In this document: piece after piece, positions 1 through 64,000 of the stretch | Position numbering within the stretch: the first letter of the stretch is position 1 | Layout of the letters: each line of letters starts with the position of its first letter | Assembly: GCA_026014585.1 (NCBI GenBank) | Contig: JAOZIA010000005.1 | Span: 1 to 64,000 of the forward strand | Source of the DNA: Candidatus Bathyarchaeota archaeon | GTDB lineage: Archaea; Thermoproteota; Bathyarchaeia; Bathyarchaeales; Bathycorpusculaceae | DNA length: 64,000 nucleotides | Direction: 5' to 3' | Notes under the pieces: generated by a model | The model's database searches: none | What the model was told of the DNA's origin: nothing | Seen by the model: the letters and a program-made list of their open reading frames with translations, nothing else | Translations under genes and position numbers: made by a program

Positions 1-5
1 AACTA

Positions 6-197
6 TTATTTTTTGGCGGTTTTTTGAGAAGGTTTTGGAAGCTTTAGAAGGGGTTGTTGGTTTTGCGTGTGTTTGGAGGGGGGTGTTTGGTTTAACCATT
101 CAGGCCAATCCGTAGTCGAGGAGAAAGGAGAAGGCTTCGAAAACGGAAAGATTTTGGCTTTTTTGGTTAGCCTGCAAACTTGCCACCCTCCATTCAC
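6..197 (-). CDS. Doubtful small hypothetical protein
   Basis: A 63-codon frame starting at a GTG. The product is rich in Pro, Lys, Gln and Ser and matches no family I recognise. A GGAGG-like ribosome-binding sequence lies inside the proposed start region. It sits well placed for a TTG that opens a different 25-codon frame, so either frame or neither may be used. It lies at the window edge, leftward like the next gene. Composition alone does not establish it as a gene. Confidence 0.2.
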   Translation of the reverse strand: MNGGWQVCRLTKKAKIFPFSKPSPFSSTTDWPEWLNQTPPSKHTQNQQPLLKLPKPSQKTAKK

Positions 198-260
198 ATC
201 TTAAGAATTACGACATTATAAATATAAGCTTTATGAATTTAAAATAAAGATTCAGAATTA

Positions 261-692
261 CTATGCCAGAGACAAAACGCCGTCTAAAACGGCTTTCTCT
301 GAAACAGTAAGCTGCATAGACAACCAGCATTTCAAAAGCACAGACAACTTTGGCAGCTCGCCACTAAAAGAAATAACTTGGTTGCCTTTAACTGCGTTAA
401 CCTCAAAAACACGTTCAGCCTCCTTAAAACTAAAGGACAGCATCCTTGCTTGAGAGGCAAGATTCTGGAAATCTTCCCAATTTTTGCACCTTAGGCTTAA
501 ATGTGGACCCATCGGAACCTGCGCATGCACTATTGCTGGCGTGGTTGGGGCGGGCTGTTTTGGCTGCTCAGCGGGCAGGGTTGGTGTTGGCGGCGCTGTT
601 TTTGGTGTTGTTTGGGCGTGGTTGATTAGTGCGGCTACTTCTCTTTGGAGAAGGTCGATTTTTTTGTTTATGCCTTCGATTTTTCCTGCCAT
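261..692 (-). CDS. Coiled-coil and proline-rich hypothetical protein
   Basis: The product from the first ATG is 143 aa. It has a short charged helix (about residues 1-25), a Pro/Thr/Ala/Gln-rich linker (28-57) and a compact C-terminal domain (62-143) I do not recognise. The open frame continues upstream for more than 45 codons with a strongly heptad-like helix (motifs LEALDFIVNVL and EKDLDKLINEL), reaching a stop near 888. That stretch has no ATG, GTG or TTG. The real protein is therefore probably longer, about 189 aa if translation starts at the ATA at 830-828, which follows a G-rich stretch. Otherwise the N-terminus was lost by a frameshift. No signal peptide or membrane segment is visible. 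Function unknown. Confidence 0.6.
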   Translation of the reverse strand: MAGKIEGINKKIDLLQREVAALINHAQTTPKTAPPTPTLPAEQPKQPAPTTPAIVHAQVPMGPHLSLRCKNWEDFQNLASQARMLSFSFKEAERVFEVNAVKGNQVISFSGELPKLSVLLKCWLSMQLTVSEKAVLDGVLSLA

Positions 693-1031
693 TTCGCCTG
701 TGTCACTTATTTGTTCGGTGACTGTGCCTAGTTCGTTGATTAGTTTGTCGAGGTCTTTTTCGTGTTCTTTGAGAACGTTGACTATGAAGTCAAGTGCCTC
801 TAATGCTTCGTTTTTTGGTTTATCTGATATGTGCTTTTTCCCCCTGATATCGCAAACCTTACTATACGAGATATGCTTTTAAACATGACGAATCCTAAAA
901 CAGGACTCAAACTACAGATTCAAAATAAACAAAAACACCTAATTAACCTTAACCCAAAAAACCACAGATATGTTGCTTTTGCATAGACTACCCTTCTAAG
1001 TAGATTAAACATCTAAGTGAACCCTATTTGA

Positions 1032-2525
1032 CTATACTTTAACTGCATTTGCTTTTTTCCTACGCGTAAACGCCATCAGAATAACCAGTGCCCCAGCGAC
1101 AACTATTGCTGCAACTATGCAACCTGCCAAAGTGGCATCCAGAAGTGGCTCATCCAAAGCCGCGAGGTCCATTTTTATTTGATGTGTACTGTGCGAGTAA
1201 TTCAAGGTTATAATCCACGATGTTTCATCGGAGAAAATTTGGGGCTCAATCAAGTCCCCATCCAAATACACTCTCAAATCATCCAGGTTTGGAAGAAAAC
1301 TCTTAGCCACCGATACATTCACGTAGCCTGTGGTTCCAGAGTCCCCCGTAACATTGAAACTTAATTCCTGTTTTTGGCTGTCAAAGGCAAGAGCGGTTAT
1401 TGTGCTGTTTGATTGGAAATTGAAAAATTCGGGGTTAGGTGTTGAAGATGGCGTTTGGGTTGGTGTAGTGGTTGAGTTTAGGGTTGCGTATTTGAGCCAG
1501 CGATCCATATAGTAGCTTATATGCGGGGTTCCAGCTGAATCAAGAGCAAGGGAACATTCATGCCCTTCTGTGTCTACCGTTTGTATGTTCCAGCTTGAAC
1601 CAGTCCATGTAGCATACTTAACGCCTGGATTAGTCGTAAATGCTATATGGGGATTATTTGCGGAATCTAAAACAAGAGAACATGAGTAGGCAGCGGTCTT
1701 TGAATATATCATCTCAACATCCCAACTTGAACCGTCCCAACTGACATATTTCAAACCAGAAGGAAAGCCAGTGTCACAATAGCACATATGCGGATAACCG
1801 TTTGAGTCTAAAGCAAGAGAGCATGACCACGATGGACTTCCGCTTGAATCCACAGTTTGAACTTGCCAACCTGAATCTGTCAAAGTGGCATAATTAAAAT
1901 CGTGCTCATAAGAACCCATATTGAAGCAACAAATATGTGGAGTACCTTTTGAGTCAAATGCAAGTGAAGAAGTTTGTCCTCCACCAACCGTTTGCATATC
2001 CCACTTTAAACCATCTAAACTGGCATATTTGCCATCATAACTAATATGAGGATCACCATTAGGGTCTAAACAAAGAGAAGAGTAATAACCACCACGTGAA
2101 ACACACAATGTATTCCAATCTGAACCATCCCAATTAACATAGAATAATGCTGCTCCAGTTGTGAGGTCAGCATAGGTTATGTGTGGGTTATTAGAAGAAT
2201 CCAAAACAAGACAGATGTCACCGCCAAACCCGCTAGTGGAAGCCACTTTTTGGGTACTCCAACCAGTTCCGTTCCAACTAACATAGTTTAAACCTTCACC
2301 GATACCGCCATAAATTATATGAGGGTACCCATTAGAATCTAAAGCAATTTTGGTATCATAAACGTCTTCTCTCATATCTTTTACTTTTTGAACATTCCAA
2401 GTTGGGGCTGCTGCTTGTTGGGCTTGTGTTTTGTAACAGCTTAAAAACATGGTTAAACAAAGTGTGAGCACCAATATACTTACCATAACTGCCTTTTTTT
2501 GCAAGTACTTAACCCTCAATTGCAA
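1032..2525 (-). CDS. Surface protein with seven beta-propeller-like repeats
   Basis: A 497-aa exported protein. It has a signal/anchor segment at about residues 12-35, then seven repeats of about 45-50 residues, each carrying a motif of the type LDSNGYPHI followed by a Tyr/Trp-rich strand, over roughly residues 60-345. Seven such units fit a seven-bladed propeller. A Thr/Pro-rich linker (about 348-365), a beta domain and a C-terminal membrane helix (about 463-487) with a basic tail follow, so it is anchored in the membrane with the propeller outside. It resembles other large surface proteins in this window in architecture, not sequence. A binding or adhesive role is inference. Confidence 0.8.
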   Translation of the reverse strand: MQLRVKYLQKKAVMVSILVLTLCLTMFLSCYKTQAQQAAAPTWNVQKVKDMREDVYDTKIALDSNGYPHIIYGGIGEGLNYVSWNGTGWSTQKVASTSGFGGDICLVLDSSNNPHITYADLTTGAALFYVNWDGSDWNTLCVSRGGYYSSLCLDPNGDPHISYDGKYASLDGLKWDMQTVGGGQTSSLAFDSKGTPHICCFNMGSYEHDFNYATLTDSGWQVQTVDSSGSPSWSCSLALDSNGYPHMCYCDTGFPSGLKYVSWDGSSWDVEMIYSKTAAYSCSLVLDSANNPHIAFTTNPGVKYATWTGSSWNIQTVDTEGHECSLALDSAGTPHISYYMDRWLKYATLNSTTTPTQTPSSTPNPEFFNFQSNSTITALAFDSQKQELSFNVTGDSGTTGYVNVSVAKSFLPNLDDLRVYLDGDLIEPQIFSDETSWIITLNYSHSTHQIKMDLAALDEPLLDATLAGCIVAAIVVAGALVILMAFTRRKKANAVKV

Positions 2526-2568
2526 CTTGTGGCATCTACCTTTATTATCCTATCGCAAAAAAGGGTGC

Positions 2569-2982
2569 TTAACTTTGGGTTTTGTTGTGAAGGGTTTGCA
2601 GGTAGCTTGGGAGGCTTTCAATACAGCGAATCTCCTTGCCTGCTAAACGGAAGAGTTGAAGCCAAAAGGTTTGGTCGGGAACGATTTTTAGGCGTTCAAG
2701 TTCAACTTTGAGGCGACGTGTGGCTTCTTTACCGCGCCTGTCAAAATCCAAAAAAAGAATAACCCTGCCCGAACCTGTCTGCTCTATTTCTGAGATGACA
2801 TCAAGGAAGGATTTGCCCCCTGTTTTCAGGGTTAAAACTTTGCCGCTGATTCCCAGTATTTTTAGTGCGTCAGCATCTTTTTTGCCCTCAACCAAAAGGG
2901 GTGTGCCTTTGGCGGCTTCAGTGGTGAGTTGAACGATAAGTTCTTGAAGTTTCTCTTCTCTTTCTCTGAGCCGAGATGACAA
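2569..2982 (-). CDS. Small Toprim-domain protein (UPF0292-like)
   Basis: A 137-aa stand-alone Toprim domain, the metal-binding fold of topoisomerases, primases and nucleases. The motif LLVEGKKDADAL (about residues 29-40) carries the conserved Glu, and LFLDFDRRGKE (about 75-85) carries the DxD-type acidic pair. Length fits the archaeal small Toprim family. It starts at a TTG with an AAGGT-type ribosome-binding site 6 nt after the tyrS stop, so the two are likely co-transcribed. The biochemical role of this archaeal family is not settled; handling of nucleic acid ends or 5S rRNA has been proposed for Toprim relatives. Confidence 0.8.
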   Translation of the reverse strand: MSSRLREREEKLQELIVQLTTEAAKGTPLLVEGKKDADALKILGISGKVLTLKTGGKSFLDVISEIEQTGSGRVILFLDFDRRGKEATRRLKVELERLKIVPDQTFWLQLFRLAGKEIRCIESLPSYLQTLHNKTQS

Positions 2983-2987
2983 GGCGT

Positions 2988-4076
2988 TTACCTTGTGACT
3001 TTGGCTTTGCGAATTGTCTCCAAGCAGTCTTTGGCTTCCAAGTTGTTAGTGAAGTAACGGCGGACAGGCTCCAGTATTTTTCCAAGTTCAGTGGCGACGC
3101 CGTTTTTGAGGTCCATCGGGTGCAGGTTTCCTTCGGCAAAGGTTGTTTCGAGTTGTTGGAAGCTTTCAAAGCAGATGTTGCCGCCGAATTTGGCTGGGCG
3201 TTCAATCGTGAAGGTTGAGTGTTCTCGGAATATGATGTATTTAGCGATGTCTAAAATTGGGTTGTATTTTATTGTGCGTTCGGGGCAGAAGGCTTTAGAC
3301 ATTTTTTTCTTTATCTCTTCGGGTGTGTCGTAGATGAATATGCAGGTGTCAGGTTTGCTTTTGCTCATTTTCGCTGATGCCACTGCCTCTTTTTCTTGCC
3401 CCTCGGGAATTGGCCAAATGCCCGGTTTTGCCAGTCCCTGTAGCAGGTGATGATGGATGCAGACAGGTTTGTAGCAACCGATTTTCTCGCCGATTTCTCG
3501 TGCTACCATATTGGCTTTACGCTGGTCCATGCCGAGTTGGCACATTTTGACTTTCATGTGAAATATGTCAGCTACCTGCATGGGCGTGTAAAGGTAGTCG
3601 CTGACGTAGTGGGCTTCGCCTTCCTTGCGTCCCGCGATTTCCAGCGTGCGGGTGGTTCGTGCTAAGGTGAGATTTTTGGCGATAACCATGGTTTTAGCCC
3701 AGTAATCCAAATTGTCATAGAGCTTATCAGAATAAATGAACTCAACCTTGTCACCGGGAACACCCAATGCAAGCCAACTATGCCTAAACAAGTCAGCGGC
3801 TTTACGGATAAGTTCAAGGTCGCCGCCGAGCTTATTGTTGAGGTATGCGTGCCATGTAGCAAGGAAAGCTTTGAAATGGATGCCTGCTTCGGCGAAGTCT
3901 CTCATTTTATATGCGCAAATCACGCCTGTTCCCAAATGCGCCAGCCCTGATGGTTCCCAGCCGTTGTAGGCGATGGGGTGCTCTTCAGTTTCCAAAAGTT
4001 GCCGCAAATCATCTACGGTTACGATTTCTTCAGTTGGTGGTCTGCAGATAAGCTCAAGTTTTTTCTCTAAATCCAC
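2988..4076 (-). CDS. tyrS: Tyrosyl-tRNA synthetase
   Basis: A 362-aa class I aminoacyl-tRNA synthetase charging tRNA-Tyr in the cytoplasm. The HIGH-like motif is HLGTG (about residues 47-51) and the KMSKS loop is AKMSKSKPD (about 236-244). The YNGWEPSG opening of the Rossmann fold and the length match the short archaeal/eukaryotic TyrRS type, which lacks the bacterial S4 domain. It is the first gene of a probable two-gene unit with the Toprim protein. Start chosen at ATG 4076, which gives the expected N-terminus for the family. Confidence 0.95.
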   Translation of the reverse strand: MDLEKKLELICRPPTEEIVTVDDLRQLLETEEHPIAYNGWEPSGLAHLGTGVICAYKMRDFAEAGIHFKAFLATWHAYLNNKLGGDLELIRKAADLFRHSWLALGVPGDKVEFIYSDKLYDNLDYWAKTMVIAKNLTLARTTRTLEIAGRKEGEAHYVSDYLYTPMQVADIFHMKVKMCQLGMDQRKANMVAREIGEKIGCYKPVCIHHHLLQGLAKPGIWPIPEGQEKEAVASAKMSKSKPDTCIFIYDTPEEIKKKMSKAFCPERTIKYNPILDIAKYIIFREHSTFTIERPAKFGGNICFESFQQLETTFAEGNLHPMDLKNGVATELGKILEPVRRYFTNNLEAKDCLETIRKAKVTR

Positions 4077-4169
4077 GGTGTTTCAGCTCAATTGTCATAG
4101 CTTAGATTGTGACTGGTAATTTAAGAATTTAGTTGCTGAAAGGCTACCGTTGTTAAGGAGTGTATGCTG

Positions 4170-5402
4170 TTAGCTGGTACCAAATCGTGATTTTTTGCGT
4201 TGTGCTTTTTTTATGTAGGTTTGCATTTCTCTGTTTTGGATGGTTTTTTGAGAGAGCGTTTCTGGAGCATACGTCAAGGGCAATATAGCTAAGAATAGGA
4301 AGAAGCTGGTGAAGGAGAAGATTGCTGTTGAATTAATTAGTGAAGATATTTCAGTACCTATTGAAAGTTCAGTGAAAATTGAGAACAGGAAAGGCAAATA
4401 GCCGATGGCGTAGAATTTTTCGCTTTTCTTTCCCATTGCAATGTCACCCCAGATGGTCATCAGGAAAATAGTGTAAAATATACCCCACGAAACCCCATCA
4501 GCAACCGTGTAAAACCACCAACTGACAAGGTTTTGTTCAAAAAGCCCAAGACTCGCATATCCTATGCCTAAGAGCACAAAACCTATAAGCACAAGGCGTT
4601 TACGTCCAAAACGGTCAGCGAAAAAGCCTGTTGCTACCGCGATTACTCCTGCTAGCAAGTTTTCGATAAGTATTGATTGTTGGAATAAGTCAGGGAATAT
4701 GTTGTTGACTATGGGTGTGCTGATGTAGTTGACTATTGCAAACATCATCCATGGAACGAAATAGAGGACAAATGTTTTGTTGGTGAAAACTTCTTTGTAT
4801 TTGACATTTTTTTGAATGACTTGGTCGGGGGGTTTTATTATAAAGATTAATGCAAAAGCTAACGCTTGACCAATAGCTAAAACCACAGCGTTCATGGCAA
4901 CACTAGAAAGACCTATGGCGCCAAGTAAAAACACGGCTATAAAACTTATTAGAAAAGTAAATCCGCCAAATCTTGCACGATTCTCCTCTTTAGTCACCCA
5001 CGCAAAATATGCCAAAGCAACAGGCATACCTAAACCAAAATAGGCACCACTTAAAGCAAAGTAAAACATGGATTGATAAAGAACAGAAAAATCCATAACC
5101 AATCCCAAAAGCGCCAATGCCAACCCAACAAGCAGCCAATTACGAAGAAAAGAAATCCGACAGAACCTTTTAGATAAAACAAACCCGAAAAATATCGCAA
5201 GTACTGTTCCGATTAGGTTCATTGCCCAAATCATTGTTGATTGAGAACTTGAGAATCCAGCGGATACTGTTACGTCTGATATGAATTTGCCACTGTAGAG
5301 ATACCACACAAAAGTATCAGCCACTAAAATTAATGCCGCAAAAAAGCTTCGGAAACTACCGTTAGGCGTACTTATGAAAGAGCGCTTAGCCGTAAGTTCC
5401 AA
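4170..5402 (-). CDS. Major facilitator superfamily transporter
   Basis: A 410-aa polytopic membrane protein with about 12 hydrophobic helices in two halves and a central loop near residues 195-210. The motif ADRFGRKR (about 261-268) between helices is a typical MFS loop signature. The substrate cannot be read from sequence. It stands alone: tyrS ends the unit to its left and the protease gene to its right has its own promoter. A GAGGATCC ribosome-binding sequence precedes the ATG. Confidence 0.85.
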   Translation of the reverse strand: MELTAKRSFISTPNGSFRSFFAALILVADTFVWYLYSGKFISDVTVSAGFSSSQSTMIWAMNLIGTVLAIFFGFVLSKRFCRISFLRNWLLVGLALALLGLVMDFSVLYQSMFYFALSGAYFGLGMPVALAYFAWVTKEENRARFGGFTFLISFIAVFLLGAIGLSSVAMNAVVLAIGQALAFALIFIIKPPDQVIQKNVKYKEVFTNKTFVLYFVPWMMFAIVNYISTPIVNNIFPDLFQQSILIENLLAGVIAVATGFFADRFGRKRLVLIGFVLLGIGYASLGLFEQNLVSWWFYTVADGVSWGIFYTIFLMTIWGDIAMGKKSEKFYAIGYLPFLFSIFTELSIGTEISSLINSTAIFSFTSFFLFLAILPLTYAPETLSQKTIQNREMQTYIKKAQRKKSRFGTS

Positions 5403-5539
5403 AATGGATCCTCAAATCAGTTAAAATAAGAAAAAGAGGTTATTGTGTGTTTTTGTGAGCAGAACAGGAAACAAAGGATTTTGCTCAGGAAATTTACCAC
5501 CACATGCCAACTACGGTAGGGGTAGGTTTTGCTTGGATT

Positions 5540-6367
5540 TTAGCTTTCTTGTTCAATATTTGCCACCTCCATTATCCAATTGTGTGCCTGTTGAGTGTCT
5601 AATCTAACATGATAGGTTACACCAACACAGTTTGTATTGGTTGCATAGGAATGTAATGCAATAACAATGTTTGAGTCCCCAAGCAACACTGGACCACCTG
5701 AATCACCAGTGCAGATTCCGCCTCTACCATTACCAGCATTTGCTGAACACCGAATGTATTCATCGCTCCAAGCAAAATTACCTGAAACTGTCGTGGCATA
5801 AGCGTAGTTGCGCATGATGTATCCTGCAGTTGCCGTTTCAAAGCCATATCCGACAAGAGTTACATCTGTTTTAGGCAAATCATCCACGATACCTAATTCG
5901 GGAAGTTGCCCATAACTGCTAACAACATTTGTTGGCACCGGCTCGTTTAGGATAATCACTGCCAAATCGTTATGCATAAAATCACCCAGTGCACCTTGAG
6001 TTGCCATGCTAAACTGTGGGTCTGGATAAGCGGTGCCTTCGTAAATGGAGGTTACGCCTTGAATCTGAAGCGCACCATCTTGGACACCCCACGTTATTGG
6101 TCCCTGATCAAAGCAGACCATGACGTTTGGGGTAACGCAACCATGTGCAGTTGTTATCATTACTGTTGGTGAAATGAGAACTCCGCTACAGATGGAAACG
6201 GGAAGTATGTTATTGCTGCTGTCCTGCTCGTAAAAGACTACTAAGCCGACAAAAGAGTGAGCATCATCTGGGTGTATGTTTCCTGTTATGGCATATGCTG
6301 GCACGGCAGATATTGACAGGATAATTATTAGTGCAAGAATTGTTGTTTGGGTTTTTGTTTGGCGCAT
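5540..6367 (-). CDS. Secreted trypsin-like (S1) serine protease
   Basis: A 275-aa exported chymotrypsin-fold protease. The signal peptide ends near AYA at residue 26. The triad is His75 (TTAHGC), Asp134 (HNDLAVIIL) and Ser223 (GDSGGP). Cys60/Cys77 flank the active-site His as in classical S1 enzymes, and Cys207/Cys219 could form a second bridge. The position equivalent to trypsin Asp189 appears to be Gly217, so trypsin-like Lys/Arg specificity is not expected. There is no C-terminal anchor, so the enzyme is probably released. A TATA-like sequence near 6405-6415 and an AGAGGA ribosome-binding site precede the ATG, divergent from the prenyl synthase. S1A proteases are uncommon in archaea. Confidence 0.88.
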   Translation of the reverse strand: MRQTKTQTTILALIIILSISAVPAYAITGNIHPDDAHSFVGLVVFYEQDSSNNILPVSICSGVLISPTVMITTAHGCVTPNVMVCFDQGPITWGVQDGALQIQGVTSIYEGTAYPDPQFSMATQGALGDFMHNDLAVIILNEPVPTNVVSSYGQLPELGIVDDLPKTDVTLVGYGFETATAGYIMRNYAYATTVSGNFAWSDEYIRCSANAGNGRGGICTGDSGGPVLLGDSNIVIALHSYATNTNCVGVTYHVRLDTQQAHNWIMEVANIEQES

Positions 6368-6484
6368 TTTTGTGTCCTCTTAGCCCTTGGTAGGTTACTT
6401 TTTCGTAAGATATAAGTATATTGAACATTAATACATCATAATACCATTATATGCACCAAAACCAACTTCTAAAGAGAAAACAGC

Positions 6485-7459
6485 ATGACCAAACAAGACC
6501 TCACCCTGCAAATACAAACCCTGCTCACAAAATACGGACAAAAAGGCCTACAAACCACAAAACAAAACCTCAAAGACAAAAACATTGCACAACCCATCCA
6601 AAAAATACTCACCTACTTCATAGAGGAAACATGGCCAAACACCCATCACCCCGCCCTCATCGCACTCAGCTGCGAAGCCGCAGGTGGCAACCCAGAGGCA
6701 GCCAGCACAATAGGCGCTGCAGTTGTTATGCTTACAGGCGCAGCTGACATCCATGACGACATAATCGATAACTCCAAAATCAAAAGCGGAAAACAAACAA
6801 TCTACGGCAAATACAACAAAGAACTGGTTTTGCTGGCGGGCGATGTCTTGTTTTTGAAAGGATATTTCCTTCTTCAAGAAGCATGCAAAGGTTTTCCCGC
6901 AGCCAAACAGCAGGCAATAAACAGCACCATTGAGCAAGCATTTAACAAAATCGCAGCAGCCATAACCAGCGAAAGAGTTCTGCGAGAAAAACCAGTCAAC
7001 CCTGACATGTTCCACAAGGTTTTGGAGCAAAAAGGCACGATAACACAGGCATGTGTGGAAGTCGGCGCGATTTTGGCAGATGCCCCTGAGGAGCAGCGGA
7101 TGGTTTTGTGTCGTTTTGGGAAAACTTTGGGGTACTTGATGACTCTAAAAAACGAGTTTGACGACCTATACAAATGTGCCGAGATTAGAAATCGTTCAAA
7201 AAACGAGATTCTGCCCTTGCCGTTGCTGTATGCCCTAAAAGATAATGCGGCAAAAAAACAGTTAACTCCCCTGCTGCAAGGAAAAATAAGCCAGAAAAAA
7301 ACCCGACAAATCGCGGAAATAACCGAAAACGTACAGCGCGTAATCCAACTAAAAACCGACATGTTCTACCTAAAAAACAACGAACAAATAAAACTAAGCC
7401 AGCTCCCAAACACTGACGCCCTAAAACTTCTCCTTGACTACACAGTCGTTGAGGCATAA
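6485..7459 (+). CDS. Polyprenyl diphosphate synthase family protein
   Basis: A 324-aa isoprenyl diphosphate synthase homologue; the family makes the C20 or longer chains of archaeal lipids from DMAPP/GPP and IPP. The first Asp-rich motif is in DIHDDIID (about residues 93-100). The second is degenerate: LKNEFDDLYK (about 222-231) keeps a DD pair but lacks the usual final Asp and Gln. This may mean altered chain length or a non-canonical substrate. The basic segment KSGKQTIYGKY after the first motif is conserved. TATATGC-like promoter at about 6444-6452. It is followed by 470 nt of noncoding DNA. Confidence 0.85.
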   Translation: MTKQDLTLQIQTLLTKYGQKGLQTTKQNLKDKNIAQPIQKILTYFIEETWPNTHHPALIALSCEAAGGNPEAASTIGAAVVMLTGAADIHDDIIDNSKIKSGKQTIYGKYNKELVLLAGDVLFLKGYFLLQEACKGFPAAKQQAINSTIEQAFNKIAAAITSERVLREKPVNPDMFHKVLEQKGTITQACVEVGAILADAPEEQRMVLCRFGKTLGYLMTLKNEFDDLYKCAEIRNRSKNEILPLPLLYALKDNAAKKQLTPLLQGKISQKKTRQIAEITENVQRVIQLKTDMFYLKNNEQIKLSQLPNTDALKLLLDYTVVEA

Positions 7460-7499
7460 CGGTTTTTCGCGGGTAATGTCTCCCCCGTAACCTAACACT

Positions 7500-7680
7500 C
7501 AACCGCACAGCTAAGCGTCGCTTAAAGCTTGGTTAAGCTCTCTCGGCGAGGGATTTTGCTCCCGCAGCTCACCTGTTCCATAATTGGGTAGAACTCGCTC
7601 GTCACTGGGTGCAAGATTTGTGGTGCTTGCTCCTCTGTTGAGTCCGTCGTTATGGGTGCTCAATTTCGGTGAGCAAAAAA
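7500..7680. other. Possibly structured noncoding segment
   Basis: Gene-free DNA upstream of the repeats and tRNA-Ala. It contains several complementary stretches: GCTCACC near 7572 pairs with GGTGAGC near 7670-7676, and local stems include GCAAG/CTTGC near 7602-7623, TTGAG/CTCAA near 7636-7662 and GGGA/TCCC near 7550-7565. This could be an untranslated RNA on either strand. It does not match SRP RNA, RNase P RNA or rRNA features that I know. Confidence 0.3.
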
Positions 7681-7735
7681 AATAGTACAACGGTACAGAT
7701 TAAACATTGCTATACATTCTCGGTTATTTCGGAGA

Positions 7736-7784
7736 CCCTCTCCTATGTTTTCTGCATAGGTTGGCTATTAGGCTCCTAATAGAA
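7736..7784 (+). repeat. Intergenic hairpin repeat, copy A
   Basis: First copy of a family with consensus start CCTCTATGGTTTCTGCA. It holds two perfect hairpins: CCTATG/CATAGG (7742-7760) and CTATTAG-GCTC-CTAATAG (7765-7782). It lies in the gene-free stretch after the prenyl synthase and is followed directly by copy B. Confidence 0.75.
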
Positions 7785-7795
7785 ACGCAACCACT

Positions 7796-7855
7796 CCTAC
7801 CCCTCTATGGTTTCTGCAATGAATTACTAATAGGCTCCTATTAGGCTCCAAATAT
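7796..7855 (+). repeat. Intergenic hairpin repeat, copy B
   Basis: Second tandem copy, nearly identical to copy E at 61118 across CCTCTATGGxTTCTGCAATG and AATTxCTAATAGG. It has an extra palindromic unit: CTAATAG-GCTC-CTATTAG (7827-7844) followed by GGCTCCAAATA. It lies 72 nt upstream of tRNA-Ala. Confidence 0.8.
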
Positions 7856-7926
7856 GTTGGCACCGTTTCCAATCGTGATACCGAAACCTAAAAAAACCCA
7901 CACAAACCTATCATTGCACCCAACAG

Positions 7927-8004
7927 GGGCCAGTAGATCAGCCTGGTATGATCGCCGCGTTCGCAACGCGGAAGCCGCGGGTTCAAATCCCGCCTGGTCC
8001 ACCA
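7927..8004 (+). tRNA. tRNA-Ala (anticodon CGC)
   Basis: A complete cloverleaf: acceptor GGGCCAG pairs with CTGGTCC, D-arm GATC/GATC, anticodon stem CCGCG/CGCGG around loop TTCGCAA (anticodon CGC, reading GCG), T-arm GCGGG-TTCAAAT-CCCGC, discriminator A at 8001 and an encoded CCA at 8002-8004. The third acceptor pair is G3-T70, the G3:U70 wobble that marks alanine tRNAs. No intron. An A-rich CTAAAAAA at about 7889-7896 may be the upstream promoter element. Confidence 0.95.
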
Positions 8005-8046
8005 CAAAATTTTGCACTACCAATGCATTGTCATTAGCCTTTATGT

Positions 8047-9702
8047 TTGAAATTCTTAATTAGGGTCGTTATGTTTTATTTTTTATTGAGGCAAATATTG
8101 TTGTGTGCCTCTACAGCTGATTCTGTGTTAATTCAATCCAAAAAGAAGAAAAAGGCTCCAAAGAAGAATCGTGAGTTGTCAAGTCAAAAGACAAAGCTGC
8201 TTGAGTTAGCGGAGCAAGTAGCGCATTTTGGCAGTTGGGAATGGGATATATCAAAGCCAAGAGCAATTTGGTCTCCTGAGTTGTTTCGGATTTTTGGTAT
8301 TGCACCAAGACGTGAGGGATTAACCCTTGAAGAATACCGAAGTTTCATTCACCCAGACGACTTAGAGCGGATAAGCAAAAGAATGGACATAAGCAACGTG
8401 AAAGTCAAGTTAAATCAAACATCTAAAGTTGACTACCGTATAATCCGTGGTGATGGTTCTATTCGGACAATTCATTCTCAGCGTCAGGTAAGAGAAGTTA
8501 CAGAGGAGGGCAAACTCAAAGTTATCGTAGGTGTAGACCAAGACGTGACCGAGCAAAAGGAGGCAGAGGAGGCGCTTCGTCACAGTGAGGAACGTTTTCG
8601 CGCAGTTGCGGAAGCAGCTAACGTTATGGTCTACGAATCTGACTTGGTCACGAATAAAGTCCACGTTGTTAGGGGTGAAAAGGAGCTGATGGGGTTTGAA
8701 TCTTTTGAAGGTGGCGATCGAACTGTTGATTGGGTTTTAAGTCGCATCCACCCAGACGATGCCCCACATGTACTGTCAGTATGGGGTAAAGCAAAAAACA
8801 ATCCGAACGTAAACTGGTACTCTTTAGAGTATCGCATACGTCACAAAAATGGTCGCTACCTCATAGTGAAAGATACTGCAAAAGCCGTAAAAGACAGGAA
8901 CGGCAAAACAGCATTTTTTATCGGTGGCATACGAGATATTACACGACGAAAGCGGGACCAAGAAAAAATCAGGCAATACAGCAAGCACCTTGAGGAATTA
9001 GTGGATGAACGTACCCGTCAACTTCAGGAAAAAGAGCGGTTAGCTGCCATTGGTGAAACGGCGGGCATGGTTGGACATGACATCCGCAACCCTCTTCAAT
9101 CGTTAACTGGTGATGTTTACCTCATAAAAACAGAATTAGACAGCCTACCCAAGAGCGGTATAACAAAAAGTATTATCGAATGCGTAGATAGTATCGAACA
9201 TGATATTGGGTATATTAACAAAATTGTTGCGGACCTGCAGGATTACTCTAGACAGCTAAACCCTGAATTTCAAAAGGTGAACTTAGCAGAAGTAATTGGA
9301 GATGTGGTTAAGAAAATCTCTTTTCCTGATAATGTAAAGTTGATTCTAAACATTGAATCTGTTCCAGAAGTAAGCTTGGAACGCACTTTTTCTAGGCGGG
9401 CATTAACTAACCTAATCAACAACGCTATCCAAGCTATGCCAAACGGGGGACAACTTGAAGTCACAGCATATCAAGAAAAAAACCAAATTAACATGGTAGT
9501 TGCAGACACAGGGGTGGGTATACCAGATGACATTAAAGCCAAAGTTTTCACACCAATGTTTACTACTAAGGCTAAAGGTCAGGGGTTAGGTTTGGCGGTG
9601 GTTAAGCGTTTGGTTGAAGCTCAAGGCGGAAGCATCAGTTTTGAGAGCAAAATTGGTGTGGGTACAAAGTTTTTGATTAAATTGCCCATCGAAAGACCTT
9701 AA
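8047..9702 (+). CDS. PAS-domain sensor histidine kinase
   Basis: A 551-aa kinase of a two-component-type system. Order: a short hydrophobic, then Lys-rich N-terminus (1-45), PAS/PAC 1 (about 55-175), PAS/PAC 2 (about 185-300), a linker coiled coil, HisKA with phospho-accepting His344 in GMVGHDIRNPLQ, and HATPase_c with the N-box (TNLINNAIQAMPNGG), DTGVGIPD and GQGLGLAV. No full transmembrane pair is obvious, so it is probably cytoplasmic. It starts at TTG 8047, or at ATG 8071 behind AGGGTC. The kinase half is closely similar to the protein at 20008. No response regulator lies nearby. Confidence 0.9.
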   Translation: MKFLIRVVMFYFLLRQILLCASTADSVLIQSKKKKKAPKKNRELSSQKTKLLELAEQVAHFGSWEWDISKPRAIWSPELFRIFGIAPRREGLTLEEYRSFIHPDDLERISKRMDISNVKVKLNQTSKVDYRIIRGDGSIRTIHSQRQVREVTEEGKLKVIVGVDQDVTEQKEAEEALRHSEERFRAVAEAANVMVYESDLVTNKVHVVRGEKELMGFESFEGGDRTVDWVLSRIHPDDAPHVLSVWGKAKNNPNVNWYSLEYRIRHKNGRYLIVKDTAKAVKDRNGKTAFFIGGIRDITRRKRDQEKIRQYSKHLEELVDERTRQLQEKERLAAIGETAGMVGHDIRNPLQSLTGDVYLIKTELDSLPKSGITKSIIECVDSIEHDIGYINKIVADLQDYSRQLNPEFQKVNLAEVIGDVVKKISFPDNVKLILNIESVPEVSLERTFSRRALTNLINNAIQAMPNGGQLEVTAYQEKNQINMVVADTGVGIPDDIKAKVFTPMFTTKAKGQGLGLAVVKRLVEAQGGSISFESKIGVGTKFLIKLPIERP

Positions 9703-9750
9703 CTAAAGAAGCTATGGGTTCAAATCCTTGTCAACTTTTTTGGTAATTTG

Positions 9751-9957
9751 TTACTTTTTTGGTTTTGTGCGTCCAGCGAAAATTGCGCCTGAGGTTCCAA
9801 TTAAGTCGATTCCAACTATTCCTATAACTGTTGCAATCCCCGTATGATTCTCTCCGAAAAGTAGTTCTCCCGCTACCATCACAGCAGCCCCTATCAAACA
9901 CAACGAAATCCCAAACACAAAAATAACAAACGCCCAACGCATTTGTTGCACGCCCAT
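9751..9957 (-). CDS. Small two-helix membrane protein
   Basis: A 68-aa protein with two hydrophobic helices (about residues 7-29 and 40-60) and a basic C-terminal tail (GRTKPKK). This is the pattern of a small integral membrane protein. An overlapping frame encodes a less plausible Trp/Arg-rich peptide, so this frame is preferred. It is leftward, between two rightward genes. Function unknown. Confidence 0.55.
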   Translation of the reverse strand: MGVQQMRWAFVIFVFGISLCLIGAAVMVAGELLFGENHTGIATVIGIVGIDLIGTSGAIFAGRTKPKK

Positions 9958-10065
9958 TCTATCAATAATAAAGGCTCTATATTCAGTTTAATGTTGTGGA
10001 AGAGGTGTTTATGGGAATCTTCTTATAGTCAGAGTTGCCCAGTTATTTTTTATGGGTTGAGTTTT

Positions 10066-10797
10066 ATGGGTAAATTAAACGGTAAAGTAGCAGTTGTTAC
10101 TGGCGCTGCTCAAGGCATCGGACGAGAAATCGCCCTAGTCTTGGCTGAGGAGGGCGCCGCGGTTTTTGTTTTGGATATTTCAGATAAAATTTTTGAGGTC
10201 GCCAAGGAGGCAGAAGGGGTTATTGCGGTTAAATGTGACGTAACTGATCCTGCATCTGTTGAATCCGCCATGACGCAAGCAATTGAAAAACATGGGAGCA
10301 TTGACATTTTGGTTAATAACGCGGGGATTTATCCGCAGAAACCATTTCTTGAAATGACCAAGCAGGACTGGGACAAAGTCATAAACATCAACCTCAATGG
10401 AACCTTTAACTGCACCAAAGCAGTCATCCCAAAAATGGTTACAAAACATTACGGCAAAATCGTAAACATCGCCTCCATCGCAGGCGCAGTCGTGGGATTC
10501 TCCAACTTGACGCATTACAGCGCAAGCAAAGGCGCAGTAGCAGGATTCACAAAATCGTTGGCACTTGAAATGGCACCGCACGGCATCAACGTAAACGCGA
10601 TTGCTCCTGGACCCATCGATGTTGGCATAATTCCTGTGGGCTCCGAAATCGCACAGCAAACCGTAAAAGCAATTCCTGTGGGCAGGATGGGGCAACCGCG
10701 AGATATTGCTGATTTGGTGGTGTTTTTAGCCAGCAACCAAGCAGGCTTCATCACAGGACAATGTATCGTGTGTGATGGAGGATACACGCTGCCCTAA
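10066..10797 (+). CDS. Short-chain dehydrogenase/reductase (FabG-like)
   Basis: A 243-aa classical SDR that oxidises or reduces an alcohol/ketone with NAD(P). The cofactor motif TGAAQGIG is at about residues 12-19, NNAG at about 80-83, and the catalytic Ser and YSASK motif at about 135-155, followed by NAIAPGPI. Length is typical. The frame is open further upstream, but the ATG at 10066 starts exactly where SDR proteins begin, so that start is used; a TATA-like TTATAG at 10022-10027 supports it. FabG-type ketoreductase or another sugar/alcohol substrate cannot be told apart here. Confidence 0.88.
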   Translation: MGKLNGKVAVVTGAAQGIGREIALVLAEEGAAVFVLDISDKIFEVAKEAEGVIAVKCDVTDPASVESAMTQAIEKHGSIDILVNNAGIYPQKPFLEMTKQDWDKVININLNGTFNCTKAVIPKMVTKHYGKIVNIASIAGAVVGFSNLTHYSASKGAVAGFTKSLALEMAPHGINVNAIAPGPIDVGIIPVGSEIAQQTVKAIPVGRMGQPRDIADLVVFLASNQAGFITGQCIVCDGGYTLP

Positions 10798-10896
10798 ACT
10801 CCGCTTTAATCAAATATAGCTGCCCTTTAGTATCTTTTATATTTACGTTTTATTTTACTGAAACCTATCAAGATAGCGATTGGTGAAATAAAGAAT

Positions 10897-11382
10897 ATGA
10901 AGTTACCAGGTTTTGTTCAGCAGGAAATCCAGCAAATTCATACACAATTAGCGCCTGAAAAAACCAGTTTGGAGTTGATTATGCTTCAGCAGGCGGTTTA
11001 TAATAAGAAGGCGATTTGGCTACAGGGAACAGTTACTTCGGTGGTCAGCATTGATGAGATGGATTCTCAAACTGTGGGCACCTGGTTTATGAATCTGCCC
11101 ACAACCGTGCAAACTACTGCATCAGCAACCTGCTTTTACCTGCAAGATGCTAGGGGTCAGCAAATTTTGGTGAAATATCCAAGTGATGTTGACGTTTCAG
11201 CAATGGATAACGTAACGGTAGTAGGTATTTTTAGGGCACATGGGGTTATTGTTGAAACCAAGGGGTTATTGCGGACAAAACAGGAAGAACTCAACAACTC
11301 CTTAGGGGAACCATTCATTGGAGCCATAACAGTAGAAAATCAGACCAAACAAAAAATGGAATACATAAGACAAAACCTGTAG
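10897..11382 (+). CDS. Hypothetical OB-fold-like protein
   Basis: A 161-aa soluble protein. The segment WLQGTVTSVV (about residues 41-50) followed by strands around CFYLQDARGQQILVKY and NVTVVGIFRAHG looks like an OB-fold beta barrel; helices lie at both ends. No known active-site motif. TATA-like sequence near 10837 and GGTGA ribosome-binding site before the ATG. It is followed at 56 nt by another small gene. A nucleic-acid binding role is only a guess from the fold. Confidence 0.65.
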   Translation: MKLPGFVQQEIQQIHTQLAPEKTSLELIMLQQAVYNKKAIWLQGTVTSVVSIDEMDSQTVGTWFMNLPTTVQTTASATCFYLQDARGQQILVKYPSDVDVSAMDNVTVVGIFRAHGVIVETKGLLRTKQEELNNSLGEPFIGAITVENQTKQKMEYIRQNL

Positions 11383-11437
11383 AACCCGCGGATTTAAATG
11401 CTGCATACCAGCAATATTTTAAGTAACAGGTGAAAGC

Positions 11438-11590
11438 ATGAGCAAAAAAATTGAATGCCGCAACACCGATTACACAAAGGGGTTTAGCATCACCCGTGAA
11501 AACGGCGTTTTTGTTGCAACCAAAGACAAAGTCAGACTAACAGCGGCGACAGCTGAAGAAATCAATAAGTTAATTCAAAACCAAAAATAG
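11438..11590 (+). CDS. Small hypothetical protein, 50 aa
   Basis: A 50-codon gene behind a good ribosome-binding site (AGGTGAAAGC then ATG). The product has a short beta-rich core (FSITRENGVFVAT) and a C-terminal helix (TAAEEINKLIQ) and is soluble and basic. Codon use matches its neighbours. It ends 3 nt before the convergent CdvB-like gene stop. No family recognised. Confidence 0.6.
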   Translation: MSKKIECRNTDYTKGFSITRENGVFVATKDKVRLTAATAEEINKLIQNQK

Positions 11591-11593
11591 CCG

Positions 11594-12256
11594 CTAAACA
11601 TCCAAACTGGCTCTTTTTCGGACTCCTGCCCCTATATTTTCGACACCGTCTATCTCGGGTAGTCTTGATTGGAGTTGGCTTCCTGCAGCAGCTTCAGCTT
11701 CCTCCAAAATCGACAATGCATCCGCGCTTGCCATGGTGGAAGTGACTTGTTGCATGTCACTTTGCTGCGTGGTAACCATAATGTCTGAGAGCAAATTGCC
11801 AATGTTACCTAATTCCTCGCTTGCCTGAGGGAAAATACTGCACATTTCGTTGCTGATTCCGCCCAAAGCATTTTTTGCTGGACCCAAAATAGTGACTAAA
11901 TCGCCCATTTCTGAGACCGTGCTAAGACGCATGGAAACGCTTTGCAGTGCGAGGGAGGCGTTGTTTAGGAATTTTTTGGCTTTTCGGAGTTCTGCCAGTT
12001 CGGTTGCGAGGATGTTGGCACGTGCGGTTTCCCGGTTGGTCATGGCTTTGACGACTCGGCTAAAGAGTGCGTCTTCGCGTGCTTGGAAGCGTGCTACTGC
12101 AGCGTCAAGGTTTCGGGTCTGCATGTCTAGACGCTGGGTGACTTGTGCGATTTGGGTTTTTATGGGTTCTTGTTTTTTGCCTACGTTTAGAATTTTTGAG
12201 GTAACTGTTTCCTCTTTTTCTTTAGGTTTCCACCTGTCAATAAATCCCCTAACCAC
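11594..12256 (-). CDS. ESCRT-III / CdvB-family protein
   Basis: A Snf7-like helical protein of 220 aa from the GTG at 12256. Archaeal family members polymerise at membranes in cell division or vesicle budding. The start shows the FIDRWKP signature, followed by long amphipathic helices (QTRNLDAAVARFQAREDALF, then LAELRKAKKFL and LQSVSMRLSTV) and an acidic C-terminal helix near LSILEEAEAAAGSQL. The frame extends to an ATG at 12376, but that extension contains a TATA-like box (12313-12320), so a downstream GTG (12256 or 12265) is favoured. No CdvA or Vps4-type ATPase is nearby. Confidence 0.82.
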   Translation of the reverse strand: MVRGFIDRWKPKEKEETVTSKILNVGKKQEPIKTQIAQVTQRLDMQTRNLDAAVARFQAREDALFSRVVKAMTNRETARANILATELAELRKAKKFLNNASLALQSVSMRLSTVSEMGDLVTILGPAKNALGGISNEMCSIFPQASEELGNIGNLLSDIMVTTQQSDMQQVTSTMASADALSILEEAEAAAGSQLQSRLPEIDGVENIGAGVRKRASLDV

Positions 12257-12312
12257 AACAATCACACAAACCCCATTAGAAGCGGATGATAAAAGACTTG
12301 TTTTAAACAAAA

Positions 12313-12320
12313 AGGTATAA
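12313..12320 (-). promoter_or_regulatory. TATA-like promoter of the CdvB-family gene
   Basis: TTTATACC-type element on the minus strand, about 50-60 nt upstream of the favoured GTG start. Its position inside the longer open frame argues against the ATG at 12376. Confidence 0.4.
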
Positions 12321-12424
12321 ACCCGCCCCATGAAGAAACTGTTTTTTCTCCCTAAATTTAAAGCCACACGGCTCAATAGGCTGAATCTTTGCGGTTTCTC
12401 ATGGGAAAAAAATAAAATTAGTAT

Positions 12425-13396
12425 TTAAGCAGTCAGCGTTTGAAGGGCTTTTTGTGCCCACTCATTATCATGCAACAGTGCCCGACCAATTGCTACCAAG
12501 TCCACTTTGCCCATCCGCACAAGATTGTCAGCAAATTCTGGCTGCGTGATTGCACCTACTCCAATAATGGGCACGTGGGTTTCTGCTTTGACGGCTTCTG
12601 CCTGCGGGATAAAGTAGCCTGAGATATGCTGGAGTTGCTTTGGGTTGCTTCCACACATGCCACCTGACACGTCCAAAATGTCCACGCCTGCTGCTTCAAG
12701 TTTTTGCGCGAAAATTATTGCTTCTTGCGCGTGGTTGCCGTTTGGTGCTAAATCATCCGCGCCCAACCGATACAGCAGCAATTTGTCACCCAGTGCCTTT
12801 TTGACCTTCTGCGTTACCAACAAAGGAAAGGCCATGCGTTTCTCAAGTGAGCCCCCAAACTCATCCTCACGCTTATTGAGCAATGGTGAGAAAAATTGGT
12901 TAAGCAAGTAACCGTGAGCACCATGGATTTCTACTCCGTCAAAGCCAGCTTTTAGCGCACGTTCTGTGGCGGCAACAAACGCCTCAGATATGGCGTAAAG
13001 TTCCTCGATTTGGAGCATTCGGGTTTTTCCGCGGTCGCTGGGTCCAGCAGGTTTTGCACTGATAACTTTCTCATTTGCAACGCCTCCTGCATGGCTAATT
13101 TGCACCACAGCAGGTGCACCCACTTCGTGAATAGCGTTTGCAAGCGCCTCAAACCCGGAAATTAAGCTGTCACTGTAGATACCGAGTTGTTTGGGTCCGA
13201 TTTTGCCCATAGCTTCAACGTATGCATGCTCAACGATAGGTAATCCGATTGCGCTGCTGCGTCGTGCATAAAAGTTGATGAGTCGTGTGGTGACTTCGCC
13301 TTGGAAGCTTGCCCTGCCGCTTTGCATTGGGGGCATTACGATGCGGTTTCGCAGCATTATGTCTTTAACTGTTAGGGGGTCTTGGAGGCGGGGCAT
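12425..13396 (-). CDS. NADH:flavin oxidoreductase (Old Yellow Enzyme family)
   Basis: A 323-aa FMN-binding TIM-barrel ene-reductase. Family signatures: NRIVMPPM near residue 17, QISHAGG near 99, HGAHGYLLNQFFSP near 158 and the FMN phosphate site around GVGAI and GRALL near 280-305. It ends after the barrel and lacks the C-terminal Fe-S/FAD half of enoate and dienoyl-CoA reductases, so it is the short OYE type. Substrate unknown; OYE enzymes reduce activated C=C bonds with NAD(P)H. It lies 47 nt downstream of a small gene on the same strand. Confidence 0.9.
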   Translation of the reverse strand: MPRLQDPLTVKDIMLRNRIVMPPMQSGRASFQGEVTTRLINFYARRSSAIGLPIVEHAYVEAMGKIGPKQLGIYSDSLISGFEALANAIHEVGAPAVVQISHAGGVANEKVISAKPAGPSDRGKTRMLQIEELYAISEAFVAATERALKAGFDGVEIHGAHGYLLNQFFSPLLNKREDEFGGSLEKRMAFPLLVTQKVKKALGDKLLLYRLGADDLAPNGNHAQEAIIFAQKLEAAGVDILDVSGGMCGSNPKQLQHISGYFIPQAEAVKAETHVPIIGVGAITQPEFADNLVRMGKVDLVAIGRALLHDNEWAQKALQTLTA

Positions 13397-13443
13397 AGTG
13401 TTTCGAGACTTATTGCTTCTGTGCCCTATTTGAACTAGTTGGA

Positions 13444-13647
13444 TTAAATCTTGCTTGTTGCCCTGTCCTCTATTGCTTGTTCAACAATGGCTTTTTCCAT
13501 GAGACTTAGAAGCGCACTGTTCAGGTTGCCGCCGAAGTAGGGTTTAACAATTTTTTGGGCGAATTCTTGGAGTAGATTAGCGGAAACGCTGTGAAGCGTT
13601 AAATCCACCCGCAAATCCCCTGGGGTTGCGAATTGGGTTTCCGTCAT
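13444..13647 (-). CDS. Small protein, possibly ribbon-helix-helix
   Basis: A 67-aa protein with a basic/hydrophobic strand (RVDLTLHSVS, about residues 13-22), then two helices (LLQEFAQKIVKPYF and NSALLSLMEKAIVEQAI). This is the order seen in ribbon-helix-helix DNA-binding proteins, but the match is weak. It precedes the OYE gene on the same strand by 47 nt and may be co-transcribed with it. Confidence 0.55.
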   Translation of the reverse strand: MTETQFATPGDLRVDLTLHSVSANLLQEFAQKIVKPYFGGNLNSALLSLMEKAIVEQAIEDRATSKI

Positions 13648-13778
13648 GCTTGTTCACGGGCAGCGTTATCGCCGTTTTTGTTTAAAAGATGCGTGTCCAA
13701 ACTGGTTTATTGGACTGGGGAGAGGTAAGTTAAAGAAAGGTGTTGTGGGTTTTCACCCAGTGACTGGTTTATTGTTAC

Positions 13779-16700
13779 CTATCGTTTTAGTACAAAACGC
13801 CAAATACCAATAACCGCGGCGCCTATGATGATTACGACGATAACAACTATTACCCATGTACCCAGCGGATCGCCTGATGCAGGAGTAGATGCAGGTGTTG
13901 GTGTTGCGGGAGTGTTGATTGCTACTGTGCTGCTTCCTGTGTTGCTGCCAGCGGAAACATTGATTATTATTGAGCCAGTAGTGTTCAGGGTTACCTGTCC
14001 GGTCCAGACGCCGTCAACAAACGAGCCTGAAACAGCAGGGCTAATAGTTCCTTGGCTCGTGGTCAGGTTAGCTGTTCCCGTGAAGCCCACAACTGTGTTC
14101 CCGTAGGCATCTTTTGCCGTGACTGTGATATTGAAGGCGGAGTCCACATTTGCGGAGTCTGGTACAGAGACTGCGAAGTGGTCAACTGCTGCGGGGGTAA
14201 CGGTGAGAGTTGCCGTAACAGTTTTGCTATTGTATGTTGCTTCAATTGTGTAGACGCCGGCTACTGTTATGTTTATTTCATTCCCAGAATAATCAGTTCC
14301 GTTCACTTTGAAGGATGCAGCCACATTAGATGCTATGAGGTTGCCGTATTGGTCGTAACTATCAACCGTGTAGACTTGTGAGTCGCCGGCTGTTATGGTT
14401 GCACCAACTGGACTAATTGTAAGATGGTCTAAAGGTGCCGTATTAACAATTAAAGAGGCTGTGGAAACTGTTGAACTTACTGTTGCAGTAACTATCCAGT
14501 TTCCAGTTTTTTCTGCTGTGTAAATGTTATTGCTCCATGAACCGCCTGCAGTACTGTTAATGCTCCAAACTACCACGTCCGTAACATCCCAGGTGTTGTC
14601 GTACGCATCATAAGCGGTTGCAGTGAAGGCTTGAGTGTTTCCTGCAGTGATTGCAGACTCAGATGGACTTAGAATCAGATGGTCTATTGCTGCAGGATTT
14701 ATCGTGAACTGGGTTGATATTGGTGTTGCGTCTTCAGCGGTGATGGTAATTTCTGGAGTGCCGACAGTGGTGTCTTTGTAGTAGACGATAGCTTGGCTTG
14801 AACCCGGCAAAACAGTAAGACTAATTATTTGGTTTGTGCCTGCTGCGTCGCTATAGAATGTGCCTGTGGTCGAGTTTGATGCCAAGTTTACGGTGAATCC
14901 TGTGGTGACAGCGCCAAGAGAATCGTGTAGTTCAATTATTATGGCTGTTGAGAGTTGGTTTGCAGCTAAAGTTTGGCTCTCACCATCAATGAAAACCAGA
15001 TGCAAAGCGTTTTCTGTACTGTAAGGATGGTAATCAAAGAAGGTGTTGTTACCAAAAACATCAAACGGGGTGTCGATAAAGCCGTCTTGGTCTGCGTCTG
15101 CTCCAATCTGGCTGGGTCCTGTGCCGTCTGGATATGCCCAATAGTTACCGCCAATCATGCTACCAGCACCATAAACCCGTACACCCGGTTGTATTGTCGT
15201 GTTAAAGTGTAGGATACTGTCAATTGTAGATGTTGAGGTGCTGTCGGGGTGAATGTATGTTGTGTCGTTAATGTAATTGTTGAAGAAGAATAGTTGGTCA
15301 TTAAAGTTATTCGTGTTATCTGTTGATAGGCTCAGGGTGAAAGCGTTGTTTTCAAAAATGTTGCCATAAACATAGATGTTATTTGAGTTAGCGTTAGTAT
15401 CTTCAATTGCTACTGCCCCAGCAGAATAATCAACCAAATTATTATTCATCAATCGACTGCTACATAGGGTAATGTTAGAATCAATCGTGGTTAAACCACC
15501 AAAGACATTGTTGTTTATGGTTGTGTTCGTTATTGTCAAGTTATTTGAATCAACTAAGAAAAATCCAAAAGCATCATTGTCACTTATTATTGAATTTACA
15601 ATTGTAAAATTGCCCAAGTTTTCTGAGTACACACCATCATCATAGTTGTGGTTTAATGTTGAGTTGGTAACTGTGAAGTTACCTGAATCAATTAAACACA
15701 AACCACACCAATTGTTGTTCAGGTTTGAGTTTGTTATTGTAAAATTACCTGAACTATCAGTGAACACACCATAATCGTAATTGTCATTTAAGGTCGAGGT
15801 TGTTATGGTGAAGTTACCTGATGATTCATAGGTGGTCACGCCGTCCCAACCATTATTGTTTAAAGTTGAGTTCAGGATTGTAAAGAAACTTGAGCTTATA
15901 CTGTAAACGCCACTTCGCTGCTCGTTATCGTTAAAGACTGAATCTATAATTGTGAAGTTGCCTGAATCCTCAACCTCCACGCCGCACCAATAATTATTGT
16001 TCATGGTTGAGTTCATTATTGTAAAGTTGCTTGAACTTGTAGCATTCACGCCATCCCACCCGTTGCCGCTTAGGATTGAACCCGCAATTGTAAAGTTGCC
16101 TGAATTTTCAGCGTACAAGCCATTATAATCATTGCCGCTTAAGGTTGAATTCACGATTGCGATGTTGTTTGAATCCCCAACATTTAACCCATGGTTATTA
16201 CCCGTCAGGTTCGAATTTTGGATTGTAATGTTACTTGAAGAATCTGCGGCTATACCAGCAGCATAAGGAGTGTTAGTTATGTTTGAATTCTGAACCAAGA
16301 GATAGTTTGAGTTTGTAGAGTATATGCCCACATTGTTACCACTCATGGTTGAATTTATGATTGCATAGTTGCTCTCATCAGTTATAATCCCTGCACTATT
16401 GCCATCCAGGTTTGAGTTCGTAATCGTGAAATTGCTCAAACTAATGGTCATTGCTCCAGCGTTGTTGTTTAGAGTAGAATTTGTGAATGTAAAGTTGCTT
16501 GAACTAGCAGCGAAGGCTACGATGATATTGTTGTTTAGTGTTAAATTATTGGCTTCAAAGTTATTCGCTTCAACAAGATATACTCCAAATAGATTGTTTC
16601 TGTTTATCAGAGAGTTAAGGATTGTAAGATTACTTGAACGTTCTGAGTACACACCAAAATAATTACGGGTTAGAGTTGAATTTACGATTGTGATGTTGCT

Positions 16701-17066
16701 GGCATCATTTGCTACTATGCCATTGAACCCATTTTGTATGTTGAGTTTCTCTAAGGTTACATTTGACCTGTCAACAGCAATTTCTACCACAGCATTATCA
16801 AGTATTGACGCGGATATCAGTATATTTTGCCCATCAACAACCACATTGTCAGCGTCTATGGTTAATGCTGTTCCACTGCCTGCAGTCCAAGTGCCGGTGC
16901 CAACAATCCGATAGTTACCGCTACTGGAAATTGTATACGGCAATGTAATATCGGTCCAGGTTGCTGCCTTTGCAGGTTCAGAATAAATCACAAAACAAGC
17001 GGTTAACAATAACAAAGTTAAAGATAAAGAGAACAAGCGGTTTGTTACTTTCATCTCACGCACCAC
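13779..17066 (-). CDS. Giant surface protein: beta-helix plus Ig-like domains
   Basis: A 1095-aa exported, membrane-anchored protein. Signal peptide at about residues 8-34. From about 95 to 560 it is built of some twenty repeats of 22-24 residues of the type SGNFTITNSTLNNN, the pattern of a right-handed parallel beta-helix (NosD/pectate-lyase-like), extremely rich in Asn, Ser and Thr. From about 675 to 1040 there are three or four Ig/Big-like domains with motifs such as DAYGNTVVGFTG. A Pro/Thr linker and a C-terminal helix (about 1068-1090) ending in LKR anchor it. The many NxS/T sequons suggest heavy N-glycosylation. Probable role: adhesion or cell-surface polysaccharide binding. Confidence 0.85.
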   Translation of the reverse strand: MVREMKVTNRLFSLSLTLLLLTACFVIYSEPAKAATWTDITLPYTISSSGNYRIVGTGTWTAGSGTALTIDADNVVVDGQNILISASILDNAVVEIAVDRSNVTLEKLNIQNGFNGIVANDASNITIVNSTLTRNYFGVYSERSSNLTILNSLINRNNLFGVYLVEANNFEANNLTLNNNIIVAFAASSSNFTFTNSTLNNNAGAMTISLSNFTITNSNLDGNSAGIITDESNYAIINSTMSGNNVGIYSTNSNYLLVQNSNITNTPYAAGIAADSSSNITIQNSNLTGNNHGLNVGDSNNIAIVNSTLSGNDYNGLYAENSGNFTIAGSILSGNGWDGVNATSSSNFTIMNSTMNNNYWCGVEVEDSGNFTIIDSVFNDNEQRSGVYSISSSFFTILNSTLNNNGWDGVTTYESSGNFTITTSTLNDNYDYGVFTDSSGNFTITNSNLNNNWCGLCLIDSGNFTVTNSTLNHNYDDGVYSENLGNFTIVNSIISDNDAFGFFLVDSNNLTITNTTINNNVFGGLTTIDSNITLCSSRLMNNNLVDYSAGAVAIEDTNANSNNIYVYGNIFENNAFTLSLSTDNTNNFNDQLFFFNNYINDTTYIHPDSTSTSTIDSILHFNTTIQPGVRVYGAGSMIGGNYWAYPDGTGPSQIGADADQDGFIDTPFDVFGNNTFFDYHPYSTENALHLVFIDGESQTLAANQLSTAIIIELHDSLGAVTTGFTVNLASNSTTGTFYSDAAGTNQIISLTVLPGSSQAIVYYKDTTVGTPEITITAEDATPISTQFTINPAAIDHLILSPSESAITAGNTQAFTATAYDAYDNTWDVTDVVVWSINSTAGGSWSNNIYTAEKTGNWIVTATVSSTVSTASLIVNTAPLDHLTISPVGATITAGDSQVYTVDSYDQYGNLIASNVAASFKVNGTDYSGNEINITVAGVYTIEATYNSKTVTATLTVTPAAVDHFAVSVPDSANVDSAFNITVTAKDAYGNTVVGFTGTANLTTSQGTISPAVSGSFVDGVWTGQVTLNTTGSIIINVSAGSNTGSSTVAINTPATPTPASTPASGDPLGTWVIVVIVVIIIGAAVIGIWRFVLKR

Positions 17067-17153
17067 AGCGCTACTATGTGAGCTTATTGCACTTAAATCT
17101 TAAGCCCTTTAAAACAAACATTAAATTGGACATATCTGCAAATTTAAAAAGTA

Positions 17154-17948
17154 TCAGGGAACTGGTTTAGGGGCTAATTTTTCGCGTAAGCGGTCAACGG
17201 CGGTAAATCGTAAACCGCTTCTTTGCAATGCCACTAGTACACCTGTTCCTATGAGTGCTCCACATAGGCAGTTGAGTGAATCCGCAATTGCATAATATAA
17301 TGTTAATGGTGCCCACCACATATACATTTCAGGCACACCCCAACCCATGACCCAAACGCCAATGTTGTTTCCTGTCGCAACGTCTCCACCTATTCTTGCA
17401 GTCCACGCCAGACACCAAAGTGCCGCTACAACGTATTTTTTGTCAAGAGTCACGATGGAGTTTATGATTTTCTTTCTAACGGGAGGCACCAGCAGGAAAA
17501 CAAAAACGGGCACGAACTCCCAGAGTATGATGGGCATGAGTTGATAGTATGCGAAGGGGTGAGCTAGCCAGATTGCGAGTTGAAGGGTAAGCAGGATTGT
17601 TGCTTCTTTCCATCGGTTGTATAGAAGTAAGCCGCCCATGAGTGCTGACATTGTTGGAGCAAGAAAAGTTAGGAGGCCTATGGATGTTGCTGGGCTAACG
17701 TATGGGACGAGCATTCCGAAGATGAGCCCTGCGGCGGTTCCGTATATTGGTCCAAGAAGTGGCGCAGTCATGCTTGAGAGTAGTATGCTTGATACTGTGA
17801 TGGTGGCTCCTGTGCCAAATATGGGGTATGCGGGGATGATTGATGTGACAAGGAGCAGGGCTGTCCATGTTGCGACTAACGCTATGGTTATTGTGGTGAA
17901 GGTTTTTTTGAGGTTTACTTGGTCGGTAACCATTTTTGTGCACCCCAT
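17154..17948 (-). CDS. Polytopic membrane protein, ECF S-component-like
   Basis: A 264-aa protein with about six to seven hydrophobic helices. The opening, in which a helix is followed by a loop with several small residues and GPIYGTAAGLIFG, resembles substrate-binding (S) components of ECF vitamin transporters and related membrane proteins, but no ATPase genes are adjacent. A second ATG 6 nt downstream could also serve as start. Its promoter region overlaps that of the divergent DHPS-related gene. Substrate unknown. Confidence 0.7.
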   Translation of the reverse strand: MGCTKMVTDQVNLKKTFTTITIALVATWTALLLVTSIIPAYPIFGTGATITVSSILLSSMTAPLLGPIYGTAAGLIFGMLVPYVSPATSIGLLTFLAPTMSALMGGLLLYNRWKEATILLTLQLAIWLAHPFAYYQLMPIILWEFVPVFVFLLVPPVRKKIINSIVTLDKKYVVAALWCLAWTARIGGDVATGNNIGVWVMGWGVPEMYMWWAPLTLYYAIADSLNCLCGALIGTGVLVALQRSGLRFTAVDRLREKLAPKPVP

Positions 17949-18053
17949 TGTAATATTATTCTACGTGTTGTAATTTTTTACACTACAATATTAAAGTTTC
18001 CCAACAAAAAACATATACAAAACCACCCACAAATCAAACAAGAAGGCAACACT

Positions 18054-19625
18054 TTGAAAGCACTCCTAATCACAGGCACCCTTGCACAACCCATCGTAGA
18101 ACAATACGCAAAAGAAAGCAACATAACCACAGAAATTTTAGCCCTAAAAACCCAAATCGCCGCATTCCTAACCCCCCAAACCATAAAAAACGCACTCCAA
18201 ACACACAACCTCAAAGACATCAACATCATCCTAACCCCAGGACTAATGCCAGAAGACACCCAAACCATCACCGACACCTTCAAAATCCCCACCTTCAAAG
18301 GACCACGATACGCCGCAGACCTACCAGCCATTTTAGACTCTCTAAACGAAGTCACACTCTCCACAACCGTGCCCGCTGACGATATTTTACGGGAAAAACT
18401 GCAGCAAAAAGCCCTGCAGGAGTTGGAGCGTGTGGAACAAAATCGTGAGGAACTTCTCAAGCGTGAGGGCAGTTTACTGATTGGGGGTTTGGCGGTGAGT
18501 AAAGCTTTGCCCATGCGGGTACTGGCTGAAATCGTCGATGCACCGCTTTTAACAGATGAAGAGATTGCTAGGCAGGCTAAAGAGTATGTGCAAAATGGAG
18601 CAAACATGGTTGATATTGGGATGGTCGCAGGGAAAAACAGCCCCGAGGAGGCAAAGCGGGCTGTTTTGGCTGCTAAATCCGCGGTTGATGTGCCTGTTAG
18701 CATTGATACTCTAAAACCAGAGGAAACCAAAGCCGCCATTGATGCAGGTGTGGACTTAATTTTGAGCATTGATGAGGGCAACATGGAAGAATTGGCGTCT
18801 TACGCAAAACATGTACCAGTAGTCATCATTCCCTCCAACCAGCGCAAAGGCATCTTCCCCCGAACAGTAAAAGCCCGAGTGCAAATGCTTAATCGCTTAA
18901 TCAAAAAAGCCCAAGAGTTAGGCTATGAAAAAATCATCGGTGACTTAATTTTGGAACCCACCAACATAGTAGAGTCCTTTTCAGCTTTCCGAGCTTTTGC
19001 AGAAAAAAACCCTACGACACCTCTGCTAATTGGTGTCTCAAATGTCACTGAGCTTTTCGATGCAGACTCTGTAGGCATTAACGCATTGCTTGCACGTTTA
19101 TCCAGCGAGGTAGGAGTGGATATTTTGCTGGTAACGGAGAAAAGCCCTAAAACAAGAGGAACCGTAAGTGAAATCTGTCAAGCCGCTCGTATGATGTTTT
19201 TAGCAAAGAAGCGGGGCAGTGTGCCGCGGGATTTGGGGTTAGACTTGCTTATTTTGAAGGATAAAAATTCGCGGGAAATTCCTTATGACACAGCTTTAGA
19301 AGGTTCATCCAAAGTTTTAGTTGTTAAAGAGCAAGATTTGCCCTTCACGGTTGACCCAAAAGGGATTTTCAAAATTGCCCTTGACCGCCAAGAAAATCTC
19401 ATAGTTGCATTGCATTTTAAATCCTTCGAAGCCGAAAAACCCTCAAGCATAATTAAAGGCAAAACTGCTGAGTCAGTGTTGGGGAAGATTTTGGCGTTGG
19501 AGCTTGTTTCGCAGTTTGGGCATGTAGCGTATTTGGGGCGCGAGTTGGGTTTGGCTGAGGTTGCGTTGATTACTGGGAAGGAGTATTTGCAGGATGGCGG
19601 CTTGTTTAGGGCTTGTGGTTCTTGA
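18054..19625 (+). CDS. Dihydropteroate synthase-related protein
   Basis: A 523-aa protein with an archaeal N-terminal domain (about 1-110), a helical linker and a central pterin-binding TIM barrel (about 150-400) with ANMVDIGMVAG, DVPVSIDTLKP and LILEPTN, like dihydropteroate synthase and MtrH-type barrels. A C-terminal domain follows. This matches the archaeal DHPS-related family (methanogen MJ0107 type), not a true folate enzyme; it probably acts on a pterin C1 carrier or an undefined substrate. TTG start at 18054 behind AGAAGG; upstream in-frame codons lack a ribosome-binding site. No corrinoid or methyltransferase partners are adjacent. Confidence 0.82.
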   Translation: MKALLITGTLAQPIVEQYAKESNITTEILALKTQIAAFLTPQTIKNALQTHNLKDINIILTPGLMPEDTQTITDTFKIPTFKGPRYAADLPAILDSLNEVTLSTTVPADDILREKLQQKALQELERVEQNREELLKREGSLLIGGLAVSKALPMRVLAEIVDAPLLTDEEIARQAKEYVQNGANMVDIGMVAGKNSPEEAKRAVLAAKSAVDVPVSIDTLKPEETKAAIDAGVDLILSIDEGNMEELASYAKHVPVVIIPSNQRKGIFPRTVKARVQMLNRLIKKAQELGYEKIIGDLILEPTNIVESFSAFRAFAEKNPTTPLLIGVSNVTELFDADSVGINALLARLSSEVGVDILLVTEKSPKTRGTVSEICQAARMMFLAKKRGSVPRDLGLDLLILKDKNSREIPYDTALEGSSKVLVVKEQDLPFTVDPKGIFKIALDRQENLIVALHFKSFEAEKPSSIIKGKTAESVLGKILALELVSQFGHVAYLGRELGLAEVALITGKEYLQDGGLFRACGS

Positions 19626-19782
19626 AGATGAGTGTTGATTTAACATAAAAATGTTAAAAATGAAAGGTTTTTTTACCGTTTTTTAAACGGTAAATTTTTT
19701 CTACAAAATCAGGGTTTTTTAAATTTTTGGGCTTTATTTAACGCCTTTTTGCTGGTTAGCCCAAGAGTTCGACCTTAGACAA

Positions 19783-19791
19783 GTTTTAAAT
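19783..19791 (+). promoter_or_regulatory. TATA box of the lysine-rich micro-gene
   Basis: TTTTAAATA about 40 nt before the GTG of the 16-codon gene. Expected transcription start is near 19812-19817, giving a short leader that contains a GAGG ribosome-binding site. Confidence 0.4.
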
Positions 19792-19829
19792 ACAGAATCA
19801 AGTCAATAATAGAAATCGAGGTTGGAAAC

Positions 19830-19880
19830 GTGGCTAAAGCTGCAAAAAAGAAAACTAAAAAGACCGTTAAGAAAAAATAA
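19830..19880 (+). CDS. Sixteen-residue lysine-rich micro-protein
   Basis: A tiny gene: GTG start, GAGGTTGG ribosome-binding site about 10 nt upstream, 16 codons, TAA stop and an immediate T-rich terminator. The product is MAKAAKKKTKKTVKKK: ten Lys, three Ala, two Thr and one Val besides the start Met. It resembles the tails of histone H1 and of basic bacterial chromatin proteins, and free DNA- or RNA-binding is the simplest idea. It has its own TATA-like element and stands in a 380-nt gap between two larger genes. Its size means the case rests on the complete set of expression signals rather than on similarity. Confidence 0.5.
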   Translation: MAKAAKKKTKKTVKKK

Positions 19881-19903
19881 GCTTTTTTCAAGCCTTTTTT
19901 CCA
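19881..19903 (+). terminator. T-rich terminator after the micro-gene
   Basis: Two runs of six Ts (GCTTTTTTCAAGCCTTTTTT) directly after the stop codon, with a weak GCTT/AAGC inverted repeat. This is typical of archaeal intrinsic termination. Confidence 0.5.
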
Positions 19904-20007
19904 TCATTTTTCTTTTCATAGCACACTATTTAAATAAAATGTGTAAACCAATCTTAAGATAAACTTATATTATCTTTTTTCCTAAAATTAGTTAAAGGTT
20001 ATTTCAT

Positions 20008-20877
20008 TTGGTTTCTTCTTCTGATGATTATTATTCAATTATTCAAGAAAAGGATTTACAAAGCACCAATAGCCAATCAGAAAGTAGAACAAGCAACCAA
20101 CTAAACAACTACACATTAGACCTTGAACAACTAGTTAAGAAACAGAAAAAACAGCTAAAAGAAGCAGAACGCATGGCAGCAATTGGGCAAACCGCAGGCA
20201 TGATTGGACACGACATCCGCAACCCCTTGCAGGCAATCTTAAACGAGCTGTACCTTGCAAAAAGTCAAGCCTTAGAAATATCTAACGGGGAAGTCAAGAA
20301 TTCAATACAAGAAAGCATGCTCTTTATTGAAGAGCAGATAGCATACATCAACAAGATAGTCTGCGACCTGCAAGATTACGCTCGACCCCTAAAACCTGAA
20401 ATAAAAGAAAACATCATCCAAAACTTAATCCAAGACGCAATATGCACAATCACAATCCCCAAAAGCATCCGAATCAAAGTAGCCTCAGATAAACACATGC
20501 AAACCGTCAAACTAGACGATTTTTTTACAAAACGTGTACTGGTAAACTTGTTGACAAACGCGATTCAAGCCATGCCAAACGGGGGAATCATAACCATAAA
20601 GACTTTCCCTCATGCAAACAATGCAATAATTACTGTGGAAGATACGGGCGTTGGGATACCTGATGAAGTGAGACATAAAATTTTCACTCCACTTTTCACC
20701 ACGAAATCTAAAGGGCAGGGATTTGGTTTGGCTGTGGCTAAACGGTTAATTGAAGTTCAAGGGGGAACCATCAATTTTGAAAGCGAAAAAGGCAAAGGCA
20801 CAAAATTCATAATCTGCTTCCCAGTGCACAGAGTGAAAAACAGAACCTTGCTGGATTATACACCCACATTAATCTAA
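20008..20877 (+). CDS. Sensor-less histidine kinase, paralogue of the 8047 kinase
   Basis: A 289-aa kinase with only a Ser/Asn/Gln-rich N-terminus (1-35), a short coiled coil (36-55), HisKA with His68 in GMIGHDIRNPLQ, and HATPase_c (LTNAIQAMPNGG, DTGVGIPD, GQGFGLAV). It has no PAS, transmembrane or receiver domain. The catalytic half runs parallel to the kinase at 8047 nearly motif for motif, so it is a duplicate without the sensor. TTG start behind AAAGGTT. It may take its input through another protein or act as a shared phosphodonor. No cognate response regulator is in the window. Confidence 0.88.
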   Translation: MVSSSDDYYSIIQEKDLQSTNSQSESRTSNQLNNYTLDLEQLVKKQKKQLKEAERMAAIGQTAGMIGHDIRNPLQAILNELYLAKSQALEISNGEVKNSIQESMLFIEEQIAYINKIVCDLQDYARPLKPEIKENIIQNLIQDAICTITIPKSIRIKVASDKHMQTVKLDDFFTKRVLVNLLTNAIQAMPNGGIITIKTFPHANNAIITVEDTGVGIPDEVRHKIFTPLFTTKSKGQGFGLAVAKRLIEVQGGTINFESEKGKGTKFIICFPVHRVKNRTLLDYTPTLI

Positions 20878-20949
20878 AGCAGACAACCCAGAGCCGTAAA
20901 AAAAACTTTATCTTCCTATAGAATATTAGAAAGGTGGGAACGTGAAAGT

Positions 20950-21870
20950 TTGGAGAGTAACCCTTTAAGCATAAACATCGCAGGCATAAAGCTTGACAAC
21001 CCAACAATGCTTGCCTCAGGCGTACTTGGGTACTCAGCGGAATCATTTAAACGCGTCATTAAAGGTGGCGCTGGTGCAGTAGTTACAAAATCCGTTGGGC
21101 TCGAGCCACGCGTAGGCTACCCTAATCCTACAGTGGTACAGACAGAAAGTGGCATAATCAATGCCATGGGACTCCCAAATCCTGGAATCAACTATTTTAC
21201 TGAAGAAATCAAATTCACAAAAACCATTATGCACGAACCCCTAATTGTAAGCGTGTTTGGTTACTCAGCTGAGGAATATGCGGAGGTCGCCAAAAAAGCT
21301 GTTGAAGCAGGCGCAGACGCTGTGGAACTAAACGTTTCCTGCCCACACGTAAAGCAAACAGGCTCAGAAATCGGAACTAACCCCAAAATCCTCCGCGAAG
21401 TGGTCAGTGCAGTTAAAGCACAAATAAAAGCCCCCCTTATCGTAAAGCTTTCCCCAAACGTTTCCGACATCACCGAAATCGCCCAAGTTGCCGTAAAAGC
21501 AGGCGCAGACGCACTCACAGCCGTAAACACACTCAAAGCCATAGCAATCGAGACAGAAACCCAGTTGCCCATCCTAAGCAACATCCGTGGTGGCTTATCA
21601 GGACCCGCAATGAAACCTGTGGCGCTTCGTTGTGTGTATGATATTGCTGAAAAAGTTGATGTGCCCATTGTTGGCTGTGGTGGCGTATCGGATTGGCGTG
21701 ATGCTGTGGAGTTCTTTTTGGCTGGGGCGTCTGCGGTTCAGGTAGGTACTGCGATTGCAACGGAGGATGTTGCAGTTTTCAAAAATATTACTCGTGGAGT
21801 AGAATCATACTTGAGAAAAAAACATGCAAGGAGCGTACAAGATATTGTCGGCTTGTCCCACCGCAAATAA
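20950..21870 (+). CDS. pyrD: Dihydroorotate dehydrogenase, catalytic subunit
   Basis: A 306-aa FMN TIM-barrel enzyme oxidising dihydroorotate to orotate in pyrimidine synthesis. The active-site segment NVSCPHVKQTG carries the catalytic Cys of the class 1B type, which works with a PyrK electron-transfer subunit. The C-terminal FMN phosphate site is GCGGVSDW. It starts at a TTG after GGTGGGAACGTGAAAG; an in-frame GTG is not available. The pyrK gene overlaps its 3' end, supporting a PyrDK complex that uses NAD. Confidence 0.93.
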   Translation: MESNPLSINIAGIKLDNPTMLASGVLGYSAESFKRVIKGGAGAVVTKSVGLEPRVGYPNPTVVQTESGIINAMGLPNPGINYFTEEIKFTKTIMHEPLIVSVFGYSAEEYAEVAKKAVEAGADAVELNVSCPHVKQTGSEIGTNPKILREVVSAVKAQIKAPLIVKLSPNVSDITEIAQVAVKAGADALTAVNTLKAIAIETETQLPILSNIRGGLSGPAMKPVALRCVYDIAEKVDVPIVGCGGVSDWRDAVEFFLAGASAVQVGTAIATEDVAVFKNITRGVESYLRKKHARSVQDIVGLSHRK

Positions 21871-22663
21871 CACCCTAAGAGTAAACCAAATCGTCAGAAT
21901 CGAAACAGAGAGCCCCTCAGTGAAAACCTTCATCATGCCAGACAAACTCTGCACCAAAGCCAAACCCGGACAATTCATCATGCTCTGGATACCCGGCATA
22001 GACGAAATCCCCCTAAGCATCCAAAACGTAGAAAACGGGCTGGTTACCGTAGCAGTAAAAGCCGTAGGTGACGCAACACGACACATGCACAACCTTGAAG
22101 CAGGCGCAACCGTGGGCATGCGAGGACCCTTCGGAACAAGTTTCACGCAGAGCCGCGGCAGAGTGCTCCTTGTTGGAGGCGGAACAGGAACCGCGCCACT
22201 CCTATTTCTGGCAAAACAACTCCAAGAAAAAACCGAAAAACTCGCCTTCGTAACAGGCGCCAAAACAAAAAATGAACTCCTCTTCATTGACGAATTAAAT
22301 GGTGTGTGTAACGAAAAAAGCCTAATCACAACCACTGACGATGGCACCTATGGACTGCAATGCATGGTCACTGAGCCATTGGCTAAATTGCTTGACCACG
22401 AAAAATTTGACATGATTTACACTTGCGGTCCCGAAGTTATGGTGAAGAAAATCTTTGAGTTAACCGAGCATCGCAAGTTGCCCCTGGAAGCCAGCCTTGA
22501 ACGATTAATGCGTTGTGGGATTGGATTGTGTGGTAGCTGCGTGATTGGCAAGTACCGCGTGTGCAGGGATGGACCTGTTTTTACGGCGGCTCAGCTTCGT
22601 GAGATTAAGGATGAGTTGGGAATTTCTAAAATAGGCTTTGATGGCTCAAGAATCCCCATCTAA
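21824..22663 (+). CDS. pyrK: Dihydroorotate dehydrogenase electron-transfer subunit
   Basis: A 279-aa FAD/[2Fe-2S] protein that passes electrons from PyrD to NAD. It shows an FNR-like FAD domain, the NAD-binding GGGTGTAPL segment (about residues 126-134) and the C-terminal 2Fe-2S ligands in MRCGIGLCGSCVIGKYRVC. It overlaps pyrD. The ATG at 21824 is one option, but a TTG at 21845 lies at the right distance after AAGGAG and gives a more usual N-terminus. The family resemblance to the NfnA-like protein at 62912 is clear. Confidence 0.92.
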   Translation: MQGAYKILSACPTANNTLRVNQIVRIETESPSVKTFIMPDKLCTKAKPGQFIMLWIPGIDEIPLSIQNVENGLVTVAVKAVGDATRHMHNLEAGATVGMRGPFGTSFTQSRGRVLLVGGGTGTAPLLFLAKQLQEKTEKLAFVTGAKTKNELLFIDELNGVCNEKSLITTTDDGTYGLQCMVTEPLAKLLDHEKFDMIYTCGPEVMVKKIFELTEHRKLPLEASLERLMRCGIGLCGSCVIGKYRVCRDGPVFTAAQLREIKDELGISKIGFDGSRIPI

Positions 22664-22751
22664 TTTGCGGTTAAACTGCCCCTTCTTCTTTTTAGTTGTT
22701 AATGGTAAAGTTTCTTAACATAACCTAAAGTAGCGCAGTAATCGCATGCAA

Positions 22752-23159
22752 TCATTTTCTTGCGTACAAATAAAGCGGTTCAGCTTTGAGCAGGTTTAGA
22801 ATGCGAATGGTTTGGGTATCAGTTAATTTACAGGTTTTAGGGTCATTTAGGAAAGGCAACTTCTCGGGAGCGTTCTGCATTATGTGCAAATCTTCCCAGG
22901 TTACCTTCACGTTTTCAGAGATGCTTTCTTCCTCAATATCCATTGCCCATGCGCCCGCGTCCAGTTCTGTGCCGCCCTCAGTTAGCGAGGTAAAGGGACC
23001 CAGCAGACTTTTGTCATCAGTATTGTAGAGGAAAAGTACGGTGCCTTGAATGATTTTGGCTGTCGGCACACTTTGCCTGTCTGCGCAGGTGAACTTGTGT
23101 TGGCGAAGGCAGGTTTGCTGCGTAGAATTGTTACAAAATAAGACATAACCAAAATACAT
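22752..23159 (-). CDS. DCD-like domain protein
   Basis: A 135-aa soluble protein with the landmark order of the DCD (development and cell death) domain: an N-terminal GYVLFCNNSTQQTCL, a basic link, GTVLFLYNTDDKSLLGPF (about residues 39-56), a GG-containing loop, an AW dipeptide and a closing VKVTW strand. DCD belongs to the PUA/ASCH/EVE-like set of folds. It is best known from plant stress proteins, where its ligand is unknown; archaeal copies are rare and uncharacterised. The ATG start gives a complete domain. It stands alone between pyrK (convergent) and a divergent promoter. Confidence 0.6.
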   Translation of the reverse strand: MYFGYVLFCNNSTQQTCLRQHKFTCADRQSVPTAKIIQGTVLFLYNTDDKSLLGPFTSLTEGGTELDAGAWAMDIEEESISENVKVTWEDLHIMQNAPEKLPFLNDPKTCKLTDTQTIRILNLLKAEPLYLYARK

Positions 23160-23217
23160 AATTATTCATAAGATAAAACCTGCTTATAAACAGTTAAAAC
23201 ACGTTAGGACAGACAAA

Positions 23218-23355
23218 ATGAGGATAACCTTGAAAGGGCGGGTTATATTGGTGATTGGATTTTGTGGTCTTAATTGCCTGTTTTTGTTCCTAAATACCCG
23301 TTTTTTGAGTTGGCTTTTGATTAGTTGGAAGACATTTGAGACAAACGTTATATAA
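23218..23355 (+). CDS. Putative 45-aa membrane micro-protein
   Basis: A short frame with one clear hydrophobic helix (RVILVIGFCGLNCLFLFL) after a basic start, ending near an amphipathic tail. A TATA-like TTATAAAC at 23184-23191 lies 27 nt upstream of the ATG, so the transcript may have almost no leader. It sits in the promoter region of the Yip1-type gene. It could be a small membrane protein or the accidental reading of an AT-rich leader. Confidence 0.35.
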   Translation: MRITLKGRVILVIGFCGLNCLFLFLNTRFLSWLLISWKTFETNVI

Positions 23356-23392
23356 TTGGGTATTGTTTTGAAGTGCTTGGAGAGCAAAATCT

Positions 23393-24586
23393 TTGATTGC
23401 ACAAGATATCCTACAAGTTATTTATGCCCCCCATAAAGCATTCAAAAAGATACTTGAAAAACCAGGCTATTTAGCTGCACTTATAGTCCTAATAATCTTC
23501 GTTATTGGCCAAGTTGCCACCAACACGGTTTACTCTCAAAGAGCATACTTTGAAGATGTAGTTCCCAATGTCAGCGCGGACACGTATAACCCGTGGACAA
23601 GCTACACGTCATACTGGCAGGGAAGTTCAGGCCTTAACGTAAGCCTTAACACAGCAGATTACATAGGAATCGATACAGTAACCGCGCAGCCGTATCTAAA
23701 TACGACAAGCATCCAATTCACAGGCAACAGTTTAAACAATGCAACCCTTGAGCTTGCTAATTTCGGCCAAAATGTAGACGCCACAGCTTATGACCAGTTA
23801 GCCCTAAGCATAAAACAAAATTCACCAGCTGTTGCTCCTCAATCAGTAACATTAACTCTTTATTCAATCGATGATTCCAGTTTCACTAGAACCTTAACAG
23901 CCAACTTTACAGCCACAACTCTTGGACAATGGAACAACCTAACCGTTCCACTTGGCACATCAGATTGGACAACCTCTGGAACCCAAGCAACCTGGGAAAA
24001 CATTACAGGCTTAAAATTGGATTTCACATGGGTAAATGATTCGACGGTTGACATTTTAGTTGACGGAGTATTCTTCAGAGGAGTCTTCAAAGATTACATT
24101 TCATTCAGTGGCTCACTATTCTATGTTCAATCCTTACTAAGCGCAGTAACACCATTCCTGATTCTTTGGCTCTTATTCACTGCAACAATCTACCTCATAA
24201 TCAAAGGCTTAAAAGGCAACATTATCTGGAAACCCCTAATGACTGCTGTTGGAGTAGCAATGATACCGCTAGCTATTGAATCATTCATAATGCTAGGAGT
24301 CTACGCAGCATTCATACCCAACATTTACTACCCCATAGAAGTATGGACAAACATTCAAGGTCCCGCAGCAGTTGCAGCATTTAACACCATAAACTCTCAG
24401 TTGGCATTAGTATCTAACATAAGCTTAGCTGTTCAATTAGCAGTTTACGTTTGGCTTGCAGCATTAGGTAGCTTCATCGTTAAAGAATTAACAGAATACA
24501 GCTGGGTAAAAAGCGCGATGGTCGCTGCTGGAGCTGTAGTTTTAACGGTGATAATCAGCGATATCCTATCTCTACTTGGGTTCTAA
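23393..24586 (+). CDS. Yip1-family membrane protein with an inserted outside domain
   Basis: A 397-aa protein. The first helix (about residues 27-47) is followed by a long extracellular domain (about 50-230) rich in Thr/Asn with several NxT/S sequons; its pattern (LALSIKQN, WNNLTVPLG, WENITGLKLDF, VDILVDGVFFRG) resembles a galactose-binding-like carbohydrate fold. About five helices of Yip1 type follow (245-397). The start is TTG with TTGGAGAGC upstream. Typical archaeal Yip1-like proteins lack such an ectodomain. Function unknown; a membrane sensor or binding protein is possible. Confidence 0.7.
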   Translation: MIAQDILQVIYAPHKAFKKILEKPGYLAALIVLIIFVIGQVATNTVYSQRAYFEDVVPNVSADTYNPWTSYTSYWQGSSGLNVSLNTADYIGIDTVTAQPYLNTTSIQFTGNSLNNATLELANFGQNVDATAYDQLALSIKQNSPAVAPQSVTLTLYSIDDSSFTRTLTANFTATTLGQWNNLTVPLGTSDWTTSGTQATWENITGLKLDFTWVNDSTVDILVDGVFFRGVFKDYISFSGSLFYVQSLLSAVTPFLILWLLFTATIYLIIKGLKGNIIWKPLMTAVGVAMIPLAIESFIMLGVYAAFIPNIYYPIEVWTNIQGPAAVAAFNTINSQLALVSNISLAVQLAVYVWLAALGSFIVKELTEYSWVKSAMVAAGAVVLTVIISDILSLLGF

Positions 24587-24599
24587 GAGCCCAAAAAGA

Positions 24600-24623
24600 T
24601 TTTTTTTCTTTTCTTTTTTATTC
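24600..24623 (+). terminator. T-rich terminator after the Yip1-type gene
   Basis: Runs of 9, 4 and 6 Ts separated by single Cs begin 13 nt after the stop codon, typical of archaeal transcription ends. Confidence 0.5.
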
Positions 24624-24717
24624 TTGATGCGGTTAGCAAGATTTATATAAATTGAAAGAGCACTTGGACGTGAACAGTTTACTGTAAGGTAAAGACTGAT
24701 TAAAGGGTGAAAAAACT

Positions 24718-25008
24718 TTGGATATTAAAGATTTAAGAGATGGAATGAAAAAGGTTGACGTGCAAGCAACAGTGGTTGAAAAAGGCAACCCCCGAGAAGT
24801 TAAATCCAGATACAGCGATGACCTTCTAAAAGTTGCTGATTCACAAATAGCAGATGAAACAGGAAGCATCAAACTAACGTTAGGGAATGAACAAATCGAC
24901 CAAGTTGCAGTTGGAGACACCATAAAAATAGAAAACGGCTACATAACAAGCTTTAAAAGCGAAATCCAACTCAACATTGGAAAATTCGGCAAAATGACCA
25001 AAGTCTAA
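24718..25008 (+). CDS. Single OB-fold ssDNA-binding protein (RPA-like)
   Basis: A 96-aa OB-fold domain of the crenarchaeal/thaumarchaeal SSB/RPA kind. It starts with DIKDLRDGMKKVDVQATVVEKG, a motif seen at the beginning of archaeal RPA OB domains, followed by IADETGSIKLTLG and GDTIKIENGYI. The domain is complete but there is no acidic C-terminal tail or zinc finger, so it is either a minimal SSB or a nucleic-acid-binding relative. TTG start behind GGGTGAAAAAAC; a TATA-like TTTATATAAATT lies at about 24641-24652. Confidence 0.85.
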   Translation: MDIKDLRDGMKKVDVQATVVEKGNPREVKSRYSDDLLKVADSQIADETGSIKLTLGNEQIDQVAVGDTIKIENGYITSFKSEIQLNIGKFGKMTKV

Positions 25009-25030
25009 CTGCCGCTTTCCCATTTAATTT

Positions 25031-27905
<2,875 letters not shown>

Positions 27906-27926
27906 AAACTCATATCCTAAGATTAG

Positions 27927-28067
27927 TTACCCGCCTGTTGCTCTTGCTTGCCCGATGCAGCAGGTGCATTTGTTGGTTTCTCCACAGTAGGGACAAACGC
28001 AGGTGCAGTCATCAATGAAGTTTCCGCATCGGGGGCAACGAGGTTCTTTAGTTTTACCCATAAGCAT
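27927..28067 (-). CDS. Tiny Cys-rich zinc-ribbon protein
   Basis: A 46-aa protein (44 aa from the second ATG at 28061) with nine Cys: CPRCG, CTC, CPYCG and CTCC. Spacing fits two zinc sites or a treble-clef/ribbon. It lies 21 nt upstream of korA on the same strand and 57 nt downstream of the ferritin-like gene, so it may be part of that transcript. Too small to assign a function; metal storage or a regulatory zinc knuckle are possible. Confidence 0.6.
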   Translation of the reverse strand: MLMGKTKEPRCPRCGNFIDDCTCVCPYCGETNKCTCCIGQARATGG

Positions 28068-28124
28068 CAAGCTCGGGAAAATAAACAAGTACTAAAGAGA
28101 CAAAAAAGGAAGAAAAAGGTTTTG

Positions 28125-29105
28125 TTACTTGGCGTAGTCGTCAAATGTCCAGTAGTGCTCTTCTTCCTGCAAAACAATATCCTCAAACATACGCCGAGTC
28201 GTTGTGTCGCCACGTTTTAGGGCTTCAGCAATAATTTGGCGGTACAATAGGATAGTGTCGGCTTCAAGTGCACGGTCAAGAGTTATGAAATCCATCGCGG
28301 TTTCACCCACCACTGGCAAGGGATCAGGATTATAAACTGCTTCGCCTTCAAGCAGGTAGATGCGCTCACTGATTTTTTCTAGGTGATCCATTTCTGCCAT
28401 GAAAATGTCTTTGAGGATTTTGCTTATCACAGAGGCTTTGTTAGCATCTTGAATAGTTTCTAAAGGTGTATCTTTCATTCGCAGGTCAAGTAACGCAGCT
28501 TTCTCATGTTGATTAGTGTATTGGACTATCGCGGTGATTTCTGAGGCAACTGCCTTGTTGAGAAGTGCAAAGTAGTCATCGGTGAAAATCTTGCGCCATT
28601 CTGGCATGGGTACTTTGCTTGACTCGTCAGCTTCATCTTGAAAGCTGGTGTATTCTTGGAATTTGAAAAGATGCTGTTCTTCTTCGCTGTAGATTCGCTC
28701 AAACATCTGCTTTGTTTCCCAATCACCCATCTCTTCAGCTTTAGCGATGATTTGCCTGTATAAGACTAAGGCTTCTTCTTCGGCTTTAGCACCAAGTTTT
28801 GCGAACTCACTGATGCCGTTGCCGATGGTGACTTTGCTGGCTTTGGTGGTTGCTTTGCCTCCAAGATAGTATATGCGTTCTGTGATGTCTGCGGCATGCT
28901 TCATTTCAGTGATTGCGGTTTCCCGAAGGAATGCGCCAACCGCGTCGTAAGTTGTTTTGTCTAAAAGTATATTCTCGGGAAGGGTTTTGCGGATGAGTTT
29001 TTCCATTTTTCCATGCTGCAAAATGTACTGTACGGAAACTTGAAGTTCGCGTTCAACCGCTTTGTTTAAAAGTTCGATATATTCAAGAGAAAATTTGACT
29101 GCCAA
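28125..29105 (-). CDS. Tandem ferritin-like domain protein
   Basis: A 326-aa protein made of two ferritin-like four-helix domains (about residues 1-160 and 172-326). Each half repeats the diiron signatures: EMKH and EEQH in the first, EMDH and EEEH in the second, plus LYRQII in both. This is an internal duplication of a bacterioferritin/Dps-like module. Expected role: iron oxidation and storage or defence against oxygen or peroxide, apt in an anaerobe rich in Fe-S enzymes. It is transcribed towards the zinc-ribbon and korAB genes. Confidence 0.85.
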   Translation of the reverse strand: MAVKFSLEYIELLNKAVERELQVSVQYILQHGKMEKLIRKTLPENILLDKTTYDAVGAFLRETAITEMKHAADITERIYYLGGKATTKASKVTIGNGISEFAKLGAKAEEEALVLYRQIIAKAEEMGDWETKQMFERIYSEEEQHLFKFQEYTSFQDEADESSKVPMPEWRKIFTDDYFALLNKAVASEITAIVQYTNQHEKAALLDLRMKDTPLETIQDANKASVISKILKDIFMAEMDHLEKISERIYLLEGEAVYNPDPLPVVGETAMDFITLDRALEADTILLYRQIIAEALKRGDTTTRRMFEDIVLQEEEHYWTFDDYAK

Positions 29106-29225
29106 AATTAATCACTCTCTACAAAAGAAAAACTTTATCCCAAATATAAAATTTTTTATGAATTAGTTGAATCAAAAGCAACCAACAGAAAACCTGTTTA
29201 ATGTACTAATAAGCTCCAAACCACA

Positions 29226-30221
29226 CTATCCATTTATAATGTTTTGTGGTTTGCCATCTATGAAGCCATGAATATTGCTGATTGTTCCGTTAATCAGCCG
29301 CTCAAGGGACTCGCGACTGTTAAAGGCACAGTGAGGCGTAATAATCACATTATCCAACCGCAAAAGAATATGCTCCCGTAACATCGTTGCCAACTTTTCC
29401 CGTGGAACATCATCCAACAACAACTCAGCTTCTTCCCGAATCAGCGTCTCCTCCTCCAGTACATCTAATCCTGCACCACCTAGCCGCGCTTCAACCAAGG
29501 CTTCAGTGAGCGCTTGAGAATCAATCAGTCCACCCCTTGCAGTGTTAATTATGATTGCTGTTTTCTTCATTTTGCTAATTGTATCCTCGTTGATGAAATG
29601 GCGGGTTTCATCGTTTAGAGGCAGGTGAAGCGTTAACACGTCAGCTTCTGAGAGAACCTTTTCTGCTTTTTCGTACTTAAAACCTAAGGAATCCGCCAAA
29701 GCATGATTAGGAAAACTGTCAAAAGCCAAAACATGCATTCCAAAACCTTTTGCAATCTCGATGACTTTTCTGCCAATTCTGTCCGTGCCTAAAACACCCA
29801 AAACCTTGCCCGCCAAATCAAACCCGCTAACCCCTCTGCAGGTAAAATCACCCTGCCGCGTCCGCTCATAGTAATCATGTATCTTTCGTGAGAGAGAAAG
29901 AATTAAGGCAAAAGTGTGCTCAGCCACGGTTGTTTCAGCATATAGTGGGACATTGCAGACTTGTATGCCTTTTTCTTTGGCGGTGGCTATGTCGATGTGG
30001 TCGTAGCCTGTGGAGCGTGTGGATATTAGGCTCAGGTTGGGGAGTTGTTCTATCAAGTTACGGGTTATGTTGGAGTAGATGAAAACTGAGAGGATTTCTG
30101 TGTCTTGGATTTTTTGGATGCTTTGCTGGTCTAGGGCTTCATTATTGAGGAGGAGCTCCTGGTTTTTTAGTCCGTTCTGGATGAATTTGCGTTCCCAATC
30201 TTGAACTTCAAAAAAAGCAAT
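29226..30221 (-). CDS. D-2-hydroxyacid dehydrogenase with no standard start codon
   Basis: An NAD-dependent D-isomer-specific 2-hydroxyacid dehydrogenase. Catalytic residues are present: Arg in NTARGG, Glu in DVLEEE, His in ITPHCAF. The nucleotide motif reads GTDRIG: the central Gly of GxGxxG is Asp. The first standard start (TTG 30056) gives only 276 aa and cuts into the N-terminal domain, but the open frame continues with a good N-terminus (KIAFFEVQDWERKFI) to an ATT at 30221 preceded by GGTGATG. That gives 331 aa, the normal family length. Upstream TTTTTTATC may be the TATA box. Either an AUU start is used or the 5' end has a small frameshift. Confidence 0.8.
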   Translation of the reverse strand: MAFFEVQDWERKFIQNGLKNQELLLNNEALDQQSIQKIQDTEILSVFIYSNITRNLIEQLPNLSLISTRSTGYDHIDIATAKEKGIQVCNVPLYAETTVAEHTFALILSLSRKIHDYYERTRQGDFTCRGVSGFDLAGKVLGVLGTDRIGRKVIEIAKGFGMHVLAFDSFPNHALADSLGFKYEKAEKVLSEADVLTLHLPLNDETRHFINEDTISKMKKTAIIINTARGGLIDSQALTEALVEARLGGAGLDVLEEETLIREEAELLLDDVPREKLATMLREHILLRLDNVIITPHCAFNSRESLERLINGTISNIHGFIDGKPQNIING

Positions 30222-30430
30222 TTTAAAAGTTCATCACCACAAAAATGCTTAAAGGCAGCTATGAGTGATAAAAAATTTCTTTATTTAAGGGGTTGTAGCA
30301 TCAACTTGAGACAACAAAATTTCATAAAACGGGATTTTTACATATTTGTAATTCAGAAATTATAAAACTGCATTGTTACTATTCCAAATTCGACTGAAAC
30401 TATAAAACAAAAAACAAACTCATTGAAAAG

Positions 30431-30610
30431 ATGATAACCTTGAATAACCCGTTTAGGCTGATTTCATCCTTCTTCCCTCAAAAATCTGGCAAAATAAAAT
30501 GCAAAAACTGCGGCTATGCCTTCTCAAAAAAAGATGTTCCAATCAGTGGTTGGAACGACCACCGCCACGGTTTTCACAGACATTGCCCAAACTGCAATAT
30601 AACTGTATAA
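30431..30610 (+). CDS. Small CxxC/CxxC zinc-ribbon protein, 59 aa
   Basis: A 59-aa basic protein. CKNCG (about residues 24-28) and CPNC (about 52-55) form a four-Cys zinc ribbon, with a His-rich loop (DHRHGFHRH) between them. The N-terminus is hydrophobic but too short for a clear helix. It follows an AT-rich 200-nt gap. Its role is unknown; such ribbons often bind nucleic acids or partner proteins. Confidence 0.5.
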   Translation: MITLNNPFRLISSFFPQKSGKIKCKNCGYAFSKKDVPISGWNDHRHGFHRHCPNCNITV

Positions 30611-30728
30611 TTTTTTATTTCACAAAAAACGCCCAGACAAACTAAATAACTAATCACGCCACACTAAGAAATAGATTTAGAGCATGTGCTAAGTTTTGGT
30701 TGTTGTTTGCGGGTAAGTTTAGGACTTC

Positions 30729-30929
30729 TTAGTGTGCTACGCTGCGCAGTTGTTTTGCCTCAATTTCGAGGCATTCATCGCAGAGGTCAGAATTTGGTCG
30801 TCTAGAGCGTCTTTGGATGACAGCGCGGGGGTATTGCTTGCATTCTTTGTACCAGTGCCACCTATCAGGAGCGGGGCCTTTTACGTATTCTTCCACTCTA
30901 TAAACCCTCAAAAATAAACTATGGCACAA
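30729..30929 (-). CDS. Small basic CxxC protein
   Basis: A 66-aa protein with the core EEYVKGPAPDRWHWYKECKQYP (read here in part) and a second Cys pair in CDECLE. One Cys in the first half (KEC) and two in the second do not make a full four-Cys site. The Trp-rich, Arg-rich centre looks conserved-protein-like rather than random. It starts at ATG 30929 with a second possible start at a downstream GTG. Leftward, with the glycosyltransferase gene upstream. Function unknown. Confidence 0.55.
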   Translation of the reverse strand: MCHSLFLRVYRVEEYVKGPAPDRWHWYKECKQYPRAVIQRRSRRPNSDLCDECLEIEAKQLRSVAH

Positions 30930-31055
30930 CTAATATTAGAGATTTTTGATTCAGGTAAAACTATAATGTGTCAACTGCCCGTAAATGAACAAAAACAAGT
31001 CATAAAATGAATAACATAACAACGTTAACATACGAATAAAAAAGAGAAAAAAGAG

Positions 31056-32294
31056 CTAAAGCAACGATTCATAGATTTTGCTTGTTTCCTCAGCAACCTT
31101 ACGCCAAGTGAAAACATCCAACACACGTCGCCGACCGTTTTCACCCCAATTCTGGGCTTTCTCAGGATTCCTAAGAGCAGCCATGATACCCCATGCAATA
31201 TCCGCAGGGTCTTCACCGTTAATATGCACGCCACTCTGTTCGGCACCACTGCTTACCACTTGCTCTTTAAAGCCGACAACACCACGCGCTCCAACAACTA
31301 CGGGTTTCTCCATAGACATTGCCTCCAAACTAACAATGCCAAATGGTTCATAAACTGAAGGAAAAACGCACACTGTTGAAGCAGCATAATGTAGGATGCG
31401 TTCTTTTTCGGAGACAAAATCAAATCGGTAAACGATGTTGTTTTTTATTCCTAGTCGTTCGGCGGTTTCCACTATGTCAGCTTGTTCGTCGCCTTTGCCA
31501 AGAATAACCAGTTTAGTGTTAGGAAACTCTTTTAGAACAATCGGCATCGCCTGCAACAAGTTACGCACGCTCTTCACCCAGGTTAATCTACCAATAAAAA
31601 GCACCATGTTCCAGCCTGGAGGAAGACCATAACTTGCCCTTAGCGCGTCAATATCTTCCTTGCTGACTTTGCGGGGGTCATAAACTTCAGGGTCAACTCC
31701 ATTCCAAACAACGCTGATTTTTGAAGGGGACCAGCCATGCTTAACTAGATCATCCTGCATAGCATGACTAACAGTAATTACGCGGTCAGCATTCTGAGCC
31801 ATAGCCCTCTCCAAATGCGACACAACTTCTGAACCTGAACTGCCACTTCTACCCCATTCTGTGCTGTGTGTGTGGAAAACAACAGGGATTTTTGATTCAT
31901 TCTTTATTATCAGCCCTGCAATGCTACTTAGCCAGTCGTGAACACAAACCATGTCAAACTTGTATTTTTCTTTGAGAATCAGGCTGTTGAGAAATTTTGT
32001 TGCACTTAGAACGTTGTAGATGAATATATCGTTGAATAGTTTAATGTTTGTACCCCACTTTTTAAGGTCATCAACCACAAAAAAGGGCCAGACGTTGCTT
32101 GCATCGGCGATTATGGGTCGATGCACTTCAACGCCCTTTAGGATTTCCCGAGTTTTCAACCCGTTATTGTTTAGTGTAAAGACTGAAACATCGTGACCAA
32201 TATCCACGAATTGATGGGTGATGTTTTCTGCGTATGTTCCTAAGCCACCTACAAGTTGAGGCGGATACTCCCAAACAAAAAAGCCTATCCTCAA
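31056..32294 (-). CDS. Glycosyltransferase family 4 (GT-B fold)
   Basis: A 412-aa retaining glycosyltransferase. The N-terminal domain starts like a starch/glycogen-synthase catalytic domain (WEYPPQLVGGLGTYAEN, about residues 8-24), and the C-terminal half shows the sugar-nucleotide site: FIGRLTWVKS (about 232-241) and SVYEPFGIVSLEAM (about 314-327, the E-x7-E motif). No membrane helix, so it works in the cytoplasm or at the membrane face. Product unknown: glycogen-like polymer, lipid-linked sugar or surface glycan. It has its own promoter (TTATATAA near 32337-32344). Confidence 0.9.
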   Translation of the reverse strand: MRIGFFVWEYPPQLVGGLGTYAENITHQFVDIGHDVSVFTLNNNGLKTREILKGVEVHRPIIADASNVWPFFVVDDLKKWGTNIKLFNDIFIYNVLSATKFLNSLILKEKYKFDMVCVHDWLSSIAGLIIKNESKIPVVFHTHSTEWGRSGSSGSEVVSHLERAMAQNADRVITVSHAMQDDLVKHGWSPSKISVVWNGVDPEVYDPRKVSKEDIDALRASYGLPPGWNMVLFIGRLTWVKSVRNLLQAMPIVLKEFPNTKLVILGKGDEQADIVETAERLGIKNNIVYRFDFVSEKERILHYAASTVCVFPSVYEPFGIVSLEAMSMEKPVVVGARGVVGFKEQVVSSGAEQSGVHINGEDPADIAWGIMAALRNPEKAQNWGENGRRRVLDVFTWRKVAEETSKIYESLL

Positions 32295-32458
32295 AACAGT
32301 AACCTCATAATTAGAATACCTAATAATTGAAAGCTACTTATATAATATGCAGGTACGCCTCGGCGTTAAGCTGTTAACCTTTTTCAGCAACGGTTTTAAA
32401 TTAGAAAAGCCTTGGTTTAATTGGCGCAAAAATACTTTTTTAGGTTTGAAAAAAAATA

Positions 32459-33895
32459 ATGGTTGAACCCACCATATATCATGTTAAAACGGATGTTCCA
32501 GCAAGTTATGTTGAGAAACTTTTTGATTTCATCCACAGCCAATACTTGCTATCTCAAAAAGAAAGGTTCACCAATTTTAACAGACAAACAACCAACCAGC
32601 AAGATTACCTAGCATACACTGTGACTGATAACACGGGCAAAATGCTAATGCAGGTTGAAGCAAAAAGCGACGACCCCATCGAGATAAAAGTTACACCGCT
32701 TGAGTCAAATGTAACCCAAACCATGATGGAAGAAGCAAAACAAGACATAGTTATCGCGCTACAGCTCTTTGAAGAACACGCAAGAAAAGCAACCTTGTAT
32801 TTTGCTTGGCGGGAAGGCGAAGAAATAGTTCCTGAGGCTTACACAAAACCCGAAAAATCATTTAACAGGCTTTTTCTTGAGACCCAAATTCTCTTTTTCA
32901 TCGTTTTCATAGTTTTTGGTACCTTCATCTTTATTGTGCTTTTAACAGTCAGTCCTGAAATTTTCTGGATAGCGCCGCTTGTTCTAATTGCCGTACAATT
33001 TGTTTTCGTTTTTTACTCAACTGCATTTATTGGAAGAACAGCCGACTGGAAAATTACTGCGGCCAACCCAACTATTCACCTTTTAGAGCTTTATTTGCCA
33101 TCTGGAGATAAAAGCAAGTATTCAAAAGACCAAATTAGAGCAATAAAAAAAGAAATCTATGATGAAATAATCGCCACCAAAGGACAAAACGACATAGTTG
33201 AAGCTCAAAAAATCTTCTGCAAACATGGCATAGAATGTAAATTAGAAAACCTGAAAACCAAAAAAATAAATGTTTACGCGCTTGTAAAAAAAATTGCGGA
33301 CCTTTTCAGTTTTCCAACGCCTAAAATTGTGGTTTCTAACACTATGGTTCCAAACGCTGCCGCCTCAGGACCCAGCCCAAAACGTGGACTTGTTCTCATC
33401 ACCACTGGACTTTTGGTTAAGCTGGAAGAAGATGAGGTTGAAAGCGTGTTAGGGCACGAGTTTGGACATTTACGCGGCAGGGACCCCTTGATTTTGTATG
33501 GGTTGACCGCAGCGGAGTTTTTGTTCCGATTCTATGTACTGTTCCCGCTGTTTCCCATTATTTTCTCAACGCTTCTGTTCTTTGTTTACTTCTGGGCAAT
33601 CATGGTTGTGATTTTCTTCATAGCCAAATTCTTTGAGGCACGCGCAGACATTGTTTCAGCCAACATGGTTGGGCAACCCTCGGTTCTTGCGGGGTCTCTT
33701 GAAAAAATTGGTTTCCAGCGGCTCCTATATGAGCGCACGCCCTCTTTTCGATTGCAGGAATGGCTGGGTCTGGACCCTCATCCGCCGATCTATTTTAGAG
33801 TTGATCGCCTTGAAAAGTTGGGAGAGAAAAAAATTCGTCACCCTCTAATACGCTCAATCAGGGATGTAATTTCAGGTTTTTTGGCAAGCTTTTAG
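32459..33895 (+). CDS. Membrane M48-type metalloprotease
   Basis: A 478-aa membrane protease. A soluble N-terminal domain (1-135) precedes two helices (about 141-190). The peptidase domain has the zinc motif HEFGH (about residues 332-336) and the third ligand Glu in FEARADIVSA, with two more helices between them. This resembles HtpX/Ste24 (M48) proteases that degrade misfolded membrane proteins. The long N-terminal domain is an addition. It starts at an ATG with little leader. It is followed by a DUF996-type membrane protein. Confidence 0.85.
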   Translation: MVEPTIYHVKTDVPASYVEKLFDFIHSQYLLSQKERFTNFNRQTTNQQDYLAYTVTDNTGKMLMQVEAKSDDPIEIKVTPLESNVTQTMMEEAKQDIVIALQLFEEHARKATLYFAWREGEEIVPEAYTKPEKSFNRLFLETQILFFIVFIVFGTFIFIVLLTVSPEIFWIAPLVLIAVQFVFVFYSTAFIGRTADWKITAANPTIHLLELYLPSGDKSKYSKDQIRAIKKEIYDEIIATKGQNDIVEAQKIFCKHGIECKLENLKTKKINVYALVKKIADLFSFPTPKIVVSNTMVPNAAASGPSPKRGLVLITTGLLVKLEEDEVESVLGHEFGHLRGRDPLILYGLTAAEFLFRFYVLFPLFPIIFSTLLFFVYFWAIMVVIFFIAKFFEARADIVSANMVGQPSVLAGSLEKIGFQRLLYERTPSFRLQEWLGLDPHPPIYFRVDRLEKLGEKKIRHPLIRSIRDVISGFLASF

Positions 33896-33964
33896 GTTAG
33901 GGCTTTGTCGGCGATGCAAAAGCTTTTATCTTAAAACCTAATAGAGAAAAACTGAGGTAAAAAA

Positions 33965-34618
33965 ATGAATTTTGAAACAACGAAAAATCTAGGCGGCGTT
34001 GGAGCACTACTAATGTTCATTGGTGTCCTAATACCCTTTGTTCCTTACGTAGGAAACATCATTTCTATTCTCGGCTTGGTTATTCTGCTATTTGCCCTTT
34101 ACGGTTTTGCTGGCATATACAAAGAACGCAGCATCTTTAACAATTCCATTTATGGAGTCATCGCAGGCGTAGTTGGAGTAATGGTTTCGGTTGTTGTGGG
34201 TTTCGTTGCGATTAGAGGTCCACTGGTAGAGTTCCTTCAGAAAATGTTCCCTGGATGGAACGGCACAGATTGGGCGGCGCTTTCAGGTATGACTCCTGAC
34301 ACTGCAAACATTAACCCAAGTGATGTTATTCCACTGCTTGGTTCACTGCTGGTAGCCTTCTTAATTGCGTGGGTATTTATCATAATCGTTGCTTTCCTGT
34401 TTAGGAAATCGTTGAAGACTATGTCCGTTAAATCAGGTGTAGGCTTGTTTGGAACTGCAGGATTAATTTTGCTTATTGGTGCAGTGCTGGCGATTATCTT
34501 CGTTGGCTTTTTGCTGATGTGGATTGCGGTTCTGTTGGTTGCTATTGCATTCTTTATGATGAAGCGTCCTGAAGAGGCCGTGGAGATGGCAAGTCCGCCT
34601 CCGCCAGCGCCTGTTTAA
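33965..34618 (+). CDS. DUF996-family membrane protein
   Basis: A 217-aa protein with about five to six hydrophobic helices. The opening TTKNLGGVGALLMFIG and LFALYGFAGIYKE match the archaeal DUF996 family, whose function is unknown. It ends in a short Pro-rich tail. A GAGGTAAAAAA ribosome-binding sequence precedes the ATG. It follows the M48 protease by 70 nt and may share its transcript; T-rich terminators lie directly downstream. Confidence 0.8.
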   Translation: MNFETTKNLGGVGALLMFIGVLIPFVPYVGNIISILGLVILLFALYGFAGIYKERSIFNNSIYGVIAGVVGVMVSVVVGFVAIRGPLVEFLQKMFPGWNGTDWAALSGMTPDTANINPSDVIPLLGSLLVAFLIAWVFIIIVAFLFRKSLKTMSVKSGVGLFGTAGLILLIGAVLAIIFVGFLLMWIAVLLVAIAFFMMKRPEEAVEMASPPPPAPV

Positions 34619-34620
34619 TC

Positions 34621-34650
34621 TCCTCTTTTTCTTTTTTTGTTTGTTTTTTG
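34621..34650 (+). terminator. T-rich terminator after the DUF996 gene
   Basis: TCCTC followed by T runs of 5, 7 and 6, directly after the stop codon; it separates this unit from the ArsR operon promoter. Confidence 0.5.
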
Positions 34651-34674
34651 GATTTGGTTGAAGCCAACAAGTTT

Positions 34675-34694
34675 ATATGAATAATAATTCATAT
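34675..34694 (+). promoter_or_regulatory. Palindromic ArsR-type operator over the TATA box
   Basis: ATATGAAT-AATA-ATTCATAT, a perfect 8+8 bp inverted repeat, followed by a related half-site ATGAATAAT and TCACTCAT to 34708. It overlaps the likely TATA box (GTTTATATG, 34671-34679) of the ArsR-ferredoxin operon. The layout fits autorepression by the ArsR-family regulator whose gene follows. Confidence 0.65.
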
Positions 34695-34726
34695 GAATAA
34701 TCACTCATGCTTAAAGATGAAGCAAA

Positions 34727-35050
34727 ATGAAAAAAAGCCTAACCCAAATCTGCCACAAATTCTTCACCAACCTCGCAAACCCCACACGCTTAGCAATCAT
34801 TGAACAACTAATGCAAAAACCCATGAGCGTAACAGACCTCGCAGACGCACTTGGGCAGGAACAAAGCATGATAAGCCACAACCTAAAACCACTCCTTGCC
34901 TGCAACATAATCCTCCTAGAAAAACAGGGTAAAAAACACATCTACGCCCCCAACAAGGAAACCCTTACACCCATCTTTAAAGCCATTGAGAATCACGCCC
35001 AAAAATTTTGCCCCACTGGCGGAAAATGCCTAAGAGACGAAACAGTATGA
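34727..35050 (+). CDS. ArsR-family transcriptional regulator
   Basis: A 107-aa winged-helix repressor. The helix-turn-helix is in SVTDLADALGQEQSMISHNL (about residues 34-53). The C-terminus has Cys92 and Cys98 in FCPTGGKC, which could bind metal or sense redox state; no CVC motif of the classical arsenic sensor is present. Its stop overlaps the start of the ferredoxin gene (ATGA). It is first in a three-gene operon behind the palindrome at 34675. Confidence 0.88.
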   Translation: MKKSLTQICHKFFTNLANPTRLAIIEQLMQKPMSVTDLADALGQEQSMISHNLKPLLACNIILLEKQGKKHIYAPNKETLTPIFKAIENHAQKFCPTGGKCLRDETV

Positions 35051-35673
35051 AAAGAAAAATAGTAAACATAAACGAGGAACTCTGCAACGGATGCGGACAA
35101 TGCATCCCCAACTGCGTAGAAGGCGCCCTACAAATCGTCAATGGCAAAGCCAAAATCGTCAAAGAAACCTACTGCGACGGATTAGGCGCATGCATAGGAC
35201 ACTGCCCACAGGGAGCAATCACCATAATCGAGCGAGAAGCCCCAGCATTTGATGAAGCAGAAGTCCATGCGTACCAAAAAACCAAAAAAGCCCAAACCAC
35301 GGCAGCACCCATAAAGCCACAGTGGCCAGTCAAGCTTGACCTTGTGCCTGTTAAGGCACCGTTTTTTGAGGGAGCGGATTTGCTGTTTGTGGCAGATTGT
35401 GCGCCAGTCATAATCAAAGACTTCCAAGGCGTAATCGCTGGCAAACGCGTCATAATCGGCTGCCCAAAATTCAATGACGCACGCGCATACGCGCAAAAAC
35501 TCACCGAAATCCTACGCCAAAACAACATCGCCAGCATCACCGTGTTGCACATGGAGGTTCCCTGCTGCACAGGCTTGAAGTGGGCAGTGAACAAGGCGCT
35601 TGAGGGTTCAGGCAAGAAGGTTCCTGTTTACGAGTTTGAGGTTAAAGTGGGAGGTGAAATCATTGAGCTCTGA
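35047..35673 (+). CDS. Two-cluster ferredoxin with a C-terminal domain
   Basis: A 208-aa protein. The N-terminus is a 2[4Fe-4S]-type ferredoxin: CNGCGQCIPNC (about residues 12-22) and CDGLGACIGHCPQG (about 42-55). The rest (about 90-208) is an alpha/beta domain with Cys residues (DCAP, GCPKF, PCCTG) found after such ferredoxins in archaeal and anaerobic bacterial proteins. It begins at the ATGA overlap with arsR and ends by overlapping the next gene. An electron-transfer role under ArsR control is likely; the partner is unknown. Confidence 0.85.
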   Translation: MKRKIVNINEELCNGCGQCIPNCVEGALQIVNGKAKIVKETYCDGLGACIGHCPQGAITIIEREAPAFDEAEVHAYQKTKKAQTTAAPIKPQWPVKLDLVPVKAPFFEGADLLFVADCAPVIIKDFQGVIAGKRVIIGCPKFNDARAYAQKLTEILRQNNIASITVLHMEVPCCTGLKWAVNKALEGSGKKVPVYEFEVKVGGEIIEL

Positions 35674-35914
35674 CAAACCCTTTGAGAAAAACCCAGAAAC
35701 ATGCCCAGGCTTAAAACAGTTCCTGCAACCAACCCCATCCTACATTAAATGTCATGTTTGCGGAGGCGACTTGGAAGTGTGGAGTGACGAAGACAAAACC
35801 ACGTGTCCAGAATGCGGAGCCGAATGGAAACGCCCCGCCGACGACGCGCCATGCCTAAGCTACTGCCAATACGCCGATAAATGCCGGGGAATAATCGCGC
35901 AAAGAAAACATTAA
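35663..35914 (+). CDS. Small double zinc-ribbon protein
   Basis: An 83-aa protein with CHVCGGD (about residues 30-36) and CPECGAEW (about 48-55), a classic four-Cys ribbon, and a third Cys cluster (PCLSYCQYADKC) at the C-terminus. TTG start chosen because GGAGG lies 8 nt upstream; it overlaps the ferredoxin stop by 11 nt. Third gene of the ArsR operon, so probably works with the ferredoxin. Function unknown; Cys-rich ends suggest metal or Fe-S binding. Confidence 0.7.
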   Translation: MSSDKPFEKNPETCPGLKQFLQPTPSYIKCHVCGGDLEVWSDEDKTTCPECGAEWKRPADDAPCLSYCQYADKCRGIIAQRKH

Positions 35915-35970
35915 CCTTTTTTCTTTGAAGGGGGCATAATTTTTTTGAACGGCTGGTTTTGGTTGGGAAA

Positions 35971-35985
35971 TGCTCCATTAGGAAC
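35971..35985 (+). repeat. Possible truncated copy of the hairpin repeat
   Basis: GCTCCATTAGGAACC resembles the second half (CTAATAGGAACC) of the repeat copies that follow. It lacks the first half. Confidence 0.35.
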
Positions 35986-35988
35986 CCT

Positions 35989-36038
35989 CCCCTCTATAGT
36001 TTCTGCATAGAGTTTCTAATAGGAACCAAATAGACTTT
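35989..36038 (+). repeat. Intergenic hairpin repeat, copy C
   Basis: Begins CCCCTCTATAGTTTCTGCA, with a perfect hairpin CTCTAT/ATAGAG (35992-36012), then TTTCTAATAGGAACCAAATAGA, as in copy E. It lies about 75 nt after the zinc-ribbon stop. Confidence 0.8.
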
Positions 36039-36040
36039 GA

Positions 36041-36092
36041 CCCCTCTCTATCGTTTCTGCAATGATTGACTATTAGGCTCCAAATAGAAAGG
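36041..36092 (+). repeat. Intergenic hairpin repeat, copy D
   Basis: Tandem to copy C: CCCTCTCTATCGTTTCTGCAATG then GACTATTAGGCTCCAAATAGAAAGG. CTATT and AATAG can pair around the AGGCTCCA centre. It lies close to the convergent kelch gene stop (36114). Confidence 0.8.
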
Positions 36093-36113
36093 TAGTCAAG
36101 TGCGCTGTTCCAA

Positions 36114-37172
36114 TTACTTATCTTTAACTGGAGAACGCTTAAAATTATAAATTAGCCCTGTTGCAACCAAAACAACCGCGGTTACCACTGCCCCAATAAT
36201 CAAAACTGAAGCACCCTCGGGTGAATTGTCGCTAGGTGAAGCAGACGGCACTGTACCGTAACCCAAAGGAGTGTAAACATCGATTGCTTGGGTGTATTCA
36301 AACCAGCCAACCGCGCCTCCTATACAATAAATCCTATCATCCAACACTGCACTAGCAAAGACGCAACGCGCCGTAGGCATACTTGCTACAGAACTCCACG
36401 TATCAAACGCAACATCATAAACATAAGTCGTATTAACCACACTTTCAAGAAAACCTACATACCCGCCTAAAACATAAATTTTCTCAGGAGCAAACTGCCC
36501 CGTCGTAGCTATAACACCTGCACCAGCGTAATACTCAGGTATCTGCGCGCCAGTACTCCAATTATCGGTTTTTGTATCATAAATAAAGGTGGCTGCAGGG
36601 TATATGATACATATTTTCTCGTTGACACTGACAGGTTGCATATTATCGCAACTTATCGAGGTTATTTTTGTCCAAGTATCAGTTGCCGGATCATACTTCT
36701 GGATTTCTTGATTAATTAACACATAAATTTTATCACCTATAACACAAGCATCTACCCTGCTAGTTGTGTATGCTAAGGGCGTTTTTGTTTCCCACGTATC
36801 AATTTGCGTATCATAAACCTCATTAACATTTGTCGGCTTATCTGTCAAGTTCTTGCCACCTATCAAATAGATTTTATCACCTACTGCCCCAATAGCAAAA
36901 GTTGTCCTAGGAGTAGGCATAGCAGTCTTATTCATCAAAGTATCAGCTTCCGGATCATACATATAAGTGGAAAATCTATGGAAAACAAATATTTTACCAC
37001 CCACCGCAACAGCCTCCAAGCCACCTACCCGTTGGACTGCGGATGTTTTGGTCTCCCATGTGTCACCTGTTTGTTCGTCAGCACCAGTATTAGCTATCAA
37101 GGCGGGACTTAACGTTACTAAAAGAGCCAAACAAAGCAGCAAGGTAGCAGATTTCATAATTTTTTTCACCAC
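36114..37172 (-). CDS. Membrane-anchored kelch-repeat surface protein
   Basis: A 352-aa exported protein with a signal peptide (about residues 5-31), about six kelch-type repeats (motifs such as GDKIYLIGG, YDPATDTW, MPTPR) and a C-terminal helix (about 322-344) with a basic tail. This predicts an extracellular propeller held by one membrane anchor. It is a close paralogue of the protein at 41793 in order of repeats and N-terminal context. Ligand unknown; the two may bind carbohydrate or protein partners. Confidence 0.85.
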   Translation of the reverse strand: MVKKIMKSATLLLCLALLVTLSPALIANTGADEQTGDTWETKTSAVQRVGGLEAVAVGGKIFVFHRFSTYMYDPEADTLMNKTAMPTPRTTFAIGAVGDKIYLIGGKNLTDKPTNVNEVYDTQIDTWETKTPLAYTTSRVDACVIGDKIYVLINQEIQKYDPATDTWTKITSISCDNMQPVSVNEKICIIYPAATFIYDTKTDNWSTGAQIPEYYAGAGVIATTGQFAPEKIYVLGGYVGFLESVVNTTYVYDVAFDTWSSVASMPTARCVFASAVLDDRIYCIGGAVGWFEYTQAIDVYTPLGYGTVPSASPSDNSPEGASVLIIGAVVTAVVLVATGLIYNFKRSPVKDK

Positions 37173-37387
37173 ACCCGAATGGAACTCACTTCGCTTATTA
37201 GCCTATTGCAAAACACGTGTAAAACAAAAAAACCTTTGATTAAAAAGCCAAACCAAACAATCCCTCCAGAGGATTCCACAAAGAAAAACTAACAGCATCC
37301 AAATAGGTTTGTTGAATTTGCTGTTTAGGAGCGATACTTTAAAAGATTAAGAAGCACCATACAGCTAAACTGTAGAGGTTCAACTAT

Positions 37388-38662
37388 ATGCCTGCTTTCC
37401 AGCCTGTCCGCGGAATGAGAGATTTACTCGGCGAAGAAGCCCAACTCTTCACCCACATAATCACTAAAGCAAGAGAAAACGCTGCAGTCTATGGCTACAA
37501 AGAAGCCATAACCCCGCATGTGGAGCCGCTTGAGTTGCTCAGTGCAAAGTCGGGTGAGGAAATCCGTCAACGCATGTTTATCTTCAAAGATTTGGGTGAG
37601 CGTCAAGTGGCGCTACGCCCCGAATTTACTGCCTCCATCGCACGATTAGTTACCACTGCATTGAAAAATGAGCCTAAACCACTCCGCTTGTTCTCAGTGG
37701 GCACAGTGTACCGTTATGATGAGCCACAGCGAGGTAGGTACCGCGAGTTCTGGCAATCCAACTACGAATTAATGGGCTCCGCTAAACCAGAGGCAGACGC
37801 AGAAATCATTCTACTCACCAACAGCCTCATGAAATCGTTGAATCTTAATGGGTACGCTTTCAAAATCGGGCACATAGGCGTTATCCGCGCAATTCTCACC
37901 GCTGAGGGTGTGGATGAGAAGGTGCAGAATGCGGTTTTGCAGCGTATGGACAAAAAAGAGTACGATGCCGCATTGGAACTGGTAGCCTCTGAGAAGTGCC
38001 AAGAAATGTTGGTGGGCTTGATTGGGATTAAGGGTAAAGATTGGCAGGACACAGTTGAACAGGTAAAGGCTCTTGTTTCAGGTTATGAAGTAGCTAAGGC
38101 TACAGTGGAGAACCTCACGCAAATCCTAACGCTCCTCACACAAAACGGCGTTGAAAACCTCACCGTAGACCCCGCATTCGCGCGTGGCTTAGAGTATTAC
38201 ACGGGTATGATTTTTGAAGTTTACATCCCAGAGTTGGAAATCGCTTTAGGTGGAGGAGGACGTTACGACAGGCTCATCGAAGTCTTTGGCGGCGAATCCA
38301 CACCTGCGGTTGGTTGTGCCCATGGAATTGACCGCGTTGCAATTGCCTTGCAGACTCAGCAAACCCAGCTATTAGCCCAACAGGCGAAGAGGGTAACTGT
38401 TATCCCCGTTAACGATGCCGTCAAATCGGAAGCCCTCAAAATTACCCAATCCCTGCGCGCGGATGGCGTGGCGGTGGAGTTTGAGGTTATGGGCAGAAAA
38501 ATGGGCAAAGCCTTAGAAGATGCGGATAAACGCAAAGTAGACTACGCGATAATCGTGGGTGAGCGGGAACTCAAAGAAAGCGCGGTTATGCTGAAGGATT
38601 TTGCGAAGCGAGAACAATCAGTGGTGCCTTTAGAGAGTTTAGTTGAAAAAATTAAAAATTAA
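37388..38662 (+). CDS. hisS: Histidyl-tRNA synthetase
   Basis: A 424-aa class II synthetase that charges tRNA-His. Motif 1 region GMRDLLG (about residues 9-15), motif 2 RPEFTASIARL and TVYRYDEPQRGRYREFWQ (about 77-123), the histidine-specific loop LEYYTGMIFEVY (about 270-281) and motif 3 GGGRYDRL..GIDRV (about 294-322) are all clear. The C-terminal anticodon-binding domain is complete. It stands alone between the kelch protein and glnA. Confidence 0.95.
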   Translation: MPAFQPVRGMRDLLGEEAQLFTHIITKARENAAVYGYKEAITPHVEPLELLSAKSGEEIRQRMFIFKDLGERQVALRPEFTASIARLVTTALKNEPKPLRLFSVGTVYRYDEPQRGRYREFWQSNYELMGSAKPEADAEIILLTNSLMKSLNLNGYAFKIGHIGVIRAILTAEGVDEKVQNAVLQRMDKKEYDAALELVASEKCQEMLVGLIGIKGKDWQDTVEQVKALVSGYEVAKATVENLTQILTLLTQNGVENLTVDPAFARGLEYYTGMIFEVYIPELEIALGGGGRYDRLIEVFGGESTPAVGCAHGIDRVAIALQTQQTQLLAQQAKRVTVIPVNDAVKSEALKITQSLRADGVAVEFEVMGRKMGKALEDADKRKVDYAIIVGERELKESAVMLKDFAKREQSVVPLESLVEKIKN

Positions 38663-38729
38663 AGAAAAAATTGTGTGCCCAAAAAATGGGCTTTTTTGTG
38701 GTTTAGAGTCGTGTTATGTAGCGGTTGAC

Positions 38730-40067
38730 TTACCACTCGGTTACCTGTGTGCGGTAGAGGTCCCATTCGTGGCGTTTTTCACGCAGGAAATTGTCGAATG
38801 TAACTGGACCTAGGGTTTCTCTCATCAACTCGCTGCTTTCAAGCTCGTCAAGGGCTTCTTTGAGGTTTTCGGGTAGGCTGACGATTCCGCGTTGTTTGCG
38901 TTCTTCGTAGCTCATGTGGTAAACGTTTAGTTCCACTGGTTCACCTGGGTCAATCTTGTTCTTGATACCATCCAAACCTGTTGCTAAGAGCACTGCAAAC
39001 TGTAGATAGGGGTTTCCTGCACCGTCTGGGCATCGGATTTCCATTCTTGCAGCATTCTTTCTGCCGCCAAAGTTAGGTACACGAATAAGTGGACTGCGGT
39101 TTTTGTGTGCCCATGCAAGATATACGGGTGCTTCGTATCCTGGAACGAGACGTTTGTAGCTGTTTGGCCAGCTGTTGAGGACTGCAACCATTTTGCGTCC
39201 GTGTGCGAGTTGTCCACCGATGAAGTTACGTGCAACGTCACTGAGGTATCCATGTGCAGCATTTTCGGAATAGAACATGTTTTCTGTTCCGTCTTTGTTC
39301 CAGAGGCGTTGGTGAGTGTGCATGCCGCTTCCGTTTATGCCTTGGAATGGTTTTGGCATGTAAGTTGTCATGTAGCCGTTTCTTGCTGCGACAACTTTGC
39401 CGCACATTTTCATGGTGATTGCGCGGTCGGCGGTTTCGAGTGCTTCGCCATATTTGAAGTCGATTTCGTTTTGTCCCAACGCGACTTCGTGGTGGCTGAT
39501 TTCGATGTCTATACCGAAAGCTTCTGCAGTGTCGGCGATTTCACGTCTTAAATCGTCGGTTAGGTCACTTGGGTGGAAGTCAAAGTATCCTGCCAAGTCG
39601 ATTGGTTTAGGTAAGCCGCCGTTTTCGCTTTCTTTAACTATGAAGAATTCTAGTTCAGGAGCGCAAATGTAGGTGTATCCTGCATTGTTTGCTTTTGTGA
39701 TGGCGCGTTCGAGGATGTATCGGGGGTCTCCTTCGAAGCGTTTGTTTTGTGGAGTGTAAACGTCACAGATTAGCCTGCAGGAAGCTTTTTCTTTTGGTCT
39801 CCATGGCAACACAGCGAAAGTTGTTGGGTCCGGATATAGCACCATGTCGGACTCTTCAATAGGACGATAACCCGTGATTGAAGAACCGTCAAATGATTGC
39901 CCGTTTTCAAACATACTTTCGATGTTTTTGGAGCTGACGGCTAAGTTTTTGAGCATGCCGTTGATATCGGTGAATTGTAGCCTAACAAATTTTATGTCTT
40001 TTTCTTGGATTTGTTGGACTACTTTGGTTACGTTTTCTTTCCAAACTGCATCTTTAAAATTTTTCAT
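38730..40067 (-). CDS. glnA: Glutamine synthetase, type I
   Basis: A 445-aa glutamine synthetase making glutamine from glutamate, ammonia and ATP. Signatures include FDGSSITGY near residue 60, ELEFFIV, NGSGMHTHQRL with the active-site His, and RVPNFGGRKNAARMEIR. No adenylylation-site signature is evident, as in many archaeal enzymes. The ATG at 40067 has GGGGAG just upstream; an in-frame ATG at 40169 would precede the palindrome and ribosome-binding site and is rejected. A palindrome spans the likely transcription start. Confidence 0.95.
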   Translation of the reverse strand: MKNFKDAVWKENVTKVVQQIQEKDIKFVRLQFTDINGMLKNLAVSSKNIESMFENGQSFDGSSITGYRPIEESDMVLYPDPTTFAVLPWRPKEKASCRLICDVYTPQNKRFEGDPRYILERAITKANNAGYTYICAPELEFFIVKESENGGLPKPIDLAGYFDFHPSDLTDDLRREIADTAEAFGIDIEISHHEVALGQNEIDFKYGEALETADRAITMKMCGKVVAARNGYMTTYMPKPFQGINGSGMHTHQRLWNKDGTENMFYSENAAHGYLSDVARNFIGGQLAHGRKMVAVLNSWPNSYKRLVPGYEAPVYLAWAHKNRSPLIRVPNFGGRKNAARMEIRCPDGAGNPYLQFAVLLATGLDGIKNKIDPGEPVELNVYHMSYEERKQRGIVSLPENLKEALDELESSELMRETLGPVTFDNFLREKRHEWDLYRTQVTEW

Positions 40068-40102
40068 TGATTTCTCCCCTTTATAATGGCTACTGTCACA
40101 TG

Positions 40103-40126
40103 TTATGGAAAACACATTTGCCATAA
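40103..40126 (-). promoter_or_regulatory. Palindromic operator at the glnA promoter
   Basis: TTATGGCAAA-TGTG-TTTTCCATAA on the minus strand: 10-bp arms with one mismatch and a 4-bp centre. A TATA-like CTTAAATATG lies just upstream (about 40129-40138), so the palindrome sits on the expected transcription start, as expected for a repressor. Nitrogen control of glnA is the natural guess. Confidence 0.55.
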
Positions 40127-40229
40127 ACATATTTAAGCATATCGCTTTCCTGAGTAGATAAATGTCCAAAGCAAATCCTGTTTATTGAAATAATGCACAC
40201 TTTTTTTACACTGCTAAAAAGGTAGACCC

Positions 40230-40697
40230 CTAAAAAAGCCACTTTCGTTCTCTTCTCAAAAAATCCCCCGCATCTAAAACATTCCCAACCGCCACACCCG
40301 AATCACCACTTACTTGTCCAAAAAACCTGCCAAACCCCAAACACTCCCCAAACTCATTAAGCACCAACGTATTACAATTCCGCCGCGAACCATAAACCCT
40401 AACAACCCCCTTACTCAAAACATCCCTGCCACAAATGAAAAGCCAAGCAGCTTTTTTATCCAAAACCACCCGATTAGCCGCCGAAGCAACCAGCAAATTC
40501 AACAGGTTAAAACTGGGAAAGAACTTGCCCTGTTTAGCCTTACCCAAATAGAGTCCCGCATAAAAAAAGTCGCCCCGAACAAATTTGCGCACCAGTGGAT
40601 TTACCAAGTAAAACCTACCATTTTTCTCCACAACCCCCTCAGGATTCAAAGCAATTTGGGCGCCAACTGAGGCGGCAAAATTTAGCAGTTGTTTCAA
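40230..40697 (-). CDS. NIP7-like PUA-domain protein
   Basis: A 155-aa protein. The C-terminal half (AWLFICGRDVLSKGVVRVYG then EFGECLGFGRF, about residues 85-128) matches the PUA domain of NIP7, an RNA-binding ribosome-assembly factor. The N-terminal half is a small alpha/beta domain of the same family. It begins at a TTG that shares bases with the stop of the NSUN gene (TTGA) behind GGAGG; the ATG 24 nt upstream is less likely. Coupling to an RNA m5C methyltransferase supports a role in rRNA or tRNA maturation. Confidence 0.72.
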   Translation of the reverse strand: MKQLLNFAASVGAQIALNPEGVVEKNGRFYLVNPLVRKFVRGDFFYAGLYLGKAKQGKFFPSFNLLNLLVASAANRVVLDKKAAWLFICGRDVLSKGVVRVYGSRRNCNTLVLNEFGECLGFGRFFGQVSGDSGVAVGNVLDAGDFLRRERKWLF

Positions 40698-41578
40698 GGT
40701 TCCTTCCTCCCAAGTTTGCAAACAAAAAAGCCCTGTGTCTGCTCAGGCCACAAACGTCTGCAACGTGCCACTGATGAGTCAAGCGTTTTGCCAAACACTT
40801 CTGTTAAGCCATATTCACCGAGGCAGTCTATTTCCTTGATTTTTAGGTTCAAGTTTTTTACTGCCCAATCCATGTTAAGCTCGTCTTCTTCAGGTTCAAG
40901 CGAGCAGGTGGAGTAGATGATTTCGCCGTCGGGCGTGAGGCATTGTGCGGCTTTGGCAAGGATTTCGCGTTGCAGTGCCGCGTTGCGTTTCACGTCTTTT
41001 AGGGTTCGGTTGCGGAACCAGTTTTTGTCGCCTGCAAAGTTACCTGAACAGGGAACATCAGCCAAAATCCTATCAAATTTTACGTCCAGCTTAGGTACTT
41101 CTCGTGCATCCAACTGATAAACCACCGTGTTAGCCACATGACACCGTTCCAAATGATTGCTCAGTGCGGTTAACCGCCGTTTATCCACATCCAACGCCAC
41201 AATTGCACCCGTGCCTTCCATGAGGTCGGCGAGTTGCGTGGTTTTTCCACCTGGAGCTGCTGCCACGTCCAGAACTTTTTTGCCCTTCAAATTTGTGAAG
41301 AGAATGGCGGGAATTTGTGCGGCTGCTTCCTGTATACTGTAGAAGCCCAGCAGATACTCGGCAGTTGCACCCACCGACACGTTGCTGTCCATTACCCAGT
41401 AGCCCTGCTGTAGAAAAGGAATCTTTTTAAGATGCACGCCCAAGCTTTCCAATCGTCCCACAAGATTTTTGCCCCGAACATTAGTGGTGTTTATGCGGAT
41501 AGCTTGCCGCAACTCAACCTCATGGTATTTCCAACCCAGTTCTGCATAACGGGAGATAAAGAAATCCTTAGCCGACAT
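40694..41578 (-). CDS. RNA m5C methyltransferase (NSUN/RsmB family)
   Basis: A 294-aa SAM-dependent methyltransferase that makes 5-methylcytosine in rRNA or tRNA. Motifs: VLDVAAAPGGKTTQLA (SAM site, about residues 105-120), DVPCSG (about 174-179, first catalytic Cys region) and YSTCSLEPEEDE (about 225-236, second Cys). A short N-terminal domain is present but no PUA domain; the following NIP7-like gene may supply that function. The two genes overlap and are translated together. Confidence 0.9.
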   Translation of the reverse strand: MSAKDFFISRYAELGWKYHEVELRQAIRINTTNVRGKNLVGRLESLGVHLKKIPFLQQGYWVMDSNVSVGATAEYLLGFYSIQEAAAQIPAILFTNLKGKKVLDVAAAPGGKTTQLADLMEGTGAIVALDVDKRRLTALSNHLERCHVANTVVYQLDAREVPKLDVKFDRILADVPCSGNFAGDKNWFRNRTLKDVKRNAALQREILAKAAQCLTPDGEIIYSTCSLEPEEDELNMDWAVKNLNLKIKEIDCLGEYGLTEVFGKTLDSSVARCRRLWPEQTQGFFVCKLGRKEP

Positions 41579-41792
41579 CGAACCCTAAATGGGTAAGTAA
41601 AGATAAAAACCTTTCAAGGATTTCCGGAGCAGCATTGGCTTTTTTCAACCCTATTCCGCTTGATTACATGTTATTTTTAAAATTTGTTTTAAATGATGAA
41701 ATGCACAACCTTAAAACATAAAAACACAATAACCCGTTTTTATCACAAATGTTATAACACTAATTAACTGACTGTTTTTTGAGGATGCAAAA

Positions 41793-42926
41793 ATGAAAAG
41801 AAATGTTTTGCTTGTTTTCCTCCTTGCAGTCTGTTGTGTTTTGTTTTTTCCAAGCGTCACTGCCGATGAGGTTTCAGTGGGGGATTTTTGGGAGACAAAA
41901 ACCGCTATGCCTCAAGCAGCCAGTGGCATAAAAGCAGTAACCGTTGAGGACAGCATCTATGTTTTTGGCAAAACCTTCACCTACATGTACACACCAGCAA
42001 CAGATACATGGACACAAAAAACAGCCATGCCCACACCAAGAGTAAGTTATGCCATAGCCGCCTTAGACAACAAGGTTTACGTTATAGGCGGTCAGGGACC
42101 AAATGGTGAATCTAGCGTTAATGAGGGTTATGATGTTTTAACTGACACTTGGGAAAAAAAGCAGCCCCTGTATCCAGCTAGAGACAAGATGGATGCTAAC
42201 GTTGTGGATGGCAAAATCTACGTTATAGGAGGAATAGGCGCAGTACGCAGTGATAAACAAGGGTTTGACAGTTTAACTGAAGTTTATGACCCTGCCACAG
42301 ACAGCTGGACACAAAAAACGTCGCCCCCCAAACTGATGAGTTCCCACCTCTCCTGCGTCATAGACAAAAAAATCTACATAATAAACCAAGAGTTTGACGT
42401 TGACATATACAACACAAAAACTGATCAATGGAGCAAAGCAGCAGACATACCCGAATTTTACAGTTCACGAGGCATAGCTGCAACCACGGGAAATCAGGTG
42501 CCAGAGCGGATTTATGTGATAGGCGGCTTTTTTAGTCCCCGCTTCATGGATCTTCGGATGGTGCAGACAAATTATGTTTATGACCCCGCGTCTGATTCAT
42601 GGAATATAGCTGCGGATATGCCAACCGCTCGGGCTGGTTTTGCAGTGGCAGTACTTAAGGACAAAATATACTGCATAGGCGGCGCATTAACTAGTAATGT
42701 AATAACAGGACAAGAAACAGGTGTTGTTGAGGTTTACACGCCTCAGGGCTACCAAAATAATTCACCTTCCAGTAGCCCCGGAAATACGGAAGAGAAACAA
42801 CCTATCCTGACAGAAACCACTACCATAATCATCGGGGTAACAGTTTCAGCAACAATCATCACAGCCACCAGCATAACAGTATACCACTACAAACACACCT
42901 CAACCAAAACCTCAAAATCCCCCTAA
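41793..42926 (+). CDS. Membrane-anchored kelch-repeat surface protein, paralogue
   Basis: A 377-aa exported protein with signal peptide (about residues 3-23), six or so kelch units (DNKVYVIGGQG, YDPATDSWTQK, DKIYCIGGAL), an S/P/N linker and a C-terminal helix (about 340-363) with a Lys/Ser tail. The order of blades and phrases such as KTAMPTPR and AATTG run parallel to the protein at 36114. GAGGATGC ribosome-binding site before the ATG. Gene duplication followed by dispersal is the likely history. Confidence 0.87.
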   Translation: MKRNVLLVFLLAVCCVLFFPSVTADEVSVGDFWETKTAMPQAASGIKAVTVEDSIYVFGKTFTYMYTPATDTWTQKTAMPTPRVSYAIAALDNKVYVIGGQGPNGESSVNEGYDVLTDTWEKKQPLYPARDKMDANVVDGKIYVIGGIGAVRSDKQGFDSLTEVYDPATDSWTQKTSPPKLMSSHLSCVIDKKIYIINQEFDVDIYNTKTDQWSKAADIPEFYSSRGIAATTGNQVPERIYVIGGFFSPRFMDLRMVQTNYVYDPASDSWNIAADMPTARAGFAVAVLKDKIYCIGGALTSNVITGQETGVVEVYTPQGYQNNSPSSSPGNTEEKQPILTETTTIIIGVTVSATIITATSITVYHYKHTSTKTSKSP

Positions 42927-43029
42927 CACCCAATTCACACACAAAACACTACCTCCAGCAACACAACATAACTTTGGATTTGTAGATTCAGTTGTAGAAT
43001 CAAACTGATGTTATAAATAGAGGAAGGGT

Positions 43030-43545
43030 CTATCGTGATAGTAACAGGTTCTTCAGCTTTTTTGTGCTACGACATAGCAGGTTAACCACGTCAGGAGTGA
43101 AAATTGAAAGCGATGCCAAAGTGAAATTCAGCGGCAGCATCAAGGCACTTTCAAAAATGTTGAATCCAAACGGAGCAATCAGTAACTCGTAGCCTAAATA
43201 TTGAAAGGTGCTCCAAAGGCTTTGCTGAAACAATGCGCCTGCAAGACGCGCGAGATACTTGTTTTTGCCTTTTAGCGGTGTGCCTTTATGGATGACGAAG
43301 AAGGTTTCGCCTAAAATTGCTCCTGCACCGCCGGGAAAGAAGGCGTTGACCAGAATTTTTTCCAGCAAGTTGCCAGGTATCCAGTATCCTATCCAGTAAC
43401 CTGGGAAATCAAGAAAGGGTATGGTGACGCTTTGGGTGGCAAACCGGTATATTACTGGGAGTGCGTAGATTATTATACCTGCGAGTTCCCAGCGCCATAC
43501 TCTTCTGCTTTTAAGGGTCTCTACTGCAGTTGATTTCCAGTTCAT
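43030..43545 (-). CDS. Polytopic membrane protein, unknown
   Basis: A 171-aa protein with three to four hydrophobic stretches (about residues 20-38, 45-70, 85-105 and 120-150) and a basic C-terminus (CRSTKKLKNLLLSR). It starts four bases inside the end of the upstream small gene (ATGA), so translation is coupled. No family recognised. It lies convergent with the kelch gene. Confidence 0.65.
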   Translation of the reverse strand: MNWKSTAVETLKSRRVWRWELAGIIIYALPVIYRFATQSVTIPFLDFPGYWIGYWIPGNLLEKILVNAFFPGGAGAILGETFFVIHKGTPLKGKNKYLARLAGALFQQSLWSTFQYLGYELLIAPFGFNIFESALMLPLNFTLASLSIFTPDVVNLLCRSTKKLKNLLLSR

Positions 43546-43736
43546 ACACGAAAATTCAGCTGTAAATGTTTAAAGGCTTCCCTAAAAAACCAGTCCCCAA
43601 CAGCATCATCTGTGGAAACCTTGAAGGGGCAGTCTTTTTTGGCACAATTTTCAACCATAAAATCTGATAATTTAGCGTTTTTGTGCCTATTTTTCAGGGG
43701 GCAAAAAAACATGGATTTTGAATCCATATTTTGCAT
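43542..43736 (-). CDS. Small Cys-containing protein, 64 aa
   Basis: A 64-aa protein with Cys12, Cys30 and Cys36 (the last two in ENCAKKDCPF) and a C-terminal amphipathic helix (WFFREAFKHLQL). The ATGA overlap with the following membrane-protein gene and the shared strand support a real two-gene unit. It diverges from the TrmB regulator gene, with a TATA-like element (TATTATATAC) between them. Function unknown. Confidence 0.5.
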   Translation of the reverse strand: MQNMDSKSMFFCPLKNRHKNAKLSDFMVENCAKKDCPFKVSTDDAVGDWFFREAFKHLQLNFRV

Positions 43737-43814
43737 TCATAATGGTATTATATACAAACCGTCAGTATTGGGATACAATATCGTAACTACGGAAGTTAAG
43801 GTGCAACTGGTAAA

Positions 43815-44696
43815 ATGGAACTTGCGTTGGAAAATCCTGATTTCGCAAAAATCTACAGCAAGCAAACTGAAGCTTGGAAAATGGCGAAAAAAGACCAATC
43901 ATTCAACAAGCAACTAACAACTATAGAGGATACACTATCCAAGTATGGTTTAATAAAAAACGAAATCAAAGTCTACCTTTACTTGGCAAGGGCAGGACAA
44001 AAGAAAGCAGGGGAAATCGCTGAAGCCATCGCTCTTCACCGAACCGAAACCTACCGCATTTTGCGTGACCTAGAAAAGAAAGGCATCGTATTCTCGCTCT
44101 TTGAGAAGCCCCTCAAATTCACCGCTGTCCCAATGGATAAAGCAATAGATTTGCTGGTGGATGCCGAAAAAATCAAAATAAAAATGCTTGAGCAGGAAAA
44201 ACAAAGCCTTGTTGATTTATGGGCGTCTATTCCTCAGCCTGAAGTTAAGGAAGCAAAAAAAGAGCTTTTCCAGATGTTGGAAGGTGAACAGCAAGTCATC
44301 ATGAAAGCAACTGAGTTACTTGAGAGGACCACGCAGAAGTTCCAGATTTTCGCATCTGCAGATTATCTTTCGCAGTTTTACTACAGTGACTTCTCTGATG
44401 AGCTTAAAAAGCAAGCTGACAAAGTAACCGTGTCGCTTATCACTGACAACAGCCTCAAAAGCGCCTATTTCCTTGGGCAACTATCCTGGCTAAGTGATGT
44501 TGGCAGAATCGTGGACAACCAGAACCTCCCCTGCTTCATAATCTCAGATAACAAAGAAGTCCTCATCGCTTTCCACGAAAAAGACCCAAGCAGCGAAGAC
44601 GCGAAAAGAAAGTTCCGCACAGGCGCAATCTGGACAAACTACAGCGTGTTCGTAAAAACGTTGCAGATGCTCTTTATCAAGCTCTCAGAAAACTAA
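43815..44696 (+). CDS. TrmB-family transcriptional regulator
   Basis: A 293-aa protein. An N-terminal winged helix (about residues 35-105) has LSKYGLIKNEIKVYLYLARA and the recognition part AIALHRTETYRILRDLEKKG, as in TrmB/TrmBL regulators. A coiled linker and a C-terminal phospholipase D-like effector domain (about 145-290) follow. TrmB proteins usually sense sugars, but this one may respond to something else. It overlaps the 3' end of the propeller gene by 20 nt tail to tail. Promoter TATTATATAC near 43744-43753. Confidence 0.88.
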   Translation: MELALENPDFAKIYSKQTEAWKMAKKDQSFNKQLTTIEDTLSKYGLIKNEIKVYLYLARAGQKKAGEIAEAIALHRTETYRILRDLEKKGIVFSLFEKPLKFTAVPMDKAIDLLVDAEKIKIKMLEQEKQSLVDLWASIPQPEVKEAKKELFQMLEGEQQVIMKATELLERTTQKFQIFASADYLSQFYYSDFSDELKKQADKVTVSLITDNSLKSAYFLGQLSWLSDVGRIVDNQNLPCFIISDNKEVLIAFHEKDPSSEDAKRKFRTGAIWTNYSVFVKTLQMLFIKLSEN

Positions 44697-46029
44697 CTTT
44701 CCCTTTTCCAAAAATAATTTTAGCGACAACTCCCGCAAGAACCACCCAAACCGCAACAGTAGCAACCCAGATAGCCAGTTTCGCATTTGACAAGTCAAAG
44801 CCAGCCTCAATTTCAACCTGCACTACCCAGTAATCGTAGGTTTTTTTGCCCACTAACTCAGGTACACCTTGGGGGTCAGTCCAACCCGCAAGCAGAAATT
44901 GGTCCTGAGAAATCTCAATTACGCCATAAGCCTCCTGATAAGCAGAATCACCAAGGGTACAACTCCACAAAACCCTTCCTTCATTATCAATTTTGGTTAG
45001 CCAGTAATCGCGGTAGCCTTCACCGAAAGAAAACGTGAAGCCAGCCACCAAAAATCCACCATCACTTGAAGCCACAATCGTAGCTGGGGAATCCGTGCTT
45101 TTTCCACCCACGGTTTTTGTCCACTGGATTTGGCCGTCAAAGGAAATTTTCATGATATAGGCGTCGCTGTCGGTTTCTGCTGAGAGGCCATCGCCCGTAA
45201 TCACTGCACCGTCACCGGTTTTTGCCATGGCATAGGCTTTTTGGCTTCCGTTTCCGCCGCAGGTTTGGTTCCACAGCAGGTTACCTGAGGTGTCGAGTTT
45301 CAGGATTAGGAAATCGTATCTATCAGGGTTTTGCAGCTCCGCTATATATCCTGCAGCCAAAAAGTTTCCGTCTGGGCATGTCGTGCAGGTTCTCAATGCC
45401 GAGTCTGATGTGCCAAAGGTTTTACTCCAAATTATGTTGCCGTCAAAGCTGATTTTTATTACCCAAGACCTTGAGGTCTCATTGGCGGAGGTTAAGCCGC
45501 AGAGCATAAAGCCATCACTTGTCTGTGTTGCTGAAAAAAGTTTGTTAACTGTGCCCAAACCAACCGAGGTATTCCAGATTAATGCACCTTGCAAATCTGT
45601 TCGGGCAACATACCCGTTTTCGTTTCCTGAATCCAAAAACGTGTTACCCACAAGCAAAAAACCATCCGTTAAGTTGAGGGCGCAGCGAAGCTCAGTTCCG
45701 TCGCCTGTAAGGTAGGTTTGATTCCAGATTTCTTCGCCGTTTTGGTTAAGCATCAAAGCCCAACCAACCATGACGCTACTGATAATGGACCATGAGGTGC
45801 CTACAACCAAAAAATCCCCGTTCTCAACGGGAATTGTGTACAAAGCTCTGTCATCGCTTGCGCCGCCGTAGATTTTTTCCCAATCTAGTTTTGCCTCAGA
45901 AACCTTCATGGAATCATCATGGGTATTTAGTGTTGGTGTGTTATCTGCAAAGGTTACGCCTACTGAGGAGACAATGAGCAAAACGGCAAGTATTGCCAAG
46001 CTTTTTTGGGTGCTGCTTTGCTTTGTCAT
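44677..46029 (-). CDS. Surface seven-bladed propeller protein, last gene of the pilus operon
   Basis: A 450-aa exported protein: signal peptide (about residues 8-28), seven repeats of about 50 residues with the pattern DGGFLVAGFT then KIDNEGRVLW, and a C-terminal helix (about 418-440) before a Lys-rich tail. Seven repeats suggest a complete propeller outside the membrane. It overlaps the preceding pilin-like gene by 4 nt, so it is made with the pilus. It could be an adhesin or an assembly-associated protein. Confidence 0.82.
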   Translation of the reverse strand: MTKQSSTQKSLAILAVLLIVSSVGVTFADNTPTLNTHDDSMKVSEAKLDWEKIYGGASDDRALYTIPVENGDFLVVGTSWSIISSVMVGWALMLNQNGEEIWNQTYLTGDGTELRCALNLTDGFLLVGNTFLDSGNENGYVARTDLQGALIWNTSVGLGTVNKLFSATQTSDGFMLCGLTSANETSRSWVIKISFDGNIIWSKTFGTSDSALRTCTTCPDGNFLAAGYIAELQNPDRYDFLILKLDTSGNLLWNQTCGGNGSQKAYAMAKTGDGAVITGDGLSAETDSDAYIMKISFDGQIQWTKTVGGKSTDSPATIVASSDGGFLVAGFTFSFGEGYRDYWLTKIDNEGRVLWSCTLGDSAYQEAYGVIEISQDQFLLAGWTDPQGVPELVGKKTYDYWVVQVEIEAGFDLSNAKLAIWVATVAVWVVLAGVVAKIIFGKGKVSFLRA

Positions 46030-46811
46030 GGTTTTTCAATTCCAGTGAACGTTAAAACCGCCGCAACCATTATGCCCCTTTGGTCAAGGCATGTAACAGA
46101 AACTGCAGCTGGGATGTTTCTTTGGTCAGATTCAAAAGTAAGCGAAACAAGGTAGGTGCCGTTGCCTAAATTATTAATAACCGTGTTTGTAGCGTTAACA
46201 GGAAGCCAATCTGAAGTGGAAAGCAAACCATCAAAATCGAAAAGGAAAGTGAAATTCTCCGCCAACGCAGCCTGTCCCTCATTGTACACGTTCACTGTCA
46301 AGTTAACCTCCTTGTATTTGCCTTCTAGCAACCAGCATTCTCCGTTGCAGTCGATTTCGGTGGTTATGGTTAGGTTGTATTGGGTGCTTGAGTTTTTCGT
46401 GTTTGTAACTGTGTTGATGTTGAGGTCTGTGCAGGCGCTGGAGATGCCGTATCCGCTACTGCCCCATGAAATATGTAGTCCATCTTGATAGGGTGCAGTG
46501 GTTAAGGAGCAGGTTTGTAATTGCAGCATAGACTGATACGATTGAGCAGTAACTGCTGAGGTAAACCTATCCAAATCAGAAGCCAAAACACTACTATCAC
46601 CCCCATTGGTAACATTTGCCAGTGCACTGATTAGTGTGCTCTTTGCAGCCTGCTGATAAGCGGCAAAGTCGTTTTGGCATGTTTGGGCAGTTGGTGCAGT
46701 TTTTTCGGATTGGATAACGTAGAGTGCCGTGGATAGCAAAACCAACGCAAGCAGCAAGGCAGACACGATGAGCACCTGCCCCGAATTGTTTCGTCTAAGA
46801 CTGCGTTTCAT
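46026..46811 (-). CDS. Pilin-like protein, pilus operon
   Basis: A 261-aa protein. It has one N-terminal helix (about residues 12-31) after a basic, Asn-rich start (KRSLRRNNSGQVLIVSALLL) and an outside beta-rich domain with Cys pairs and several NxT/S sequons. The gene starts at an ATG behind GGAGGATTAGCC, 2 nt after the previous stop; a longer in-frame extension overlaps that gene and is rejected. Not a classic class III signal peptide; likely a minor pilin or pseudopilin. Confidence 0.75.
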   Translation of the reverse strand: MKRSLRRNNSGQVLIVSALLLALVLLSTALYVIQSEKTAPTAQTCQNDFAAYQQAAKSTLISALANVTNGGDSSVLASDLDRFTSAVTAQSYQSMLQLQTCSLTTAPYQDGLHISWGSSGYGISSACTDLNINTVTNTKNSSTQYNLTITTEIDCNGECWLLEGKYKEVNLTVNVYNEGQAALAENFTFLFDFDGLLSTSDWLPVNATNTVINNLGNGTYLVSLTFESDQRNIPAAVSVTCLDQRGIMVAAVLTFTGIEKP

Positions 46812-46813
46812 GG

Positions 46814-47239
46814 CTAATCCTCCACTGAGAGTTGCAGCCGCAAAACATACCAAGTGTAATCACTGCTTGGGCTTACACAAACGTAGGTCTCTGAAATTAT
46901 GCTGTCGCTGACTGCTCCTGCATTGCATATTGGGTAACTGTTTAGGATGTTGTGGTTTTGGTCAAAAACGGTTAGGTTAAACCATACGGTTAAGGGCAAA
47001 ACTGCTTCAAGACTGCTTTTTAGCGTTTGCCAGTTTTCCTGCTCTATTGCGTCTGCTAAATGCCCGTTGCTGTCAAGACTTAACAGGACGTTTTGGGCGG
47101 TTGCTGACAGGTTCACGCTGGAATCCTTAACCTGCGAGGGCGCCGCAGGAATCATCATCACGCACGAAAACAGCAGAACCGTAGCAAAAAACGCCTCAAT
47201 AACCCGCACTTGGCCACGCTTATCTGAAATCAGCCTCAC
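46814..47239 (-). CDS. Small pilin-like protein
   Basis: A 141-aa protein with a basic start (MRLISDKRGQVRVIEAFF) and one N-terminal helix (about residues 10-31), then a soluble Ser/Asn-rich domain with Cys at about 103 and 119. The RGQVRVIEAFFA pattern, with Glu near position 5 of the helix, resembles pseudopilins. It overlaps the preceding gene by 4 nt. Probable minor pilin. Confidence 0.75.
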   Translation of the reverse strand: MRLISDKRGQVRVIEAFFATVLLFSCVMMIPAAPSQVKDSSVNLSATAQNVLLSLDSNGHLADAIEQENWQTLKSSLEAVLPLTVWFNLTVFDQNHNILNSYPICNAGAVSDSIISETYVCVSPSSDYTWYVLRLQLSVED

Positions 47240-48264
47240 TTGGGGGTGCCTCCTAAACTGACAGCCAGCTTATAGAGAACACCTTTGATAGTTACGGTGT
47301 AGCTGAATATATTTCGCTCAGAATTGGTAAAGTTTGAACCAGCATTCAACGGAACCAGCGGATAAGCTGTCCAGTCTTGGAAGTACACGCTACCGTTTTC
47401 TCCGCAGACAACCAAAATAAATGGGCTGTTGTCGATGATTTCGGGAACGGCAAACTGGCTTTCTGATGTTTCAGTCAAGTTTTGCTGGGTGGCAAATGAG
47501 AAGAGGTACACGTTTTGCACGCTGACACCTGAAGCGTTTGAGCTAACAGTTAACGTGTAACCAATAGCACTCAGGTTCAAAACTTGGTTTTGCGGGGTTT
47601 CCATTTGAGTTGCACTGGCAAAATCATAAACCATAAACGATGTTAAACGGTCATCAAAGCCTGCACGCGCAAAAACCAGAAGCACCGCTCCGCCTGTTTT
47701 GTCCGTGGGAATTTGCAGGTTTATAGAGCCTGAGCCGTCGGTTGAGGTGTTATAGTAGTTGTCGCTTTGGAAGCCATCTGCCAACACGTAGCAGTGGAGG
47801 CTTGCGCTTGACAGTTTAGAGTTTATGCTGGTTTGTACCGGAAAAGTGTAGGTTGTGTTTTCTGCTTCGGTTTGGGTTTGGGGCTGCTGGAGGCTTATTT
47901 GGAGGATTTGGGAAACGGATATGCCCAGTGCGATGTTGCTTAGTTTCGCGGAGGCTGCAAGGTTAAAGGTTGATAGCGTGCTTAGCATGCAGATTTTGTC
48001 TGCATCCACTTCGTATGGCACGGTGGAGTTTGAGGCGGCTAAACCGAAATCTTGCGGAATCTGACTGCTTGTGCCCCAATTGGTTGGTGTTCCGCAGTTT
48101 GTAACTATGTGGTCTGCGATTGACTGCAAATACACATTCTCGTTTGCGTTGTGAGTGGCATCTATTCGGGCAATCAGTGAGGAACCCACAAAAGCTGTAG
48201 CTATCAACGCGACGGCAACAATTATTGTGCAGGCAAAAAACGTGTCAATTGTGGTTGTAGGCAT
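47236..48264 (-). CDS. Large pilin-like protein
   Basis: A 342-aa protein with one N-terminal helix (about residues 5-30: TTTIDTFFACTIIVAVALIA) and a long outside beta domain with many sequons. No second membrane segment. It begins 11 nt after the pilus platform gene ends. It is probably a minor pilin or tip-like component. Family-level assignment rests on the context and helix position. Confidence 0.72.
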   Translation of the reverse strand: MPTTTIDTFFACTIIVAVALIATAFVGSSLIARIDATHNANENVYLQSIADHIVTNCGTPTNWGTSSQIPQDFGLAASNSTVPYEVDADKICMLSTLSTFNLAASAKLSNIALGISVSQILQISLQQPQTQTEAENTTYTFPVQTSINSKLSSASLHCYVLADGFQSDNYYNTSTDGSGSINLQIPTDKTGGAVLLVFARAGFDDRLTSFMVYDFASATQMETPQNQVLNLSAIGYTLTVSSNASGVSVQNVYLFSFATQQNLTETSESQFAVPEIIDNSPFILVVCGENGSVYFQDWTAYPLVPLNAGSNFTNSERNIFSYTVTIKGVLYKLAVSLGGTPK

Positions 48265-48274
48265 CTTTATCCTC

Positions 48275-49780
48275 CTATTTCAGCGGCGGTAAACTCATGT
48301 TGAAAACGCCTGAGAGCAACACCTGTGAAACAACCAGCGACAAGTACGCTGTTGCTGCCAGCATTGCGCCATGTTTGAAGCCTGCGCCAAAGTTGCCTTC
48401 GCTGATTTTTCCGATGAAGAATCCTGAAATCCAACATTGTATAATTATGCCTACGGAGAAGATTTTGAGTTGGTCCTGCATGACTATGTTAGCAACTGAG
48501 GTCAAGTCTTCGCTGACCATGGCAGTCATCATGTTGGTGGTTAAGGCAACAATGGTTGTTGTCACGGCGATAAGCACGCTCCACATAAAAGCCAGCAAAA
48601 TGTAGGGTTTTAGCAGGGCGCGGCGGTTGACTTGGAGTTCGCGTTCTTTTTCGCTGTACTCCGATAGGATTTCAAGAGATTGGATGCTGTTGCCGCCGAT
48701 TTCAATGGTTTCCACCATCATGGCAAAATTCACCACGACAAACCAGCTTCGGATTTCCTTTTTGATGTTTTCAAAGGTTTTCCGCAGTGGCACACCCCAC
48801 TCGATTTGGCTGCGTATGAGGTTTAGGAATTTGGAGAAGGGTCCGTAATCTTTGCGTTTGGTTGCTTGCACAATGCTTTTTTCTGGAGATAACCCTGTTT
48901 TTTGGGATTCGGTAATGTCACGGATGAAGCTGGGAATGGATTCTTCAGCGTTATAGTTGATTCTTGAAATCCGCCAGTACTGCAAAGCAGCAGGCATGGA
49001 TGCAGCAACTAAACATATTGTTGCAATTTCGGGCAGCCCCAAGGGTCTGATGGCGTTTTGAAGGGAGGGCATAAAACCAAAGATGCCGATGACTGCGAAA
49101 GCTGGAACAATCATTACGAGTGCTTTTTTGTAGAGGTCTTTGAGGTCTGGGAAGGCACTTTTTTGCATGTTGTGGGCGGCTAAAATGAAAATGCCAGACA
49201 TCACAGGCATAATCAGAAACGCAATGAGATAGGACATGGCAGGTGAGACATCAATTGTGCCGCCACCCAAAATATCCATAAAGTTAGATGAACTAAAAAC
49301 CACGAACAAGATGTAGGTACATAAGACCACAATCAGCATAACTGAGTAGGCTTCAACAAGTGTGGCTATTTTTTCGATGGAACGGTTCAGGTTAATGTAG
49401 CGTAATTCAAAGATGGATTTTAGCTGGCTTTTCATGTAATCTACCAGTTTGCCGCCGCTTCTCACTGAAGAAACAAAGCCGCCTAGGAAATTGCGGTAAA
49501 GTTTAGAGTGAGTGGTTTCTGCTCGCTGATTCATAACGGTTAAGGGGTCTTTGCCTAAAACCTCAACTTGCCGCACCACCTCATCAGCTTCACGTTTAAA
49601 CACGGGCAAAAAGGACAGGTTACGCATTTTTTTCCAGCTTTCATATGGCGAAATCCCGCTGGCAGCCATCAGAGTGAAAATCATGACTGCAAAGGGCAGT
49701 TCGCGTTCGGTGTTTTCTCTTTCTTCACTAGTTGCCTTATGGATAAAGCTGAAGATTTTGCCTAAACCGCCCGCTGCCAC
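48275..49780 (-). CDS. Type IV pilus/archaellum platform protein (TadC/FlaJ-like)
   Basis: A 501-aa polytopic membrane protein with two GspF/T2SSF-type cytoplasmic domains (about residues 30-125 and 270-370, the latter with TGLSPEKSIVQATK and GVPLRKTFENI) and about eight helices. It is the platform on which the ATPase works to extract pilins. It starts 1 nt after the ATPase stop. It is of the archaeal pilus kind rather than strict FlaJ; no flaCDEFGH genes are in sight. Confidence 0.88.
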   Translation of the reverse strand: MAAGGLGKIFSFIHKATSEERENTERELPFAVMIFTLMAASGISPYESWKKMRNLSFLPVFKREADEVVRQVEVLGKDPLTVMNQRAETTHSKLYRNFLGGFVSSVRSGGKLVDYMKSQLKSIFELRYINLNRSIEKIATLVEAYSVMLIVVLCTYILFVVFSSSNFMDILGGGTIDVSPAMSYLIAFLIMPVMSGIFILAAHNMQKSAFPDLKDLYKKALVMIVPAFAVIGIFGFMPSLQNAIRPLGLPEIATICLVAASMPAALQYWRISRINYNAEESIPSFIRDITESQKTGLSPEKSIVQATKRKDYGPFSKFLNLIRSQIEWGVPLRKTFENIKKEIRSWFVVVNFAMMVETIEIGGNSIQSLEILSEYSEKERELQVNRRALLKPYILLAFMWSVLIAVTTTIVALTTNMMTAMVSEDLTSVANIVMQDQLKIFSVGIIIQCWISGFFIGKISEGNFGAGFKHGAMLAATAYLSLVVSQVLLSGVFNMSLPPLK

Positions 49781-49781
49781 G

Positions 49782-51356
49782 CTACTGTGCCTCCGCTTCT
49801 TCTTTTGGGTTTAAGCAGACGTTTACGGAACTGTTTAGGGCCTTGTGGACGCTACGGAAATCACGCATGTTAGTTTCCACCATGTTGAGCAGTATGCGTT
49901 TTCTGCGTTCAAATTCCTGCTGAACCACACTTAACGGTGCGTCAAGATTTTGAGCGATTTTTTTTAGCAGGTAACTGTCTTGTAGGTTCTGCTGGAAGGT
50001 GTCTGAGGACATGTTCCACGTGAAAACCTCATGAGTTGCGCCACCGTTGTCTATTTCGGTGACTTTGGTGAATTTTCTTGAAGACATTTTGCGGTGGTGA
50101 GAATTAAAGCATGAAGTTTTAACCTGTTTAACCACAATAACACAATTCATCAGTGAGAGAATGTTTGTGGGGATGTTCATGGGCGGCTGGGTAAGCCTCA
50201 TAACTACGCTTTCAACATCATCAGCGTGCATAGTACAAAGGCCACCGTGACCAGTAGCCAAAGCCTGAAACAGCACATACGCTTCTTCACCTCTGATTTC
50301 GCCCACCAAAATCAACGCTGGACGGTGACGCACAGCAGACTTGATGAGGTCGTAGAGTGTGACTTCTCCTTCACTGTCGCCGCCAAAACCTGTCCTTGCA
50401 ATGGTGGAAACCCAGTTTTCTTGCGGTAGATTGATTTCTTGGACTTCCTCTACAGAAATCATTTTGAAGTCAGGGCGGACAAGGCAGGCAACAGCGTTTA
50501 ATGCTGTGGTTTTTCCTGCTCCTGTGGGACCAACAACCATTACGGACATTTTGTTTTCCATAAGCATCCAAAGGTATGCACCGATGGATTCGTCGATGGT
50601 TTCGTTTAGTATGAGGTCCACGATGGTTAATGGATCTTCTTTGAATTTTCGGATTGTGAAGCTTGTGCCTGCGGGGGTTGTTTCTTTGCCAAACGAAACA
50701 GCTAGACGATGCTTTCCCGGCAATGTCAAGTCAACGATGGGGTGTGCGATGCTGACGTGTTTACCTTGTCTGTGAACGATGCGGGTTACGAAATCATCAA
50801 GTTCTTCCTCGTCGGTGAAGACGATGTTTGTTTTGGCGTTGGCGTATTTTCTATGATAAATGTACACAGGTTTATTGATGCCTAAGCAGCTTATGTCTTC
50901 AATTAGTGGGTCAGAAAGGAGTGCATCGATTTTTCCGTAACCAATCAAATCCTTCTCAAGATAGTAAATAATTTTGCGCAAGCCTACCTCATCAGCTTCA
51001 ACTGATTTGGAATGTTGCTCAAGAATTGCTGGGAGTTGTCTGTGGAACGAGTCAACAAGAGTTTCATCAATACGGGGTGCTTTAAGCTCATATTCCAGAA
51101 TATTTTTTAGGCGTTTGAATGATTCTCGTTCTTCTTTGGTCATGCCGAGCTCATCAATCACGTAAAAGTAGCTTGCTTCGGAATCATCTTGAAACACCCA
51201 AGCGTAGGAAAACGGCGCATTTAACGGGTAACTTTCAACTTGACTATATCCTTCAGGAACCTGATACCCCTGAATGCCAAGTAAAGCTATCATTTCTTCA
51301 TCGCTGGTTTTTTCTTTTTCCGCCATTTCCTCTTGCTTTTTCTTTTTCCCAACCAT
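49782..51356 (-). CDS. Type IV pilus assembly ATPase (TadA/FlaI-like)
   Basis: A 524-aa secretion ATPase that powers pilus assembly. N-terminal domain with Lys/Glu-rich start, then the RecA-like core: Walker A VVGPTGAGKTTALN, Asp-box region, Walker B ILVGEIRGEEAY and the His-box GHGGLCTMHADD. It belongs to the archaeal GspE/FlaI superfamily. It is directly followed by the platform gene and preceded by two minor pilins, an arrangement typical of archaeal type IV pili. Confidence 0.92.
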   Translation of the reverse strand: MVGKKKKQEEMAEKEKTSDEEMIALLGIQGYQVPEGYSQVESYPLNAPFSYAWVFQDDSEASYFYVIDELGMTKEERESFKRLKNILEYELKAPRIDETLVDSFHRQLPAILEQHSKSVEADEVGLRKIIYYLEKDLIGYGKIDALLSDPLIEDISCLGINKPVYIYHRKYANAKTNIVFTDEEELDDFVTRIVHRQGKHVSIAHPIVDLTLPGKHRLAVSFGKETTPAGTSFTIRKFKEDPLTIVDLILNETIDESIGAYLWMLMENKMSVMVVGPTGAGKTTALNAVACLVRPDFKMISVEEVQEINLPQENWVSTIARTGFGGDSEGEVTLYDLIKSAVRHRPALILVGEIRGEEAYVLFQALATGHGGLCTMHADDVESVVMRLTQPPMNIPTNILSLMNCVIVVKQVKTSCFNSHHRKMSSRKFTKVTEIDNGGATHEVFTWNMSSDTFQQNLQDSYLLKKIAQNLDAPLSVVQQEFERRKRILLNMVETNMRDFRSVHKALNSSVNVCLNPKEEAEAQ

Positions 51357-51358
51357 TG

Positions 51359-51805
51359 CTAAGCCTCACTTGTCAATTTTAAAGTTACAACATTGTTTTG
51401 TGAACTACACTCAAGAACTGCCCTGCCACTGCCACTCACATAAACGCCTGACGCCCAAACCTGAGCAGGAATTGCAAACTTTGCCTGATTGATGTTTGTG
51501 GTTATGCCATAGCCCGATGACACCCAAGCGCCGCTGGTATCATTTGATATTAGTATCCAGAATCTTTGATTACCAACTTGGGAGGGCAACTCTAAAATCA
51601 GTGTATCGTTCTGATTTTTTCCCGTGGAATGTGACAGCAAAGTCATGCTCTGTGCTGCCACGTACTCGTTGATGTTTTCTAACTGGGCGGTTTCTGCTTT
51701 GATTTTTACGTTAGCCATTGCGACACTGCAAACGGAAACCACGATTGTGCCAACGATTAACGCTGCAAAAAGCGAGTACACATAGCTTGGAATGTTAGAG
51801 GGCAT
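51359..51805 (-). CDS. Minor pilin-like protein (FlaF/FlaG-like)
   Basis: A 148-aa protein with one N-terminal helix (about residues 9-30) and an outside beta-sandwich-like domain (WILISNDTSGAWVSSG and following) resembling the FlaF/FlaG or archaeal minor pilin pattern. It starts immediately after the preceding stop. Likely anchored and outside the membrane. Confidence 0.75.
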   Translation of the reverse strand: MPSNIPSYVYSLFAALIVGTIVVSVCSVAMANVKIKAETAQLENINEYVAAQSMTLLSHSTGKNQNDTLILELPSQVGNQRFWILISNDTSGAWVSSGYGITTNINQAKFAIPAQVWASGVYVSGSGRAVLECSSQNNVVTLKLTSEA

Positions 51806-52651
51806 TTAGCGAATCCACCTCTCAATTGTAACGCTTGAAACCACCGTTTCCAGATTAACTATGGCGCCATCAGGGGTGCTGCTGATTGGGATTGAAACGC
51901 TGTTGGTTGCTGTGCCTAAATGCGCGGTTAACGTAAAGTTTTCAGTTCCGCTGGTGAGGTTGTAGCTTCGGGTTGAAAGGGAAGTGTCAACACAGGAAAT
52001 TTTGAGTGGAACTTGCCCTTGCGAAGTTATTGCCGAAGAAGAATTCAAGTTGACGAGGTAGATACGGATGTTGGTTACCGTTTTGTCATCTTGTGTTCCA
52101 GCTGCGGCGTAGGTAACTGTTGGGCGATACTGCAGTTGAACTTCTGGACCTTGCGTGCCCTGAATAAGGAAGACTTGGCTTGAAGATGCACCAGTTTGGT
52201 TTGTTATGGTTTGGCTACTGCCCCGCAGATAAAGCCCAATAGACATCGTGCCCAAGTTTGAGATTCTGTAGTTGACTTGTCCAATGATTGAGTCATAGAC
52301 AGTTTCGTCAATTGTTGCCCCGTCGCTTGCTGTTATGGTTAGGGTGTTATTGTTGGGTTGAATGGTTAGCAGTCCACCTGAATCGGCTAAATCGTAAGTT
52401 GCTGAAGTTCCTGGGTGCCAAAGAGTTGAGATGATTGTGCTGTCTAGGGATAGGAAGTTTTGTCGGGCTGTGGATACCTTTAGGGTTTCGCTTTGTGTGC
52501 CTATTTTTTGTACTGAGAAGTAGTAGGTTGCCATTATGAGTCCTAAGGTTGTGACAAACAGTATCAGGAATGTGACTGGCAGTGCTAGCGCACGTTTTGA
52601 ACTAAAGATTCTTCTAGTTGAACGTTTTAGGAAGACTGCCAATTTCATCAC
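51806..52651 (-). CDS. Pilin-like protein with long ectodomain
   Basis: A 281-aa protein: basic N-terminus (RSTRRIFSSKRALALP), one helix (about residues 22-45) and an extended beta-rich outside domain. The KRALALPV sequence before the helix is like an archaeal class III cleavage region. It opens the ATPase-containing part of the operon; a 190-nt gap separates it from the two major pilin genes, possibly holding a second promoter or a partial terminator. Confidence 0.75.
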   Translation of the reverse strand: MMKLAVFLKRSTRRIFSSKRALALPVTFLILFVTTLGLIMATYYFSVQKIGTQSETLKVSTARQNFLSLDSTIISTLWHPGTSATYDLADSGGLLTIQPNNNTLTITASDGATIDETVYDSIIGQVNYRISNLGTMSIGLYLRGSSQTITNQTGASSSQVFLIQGTQGPEVQLQYRPTVTYAAAGTQDDKTVTNIRIYLVNLNSSSAITSQGQVPLKISCVDTSLSTRSYNLTSGTENFTLTAHLGTATNSVSIPISSTPDGAIVNLETVVSSVTIERWIR

Positions 52652-52839
52652 GCGGTATACTCTTGTATAGTTAGTCTGAAAAAATGGATTAAGCCATTTG
52701 TGTGTCCAAATAATTACACCTTATTTTAGAAAAAAAACCAATAATGCCATAAATAATGGTGTATTTTACAGAAAATCATTGGATATAAAGAAAAGAAAAT
52801 GTGGGGGGGATTTAAGGGTTAAATGTTTTTAACCCATTA

Positions 52840-53352
52840 TTATGCCGCTGGGGCTGCTTGAACGTTTACTTCTTTGTAGTACATCGCTTGTGATGTGAAC
52901 ACAGAGAAGCCAACGGTCAAACCGATGTCTTGTGTGCTGATGCTGTCTGGTGAGGTGATGTAGATGCTAACGGTTGTGCCTGCAGATAGAGTAACTGGAC
53001 ATGAATCTTCACCTGCGGGTGAAGCTGTGTATGTTAAGTCTGTTCCAGTGGCATTAGATGCAACTGATGCAACGGTCAATGTACTGCATTCTTGTCCACG
53101 TACTGCAACTTTGTTTATGACGACATCGCGTCCGCCAGTGTTAGTTACCATGATTGCTGCGACAGATGCACCGTCATCGTCAACCCAAACGTGTTGCCAA
53201 GAAAGCGATAATGCTTCCTCTTGCACGCGGGTGCTGGTGACGTTGATTGCGTAGTATGTGACGACGCCTGCGAGAAGCACTGAAACTACCAAGATGATCA
53301 GCGTTGTTACGACTGTGCTTAAAGCCAAACGGTTTTTTAGTATATTTTTCAT
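52840..53352 (-). CDS. Major type IV pilin, copy 2
   Basis: A 170-aa pilin. The class III signal KNRLALSTVVTTLIILVVS is followed by a membrane/assembly helix and a beta domain (HVWVDDDGASVAAIMVTN, NTGGRDVVINKV). Cleavage is expected after the KNRLA region by an archaeal prepilin peptidase not present in the window. ATG 53352 follows AGGAGC; the upstream ATG is rejected because it precedes that site. It is a clear paralogue of the next protein; both end in VNIQAAP or VNVQAAP. Confidence 0.85.
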   Translation of the reverse strand: MKNILKNRLALSTVVTTLIILVVSVLLAGVVTYYAINVTSTRVQEEALSLSWQHVWVDDDGASVAAIMVTNTGGRDVVINKVAVRGQECSTLTVASVASNATGTDLTYTASPAGEDSCPVTLSAGTTVSIYITSPDSISTQDIGLTVGFSVFTSQAMYYKEVNVQAAPAA

Positions 53353-53472
53353 TTTATTTTGCTCCTGAAAAGCCAATTACACGATTTTTGGATAAGTAAT
53401 CTTGTGCGTAAAAAAAATTACACTCTGAAAATAAATGGAAAAGAGAAAAATTGTTGTGTGGAAGTGGGGATT

Positions 53473-54051
53473 TTATGCTATTGGGGCTGCTTGGATGTTT
53501 ACTTCGCTGTAGTAAACTGCTTGTCCGCTGTGGACTGCGATGCTAACTGTTAAGCCGATATCGTTGGTGCTGATGCTGTCTGGTGAGTTGAAGTAGACCA
53601 CGATTGTTGAACCAGAGGGCAAGATTAAACTGCCGCTGGTCGCTGCAAGTGCATTGTCAAATCCATCAACTGTTCCGGTATCTGCTGGTGCCGTTGTTAG
53701 ATATGGCAGGTCAGTGGTAAAGTCGTCATCGTCTGTTGTTGCTACTAGGGAGAACACGTCACCCCATGCGCTTGTTTGCCCTCGGATGGAAATCATGTTT
53801 ATGACTACGTCGCGTCCGCCGTTGTTGGTTACCATGAATGCGCCTTGAGCGGCTCCGTCAGAGTCTACCCAGATGTGTTGTTTAGTTACGTGCAAGTTTT
53901 CTTCTTGGACTCTTGTGCTGACGACGTTGGTGGCGAAGTACGTTAATACGCTGGCCAGAAGTATGGATACTACCAGGATGATTAGGGTGGTTACTACGGT
54001 GCTTAGTGCTTTGCGGTTTTTCATGAATCTGTGGAAGGAATTGTAGTTCAT
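53473..54051 (-). CDS. Major type IV pilin, copy 1
   Basis: A 192-aa pilin with KNRKALSTVVTTLIILVVS, nearly the same signal and helix as its downstream neighbour, and a longer outside domain with an acidic insert (TTDDDDF). It ends YYSEVNIQAAPIA. It is the first gene of the operon, behind a very strong ribosome-binding site (GAGGAGGTGAAAG) and a 70-nt leader with a palindrome, so it is probably the most abundant pilin. Confidence 0.86.
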   Translation of the reverse strand: MNYNSFHRFMKNRKALSTVVTTLIILVVSILLASVLTYFATNVVSTRVQEENLHVTKQHIWVDSDGAAQGAFMVTNNGGRDVVINMISIRGQTSAWGDVFSLVATTDDDDFTTDLPYLTTAPADTGTVDGFDNALAATSGSLILPSGSTIVVYFNSPDSISTNDIGLTVSIAVHSGQAVYYSEVNIQAAPIA

Positions 54052-54113
54052 TGGGTACTTTCACCTCCTCTTTGGAAGGATTGGGGGTTTTGTTTTAGTG
54101 TGCTTTTCATGAT

Positions 54114-54131
54114 GAGTTCACTGTTGAACTC
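54114..54131 (-). promoter_or_regulatory. Palindrome at the pilin transcription start/leader
   Basis: GAGTTCA-4 nt-TGAACTC, a perfect 7+7 bp inverted repeat. The TATA box (TTTATAA, 54148-54154) is about 25 nt upstream, so the palindrome overlaps the predicted transcription start. It can be a repressor operator or a 5' hairpin in the mRNA leader of the pilin operon. Confidence 0.5.
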
Positions 54132-54147
54132 ACAGTGGGTTGTCTAC

Positions 54148-54154
54148 TTATAAA
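54148..54154 (-). promoter_or_regulatory. TATA box of the pilin operon
   Basis: TTTATAA on the minus strand about 100 nt upstream of the first pilin ATG. The rest of the 328-nt region to 54379 is AT-rich, without further genes, and should also hold the promoter of the divergent 54380 gene. Confidence 0.5.
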
Positions 54155-54379
54155 TCCCTTGTGTAGTAAGATTTAATATACAATATACTGCTTGAAAATA
54201 CATAAAATAACAACATCTTAAAAATATGAATCAAAAATAAACCCCCAAAACCGCCCGCAACAAGAGAAAACTTTACCGTTTCCAACTGTTACAATGCCTG
54301 ATTTGAAATATGAATCTGGGCTTCATAAGTAATATCTCTACACTCTTGCACCATAGTACTATTCAACTGATGGTCAGGA

Positions 54380-56008
54380 ATGTATCTGAAAACCAAACTC
54401 CCCACAAAAGCCATATGCTTAACGCTGATTACAGTCCTGACTATCTGCCCCCTAATCGCTCAAGCTTTTAGCATGCAACTAACCAACACCACAGAATACA
54501 ACACCTACGTTCACACCTACAGCACCACCCAAGGCAACTTCACATACATCCAAAAACCCATCTTCCCCATCCAAATAAACAACACCCAAATACAAGTCGG
54601 AGAAAACTGGACCATAATTTGCCCTCTCCAAGCAGCACATAACTACCACGTTTACTGCTATGGTTCATGGGTAAACACATCTTCAACTGCAAAAACAGAC
54701 TACGACATTTACGTTTATGGTCCACAAGGAAACTTAGAAAGCGGTCACACTGAAGCCGCTGGGTTACCTGAGCATCTGGGAACAGCACCCAACGAGGCAC
54801 TTTTTACACCCCAGCAATCAGGCAATTACTCGTTTGTTATAAAAAATGATGCACGACAAAGCAGCGATGCCCAAGCAGCAACTTTCATGATTATGGAAGC
54901 GCTCACATGTGACCAGTGGCACACCTGCAGTGTTGAAGGCAAAACAGGCGGCACCTCAAGTTTTCGTACTTATTGGGCTTATGAGTTGGTAACAAATGCG
55001 TCAACAGTTGAACTTTATGTTAACGTCCCACATACACTTGACATGTATGAGGCAAGACTGTACTTGATGAACACTGCCCAATCATTGAGCATAAACTCGT
55101 ACCCGTTACCCATAGAGGCTGGCTTGTATGGTAACCAAACCGGCGGCGTAGGCGGATACAATTTTGAAGCTGAAGGATACCGAGGCGTTTCCTACGCCAG
55201 TTGCGAGCATCATGGACAAAGCATGTTCCTAAACTATACCTCGAACCTTAATGGTCTAAAACTCTACCACTTAGTCCTAATTGGTGAGGAAGGCTCAGGT
55301 GAGGTACAGTTCATGTTAAAAACCACCTTTGAAAACACCACCCTAACCCCCATAGCAACACCTAAACGCGTTGACCCCCAAACCCCAACCAACATAGCCT
55401 ACAACTCAAGCACCAACAATTTAGAATCCGCCCAACTCACATACACCACAAACAACTGGACAGGCACCCACAGCCTCAACATGCAAGTAGCGGACACAAC
55501 CTGCAATGCCACAATTCCAGGGCAAACTGCAGGCACCCTTGTCCAATACCAAATTTCTGCTTTTGATGTTCTCAAAAACAGCCTTAACGCTTCAGGAAGC
55601 TACACTGTCAAAGAGCAACCCACCGTAAACATTACAATAGAAAAAGATGAAGTGAGCTACAACGAAAACATCACTGTTCAAGGCATTCTTTCACCGATGG
55701 ACAAAACTTCAAACGTTAGCTTATTTTTTGATAAAGGAAGCGCAAACTCAACCATCGCAGTAACCTGCCAACTCAGCAGCAACGGCTCTTTTGTAGCCAG
55801 TTTTCAGCCTGAAAGTTCAGGTTTATGGTATGTTTTGGCCAGTTGCCCTGAAACCAGCAGCGCTTTTTCCTGCCAAAGCCAAAATCTGACTGTAGAGGTG
55901 GCTGAACCGCCAATCTACATCAAATACTCCATTCCCATAATTGGAGGACTTGTTGCTGCGGGAGCTGTCGGCGGGGTTGTTTACTTCTTTAAGTTCAGAG
56001 AACGATAA
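54380..56008 (+). CDS. Large surface protein with PPC-like domain and C-terminal anchor
   Basis: A 542-aa protein. Signal peptide ends near QAFS (residue 31). The segment NWTIICPLQAAHNYHVYCYG to YDIYVYGPQGN (about 73-115) resembles a pre-peptidase C-terminal-like beta sandwich; further Ig-like beta domains follow (about 315-500). A C-terminal helix (about 516-536) with RER tail holds it in the membrane. Many sequons. It is divergent from the pilus operon and may belong to the same surface programme. Function not known. Confidence 0.78.
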   Translation: MYLKTKLPTKAICLTLITVLTICPLIAQAFSMQLTNTTEYNTYVHTYSTTQGNFTYIQKPIFPIQINNTQIQVGENWTIICPLQAAHNYHVYCYGSWVNTSSTAKTDYDIYVYGPQGNLESGHTEAAGLPEHLGTAPNEALFTPQQSGNYSFVIKNDARQSSDAQAATFMIMEALTCDQWHTCSVEGKTGGTSSFRTYWAYELVTNASTVELYVNVPHTLDMYEARLYLMNTAQSLSINSYPLPIEAGLYGNQTGGVGGYNFEAEGYRGVSYASCEHHGQSMFLNYTSNLNGLKLYHLVLIGEEGSGEVQFMLKTTFENTTLTPIATPKRVDPQTPTNIAYNSSTNNLESAQLTYTTNNWTGTHSLNMQVADTTCNATIPGQTAGTLVQYQISAFDVLKNSLNASGSYTVKEQPTVNITIEKDEVSYNENITVQGILSPMDKTSNVSLFFDKGSANSTIAVTCQLSSNGSFVASFQPESSGLWYVLASCPETSSAFSCQSQNLTVEVAEPPIYIKYSIPIIGGLVAAGAVGGVVYFFKFRER

Positions 56009-56093
56009 CTGTTGACTCTATCAGTAGGGTTACCCCTTTTTTTGCAATATTATTATATAGTAACGTCACAGATTTTTTGACGAGAGGGGCATA

Positions 56094-56585
56094 ATGAATA
56101 AAAAAATGTGGATAATTGCTGTTATGATTGCTTGTGCACTTGTTGCGGGTACCGCCTTTTACTCCGTTAATCTTGGGCAACCAGCCCTGTCGCCAACTGG
56201 ACCATTAGATTTCACGGTAGCAGGAAGCAATGATTGCTTGAGATTTCTTAACAGTTCAGTGAAAGTGGTTTATGTACCCTTCACCTTAGACGCTAACCAG
56301 AACTGGCAACTAACAATAAACGCTACAAAAATGCCTGGTGGAGCCAACGCTTGGGTAGACATTTACGTCTATGACGATTACTGGGACAACGGAGCAGACA
56401 ACATTTGCCAAGCAGGAGACATTTACACAATACTGCCTGACATCCAAAGCACAGATTTCGCTCTAAAAGCCAGCGAACCCTACACCCAAACTTTCCAAGA
56501 CACTGCAAAGCACAGCTACACAATCTTCTTTGTTCTCCCACCGGGCGGGCAATCAGAATTCCAGATAACACTACAGCAAGCATAA
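56094..56585 (+). CDS. Secreted or N-terminally anchored beta protein
   Basis: A 163-aa protein with an N-terminal hydrophobic helix (about residues 5-24, WIIAVMIACALVAG) and a soluble domain with paired Cys (Cys48, Cys101). The domain (NWQLTINATKMPGGANAWVD, VDIYVYDDYWDNG) looks like the PPC-like module in the preceding protein. It probably stays membrane-bound by its signal anchor. Its TATA-like TTATTATATAG lies near 56050-56060. Function unknown. Confidence 0.7.
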   Translation: MNKKMWIIAVMIACALVAGTAFYSVNLGQPALSPTGPLDFTVAGSNDCLRFLNSSVKVVYVPFTLDANQNWQLTINATKMPGGANAWVDIYVYDDYWDNGADNICQAGDIYTILPDIQSTDFALKASEPYTQTFQDTAKHSYTIFFVLPPGGQSEFQITLQQA

Positions 56586-56639
56586 ACAAAAAAATCCTTT
56601 CTTATTTTTTCTTAAAACTTCACAACAAGTAATTAAACA

Positions 56640-56936
56640 ATGAAGAACCATCCTGTAATAATGGGGAATCAAAAAATGGCTAAAACCGTAAATTTGCCCG
56701 AAAAAATTCATGATGATTTAGTAGCGGTCTCTGAAGAATTAACACTTATGGCAAAAAAACCCGTTTCAGTTTCCATGACTGTCAGCCTTTTAATGGAAAT
56801 CTACCGCGCCCACATGAACAACCCCTGTGCACTGGACGCTTTCAGCCAACAAATGCTAAACTCAGATATTTTGTCTCCTGAAGAATTTGATAACATGTGG
56901 GATGAACCACTCAAGATAAAACCATCCGAAAAATAG
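56640..56936 (+). CDS. Small helical protein, possibly ribbon-helix-helix
   Basis: A 98-aa protein. The core AKTVNLPEKIHDDLVAVSEEL (about residues 14-34) is the kind of strand-helix start used by RHH DNA-binding proteins, followed by a second helix (VSMTVSLLMEIYRAHM). A start at the internal ATG before AKTV is equally possible. It faces the LysR gene tail to tail. Regulatory role is only inferred. Confidence 0.5.
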   Translation: MKNHPVIMGNQKMAKTVNLPEKIHDDLVAVSEELTLMAKKPVSVSMTVSLLMEIYRAHMNNPCALDAFSQQMLNSDILSPEEFDNMWDEPLKIKPSEK

Positions 56937-56983
56937 TGCGTTAATACACCCAAAAATTATACTTCAGAACATGCCGTGACTGC

Positions 56984-57889
56984 TTATTTAAAAATGAATT
57001 GGTTGCAGAAATCCCAGAAAACCTCTGCACCCTTCAAAAGAGGCTTTTTCTGCCGGGCGACATAAATTTTTCTTGTGGTTTTCGCTTCTTGGATTTTGAG
57101 GATTCTCACCCGTCCTGCTGCTTGGGCTTTTTCAGCGGCTATGGATGAGCTTATGCTGATGCCTCTGCCCTCAGAAACAGCAGTAACCACTGACTCTGTG
57201 CTTCCCAATTCCAAAGCCACCTCTAACTCTGTGGATGCAATACCGTTTTTCTCAAATAGTGCGTCTATTTCTTTTCGAGTTCCAGAGGTTTCCTCTCGGA
57301 TGATGAAGGGAAAATTGAGAATTTCAGGTAGGTTTACTGTTTTTTTGCTGGCTAACTTGTGGTCGCAGGGAACTATCAGTACCAAGTGGTCTTCTCCTAC
57401 TTGGATGAACTCAAATTTTTCTTCAAACCCCTGAATTGTACCAACCGCCGCGAACTCTGCATCGTCTGTCTCCAACGCTTTGAGGCTTGTTAGGCTGTCT
57501 TGAGCAAAAATTTTGAATTTCATGCCTGAATATTTTTTCTGAAACTCTGCCGTCAAGCTGGGAATTATGTGTTCTTCAGGGATTGTGCTTGCGGCTATGC
57601 GTATGGTGCCTGAGAGTATGTGTTTGGCTTTGGAGATTTTGGCTTTTGCAGCTTGGGCTTCTTGGATGATTTTTTCCGCAGTTTCTTTTAGGGTTGCGCC
57701 TGCGTCGGTGACTTCCACGCCGTTGCTTGTGCGTTTGAAGAGTTCTGCGTCAAAATATTCTTCTAAGGCTGCGATTTGGTGGCTTACGGTGCCTTGGCTG
57801 GTTTTGAGTTCTTTAGCTGCTACTGAGAAACTATGTGTTTTGGCAACGGTTAAGAATGTTTTAAGATAGTCGAAGCGTATGGTTTCCAT
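56984..57889 (-). CDS. LysR-family regulator next to selenium genes
   Basis: A 301-aa LysR protein. The N-terminal winged helix (LKTFLTVAKTHSFSVAAKEL, about residues 9-28, and TSQGTVSHQIAALEEYF) is followed by a type 2 periplasmic-binding-like effector domain (about 90-295). LysR regulators are common in bacteria and less so in archaea. It diverges from the DsrE-TusA-dehydratase-SelD row; selenium-associated LysR proteins are a known bacterial family, so it probably controls these genes. A bacterial origin by transfer is likely. Confidence 0.88.
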   Translation of the reverse strand: METIRFDYLKTFLTVAKTHSFSVAAKELKTSQGTVSHQIAALEEYFDAELFKRTSNGVEVTDAGATLKETAEKIIQEAQAAKAKISKAKHILSGTIRIAASTIPEEHIIPSLTAEFQKKYSGMKFKIFAQDSLTSLKALETDDAEFAAVGTIQGFEEKFEFIQVGEDHLVLIVPCDHKLASKKTVNLPEILNFPFIIREETSGTRKEIDALFEKNGIASTELEVALELGSTESVVTAVSEGRGISISSSIAAEKAQAAGRVRILKIQEAKTTRKIYVARQKKPLLKGAEVFWDFCNQFIFK

Positions 57890-57964
57890 GCTGGTTTAGC
57901 CTCTTGCCCGCTTTTAATATGCCTTCTTTATGTTATTTTCTTTTTGTTTTTGGAAAATCCTTAT

Positions 57965-57979
57965 ATTAGTTTTTTTAAT
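57965..57979 (+). promoter_or_regulatory. LysR-type box between lysR and the DsrE gene
   Basis: ATTA-N7-TAAT, a T-N11-A inverted repeat of the LysR kind, in the 121-nt divergent intergenic region and next to a TATA-like TTATATTAG (57961-57969) for the rightward genes. Confidence 0.45.
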
Positions 57980-58010
57980 AACCCCTATCAAAAATCAGGG
58001 TTGAAAAACA

Positions 58011-58361
58011 TTGGCGACCTACACAGTAATAGTTTTTGACGCTCCAGTTGCAAAAGAGCGTGCTTATTCTGCATTAAGATTCGCTTGGACCTGCGACATT
58101 GAAGGACACAAAGTTCGAATATGGCTCTTTGAGAATGGCATATACGTTGCAAAGAAAGGACAAAAACCCGCTCAAGGCTTAATCAACTTCGGCGAAACAC
58201 TCGAAGACCTAGTAAAAGGCGGTGTAGAAGTCAAAGCGTGTGTTGTCTGTGCTGAAGCCCGAGGCATAACCCAAGAAGAACTCATTGACGGCGTAAAACT
58301 AGCAACCGTGCATGAACTGGTCGAGTGGACAGCCACAAGCGACAAAATCATAACCTTCTAG
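58011..58361 (+). CDS. DsrE-family protein
   Basis: A 116-aa DsrE/TusD-like alpha/beta protein. It has an N-terminal VIVFDAPVAKERAYSAL, a central GHKVRIWLFENGIYV and KACVVCAEARGI (about residues 73-84), whose Cys74 and Cys77 could carry sulfur or selenium. TTG start behind AGGGTTGAAAA. DsrE proteins pass persulfide-type groups to partners such as TusA, whose gene follows after 8 nt. Likely carrier in sulfur or selenium delivery. Confidence 0.82.
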   Translation: MATYTVIVFDAPVAKERAYSALRFAWTCDIEGHKVRIWLFENGIYVAKKGQKPAQGLINFGETLEDLVKGGVEVKACVVCAEARGITQEELIDGVKLATVHELVEWTATSDKIITF

Positions 58362-58369
58362 TGACAATT

Positions 58370-58594
58370 ATGAGCTTTGAAACATTGGATGTTAAGGGTA
58401 AAATGTGCCCAATGCCCGTTGCGTTAACCAAGCGCAAGCTTCAAGGCATGGCTGCAGGTCAACTATTGGAGGTTGTCGGCGAGGGCGAATTGGAGTTTGA
58501 TAACATTCAGCGTTGGGTTAAAAATAACGGGCATGAAATTGTTGAGGCATCCAAGGGTGGGGTTGAGTTTAAGCTTTTAATCAAAAAGCTATAA
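58370..58594 (+). CDS. TusA/SirA-family sulfur (or selenium) carrier
   Basis: A 74-aa TusA-fold protein with the defining CPMP motif (Cys13 in GKMCPMPV), where Cys binds sulfane sulfur or selenium. The frame also opens upstream, but ATG 58370 gives the normal length and start. TusA-like YedF proteins beside selD are well known in bacteria and are thought to be selenium-related. It lies in a row DsrE-TusA-dehydratase-SelD. Confidence 0.85.
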   Translation: MSFETLDVKGKMCPMPVALTKRKLQGMAAGQLLEVVGEGELEFDNIQRWVKNNGHEIVEASKGGVEFKLLIKKL

Positions 58595-58679
58595 ACTGCA
58601 CCAATTTTTTAAATATTTTATATCAAAAATTTTAATAAGGTTCCATTTTCTAGCCCACAGCCATAGAACAGTGGTTTTC

Positions 58680-59966
58680 ATGGCAGAAAAATATGTTGAA
58701 ATGTACAAAAACCTTGGAATGGACATAGAAAAACACAATCAACTCCTAAACATTCTAGGGCAATATTACACCGCAGTTTATCTCTCACAAAAAAACCGCC
58801 CCAAAGGCATGAGCTACTTTGACTTTGTCGTCTCAGAAGTCCATGGCCTGCGCATAAAAGAACTCAACGATTCCCGCGCAGCAGGCAACAAAGTAATCGG
58901 CGCATTCTGCATCTACGCACCCGAAGAACTCGCATACGCTGCAAACGCAACAGTTGTCGGCTTGTGTGGCGGTGCAGACTTCTCCGTGCCTGATGCGGAG
59001 GCAGTTATTCCAAGGAACCTGTGTCCCCTCATCAAATCCTTCTACGGCTTCAGACTCAACGGAACCTGCCCATATTTCCAATCCAGCGACCTAGTCGTTG
59101 GTGAAACCACCTGTGACGGTAAAAAGAAAGTCTATGAACTTCTCGGCGACCTCATCCCAACCTATGTAATCGAGATTCCCCACAAACCCGACACACAACA
59201 GGGCAAAGAGTTCTGGCTTAAAGAAGTTGAGGCTTTCAAAGCCAAAATCGAAGAAGTCACAGGCAACAAAATCACCGCAGAAAAACTCAAAGAATCCATC
59301 CAACTCATCAACGAAAAACGCAAAGCCCTACAACGCCTCCAAAACCTCCGAGCACAAACTCCAGCACCCATCAGCGGCTTAGATGCGCTTTTGATTTATC
59401 AAATCAGCTTCAATGATGACCCCAAACGCTTCATCGCCAAAGTCAACGAACTCTGCGATGAACTCGATGAGCGAGTGAAAAACGGCGTCGGCGTTTCAGC
59501 TAAAGATGCCCCAAGATTGATGGTTTCAGGTTGCCCTATGGCTATTCCTAACTGGAAGCTGCACAGCATCGCTGAAGGTTTAGGCGCATCCATCGTGGTT
59601 GAGGAAAGCTGCGTTGGAACACGCTACTTCACGGATTTGGTTGAGCCTAAAGGGGACAGCATTGAAGAGTTGCTTTGGGCTATTGTGGAGAAATACAGCA
59701 AGATTCCCTGCGCATGCTTCACACCCAACGACAGACGCATAGAAAGCATAAAGGATCTCGCTAAACAGTTCAATGTTGAAGGCGTAATTTACTACACTCT
59801 GCAAAACTGCCATGACTACAATGTGGAAGCTGTCAAGGTTGACCGTGCAATGAAAGCTGCTGATTTGCCGATGCTTAAAATTGAAACTGATTATGCATTT
59901 GGCGATTCTGAACAGATTAAAACACGTGTCGAAGCGTTTCTTGAAATCATCAAGGACGAACAGTAA
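58680..59966 (+). CDS. 2-hydroxyacyl-CoA dehydratase/double-cubane cluster family protein
   Basis: A 428-aa protein of the 2-hydroxyacyl-CoA dehydratase D/benzoyl-CoA reductase superfamily. Conserved Cys lie in GAFCIYAPEELAYAA, RNLCPLIKSFYGF, GTCPYF, ETTCDGKKK, SGCPMA, ESCVGTRYF and LQNCHDYN. This set suits a double-cubane Fe-S protein. The usual activator (archerase-type ATPase) is not nearby. The start is ATG 58680 rather than the GTG at 58671, which gives a less regular N-terminus. Directly upstream of selD; the likely role is a low-potential reductive step in the selenium system. Confidence 0.82.
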   Translation: MAEKYVEMYKNLGMDIEKHNQLLNILGQYYTAVYLSQKNRPKGMSYFDFVVSEVHGLRIKELNDSRAAGNKVIGAFCIYAPEELAYAANATVVGLCGGADFSVPDAEAVIPRNLCPLIKSFYGFRLNGTCPYFQSSDLVVGETTCDGKKKVYELLGDLIPTYVIEIPHKPDTQQGKEFWLKEVEAFKAKIEEVTGNKITAEKLKESIQLINEKRKALQRLQNLRAQTPAPISGLDALLIYQISFNDDPKRFIAKVNELCDELDERVKNGVGVSAKDAPRLMVSGCPMAIPNWKLHSIAEGLGASIVVEESCVGTRYFTDLVEPKGDSIEELLWAIVEKYSKIPCACFTPNDRRIESIKDLAKQFNVEGVIYYTLQNCHDYNVEAVKVDRAMKAADLPMLKIETDYAFGDSEQIKTRVEAFLEIIKDEQ

Positions 59967-60047
59967 ACCATCCCTTTCCTTTTTTAGGTTTTTATATTAT
60001 AAGGCTCCAATGTTTCTTGGGGCACAAGTGCAAGGAGAACAAGAAAA

Positions 60048-61067
60048 ATGAGCTACAGATTAACCAAAGTTGTACCCGTGCACGGATGCAGCTGCAAACT
60101 ACCTCAATACCAACTCGGTGACCTTCTTGAGCAAGCAGGCATAACCGAGGAGTTCAGTGAAGATGTTTTGGCGGGTCCATGGGAAAACAGCAGCGTTGTC
60201 AAAGTCGCCGATGGCATTGCCGTCCTCAACACGCTGGATTTCTTCACTCCGATGGTTGATGAACCTGAAATTCAAGGACGAATCGCAGGTAGCAACGTAA
60301 CCAGTGACATCTACACGTTGGGCGTAACAAAAATTCCCTGTGTCCTTACCATTATGGCGTTTCCTGAGAATATGCCCACTGACTTAGCGGTTGGAATGCT
60401 CAAGGGACTGGGCGATTTCTGCCGAGAAATGGACACGCCCGTTATTGGCGGTCACACAATCCGCAATCCATGGCCAATCATTGGCGGCGCCGCAACAGGC
60501 ATTGGTGACCCAGAAAAAATCGTTTACACCAAAGGCGCCAAACACGGTGACAAACTGTTCTTAACTAAACCCTTAGGAATCGCGCCTGCTATGGCTGCGT
60601 ATCGTCTGCGTAAAGAAGAGGAAGGCAAAGAACTCCTCCAAGACATTCCCGAATCCGTGATTGATACGGCAGTGAACGGCGCCATCACTGGCATGATAAC
60701 CTCCAACAAGTCAGTTGCGGAAGTCATGCAGAAGGTTCCAGTGCATGCTGCTACTGACGTGACAGGCTTTGGATTGAAAGGGCACTCTGCGAACATGGCG
60801 ATGCTTGGAAAAGTTGACATTGTAATCAATAACCTCTATGTTATCCCTGGCACACCCGTGCTGGCTGACCTTTTCGGTTATCCATTATTGACAGGTGAAT
60901 CTAAGGAAACTGCGGGTGGCATCTTGATGGCGGTAGCAAAGGAAGACGCTGATGACTTACAAAGCGAGTTGGATAAGCGTAAGGTGCAGCACTGTGAGGT
61001 CGGCTACGTAAAAGAAGGCGTTGGTGTTGTTCACGTGCTAGATGATGCTAAAGTCACCGAAGCATAA
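60048..61067 (+). CDS. selD: Selenide, water dikinase (selenophosphate synthase)
   Basis: A 339-aa enzyme making selenophosphate from selenide and ATP. The N-terminal GCSCK (Cys14, Lys17) replaces the Sec/Cys-Gly-Cys-Lys site; here the key residue is Cys, not selenocysteine. The ATP-binding core NTLDFFTPMVDEPEIQGRIA (about residues 61-80) and the GGHTIRNPWPIIGGAATG segment (about 139-156), with DVTGFGLKGH, are complete. Strong AAGGAG before the ATG; TATA-like TTTATATTATAAGG near 59991-60004. SelD is present in only some archaea. Confidence 0.95.
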   Translation: MSYRLTKVVPVHGCSCKLPQYQLGDLLEQAGITEEFSEDVLAGPWENSSVVKVADGIAVLNTLDFFTPMVDEPEIQGRIAGSNVTSDIYTLGVTKIPCVLTIMAFPENMPTDLAVGMLKGLGDFCREMDTPVIGGHTIRNPWPIIGGAATGIGDPEKIVYTKGAKHGDKLFLTKPLGIAPAMAAYRLRKEEEGKELLQDIPESVIDTAVNGAITGMITSNKSVAEVMQKVPVHAATDVTGFGLKGHSANMAMLGKVDIVINNLYVIPGTPVLADLFGYPLLTGESKETAGGILMAVAKEDADDLQSELDKRKVQHCEVGYVKEGVGVVHVLDDAKVTEA

Positions 61068-61068
61068 C

Positions 61069-61081
61069 CTTTTTCTTTTTT
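61069..61081 (+). terminator. T-rich terminator after selD
   Basis: CCTTTTTCTTTTTT directly after the selD stop, upstream of repeat copy E. Confidence 0.4.
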
Positions 61082-61117
61082 ACTCATATTTTTGGTTGGA
61101 AAAGTCGCCATAGTGAC

Positions 61118-61166
61118 CTACTCCTCTATGGGTTCTGCAATGAATTTCTAATAGGAACCAAATAGA
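61118..61166 (+). repeat. Intergenic hairpin repeat, copy E
   Basis: Single copy 50 nt after the selD stop: CCTCTATGGGTTCTGCAATG then AATTTCTAATAGGAACCAAATAGA. Nearly the same as copy B in its first half and as copy C in its second. Confidence 0.8.
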
Positions 61167-61263
61167 CAGCAAATAGAAATGTTAAAAAAAGTTATTCACT
61201 TGATGTGCTGTTGTTTGTTGGGTTGTTTTTTGCTTATATAAAACGGGGCAGTAGTGGTTTTGG

Positions 61264-61764
61264 GTGCCTTATTTGCCAAAGGTTATTGCAGTTGTTGGCG
61301 GGAAACATTCAGGAAAAACCACCATAATTGAGCATTTAATTACCGAGTTTAAACGCCGCGGCTACCATGTGGGCACAATTAAAGAGATGGTTAAGATTCC
61401 CACTTTGGATACACCCCAAACCGAAACCGACCGCTACACTCAAGCAGGCGCTGAAGTCATCGCGGCAGTACCCCGAACAGAAACAGTTGTTTTCATCAAA
61501 AAACGGCTTGATATTGGGGAGATTTTACCATATTTTGAGGGCTTAGATTTTGTGTTTTTGGAGGGGTTTGAGTCGGAAGACGCGTTTTGTAGGGTGATTG
61601 CTGCTAAAACTGTTTCTGAGGCTCAAAGTTTTATGGACAAAAATGTTCTTGCTATTTCAGGTGTGATTAGTGCGTCTGAGGATGTTGCTGTGGTGCTTGG
61701 GGTTCCTGTGTTTAATGTTTTGACGCAGGTTGCTCAGCTCGCTGATTTGATTGAGCACCGTTAG
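61264..61764 (+). CDS. mobB: Molybdopterin-guanine dinucleotide biosynthesis protein MobB
   Basis: A 166-aa P-loop protein with Walker A GGKHSGKTT (about residues 12-20) near the N-terminus and the MobB pattern KRRGYHVGTIKEM, FLEGFE. MobB helps attach nucleotide to molybdopterin for molybdenum or tungsten enzymes. GTG start gives a normal length. It ends 2 nt before the convergent SUOX-like gene. With the ModE homologue it shows local molybdenum functions next to selD. Confidence 0.88.
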   Translation: MPYLPKVIAVVGGKHSGKTTIIEHLITEFKRRGYHVGTIKEMVKIPTLDTPQTETDRYTQAGAEVIAAVPRTETVVFIKKRLDIGEILPYFEGLDFVFLEGFESEDAFCRVIAAKTVSEAQSFMDKNVLAISGVISASEDVAVVLGVPVFNVLTQVAQLADLIEHR

Positions 61765-61765
61765 G

Positions 61766-62272
61766 TTACTCAACTGTTATGGACACTACATCTTTTAACG
61801 ATTTTTGGGTGTCCTGTTCGTTGCTGATGATTAATCGCAAAGGTCCTTCACCATCGTTCATCGTTGACATGTACATGTTATTTTTTACGTATGCCATAAT
61901 CATGGTGACATTATCTGCAAAGATATAATCAAGAGTGAATGTTTCGCTTGTACCATCTGCGCTTTGAATTATGGCTGAGGTTGCATCTTCGTGCATTTTG
62001 GCGGTATAAAGCAAAAGTGCTACAGATACACCTGCGTAGGTGTCCGTGCTTGAGTCATCAGAATTTACGTCTAGAGTTATCTGGTCAACAGACACCAAGT
62101 CGTCCAGAGTGCAATTTGCGGGAACGTACACTTTTCCTTTTATTTCAAGATTAAGGTAAGGTTCTACACCATTTAGGCAAGTGAAATAGTAAATTGGAAG
62201 TGCTAATGCAATTATAAGCACAATTGTTGCTACAGCGATTTTCTGGTTTTTCCTGCTTTTTTTTCTCAACAT
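61766..62272 (-). CDS. Exported protein resembling a molybdopterin-binding (SUOX-fold) domain
   Basis: A 168-aa protein: membrane anchor or signal helix (about residues 12-31), then a domain with a pattern of strands seen in sulfite-oxidase-type molybdopterin domains: YAGVSVALLLYTA, SADGTSETFTL, GEGPLRLII and LKDVVSITVE. It is much shorter than the enzymes and I see no Cys that could serve as the molybdenum ligand (its only Cys, at about 32 and 54, lie outside the pattern). It might bind a cofactor or be a non-enzymatic relative. Function inferred only. Confidence 0.5.
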   Translation of the reverse strand: MLRKKSRKNQKIAVATIVLIIALALPIYYFTCLNGVEPYLNLEIKGKVYVPANCTLDDLVSVDQITLDVNSDDSSTDTYAGVSVALLLYTAKMHEDATSAIIQSADGTSETFTLDYIFADNVTMIMAYVKNNMYMSTMNDGEGPLRLIISNEQDTQKSLKDVVSITVE

Positions 62273-62330
62273 TTTTCACTTAGTTAATTTTTTGTTTGCC
62301 TTATCATGTAATTGTGAAGATATTATATCA

Positions 62331-62351
62331 AGCATGCTTAGCGTGTATGCT
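62331..62351 (-). promoter_or_regulatory. Inverted repeat upstream of the SUOX-like gene
   Basis: AGCAT-N11-ATGCT, with a nested perfect AAGCATGCTT (62330-62339). A TATA-like TTTATTAATAC lies at about 62358-62368 on the minus strand, so the repeat is near the likely transcription start. Confidence 0.35.
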
Positions 62352-62391
62352 ATTTGTATTAATAAATAGATTTTCCCAAAACTCACCCTTA

Positions 62392-62721
62392 TTAGGGCAG
62401 TTTTTTTAGGGCATTATTTAGTTCATGTTGAGCGTTTCTGTACTTGGTAACTAAGGCTTTTCCATATTCGGTGACTTCGGAGCTACCGCCGCCTTTTGCG
62501 CCTCCTCTGACCCGTGTGACTAAGCTTTCGCCAAGGCGTTCTTCTGATATTGTTATTCTGTGGAGGGCGTACCTGTAGGACATGCCTAGATGTTGGGAGG
62601 CTTTTAGGATGGAGTGGTGTTTGTCTATTTCTTCTATGAGTTGTGCTATTCCGTCGCCGAAGGTTGCTTGGTTTTTCTCGTTTACCATCCAGACTTTTAT
62701 TTTGTATGTTTGGGTGCTCAA
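62392..62721 (-). CDS. ModE-like DNA-binding regulator (HTH domain only)
   Basis: A 109-aa winged helix of the ModE N-terminal type: FGDGIAQLIEEIDKHHSILK, SQHLGMSYRYALHRITISEE (helix-turn-helix), then GGAKGGGSSEVTEYGKALV. The molbindin (molybdate) domains of full ModE are absent, as in many archaeal ModE-like proteins. It probably governs molybdate- or tungstate-linked genes such as the neighbouring mobB or SUOX-like gene. Confidence 0.85.
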   Translation of the reverse strand: MSTQTYKIKVWMVNEKNQATFGDGIAQLIEEIDKHHSILKASQHLGMSYRYALHRITISEERLGESLVTRVRGGAKGGGSSEVTEYGKALVTKYRNAQHELNNALKKLP

Positions 62722-62859
62722 TGCTTGTCACTGTTTATTATTTTGGTGTGTTGGGCACTTAAGTTTAGTGCTTTTTTGGGGGGGTTGTGGGTTTTTGGTT
62801 TTAGTTTTTTTTATGTTGGCGCTGTGTTTGTAAACCAGCAACACTTTTATAGCATATAT

Positions 62860-62873
62860 ATTGTATATACAAT
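62860..62873 (+). promoter_or_regulatory. Palindrome in the nfnA promoter
   Basis: ATTGTATATACAAT, a perfect 14-bp palindrome in an AT-rich promoter (TATATATTG just upstream). It lies about 40 nt before the TTG start and can be both TATA region and operator. Confidence 0.45.
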
Positions 62874-62911
62874 TAATATTATTCAGCAGCTCAAACCGGG
62901 AGAACGTACAC

Positions 62912-63790
62912 TTGACACAATCCAACATGCAACCCAAAGTTAATCAGGTTGTCGAAAAAATAGTCCTAAATTCAGTCACCAAAAAAATCACAGTATACGC
63001 CCCAGACATTGCAGAAAAAGCAAAAGCAGGGCAATTCGTGATTTTCAAAATACGCCAAGACAGCGAAAGAATCCCCTTAACCCTGTCATCATGGGATAAA
63101 GAAAAAGGCACAATATCCCACATTTTCCAAGAAGTCGGCTACTCAACCAAAGAGTTAGGCTCACTGGAAGTGGAAGACCACATAATGCACATAGCAGGTC
63201 CACTGGGAAACCCCAGTGAAATAGAAAACTTTGGCACTGCCGCCGTCATCTGCGGAGGCTTAGGTACAGCAGTTGCGTACCCCGTAGCAAAAGCCCTCAA
63301 AGAAGCAGGAAACAAAGTAATCTCCATTGTGGGTGCCAGAAACGCTGAACTCTTCATTTTAGAAGATGAAATGACCGCGGTGTCAGATGAAATCTACTTC
63401 ACATCTGATGATGGCTCAAAAGGCCAAAAAGGCTTCGTAAGTGACGTTTTAAAATCATTAATTGCAAAAAACATCAAATTCGACATTGTATTTGCCATTG
63501 GGCCCCCAATCATGATGAGCGTAATCGCAGACATCACCCGTCCATATGGAATCAAAACCATTGCCAGCCTAAACCCAATCATGGTGGACGGCATGGGCAT
63601 GTGCGGTGCCTGCAGAGTAACCATAGGTAACGAAACCAAGTTTGCCTGTGTGGACGGCCCAGAATTTGATGCTCACTTAGTTAACTTTAAAGAACTCATG
63701 CAGCGGCTCAAAAGCTACTGTACCGAAGAGAAAAACCTCATGCAAGCACACGAACACCACGGAGGAAATTGTCAATGTCACAACCACTAA
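62912..63790 (+). CDS. nfnA: NfnA-like FAD/[2Fe-2S] subunit (ferredoxin-NADP reductase small subunit)
   Basis: A 292-aa FNR-type protein with FAD domain, CGGLGTAVAYPVA (NAD(P) site, about residues 111-123) and the 2Fe-2S ligands in DGMGMCGACRVTIG and FACVDGPEFD. A His/Cys-rich tail (HEHHGGNCQCHNH) is unusual. The likely start is TTG 62912 with GGGAGA 8 nt upstream; an ATG 15 nt later is possible. It overlaps the following GltD-like gene by 16 nt. NfnAB couples NAD(H), NADP(H) and ferredoxin; a sulfide dehydrogenase (SudBA) is the other option. Confidence 0.88.
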   Translation: MTQSNMQPKVNQVVEKIVLNSVTKKITVYAPDIAEKAKAGQFVIFKIRQDSERIPLTLSSWDKEKGTISHIFQEVGYSTKELGSLEVEDHIMHIAGPLGNPSEIENFGTAAVICGGLGTAVAYPVAKALKEAGNKVISIVGARNAELFILEDEMTAVSDEIYFTSDDGSKGQKGFVSDVLKSLIAKNIKFDIVFAIGPPIMMSVIADITRPYGIKTIASLNPIMVDGMGMCGACRVTIGNETKFACVDGPEFDAHLVNFKELMQRLKSYCTEEKNLMQAHEHHGGNCQCHNH

Positions 63791-64000
63791 ACCAAAATGG
63801 AAACAATAAACGCTTCACCGCAGTTGACGTGCGAAAGCAAGACCCGTCAGTGCGAACCAAAAACTTCAAAGAAGTAGTGTTAGGCTACACCGAAGAACAA
63901 GCAATAGCTGAAGCATCCCGTTGCCTAAACTGTGTGGCACCAAAATGTGTTGAAGGTTGCCCAGTTGGCGTACAAATCCCCGCTTTCATTAAACTCATAA
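63775..64000 (+). CDS. nfnB: NfnB/GltD-like glutamate-synthase-type subunit, cut by window end
   Basis: The first 75 codons of a GltD/NfnB-like protein. The start is ATG 63775 behind GGAGGAAATT. The N-terminal Fe-S motif CLNCVAPKCVEGCPV (about residues 52-66) binds a 4Fe-4S cluster in this family. The FAD and NAD(P) domains lie beyond the window. With the preceding gene it makes a two-subunit transhydrogenase-like enzyme. Confidence 0.85.
   Translation, partial: MSQPLNQNGNNKRFTAVDVRKQDPSVRTKNFKEVVLGYTEEQAIAEASRCLNCVAPKCVEGCPVGVQIPAFIKLI

Follow-up and report, generated by a model that had tools for sequence, protein, structure and literature searches.

Among ribosomal proteins, the very small eL41 and bTHX are Arg-rich, and eL41 also contains Trp. 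Lys-rich H1-like proteins and linker-histone C-terminal domains, for example those of chlamydial HC1 and HC2, are long and repetitive and have a low-complexity composition of A, K, P and T, whereas the archaeal chromatin proteins Alba, Cren7/Sul7d, MC1 and HTa are small, basic DNA-associated proteins that have folded domains. The his and trp attenuator leader peptides are encoded by short ORFs that are rich in one amino acid and lie upstream of a gene. Among archaeal histones, some of those from Heimdallarchaeota, Huberarchaeota and Bathyarchaeota B23 bear Lys-rich N-terminal tails (PMC6136690). The micro-gene described below, which lies in a 64-kb stretch of bathyarchaeal DNA (hereafter the window), shares some features with each of these systems. 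Like eL41 and bTHX, its product is tiny, extremely basic and encoded by a gene of its own, but it lacks their Arg. The A/K/P/T composition recalls that of HC1 and HC2, which are, however, far longer and repetitive, whereas the micropeptide has a fixed length of 16 residues and a conserved pattern; Alba, Cren7/Sul7d, MC1 and HTa are likewise small and basic, but are folded and several times longer. With the his and trp leaders it has in common a short ORF dominated by one amino acid, and it differs from them in its variable downstream gene, in the lack of alternative hairpins and in its conserved non-Lys residues. It also resembles histone tails, both the eukaryotic H4 and H3 tails and the archaeal tails just mentioned: the micropeptide is similarly short, Lys-rich and presumably disordered, and a sister form lies next to a histone gene. 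In contrast to these tails, it is a separate gene and chain, it contains no Arg, and the form found in the window is unlinked to a histone gene.

The micro-gene is a 16-codon ORF on the plus strand (19830-19880), reading from GTG at 19830 to TAA at 19878-19880. Its product, MAKAAKKKTKKTVKKK, contains nine Lys, more than half of its 16 residues, and no Arg; the initial annotation had counted ten Lys. The ORF is located in a gap of 382 nt (19626-20007) between a pterin-binding/DUF4346 gene on the left (17919-19625) and a histidine kinase gene on the right (20008-20877), with pyrD and then a pyrK-like gene (named by eye) following 3' of the kinase. The kinase gene, which separates the micro-gene from pyrD, comes with a TATA-like box of its own, and among the genus loci compared a kinase in this position is found in the window only. 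A full expression unit, consisting of TATA-like box, ribosome-binding site, GTG, 16 codons, stop and T-rich terminator, had been proposed for this gap; all of these parts could be located, and the same geometry recurs in 17 further loci. In each of the 18 units, the TATA box TTTTAAATA (at 19784-19792, plus strand, in the window) starts 45-46 nt ahead of the start codon, and its TTTTAAAT columns are invariant in the alignment of units. A Shine-Dalgarno-like GAGG (19818-19821, plus strand) stands exactly 12 nt ahead of the start codon, again in 18 of 18. Downstream of the stop codon, a predicted U-tract terminator of the archaeal kind extends from 19883 to about 19916 on the plus strand (TTTTTT, TTTTTT, then CATCATTTTTCTTTT). 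The first T-run begins 2 nt past the stop in the window and 27-35 nt past it in 17 of the 18 units, and most relatives carry a (C)CCTCATTTTTCTTTTTT-like tract 3' of the stop codon. A terminator-like hairpin ahead of a T run was also found at 19672-19694 on the plus strand (one found by the scan, compared with a shuffle mean of 0.1); it probably ends the upstream gene, thereby setting the micro-gene apart from it. The sole tRNA detected by a tRNA scan of the window, a tRNA-Ala at 7927, is unrelated to the micro-gene.

Within the window, the micro-gene is the only intergenic Lys-rich short ORF (13-27 aa, with a Shine-Dalgarno-like site and at least 45% Lys), and no such ORF occurred on either strand of 60 first-order Markov copies of the window. 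Elsewhere in the window, a further short ORF rich in Lys (51290-51352, minus strand) was dropped, being out of frame within a long ORF. When the 161-nt unit was used as a blastn query against 100 genomes, the window's own included, short chance matches appeared nearly everywhere; 17 further fetched loci (L003-L018, L021) matched over at least 63 nt. The 16-codon frame is present in the window and in all 17 of these loci (18/18); the units were extracted by a script that selected for a Lys-rich frame, a filter that all fetched loci of at least 63 nt passed. The other 12 fetched loci (L019, L020, L022-L031), with matches of 20-42 nt, had no 16-codon frame. Two additional listed matches of at least 60 nt were inspected: that in G095:C2 holds MAKKAKGKTKKGGKKK (translated by eye), and that in G021:C28 holds no such frame. 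An exact 23-nt string from the start of the unit, a query that proved too strict, had no match in genome contigs.

The pattern of substitution among the units is that of a coding frame. Across 17 distinct ORFs, codons compared in frame show 607 single-base differences, and 454 of these are synonymous (0.748), compared with 153 of 702 (0.218) and 44 of 676 (0.065) in the other two frames. For the ORF body the synonymous fraction is 0.787, a value that none of 1,000 column shuffles reached (mean 0.21, maximum 0.44). The coding test was also run on 23 sequences chosen by a degenerate pattern; because such a pattern itself permits third-base freedom, the test was repeated on the blastn-found units, with the same result. 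Ala, Lys and the final KKK are retained across units while third bases drift. Conservation in relatives had been named at the outset as a check, and frame, start, stop and peptide are indeed all kept in the 17 further loci.

One alternative put forward beforehand that would overturn a coding gene was a noncoding RNA; in this case, or in that of a promoter remnant, the ORF would be accidental. The nearest hint of such an RNA is an L10-leader match in Rfam, which at 19.6 bits is far below the gathering score of 44 (E 0.55). No Rfam family was found at the gathering score, the best sub-threshold matches having E values of 0.52 and 0.55. Among 18 sequences, four base pairs were predicted and none of them showed a compensatory change, no alternative hairpins were conserved, and the transcript folded no better than shuffled sequences (z -0.15). 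Together with the strong codon signature and the fixed frame and length, these results make an accidental ORF hardly credible. Rather, the fixed geometry and frame, the synonymous bias and the lack of conserved RNA structure show, at the level of sequence, that the micro-gene is a protein-coding gene of Bathyarchaeia. With only 16 codons and a rigid promoter spacing, start, length and stop, it would come close to the lower size limit of conserved protein genes with a transcript of their own, and it is far too short for standard annotation.

The conservation spans a genus and sister genera, all of them uncultured archaea. The exact 16-codon pattern occurs in 23 of 256 genomes of the class, one copy in each, and the reversed control pattern gave no match among the matches listed for these class genomes. 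Twenty of the 23 belong to the genus of the window (20/32) and three to two sister genera. Across 84,980 GTDB species genomes, the pattern was found on 19 contigs, none of them bacterial, labelled Candidatus Bathyarchaeota archaeon (12), Candidatus Bathycorpusculum (3), Crenarchaeota archaeon (2) and Nitrososphaerota archaeon (2); the last four contigs presumably represent the same lineage under broader labels. A sequence-only profile, R2, was built from 32 units, which match it by construction. At E<1e-12 it detects the unit in 43 of 90 genomes of the family, including 22 of the 32 in the window's genus, and in 2 of 166 other genomes of the class (G095 and G081, from other families of the order). 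Of the 43 family genomes, 42 proved to have an intact frame, the one in G115 appearing broken. The copy in that genome (L136, G115:C17:401885-402007) has kept TATA, GAGG and U-tract and lacks an intact Lys frame, as a decayed copy or a sequencing error might. Outside the class, G256 and G401 alone among 398 phylum genomes searched passed 1e-6. These two genomes, from other classes of the phylum, carry short Lys/Glu-rich frames (MSKKAEKKKEEKKEEKKK in L276 and MCAPPKKAEEKKKEAEKKQ in L277), which may be analogues. A viral origin was also considered and set aside: the patterns of the window's form (type 1) and of the sister form (type 2) each matched no viral contig.

The 50 peptides collected are 15-26 residues long, 29 of them exactly 16, and most genomes have a single copy. 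They contain 455 Lys, no Arg and no aromatic residue; for comparison, nine proteins of the window hold 204 Lys and 105 Arg. More distant candidates include the 13-residue MASKKAKKAKKKK of G160 (by eye), MAKKKSGKKGKKGKKK of G209, a Cys-bearing form described below, and VSRCAKGKSKKARKKKK of G081, the last of which carries Arg and was left out of the 50. For three longer members (20-26 aa), Pfam and NCBIfam returned no family at E<=1, the 16-mer being below the search minimum of 20 residues, and the 26-residue member had no match among PDB sequences. Those sections of the literature on archaeal small proteins and chromatin that were consulted contain no annotated or published counterpart.

A link to histones comes from the sister form, type 2 (MAKKPVKKEEKKxPAKKK and variants, 17-19 aa), which occurs in four members of the genus, with four copies in G023. 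A divergent accessory histone gene (PF00808) adjoins it in six of seven copies; the contig of the seventh ends 121 nt upstream, so that all six copies with sufficient flanking sequence are paired. The pairs (G023:C27, C44, C43 and C79, G013:C23 and G018:C47; L124, L130, L131, L132, L128 and L129, respectively) have start-to-start distances that, sorted by size, are 124, 125, 126, 126, 127 and 416 nt. Because four of the six lie in one genome, they are partly duplicates of one arrangement and not six independent events. The proteins encoded around three of the pairs resemble, by eye, mostly those of ordinary chromosomal genes, which likewise speaks against a viral origin. With histone positions taken from PF00808 matches and tblastn, the 76 fetched stretches around profile matches (927 kb) contained histones only at these six pairs, and no histone gene was present in the stretches fetched around type-1 units. 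Conversely, no intergenic Lys micro-ORF was seen in 40 stretches around other histone genes, including that at G000:C10:42067-42246 in the window's own genome; the few ORFs flagged there were out of frame within the histone gene or unrelated. Histones were found in 87 of the 90 family genomes, and all 32 genus genomes match the histone family. In none of 27 histone frames read is the fold followed by a Lys-rich tail: most stop where the fold does (..MGK or similar), and three (the second copies in G021 and G010, and that of G018:C47) have a few extra non-Lys residues. A search for the YEATS reader domain was silent in all 90 genomes, as it was in the control, and therefore carries no weight.

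The description of the peptide as a detached histone-type tail in the initial annotation is therefore borne out in part. The pairing of the sister form with histones, the Lys-only composition and the tail-less state of histones in the same genomes agree with it, and the window's own form is unlinked to a histone gene. The unit is not covalently part of a histone-fold protein, since it is a stand-alone frame with a stop in 18 of 18 units. On these grounds we consider it about evenly likely (probability roughly 0.5) that the product is a disordered Lys-only polycation whose target would be nucleic acid, probably in the form of chromatin, and which would work in trans to histones that lack tails. 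In such a scheme, the TATA box would drive synthesis of an RNA of roughly 110 nt, in which the 5' leader, as estimated from the TATA position, would take up about 15-18 nt; GAGG would start translation at GTG in vivo and the U-tract would end transcription. Because residue 2 is Ala, Met would probably be removed, leaving a 15-residue polycation, A-K-A-A-K-K-x-x-K-K-x-x-K-K-K. This peptide may then bind nucleic acid as a free counter-ion, similar to a histone tail or a linker histone, most probably on the chromatin of tail-less histones. As about a third of the genus has no type 1 although all 32 genomes match the histone family, type 1 is not essential for histone chromatin. If the peptide does act on chromatin, archaeal histones without tails could be served in trans by a tail-like function, a point of direct relevance to the origin of histone tails.

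A more far-reaching proposal, which we regard as tentative and somewhat doubtful, is that Bathyarchaeia encode histone 'tails' as separate genes, that is, as Lys-only micropeptides of 13-26 residues that have a tail or linker function in trans and are a possible substrate for lysine modification, some of them sharing a divergent promoter region with accessory tail-less histones. If true, this would be chromatin whose tail and fold are two genes.

An association with the ribosome, in which a basic micropeptide similar to eL41 or bTHX neutralises rRNA or another RNA, would also fit the extreme basicity, tiny size, mostly single copy and simple, strong-looking promoter; moreover, two of three pairs with a wider neighbourhood read lie a few kb from genes that by eye resemble translation factors. 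However, Arg is absent from all 50 members whereas eL41 is Arg-rich and contains Trp, the patchy occurrence in the genus (20/32) is unlike that of a core ribosomal protein, and the sister form adjoins histones. The eL41 model PF05162 matched none of the 13 genomes searched from the same genus and one of 21 in total, a negative that is weak because none of 14 control genomes gave a match. We consider such a role rather unlikely.

The neighbourhood of the unit differs among lineages. In the genus, the unit is usually found 150-290 nt upstream of pyrD on the same strand; in other genera genes for ferritin-like (9 loci), coiled-coil or LOR-domain proteins take the place of pyrD, and several copies, including three type-2 copies in the compared set, have no close same-strand neighbour. 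This setting of type 1, in most cases a place on the same strand 5' of pyrD or a ferritin-like gene, gives no hint of a role in chromatin. It could be taken to suggest a regulatory leader peptide, in which read-through into the gene that follows would depend on how the ribosome behaves along the Lys run, as the ORF is short, has many Lys codons and a terminator, and precedes a same-strand gene at that distance. By eye, however, a TATA-like element belonging to pyrD itself can be recognised, even in genomes that lack the unit, and there is a subclade that has pyrD and lacks the peptide; the unit is therefore independent of pyrD. The changing neighbours (including the kinase in the window), the copies without a close same-strand neighbour and the element that pyrD keeps for itself make a dedicated leader peptide very unlikely, and so do the lack of conserved alternative hairpins and the conservation of exact length and of the non-Lys residues Ala/Pro at positions 2, 4 and 5 with free synonymous change. 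At G005:C84:13470-14337, pyrD gave two matches, one with an internal TAG, as in a broken gene or an assembly error.

The use of Lys without Arg suggests, on general grounds, a lysine-specific role such as acetylation, methylation or polyphosphate binding. The peptide might thus have a target that is not nucleic acid, whether another polyanion or some other partner: it might bind polyphosphate, buffer anions, act as a regulator with modified lysines or serve as a tail for one partner protein. The neighbouring genes (pyrD/pyrK, ferritin-like, coiled-coil and LOR-domain) indicate no consistent partner, and we judge this explanation unlikely. If the target were RNA or polyphosphate, the family would still be a new class of polycation peptide, and under either reading a synthetic 15-mer is cheap to test.

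Two other kinds of Lys-rich product were encountered. At L023 (G025:C113:67030-67071, minus strand) there is a small Lys-rich protein of about 31 aa, which starts with MAKKPTKAEDEKKK (by eye) and is at an unrelated position. A Cys-bearing Lys micropeptide, VSCKKKxxKKKxKEEEKKK and similar, is present at L261, L262, L263 and L269 (genus g9) and at L260 and L274, and has its own GAGGTG site and U-tract.
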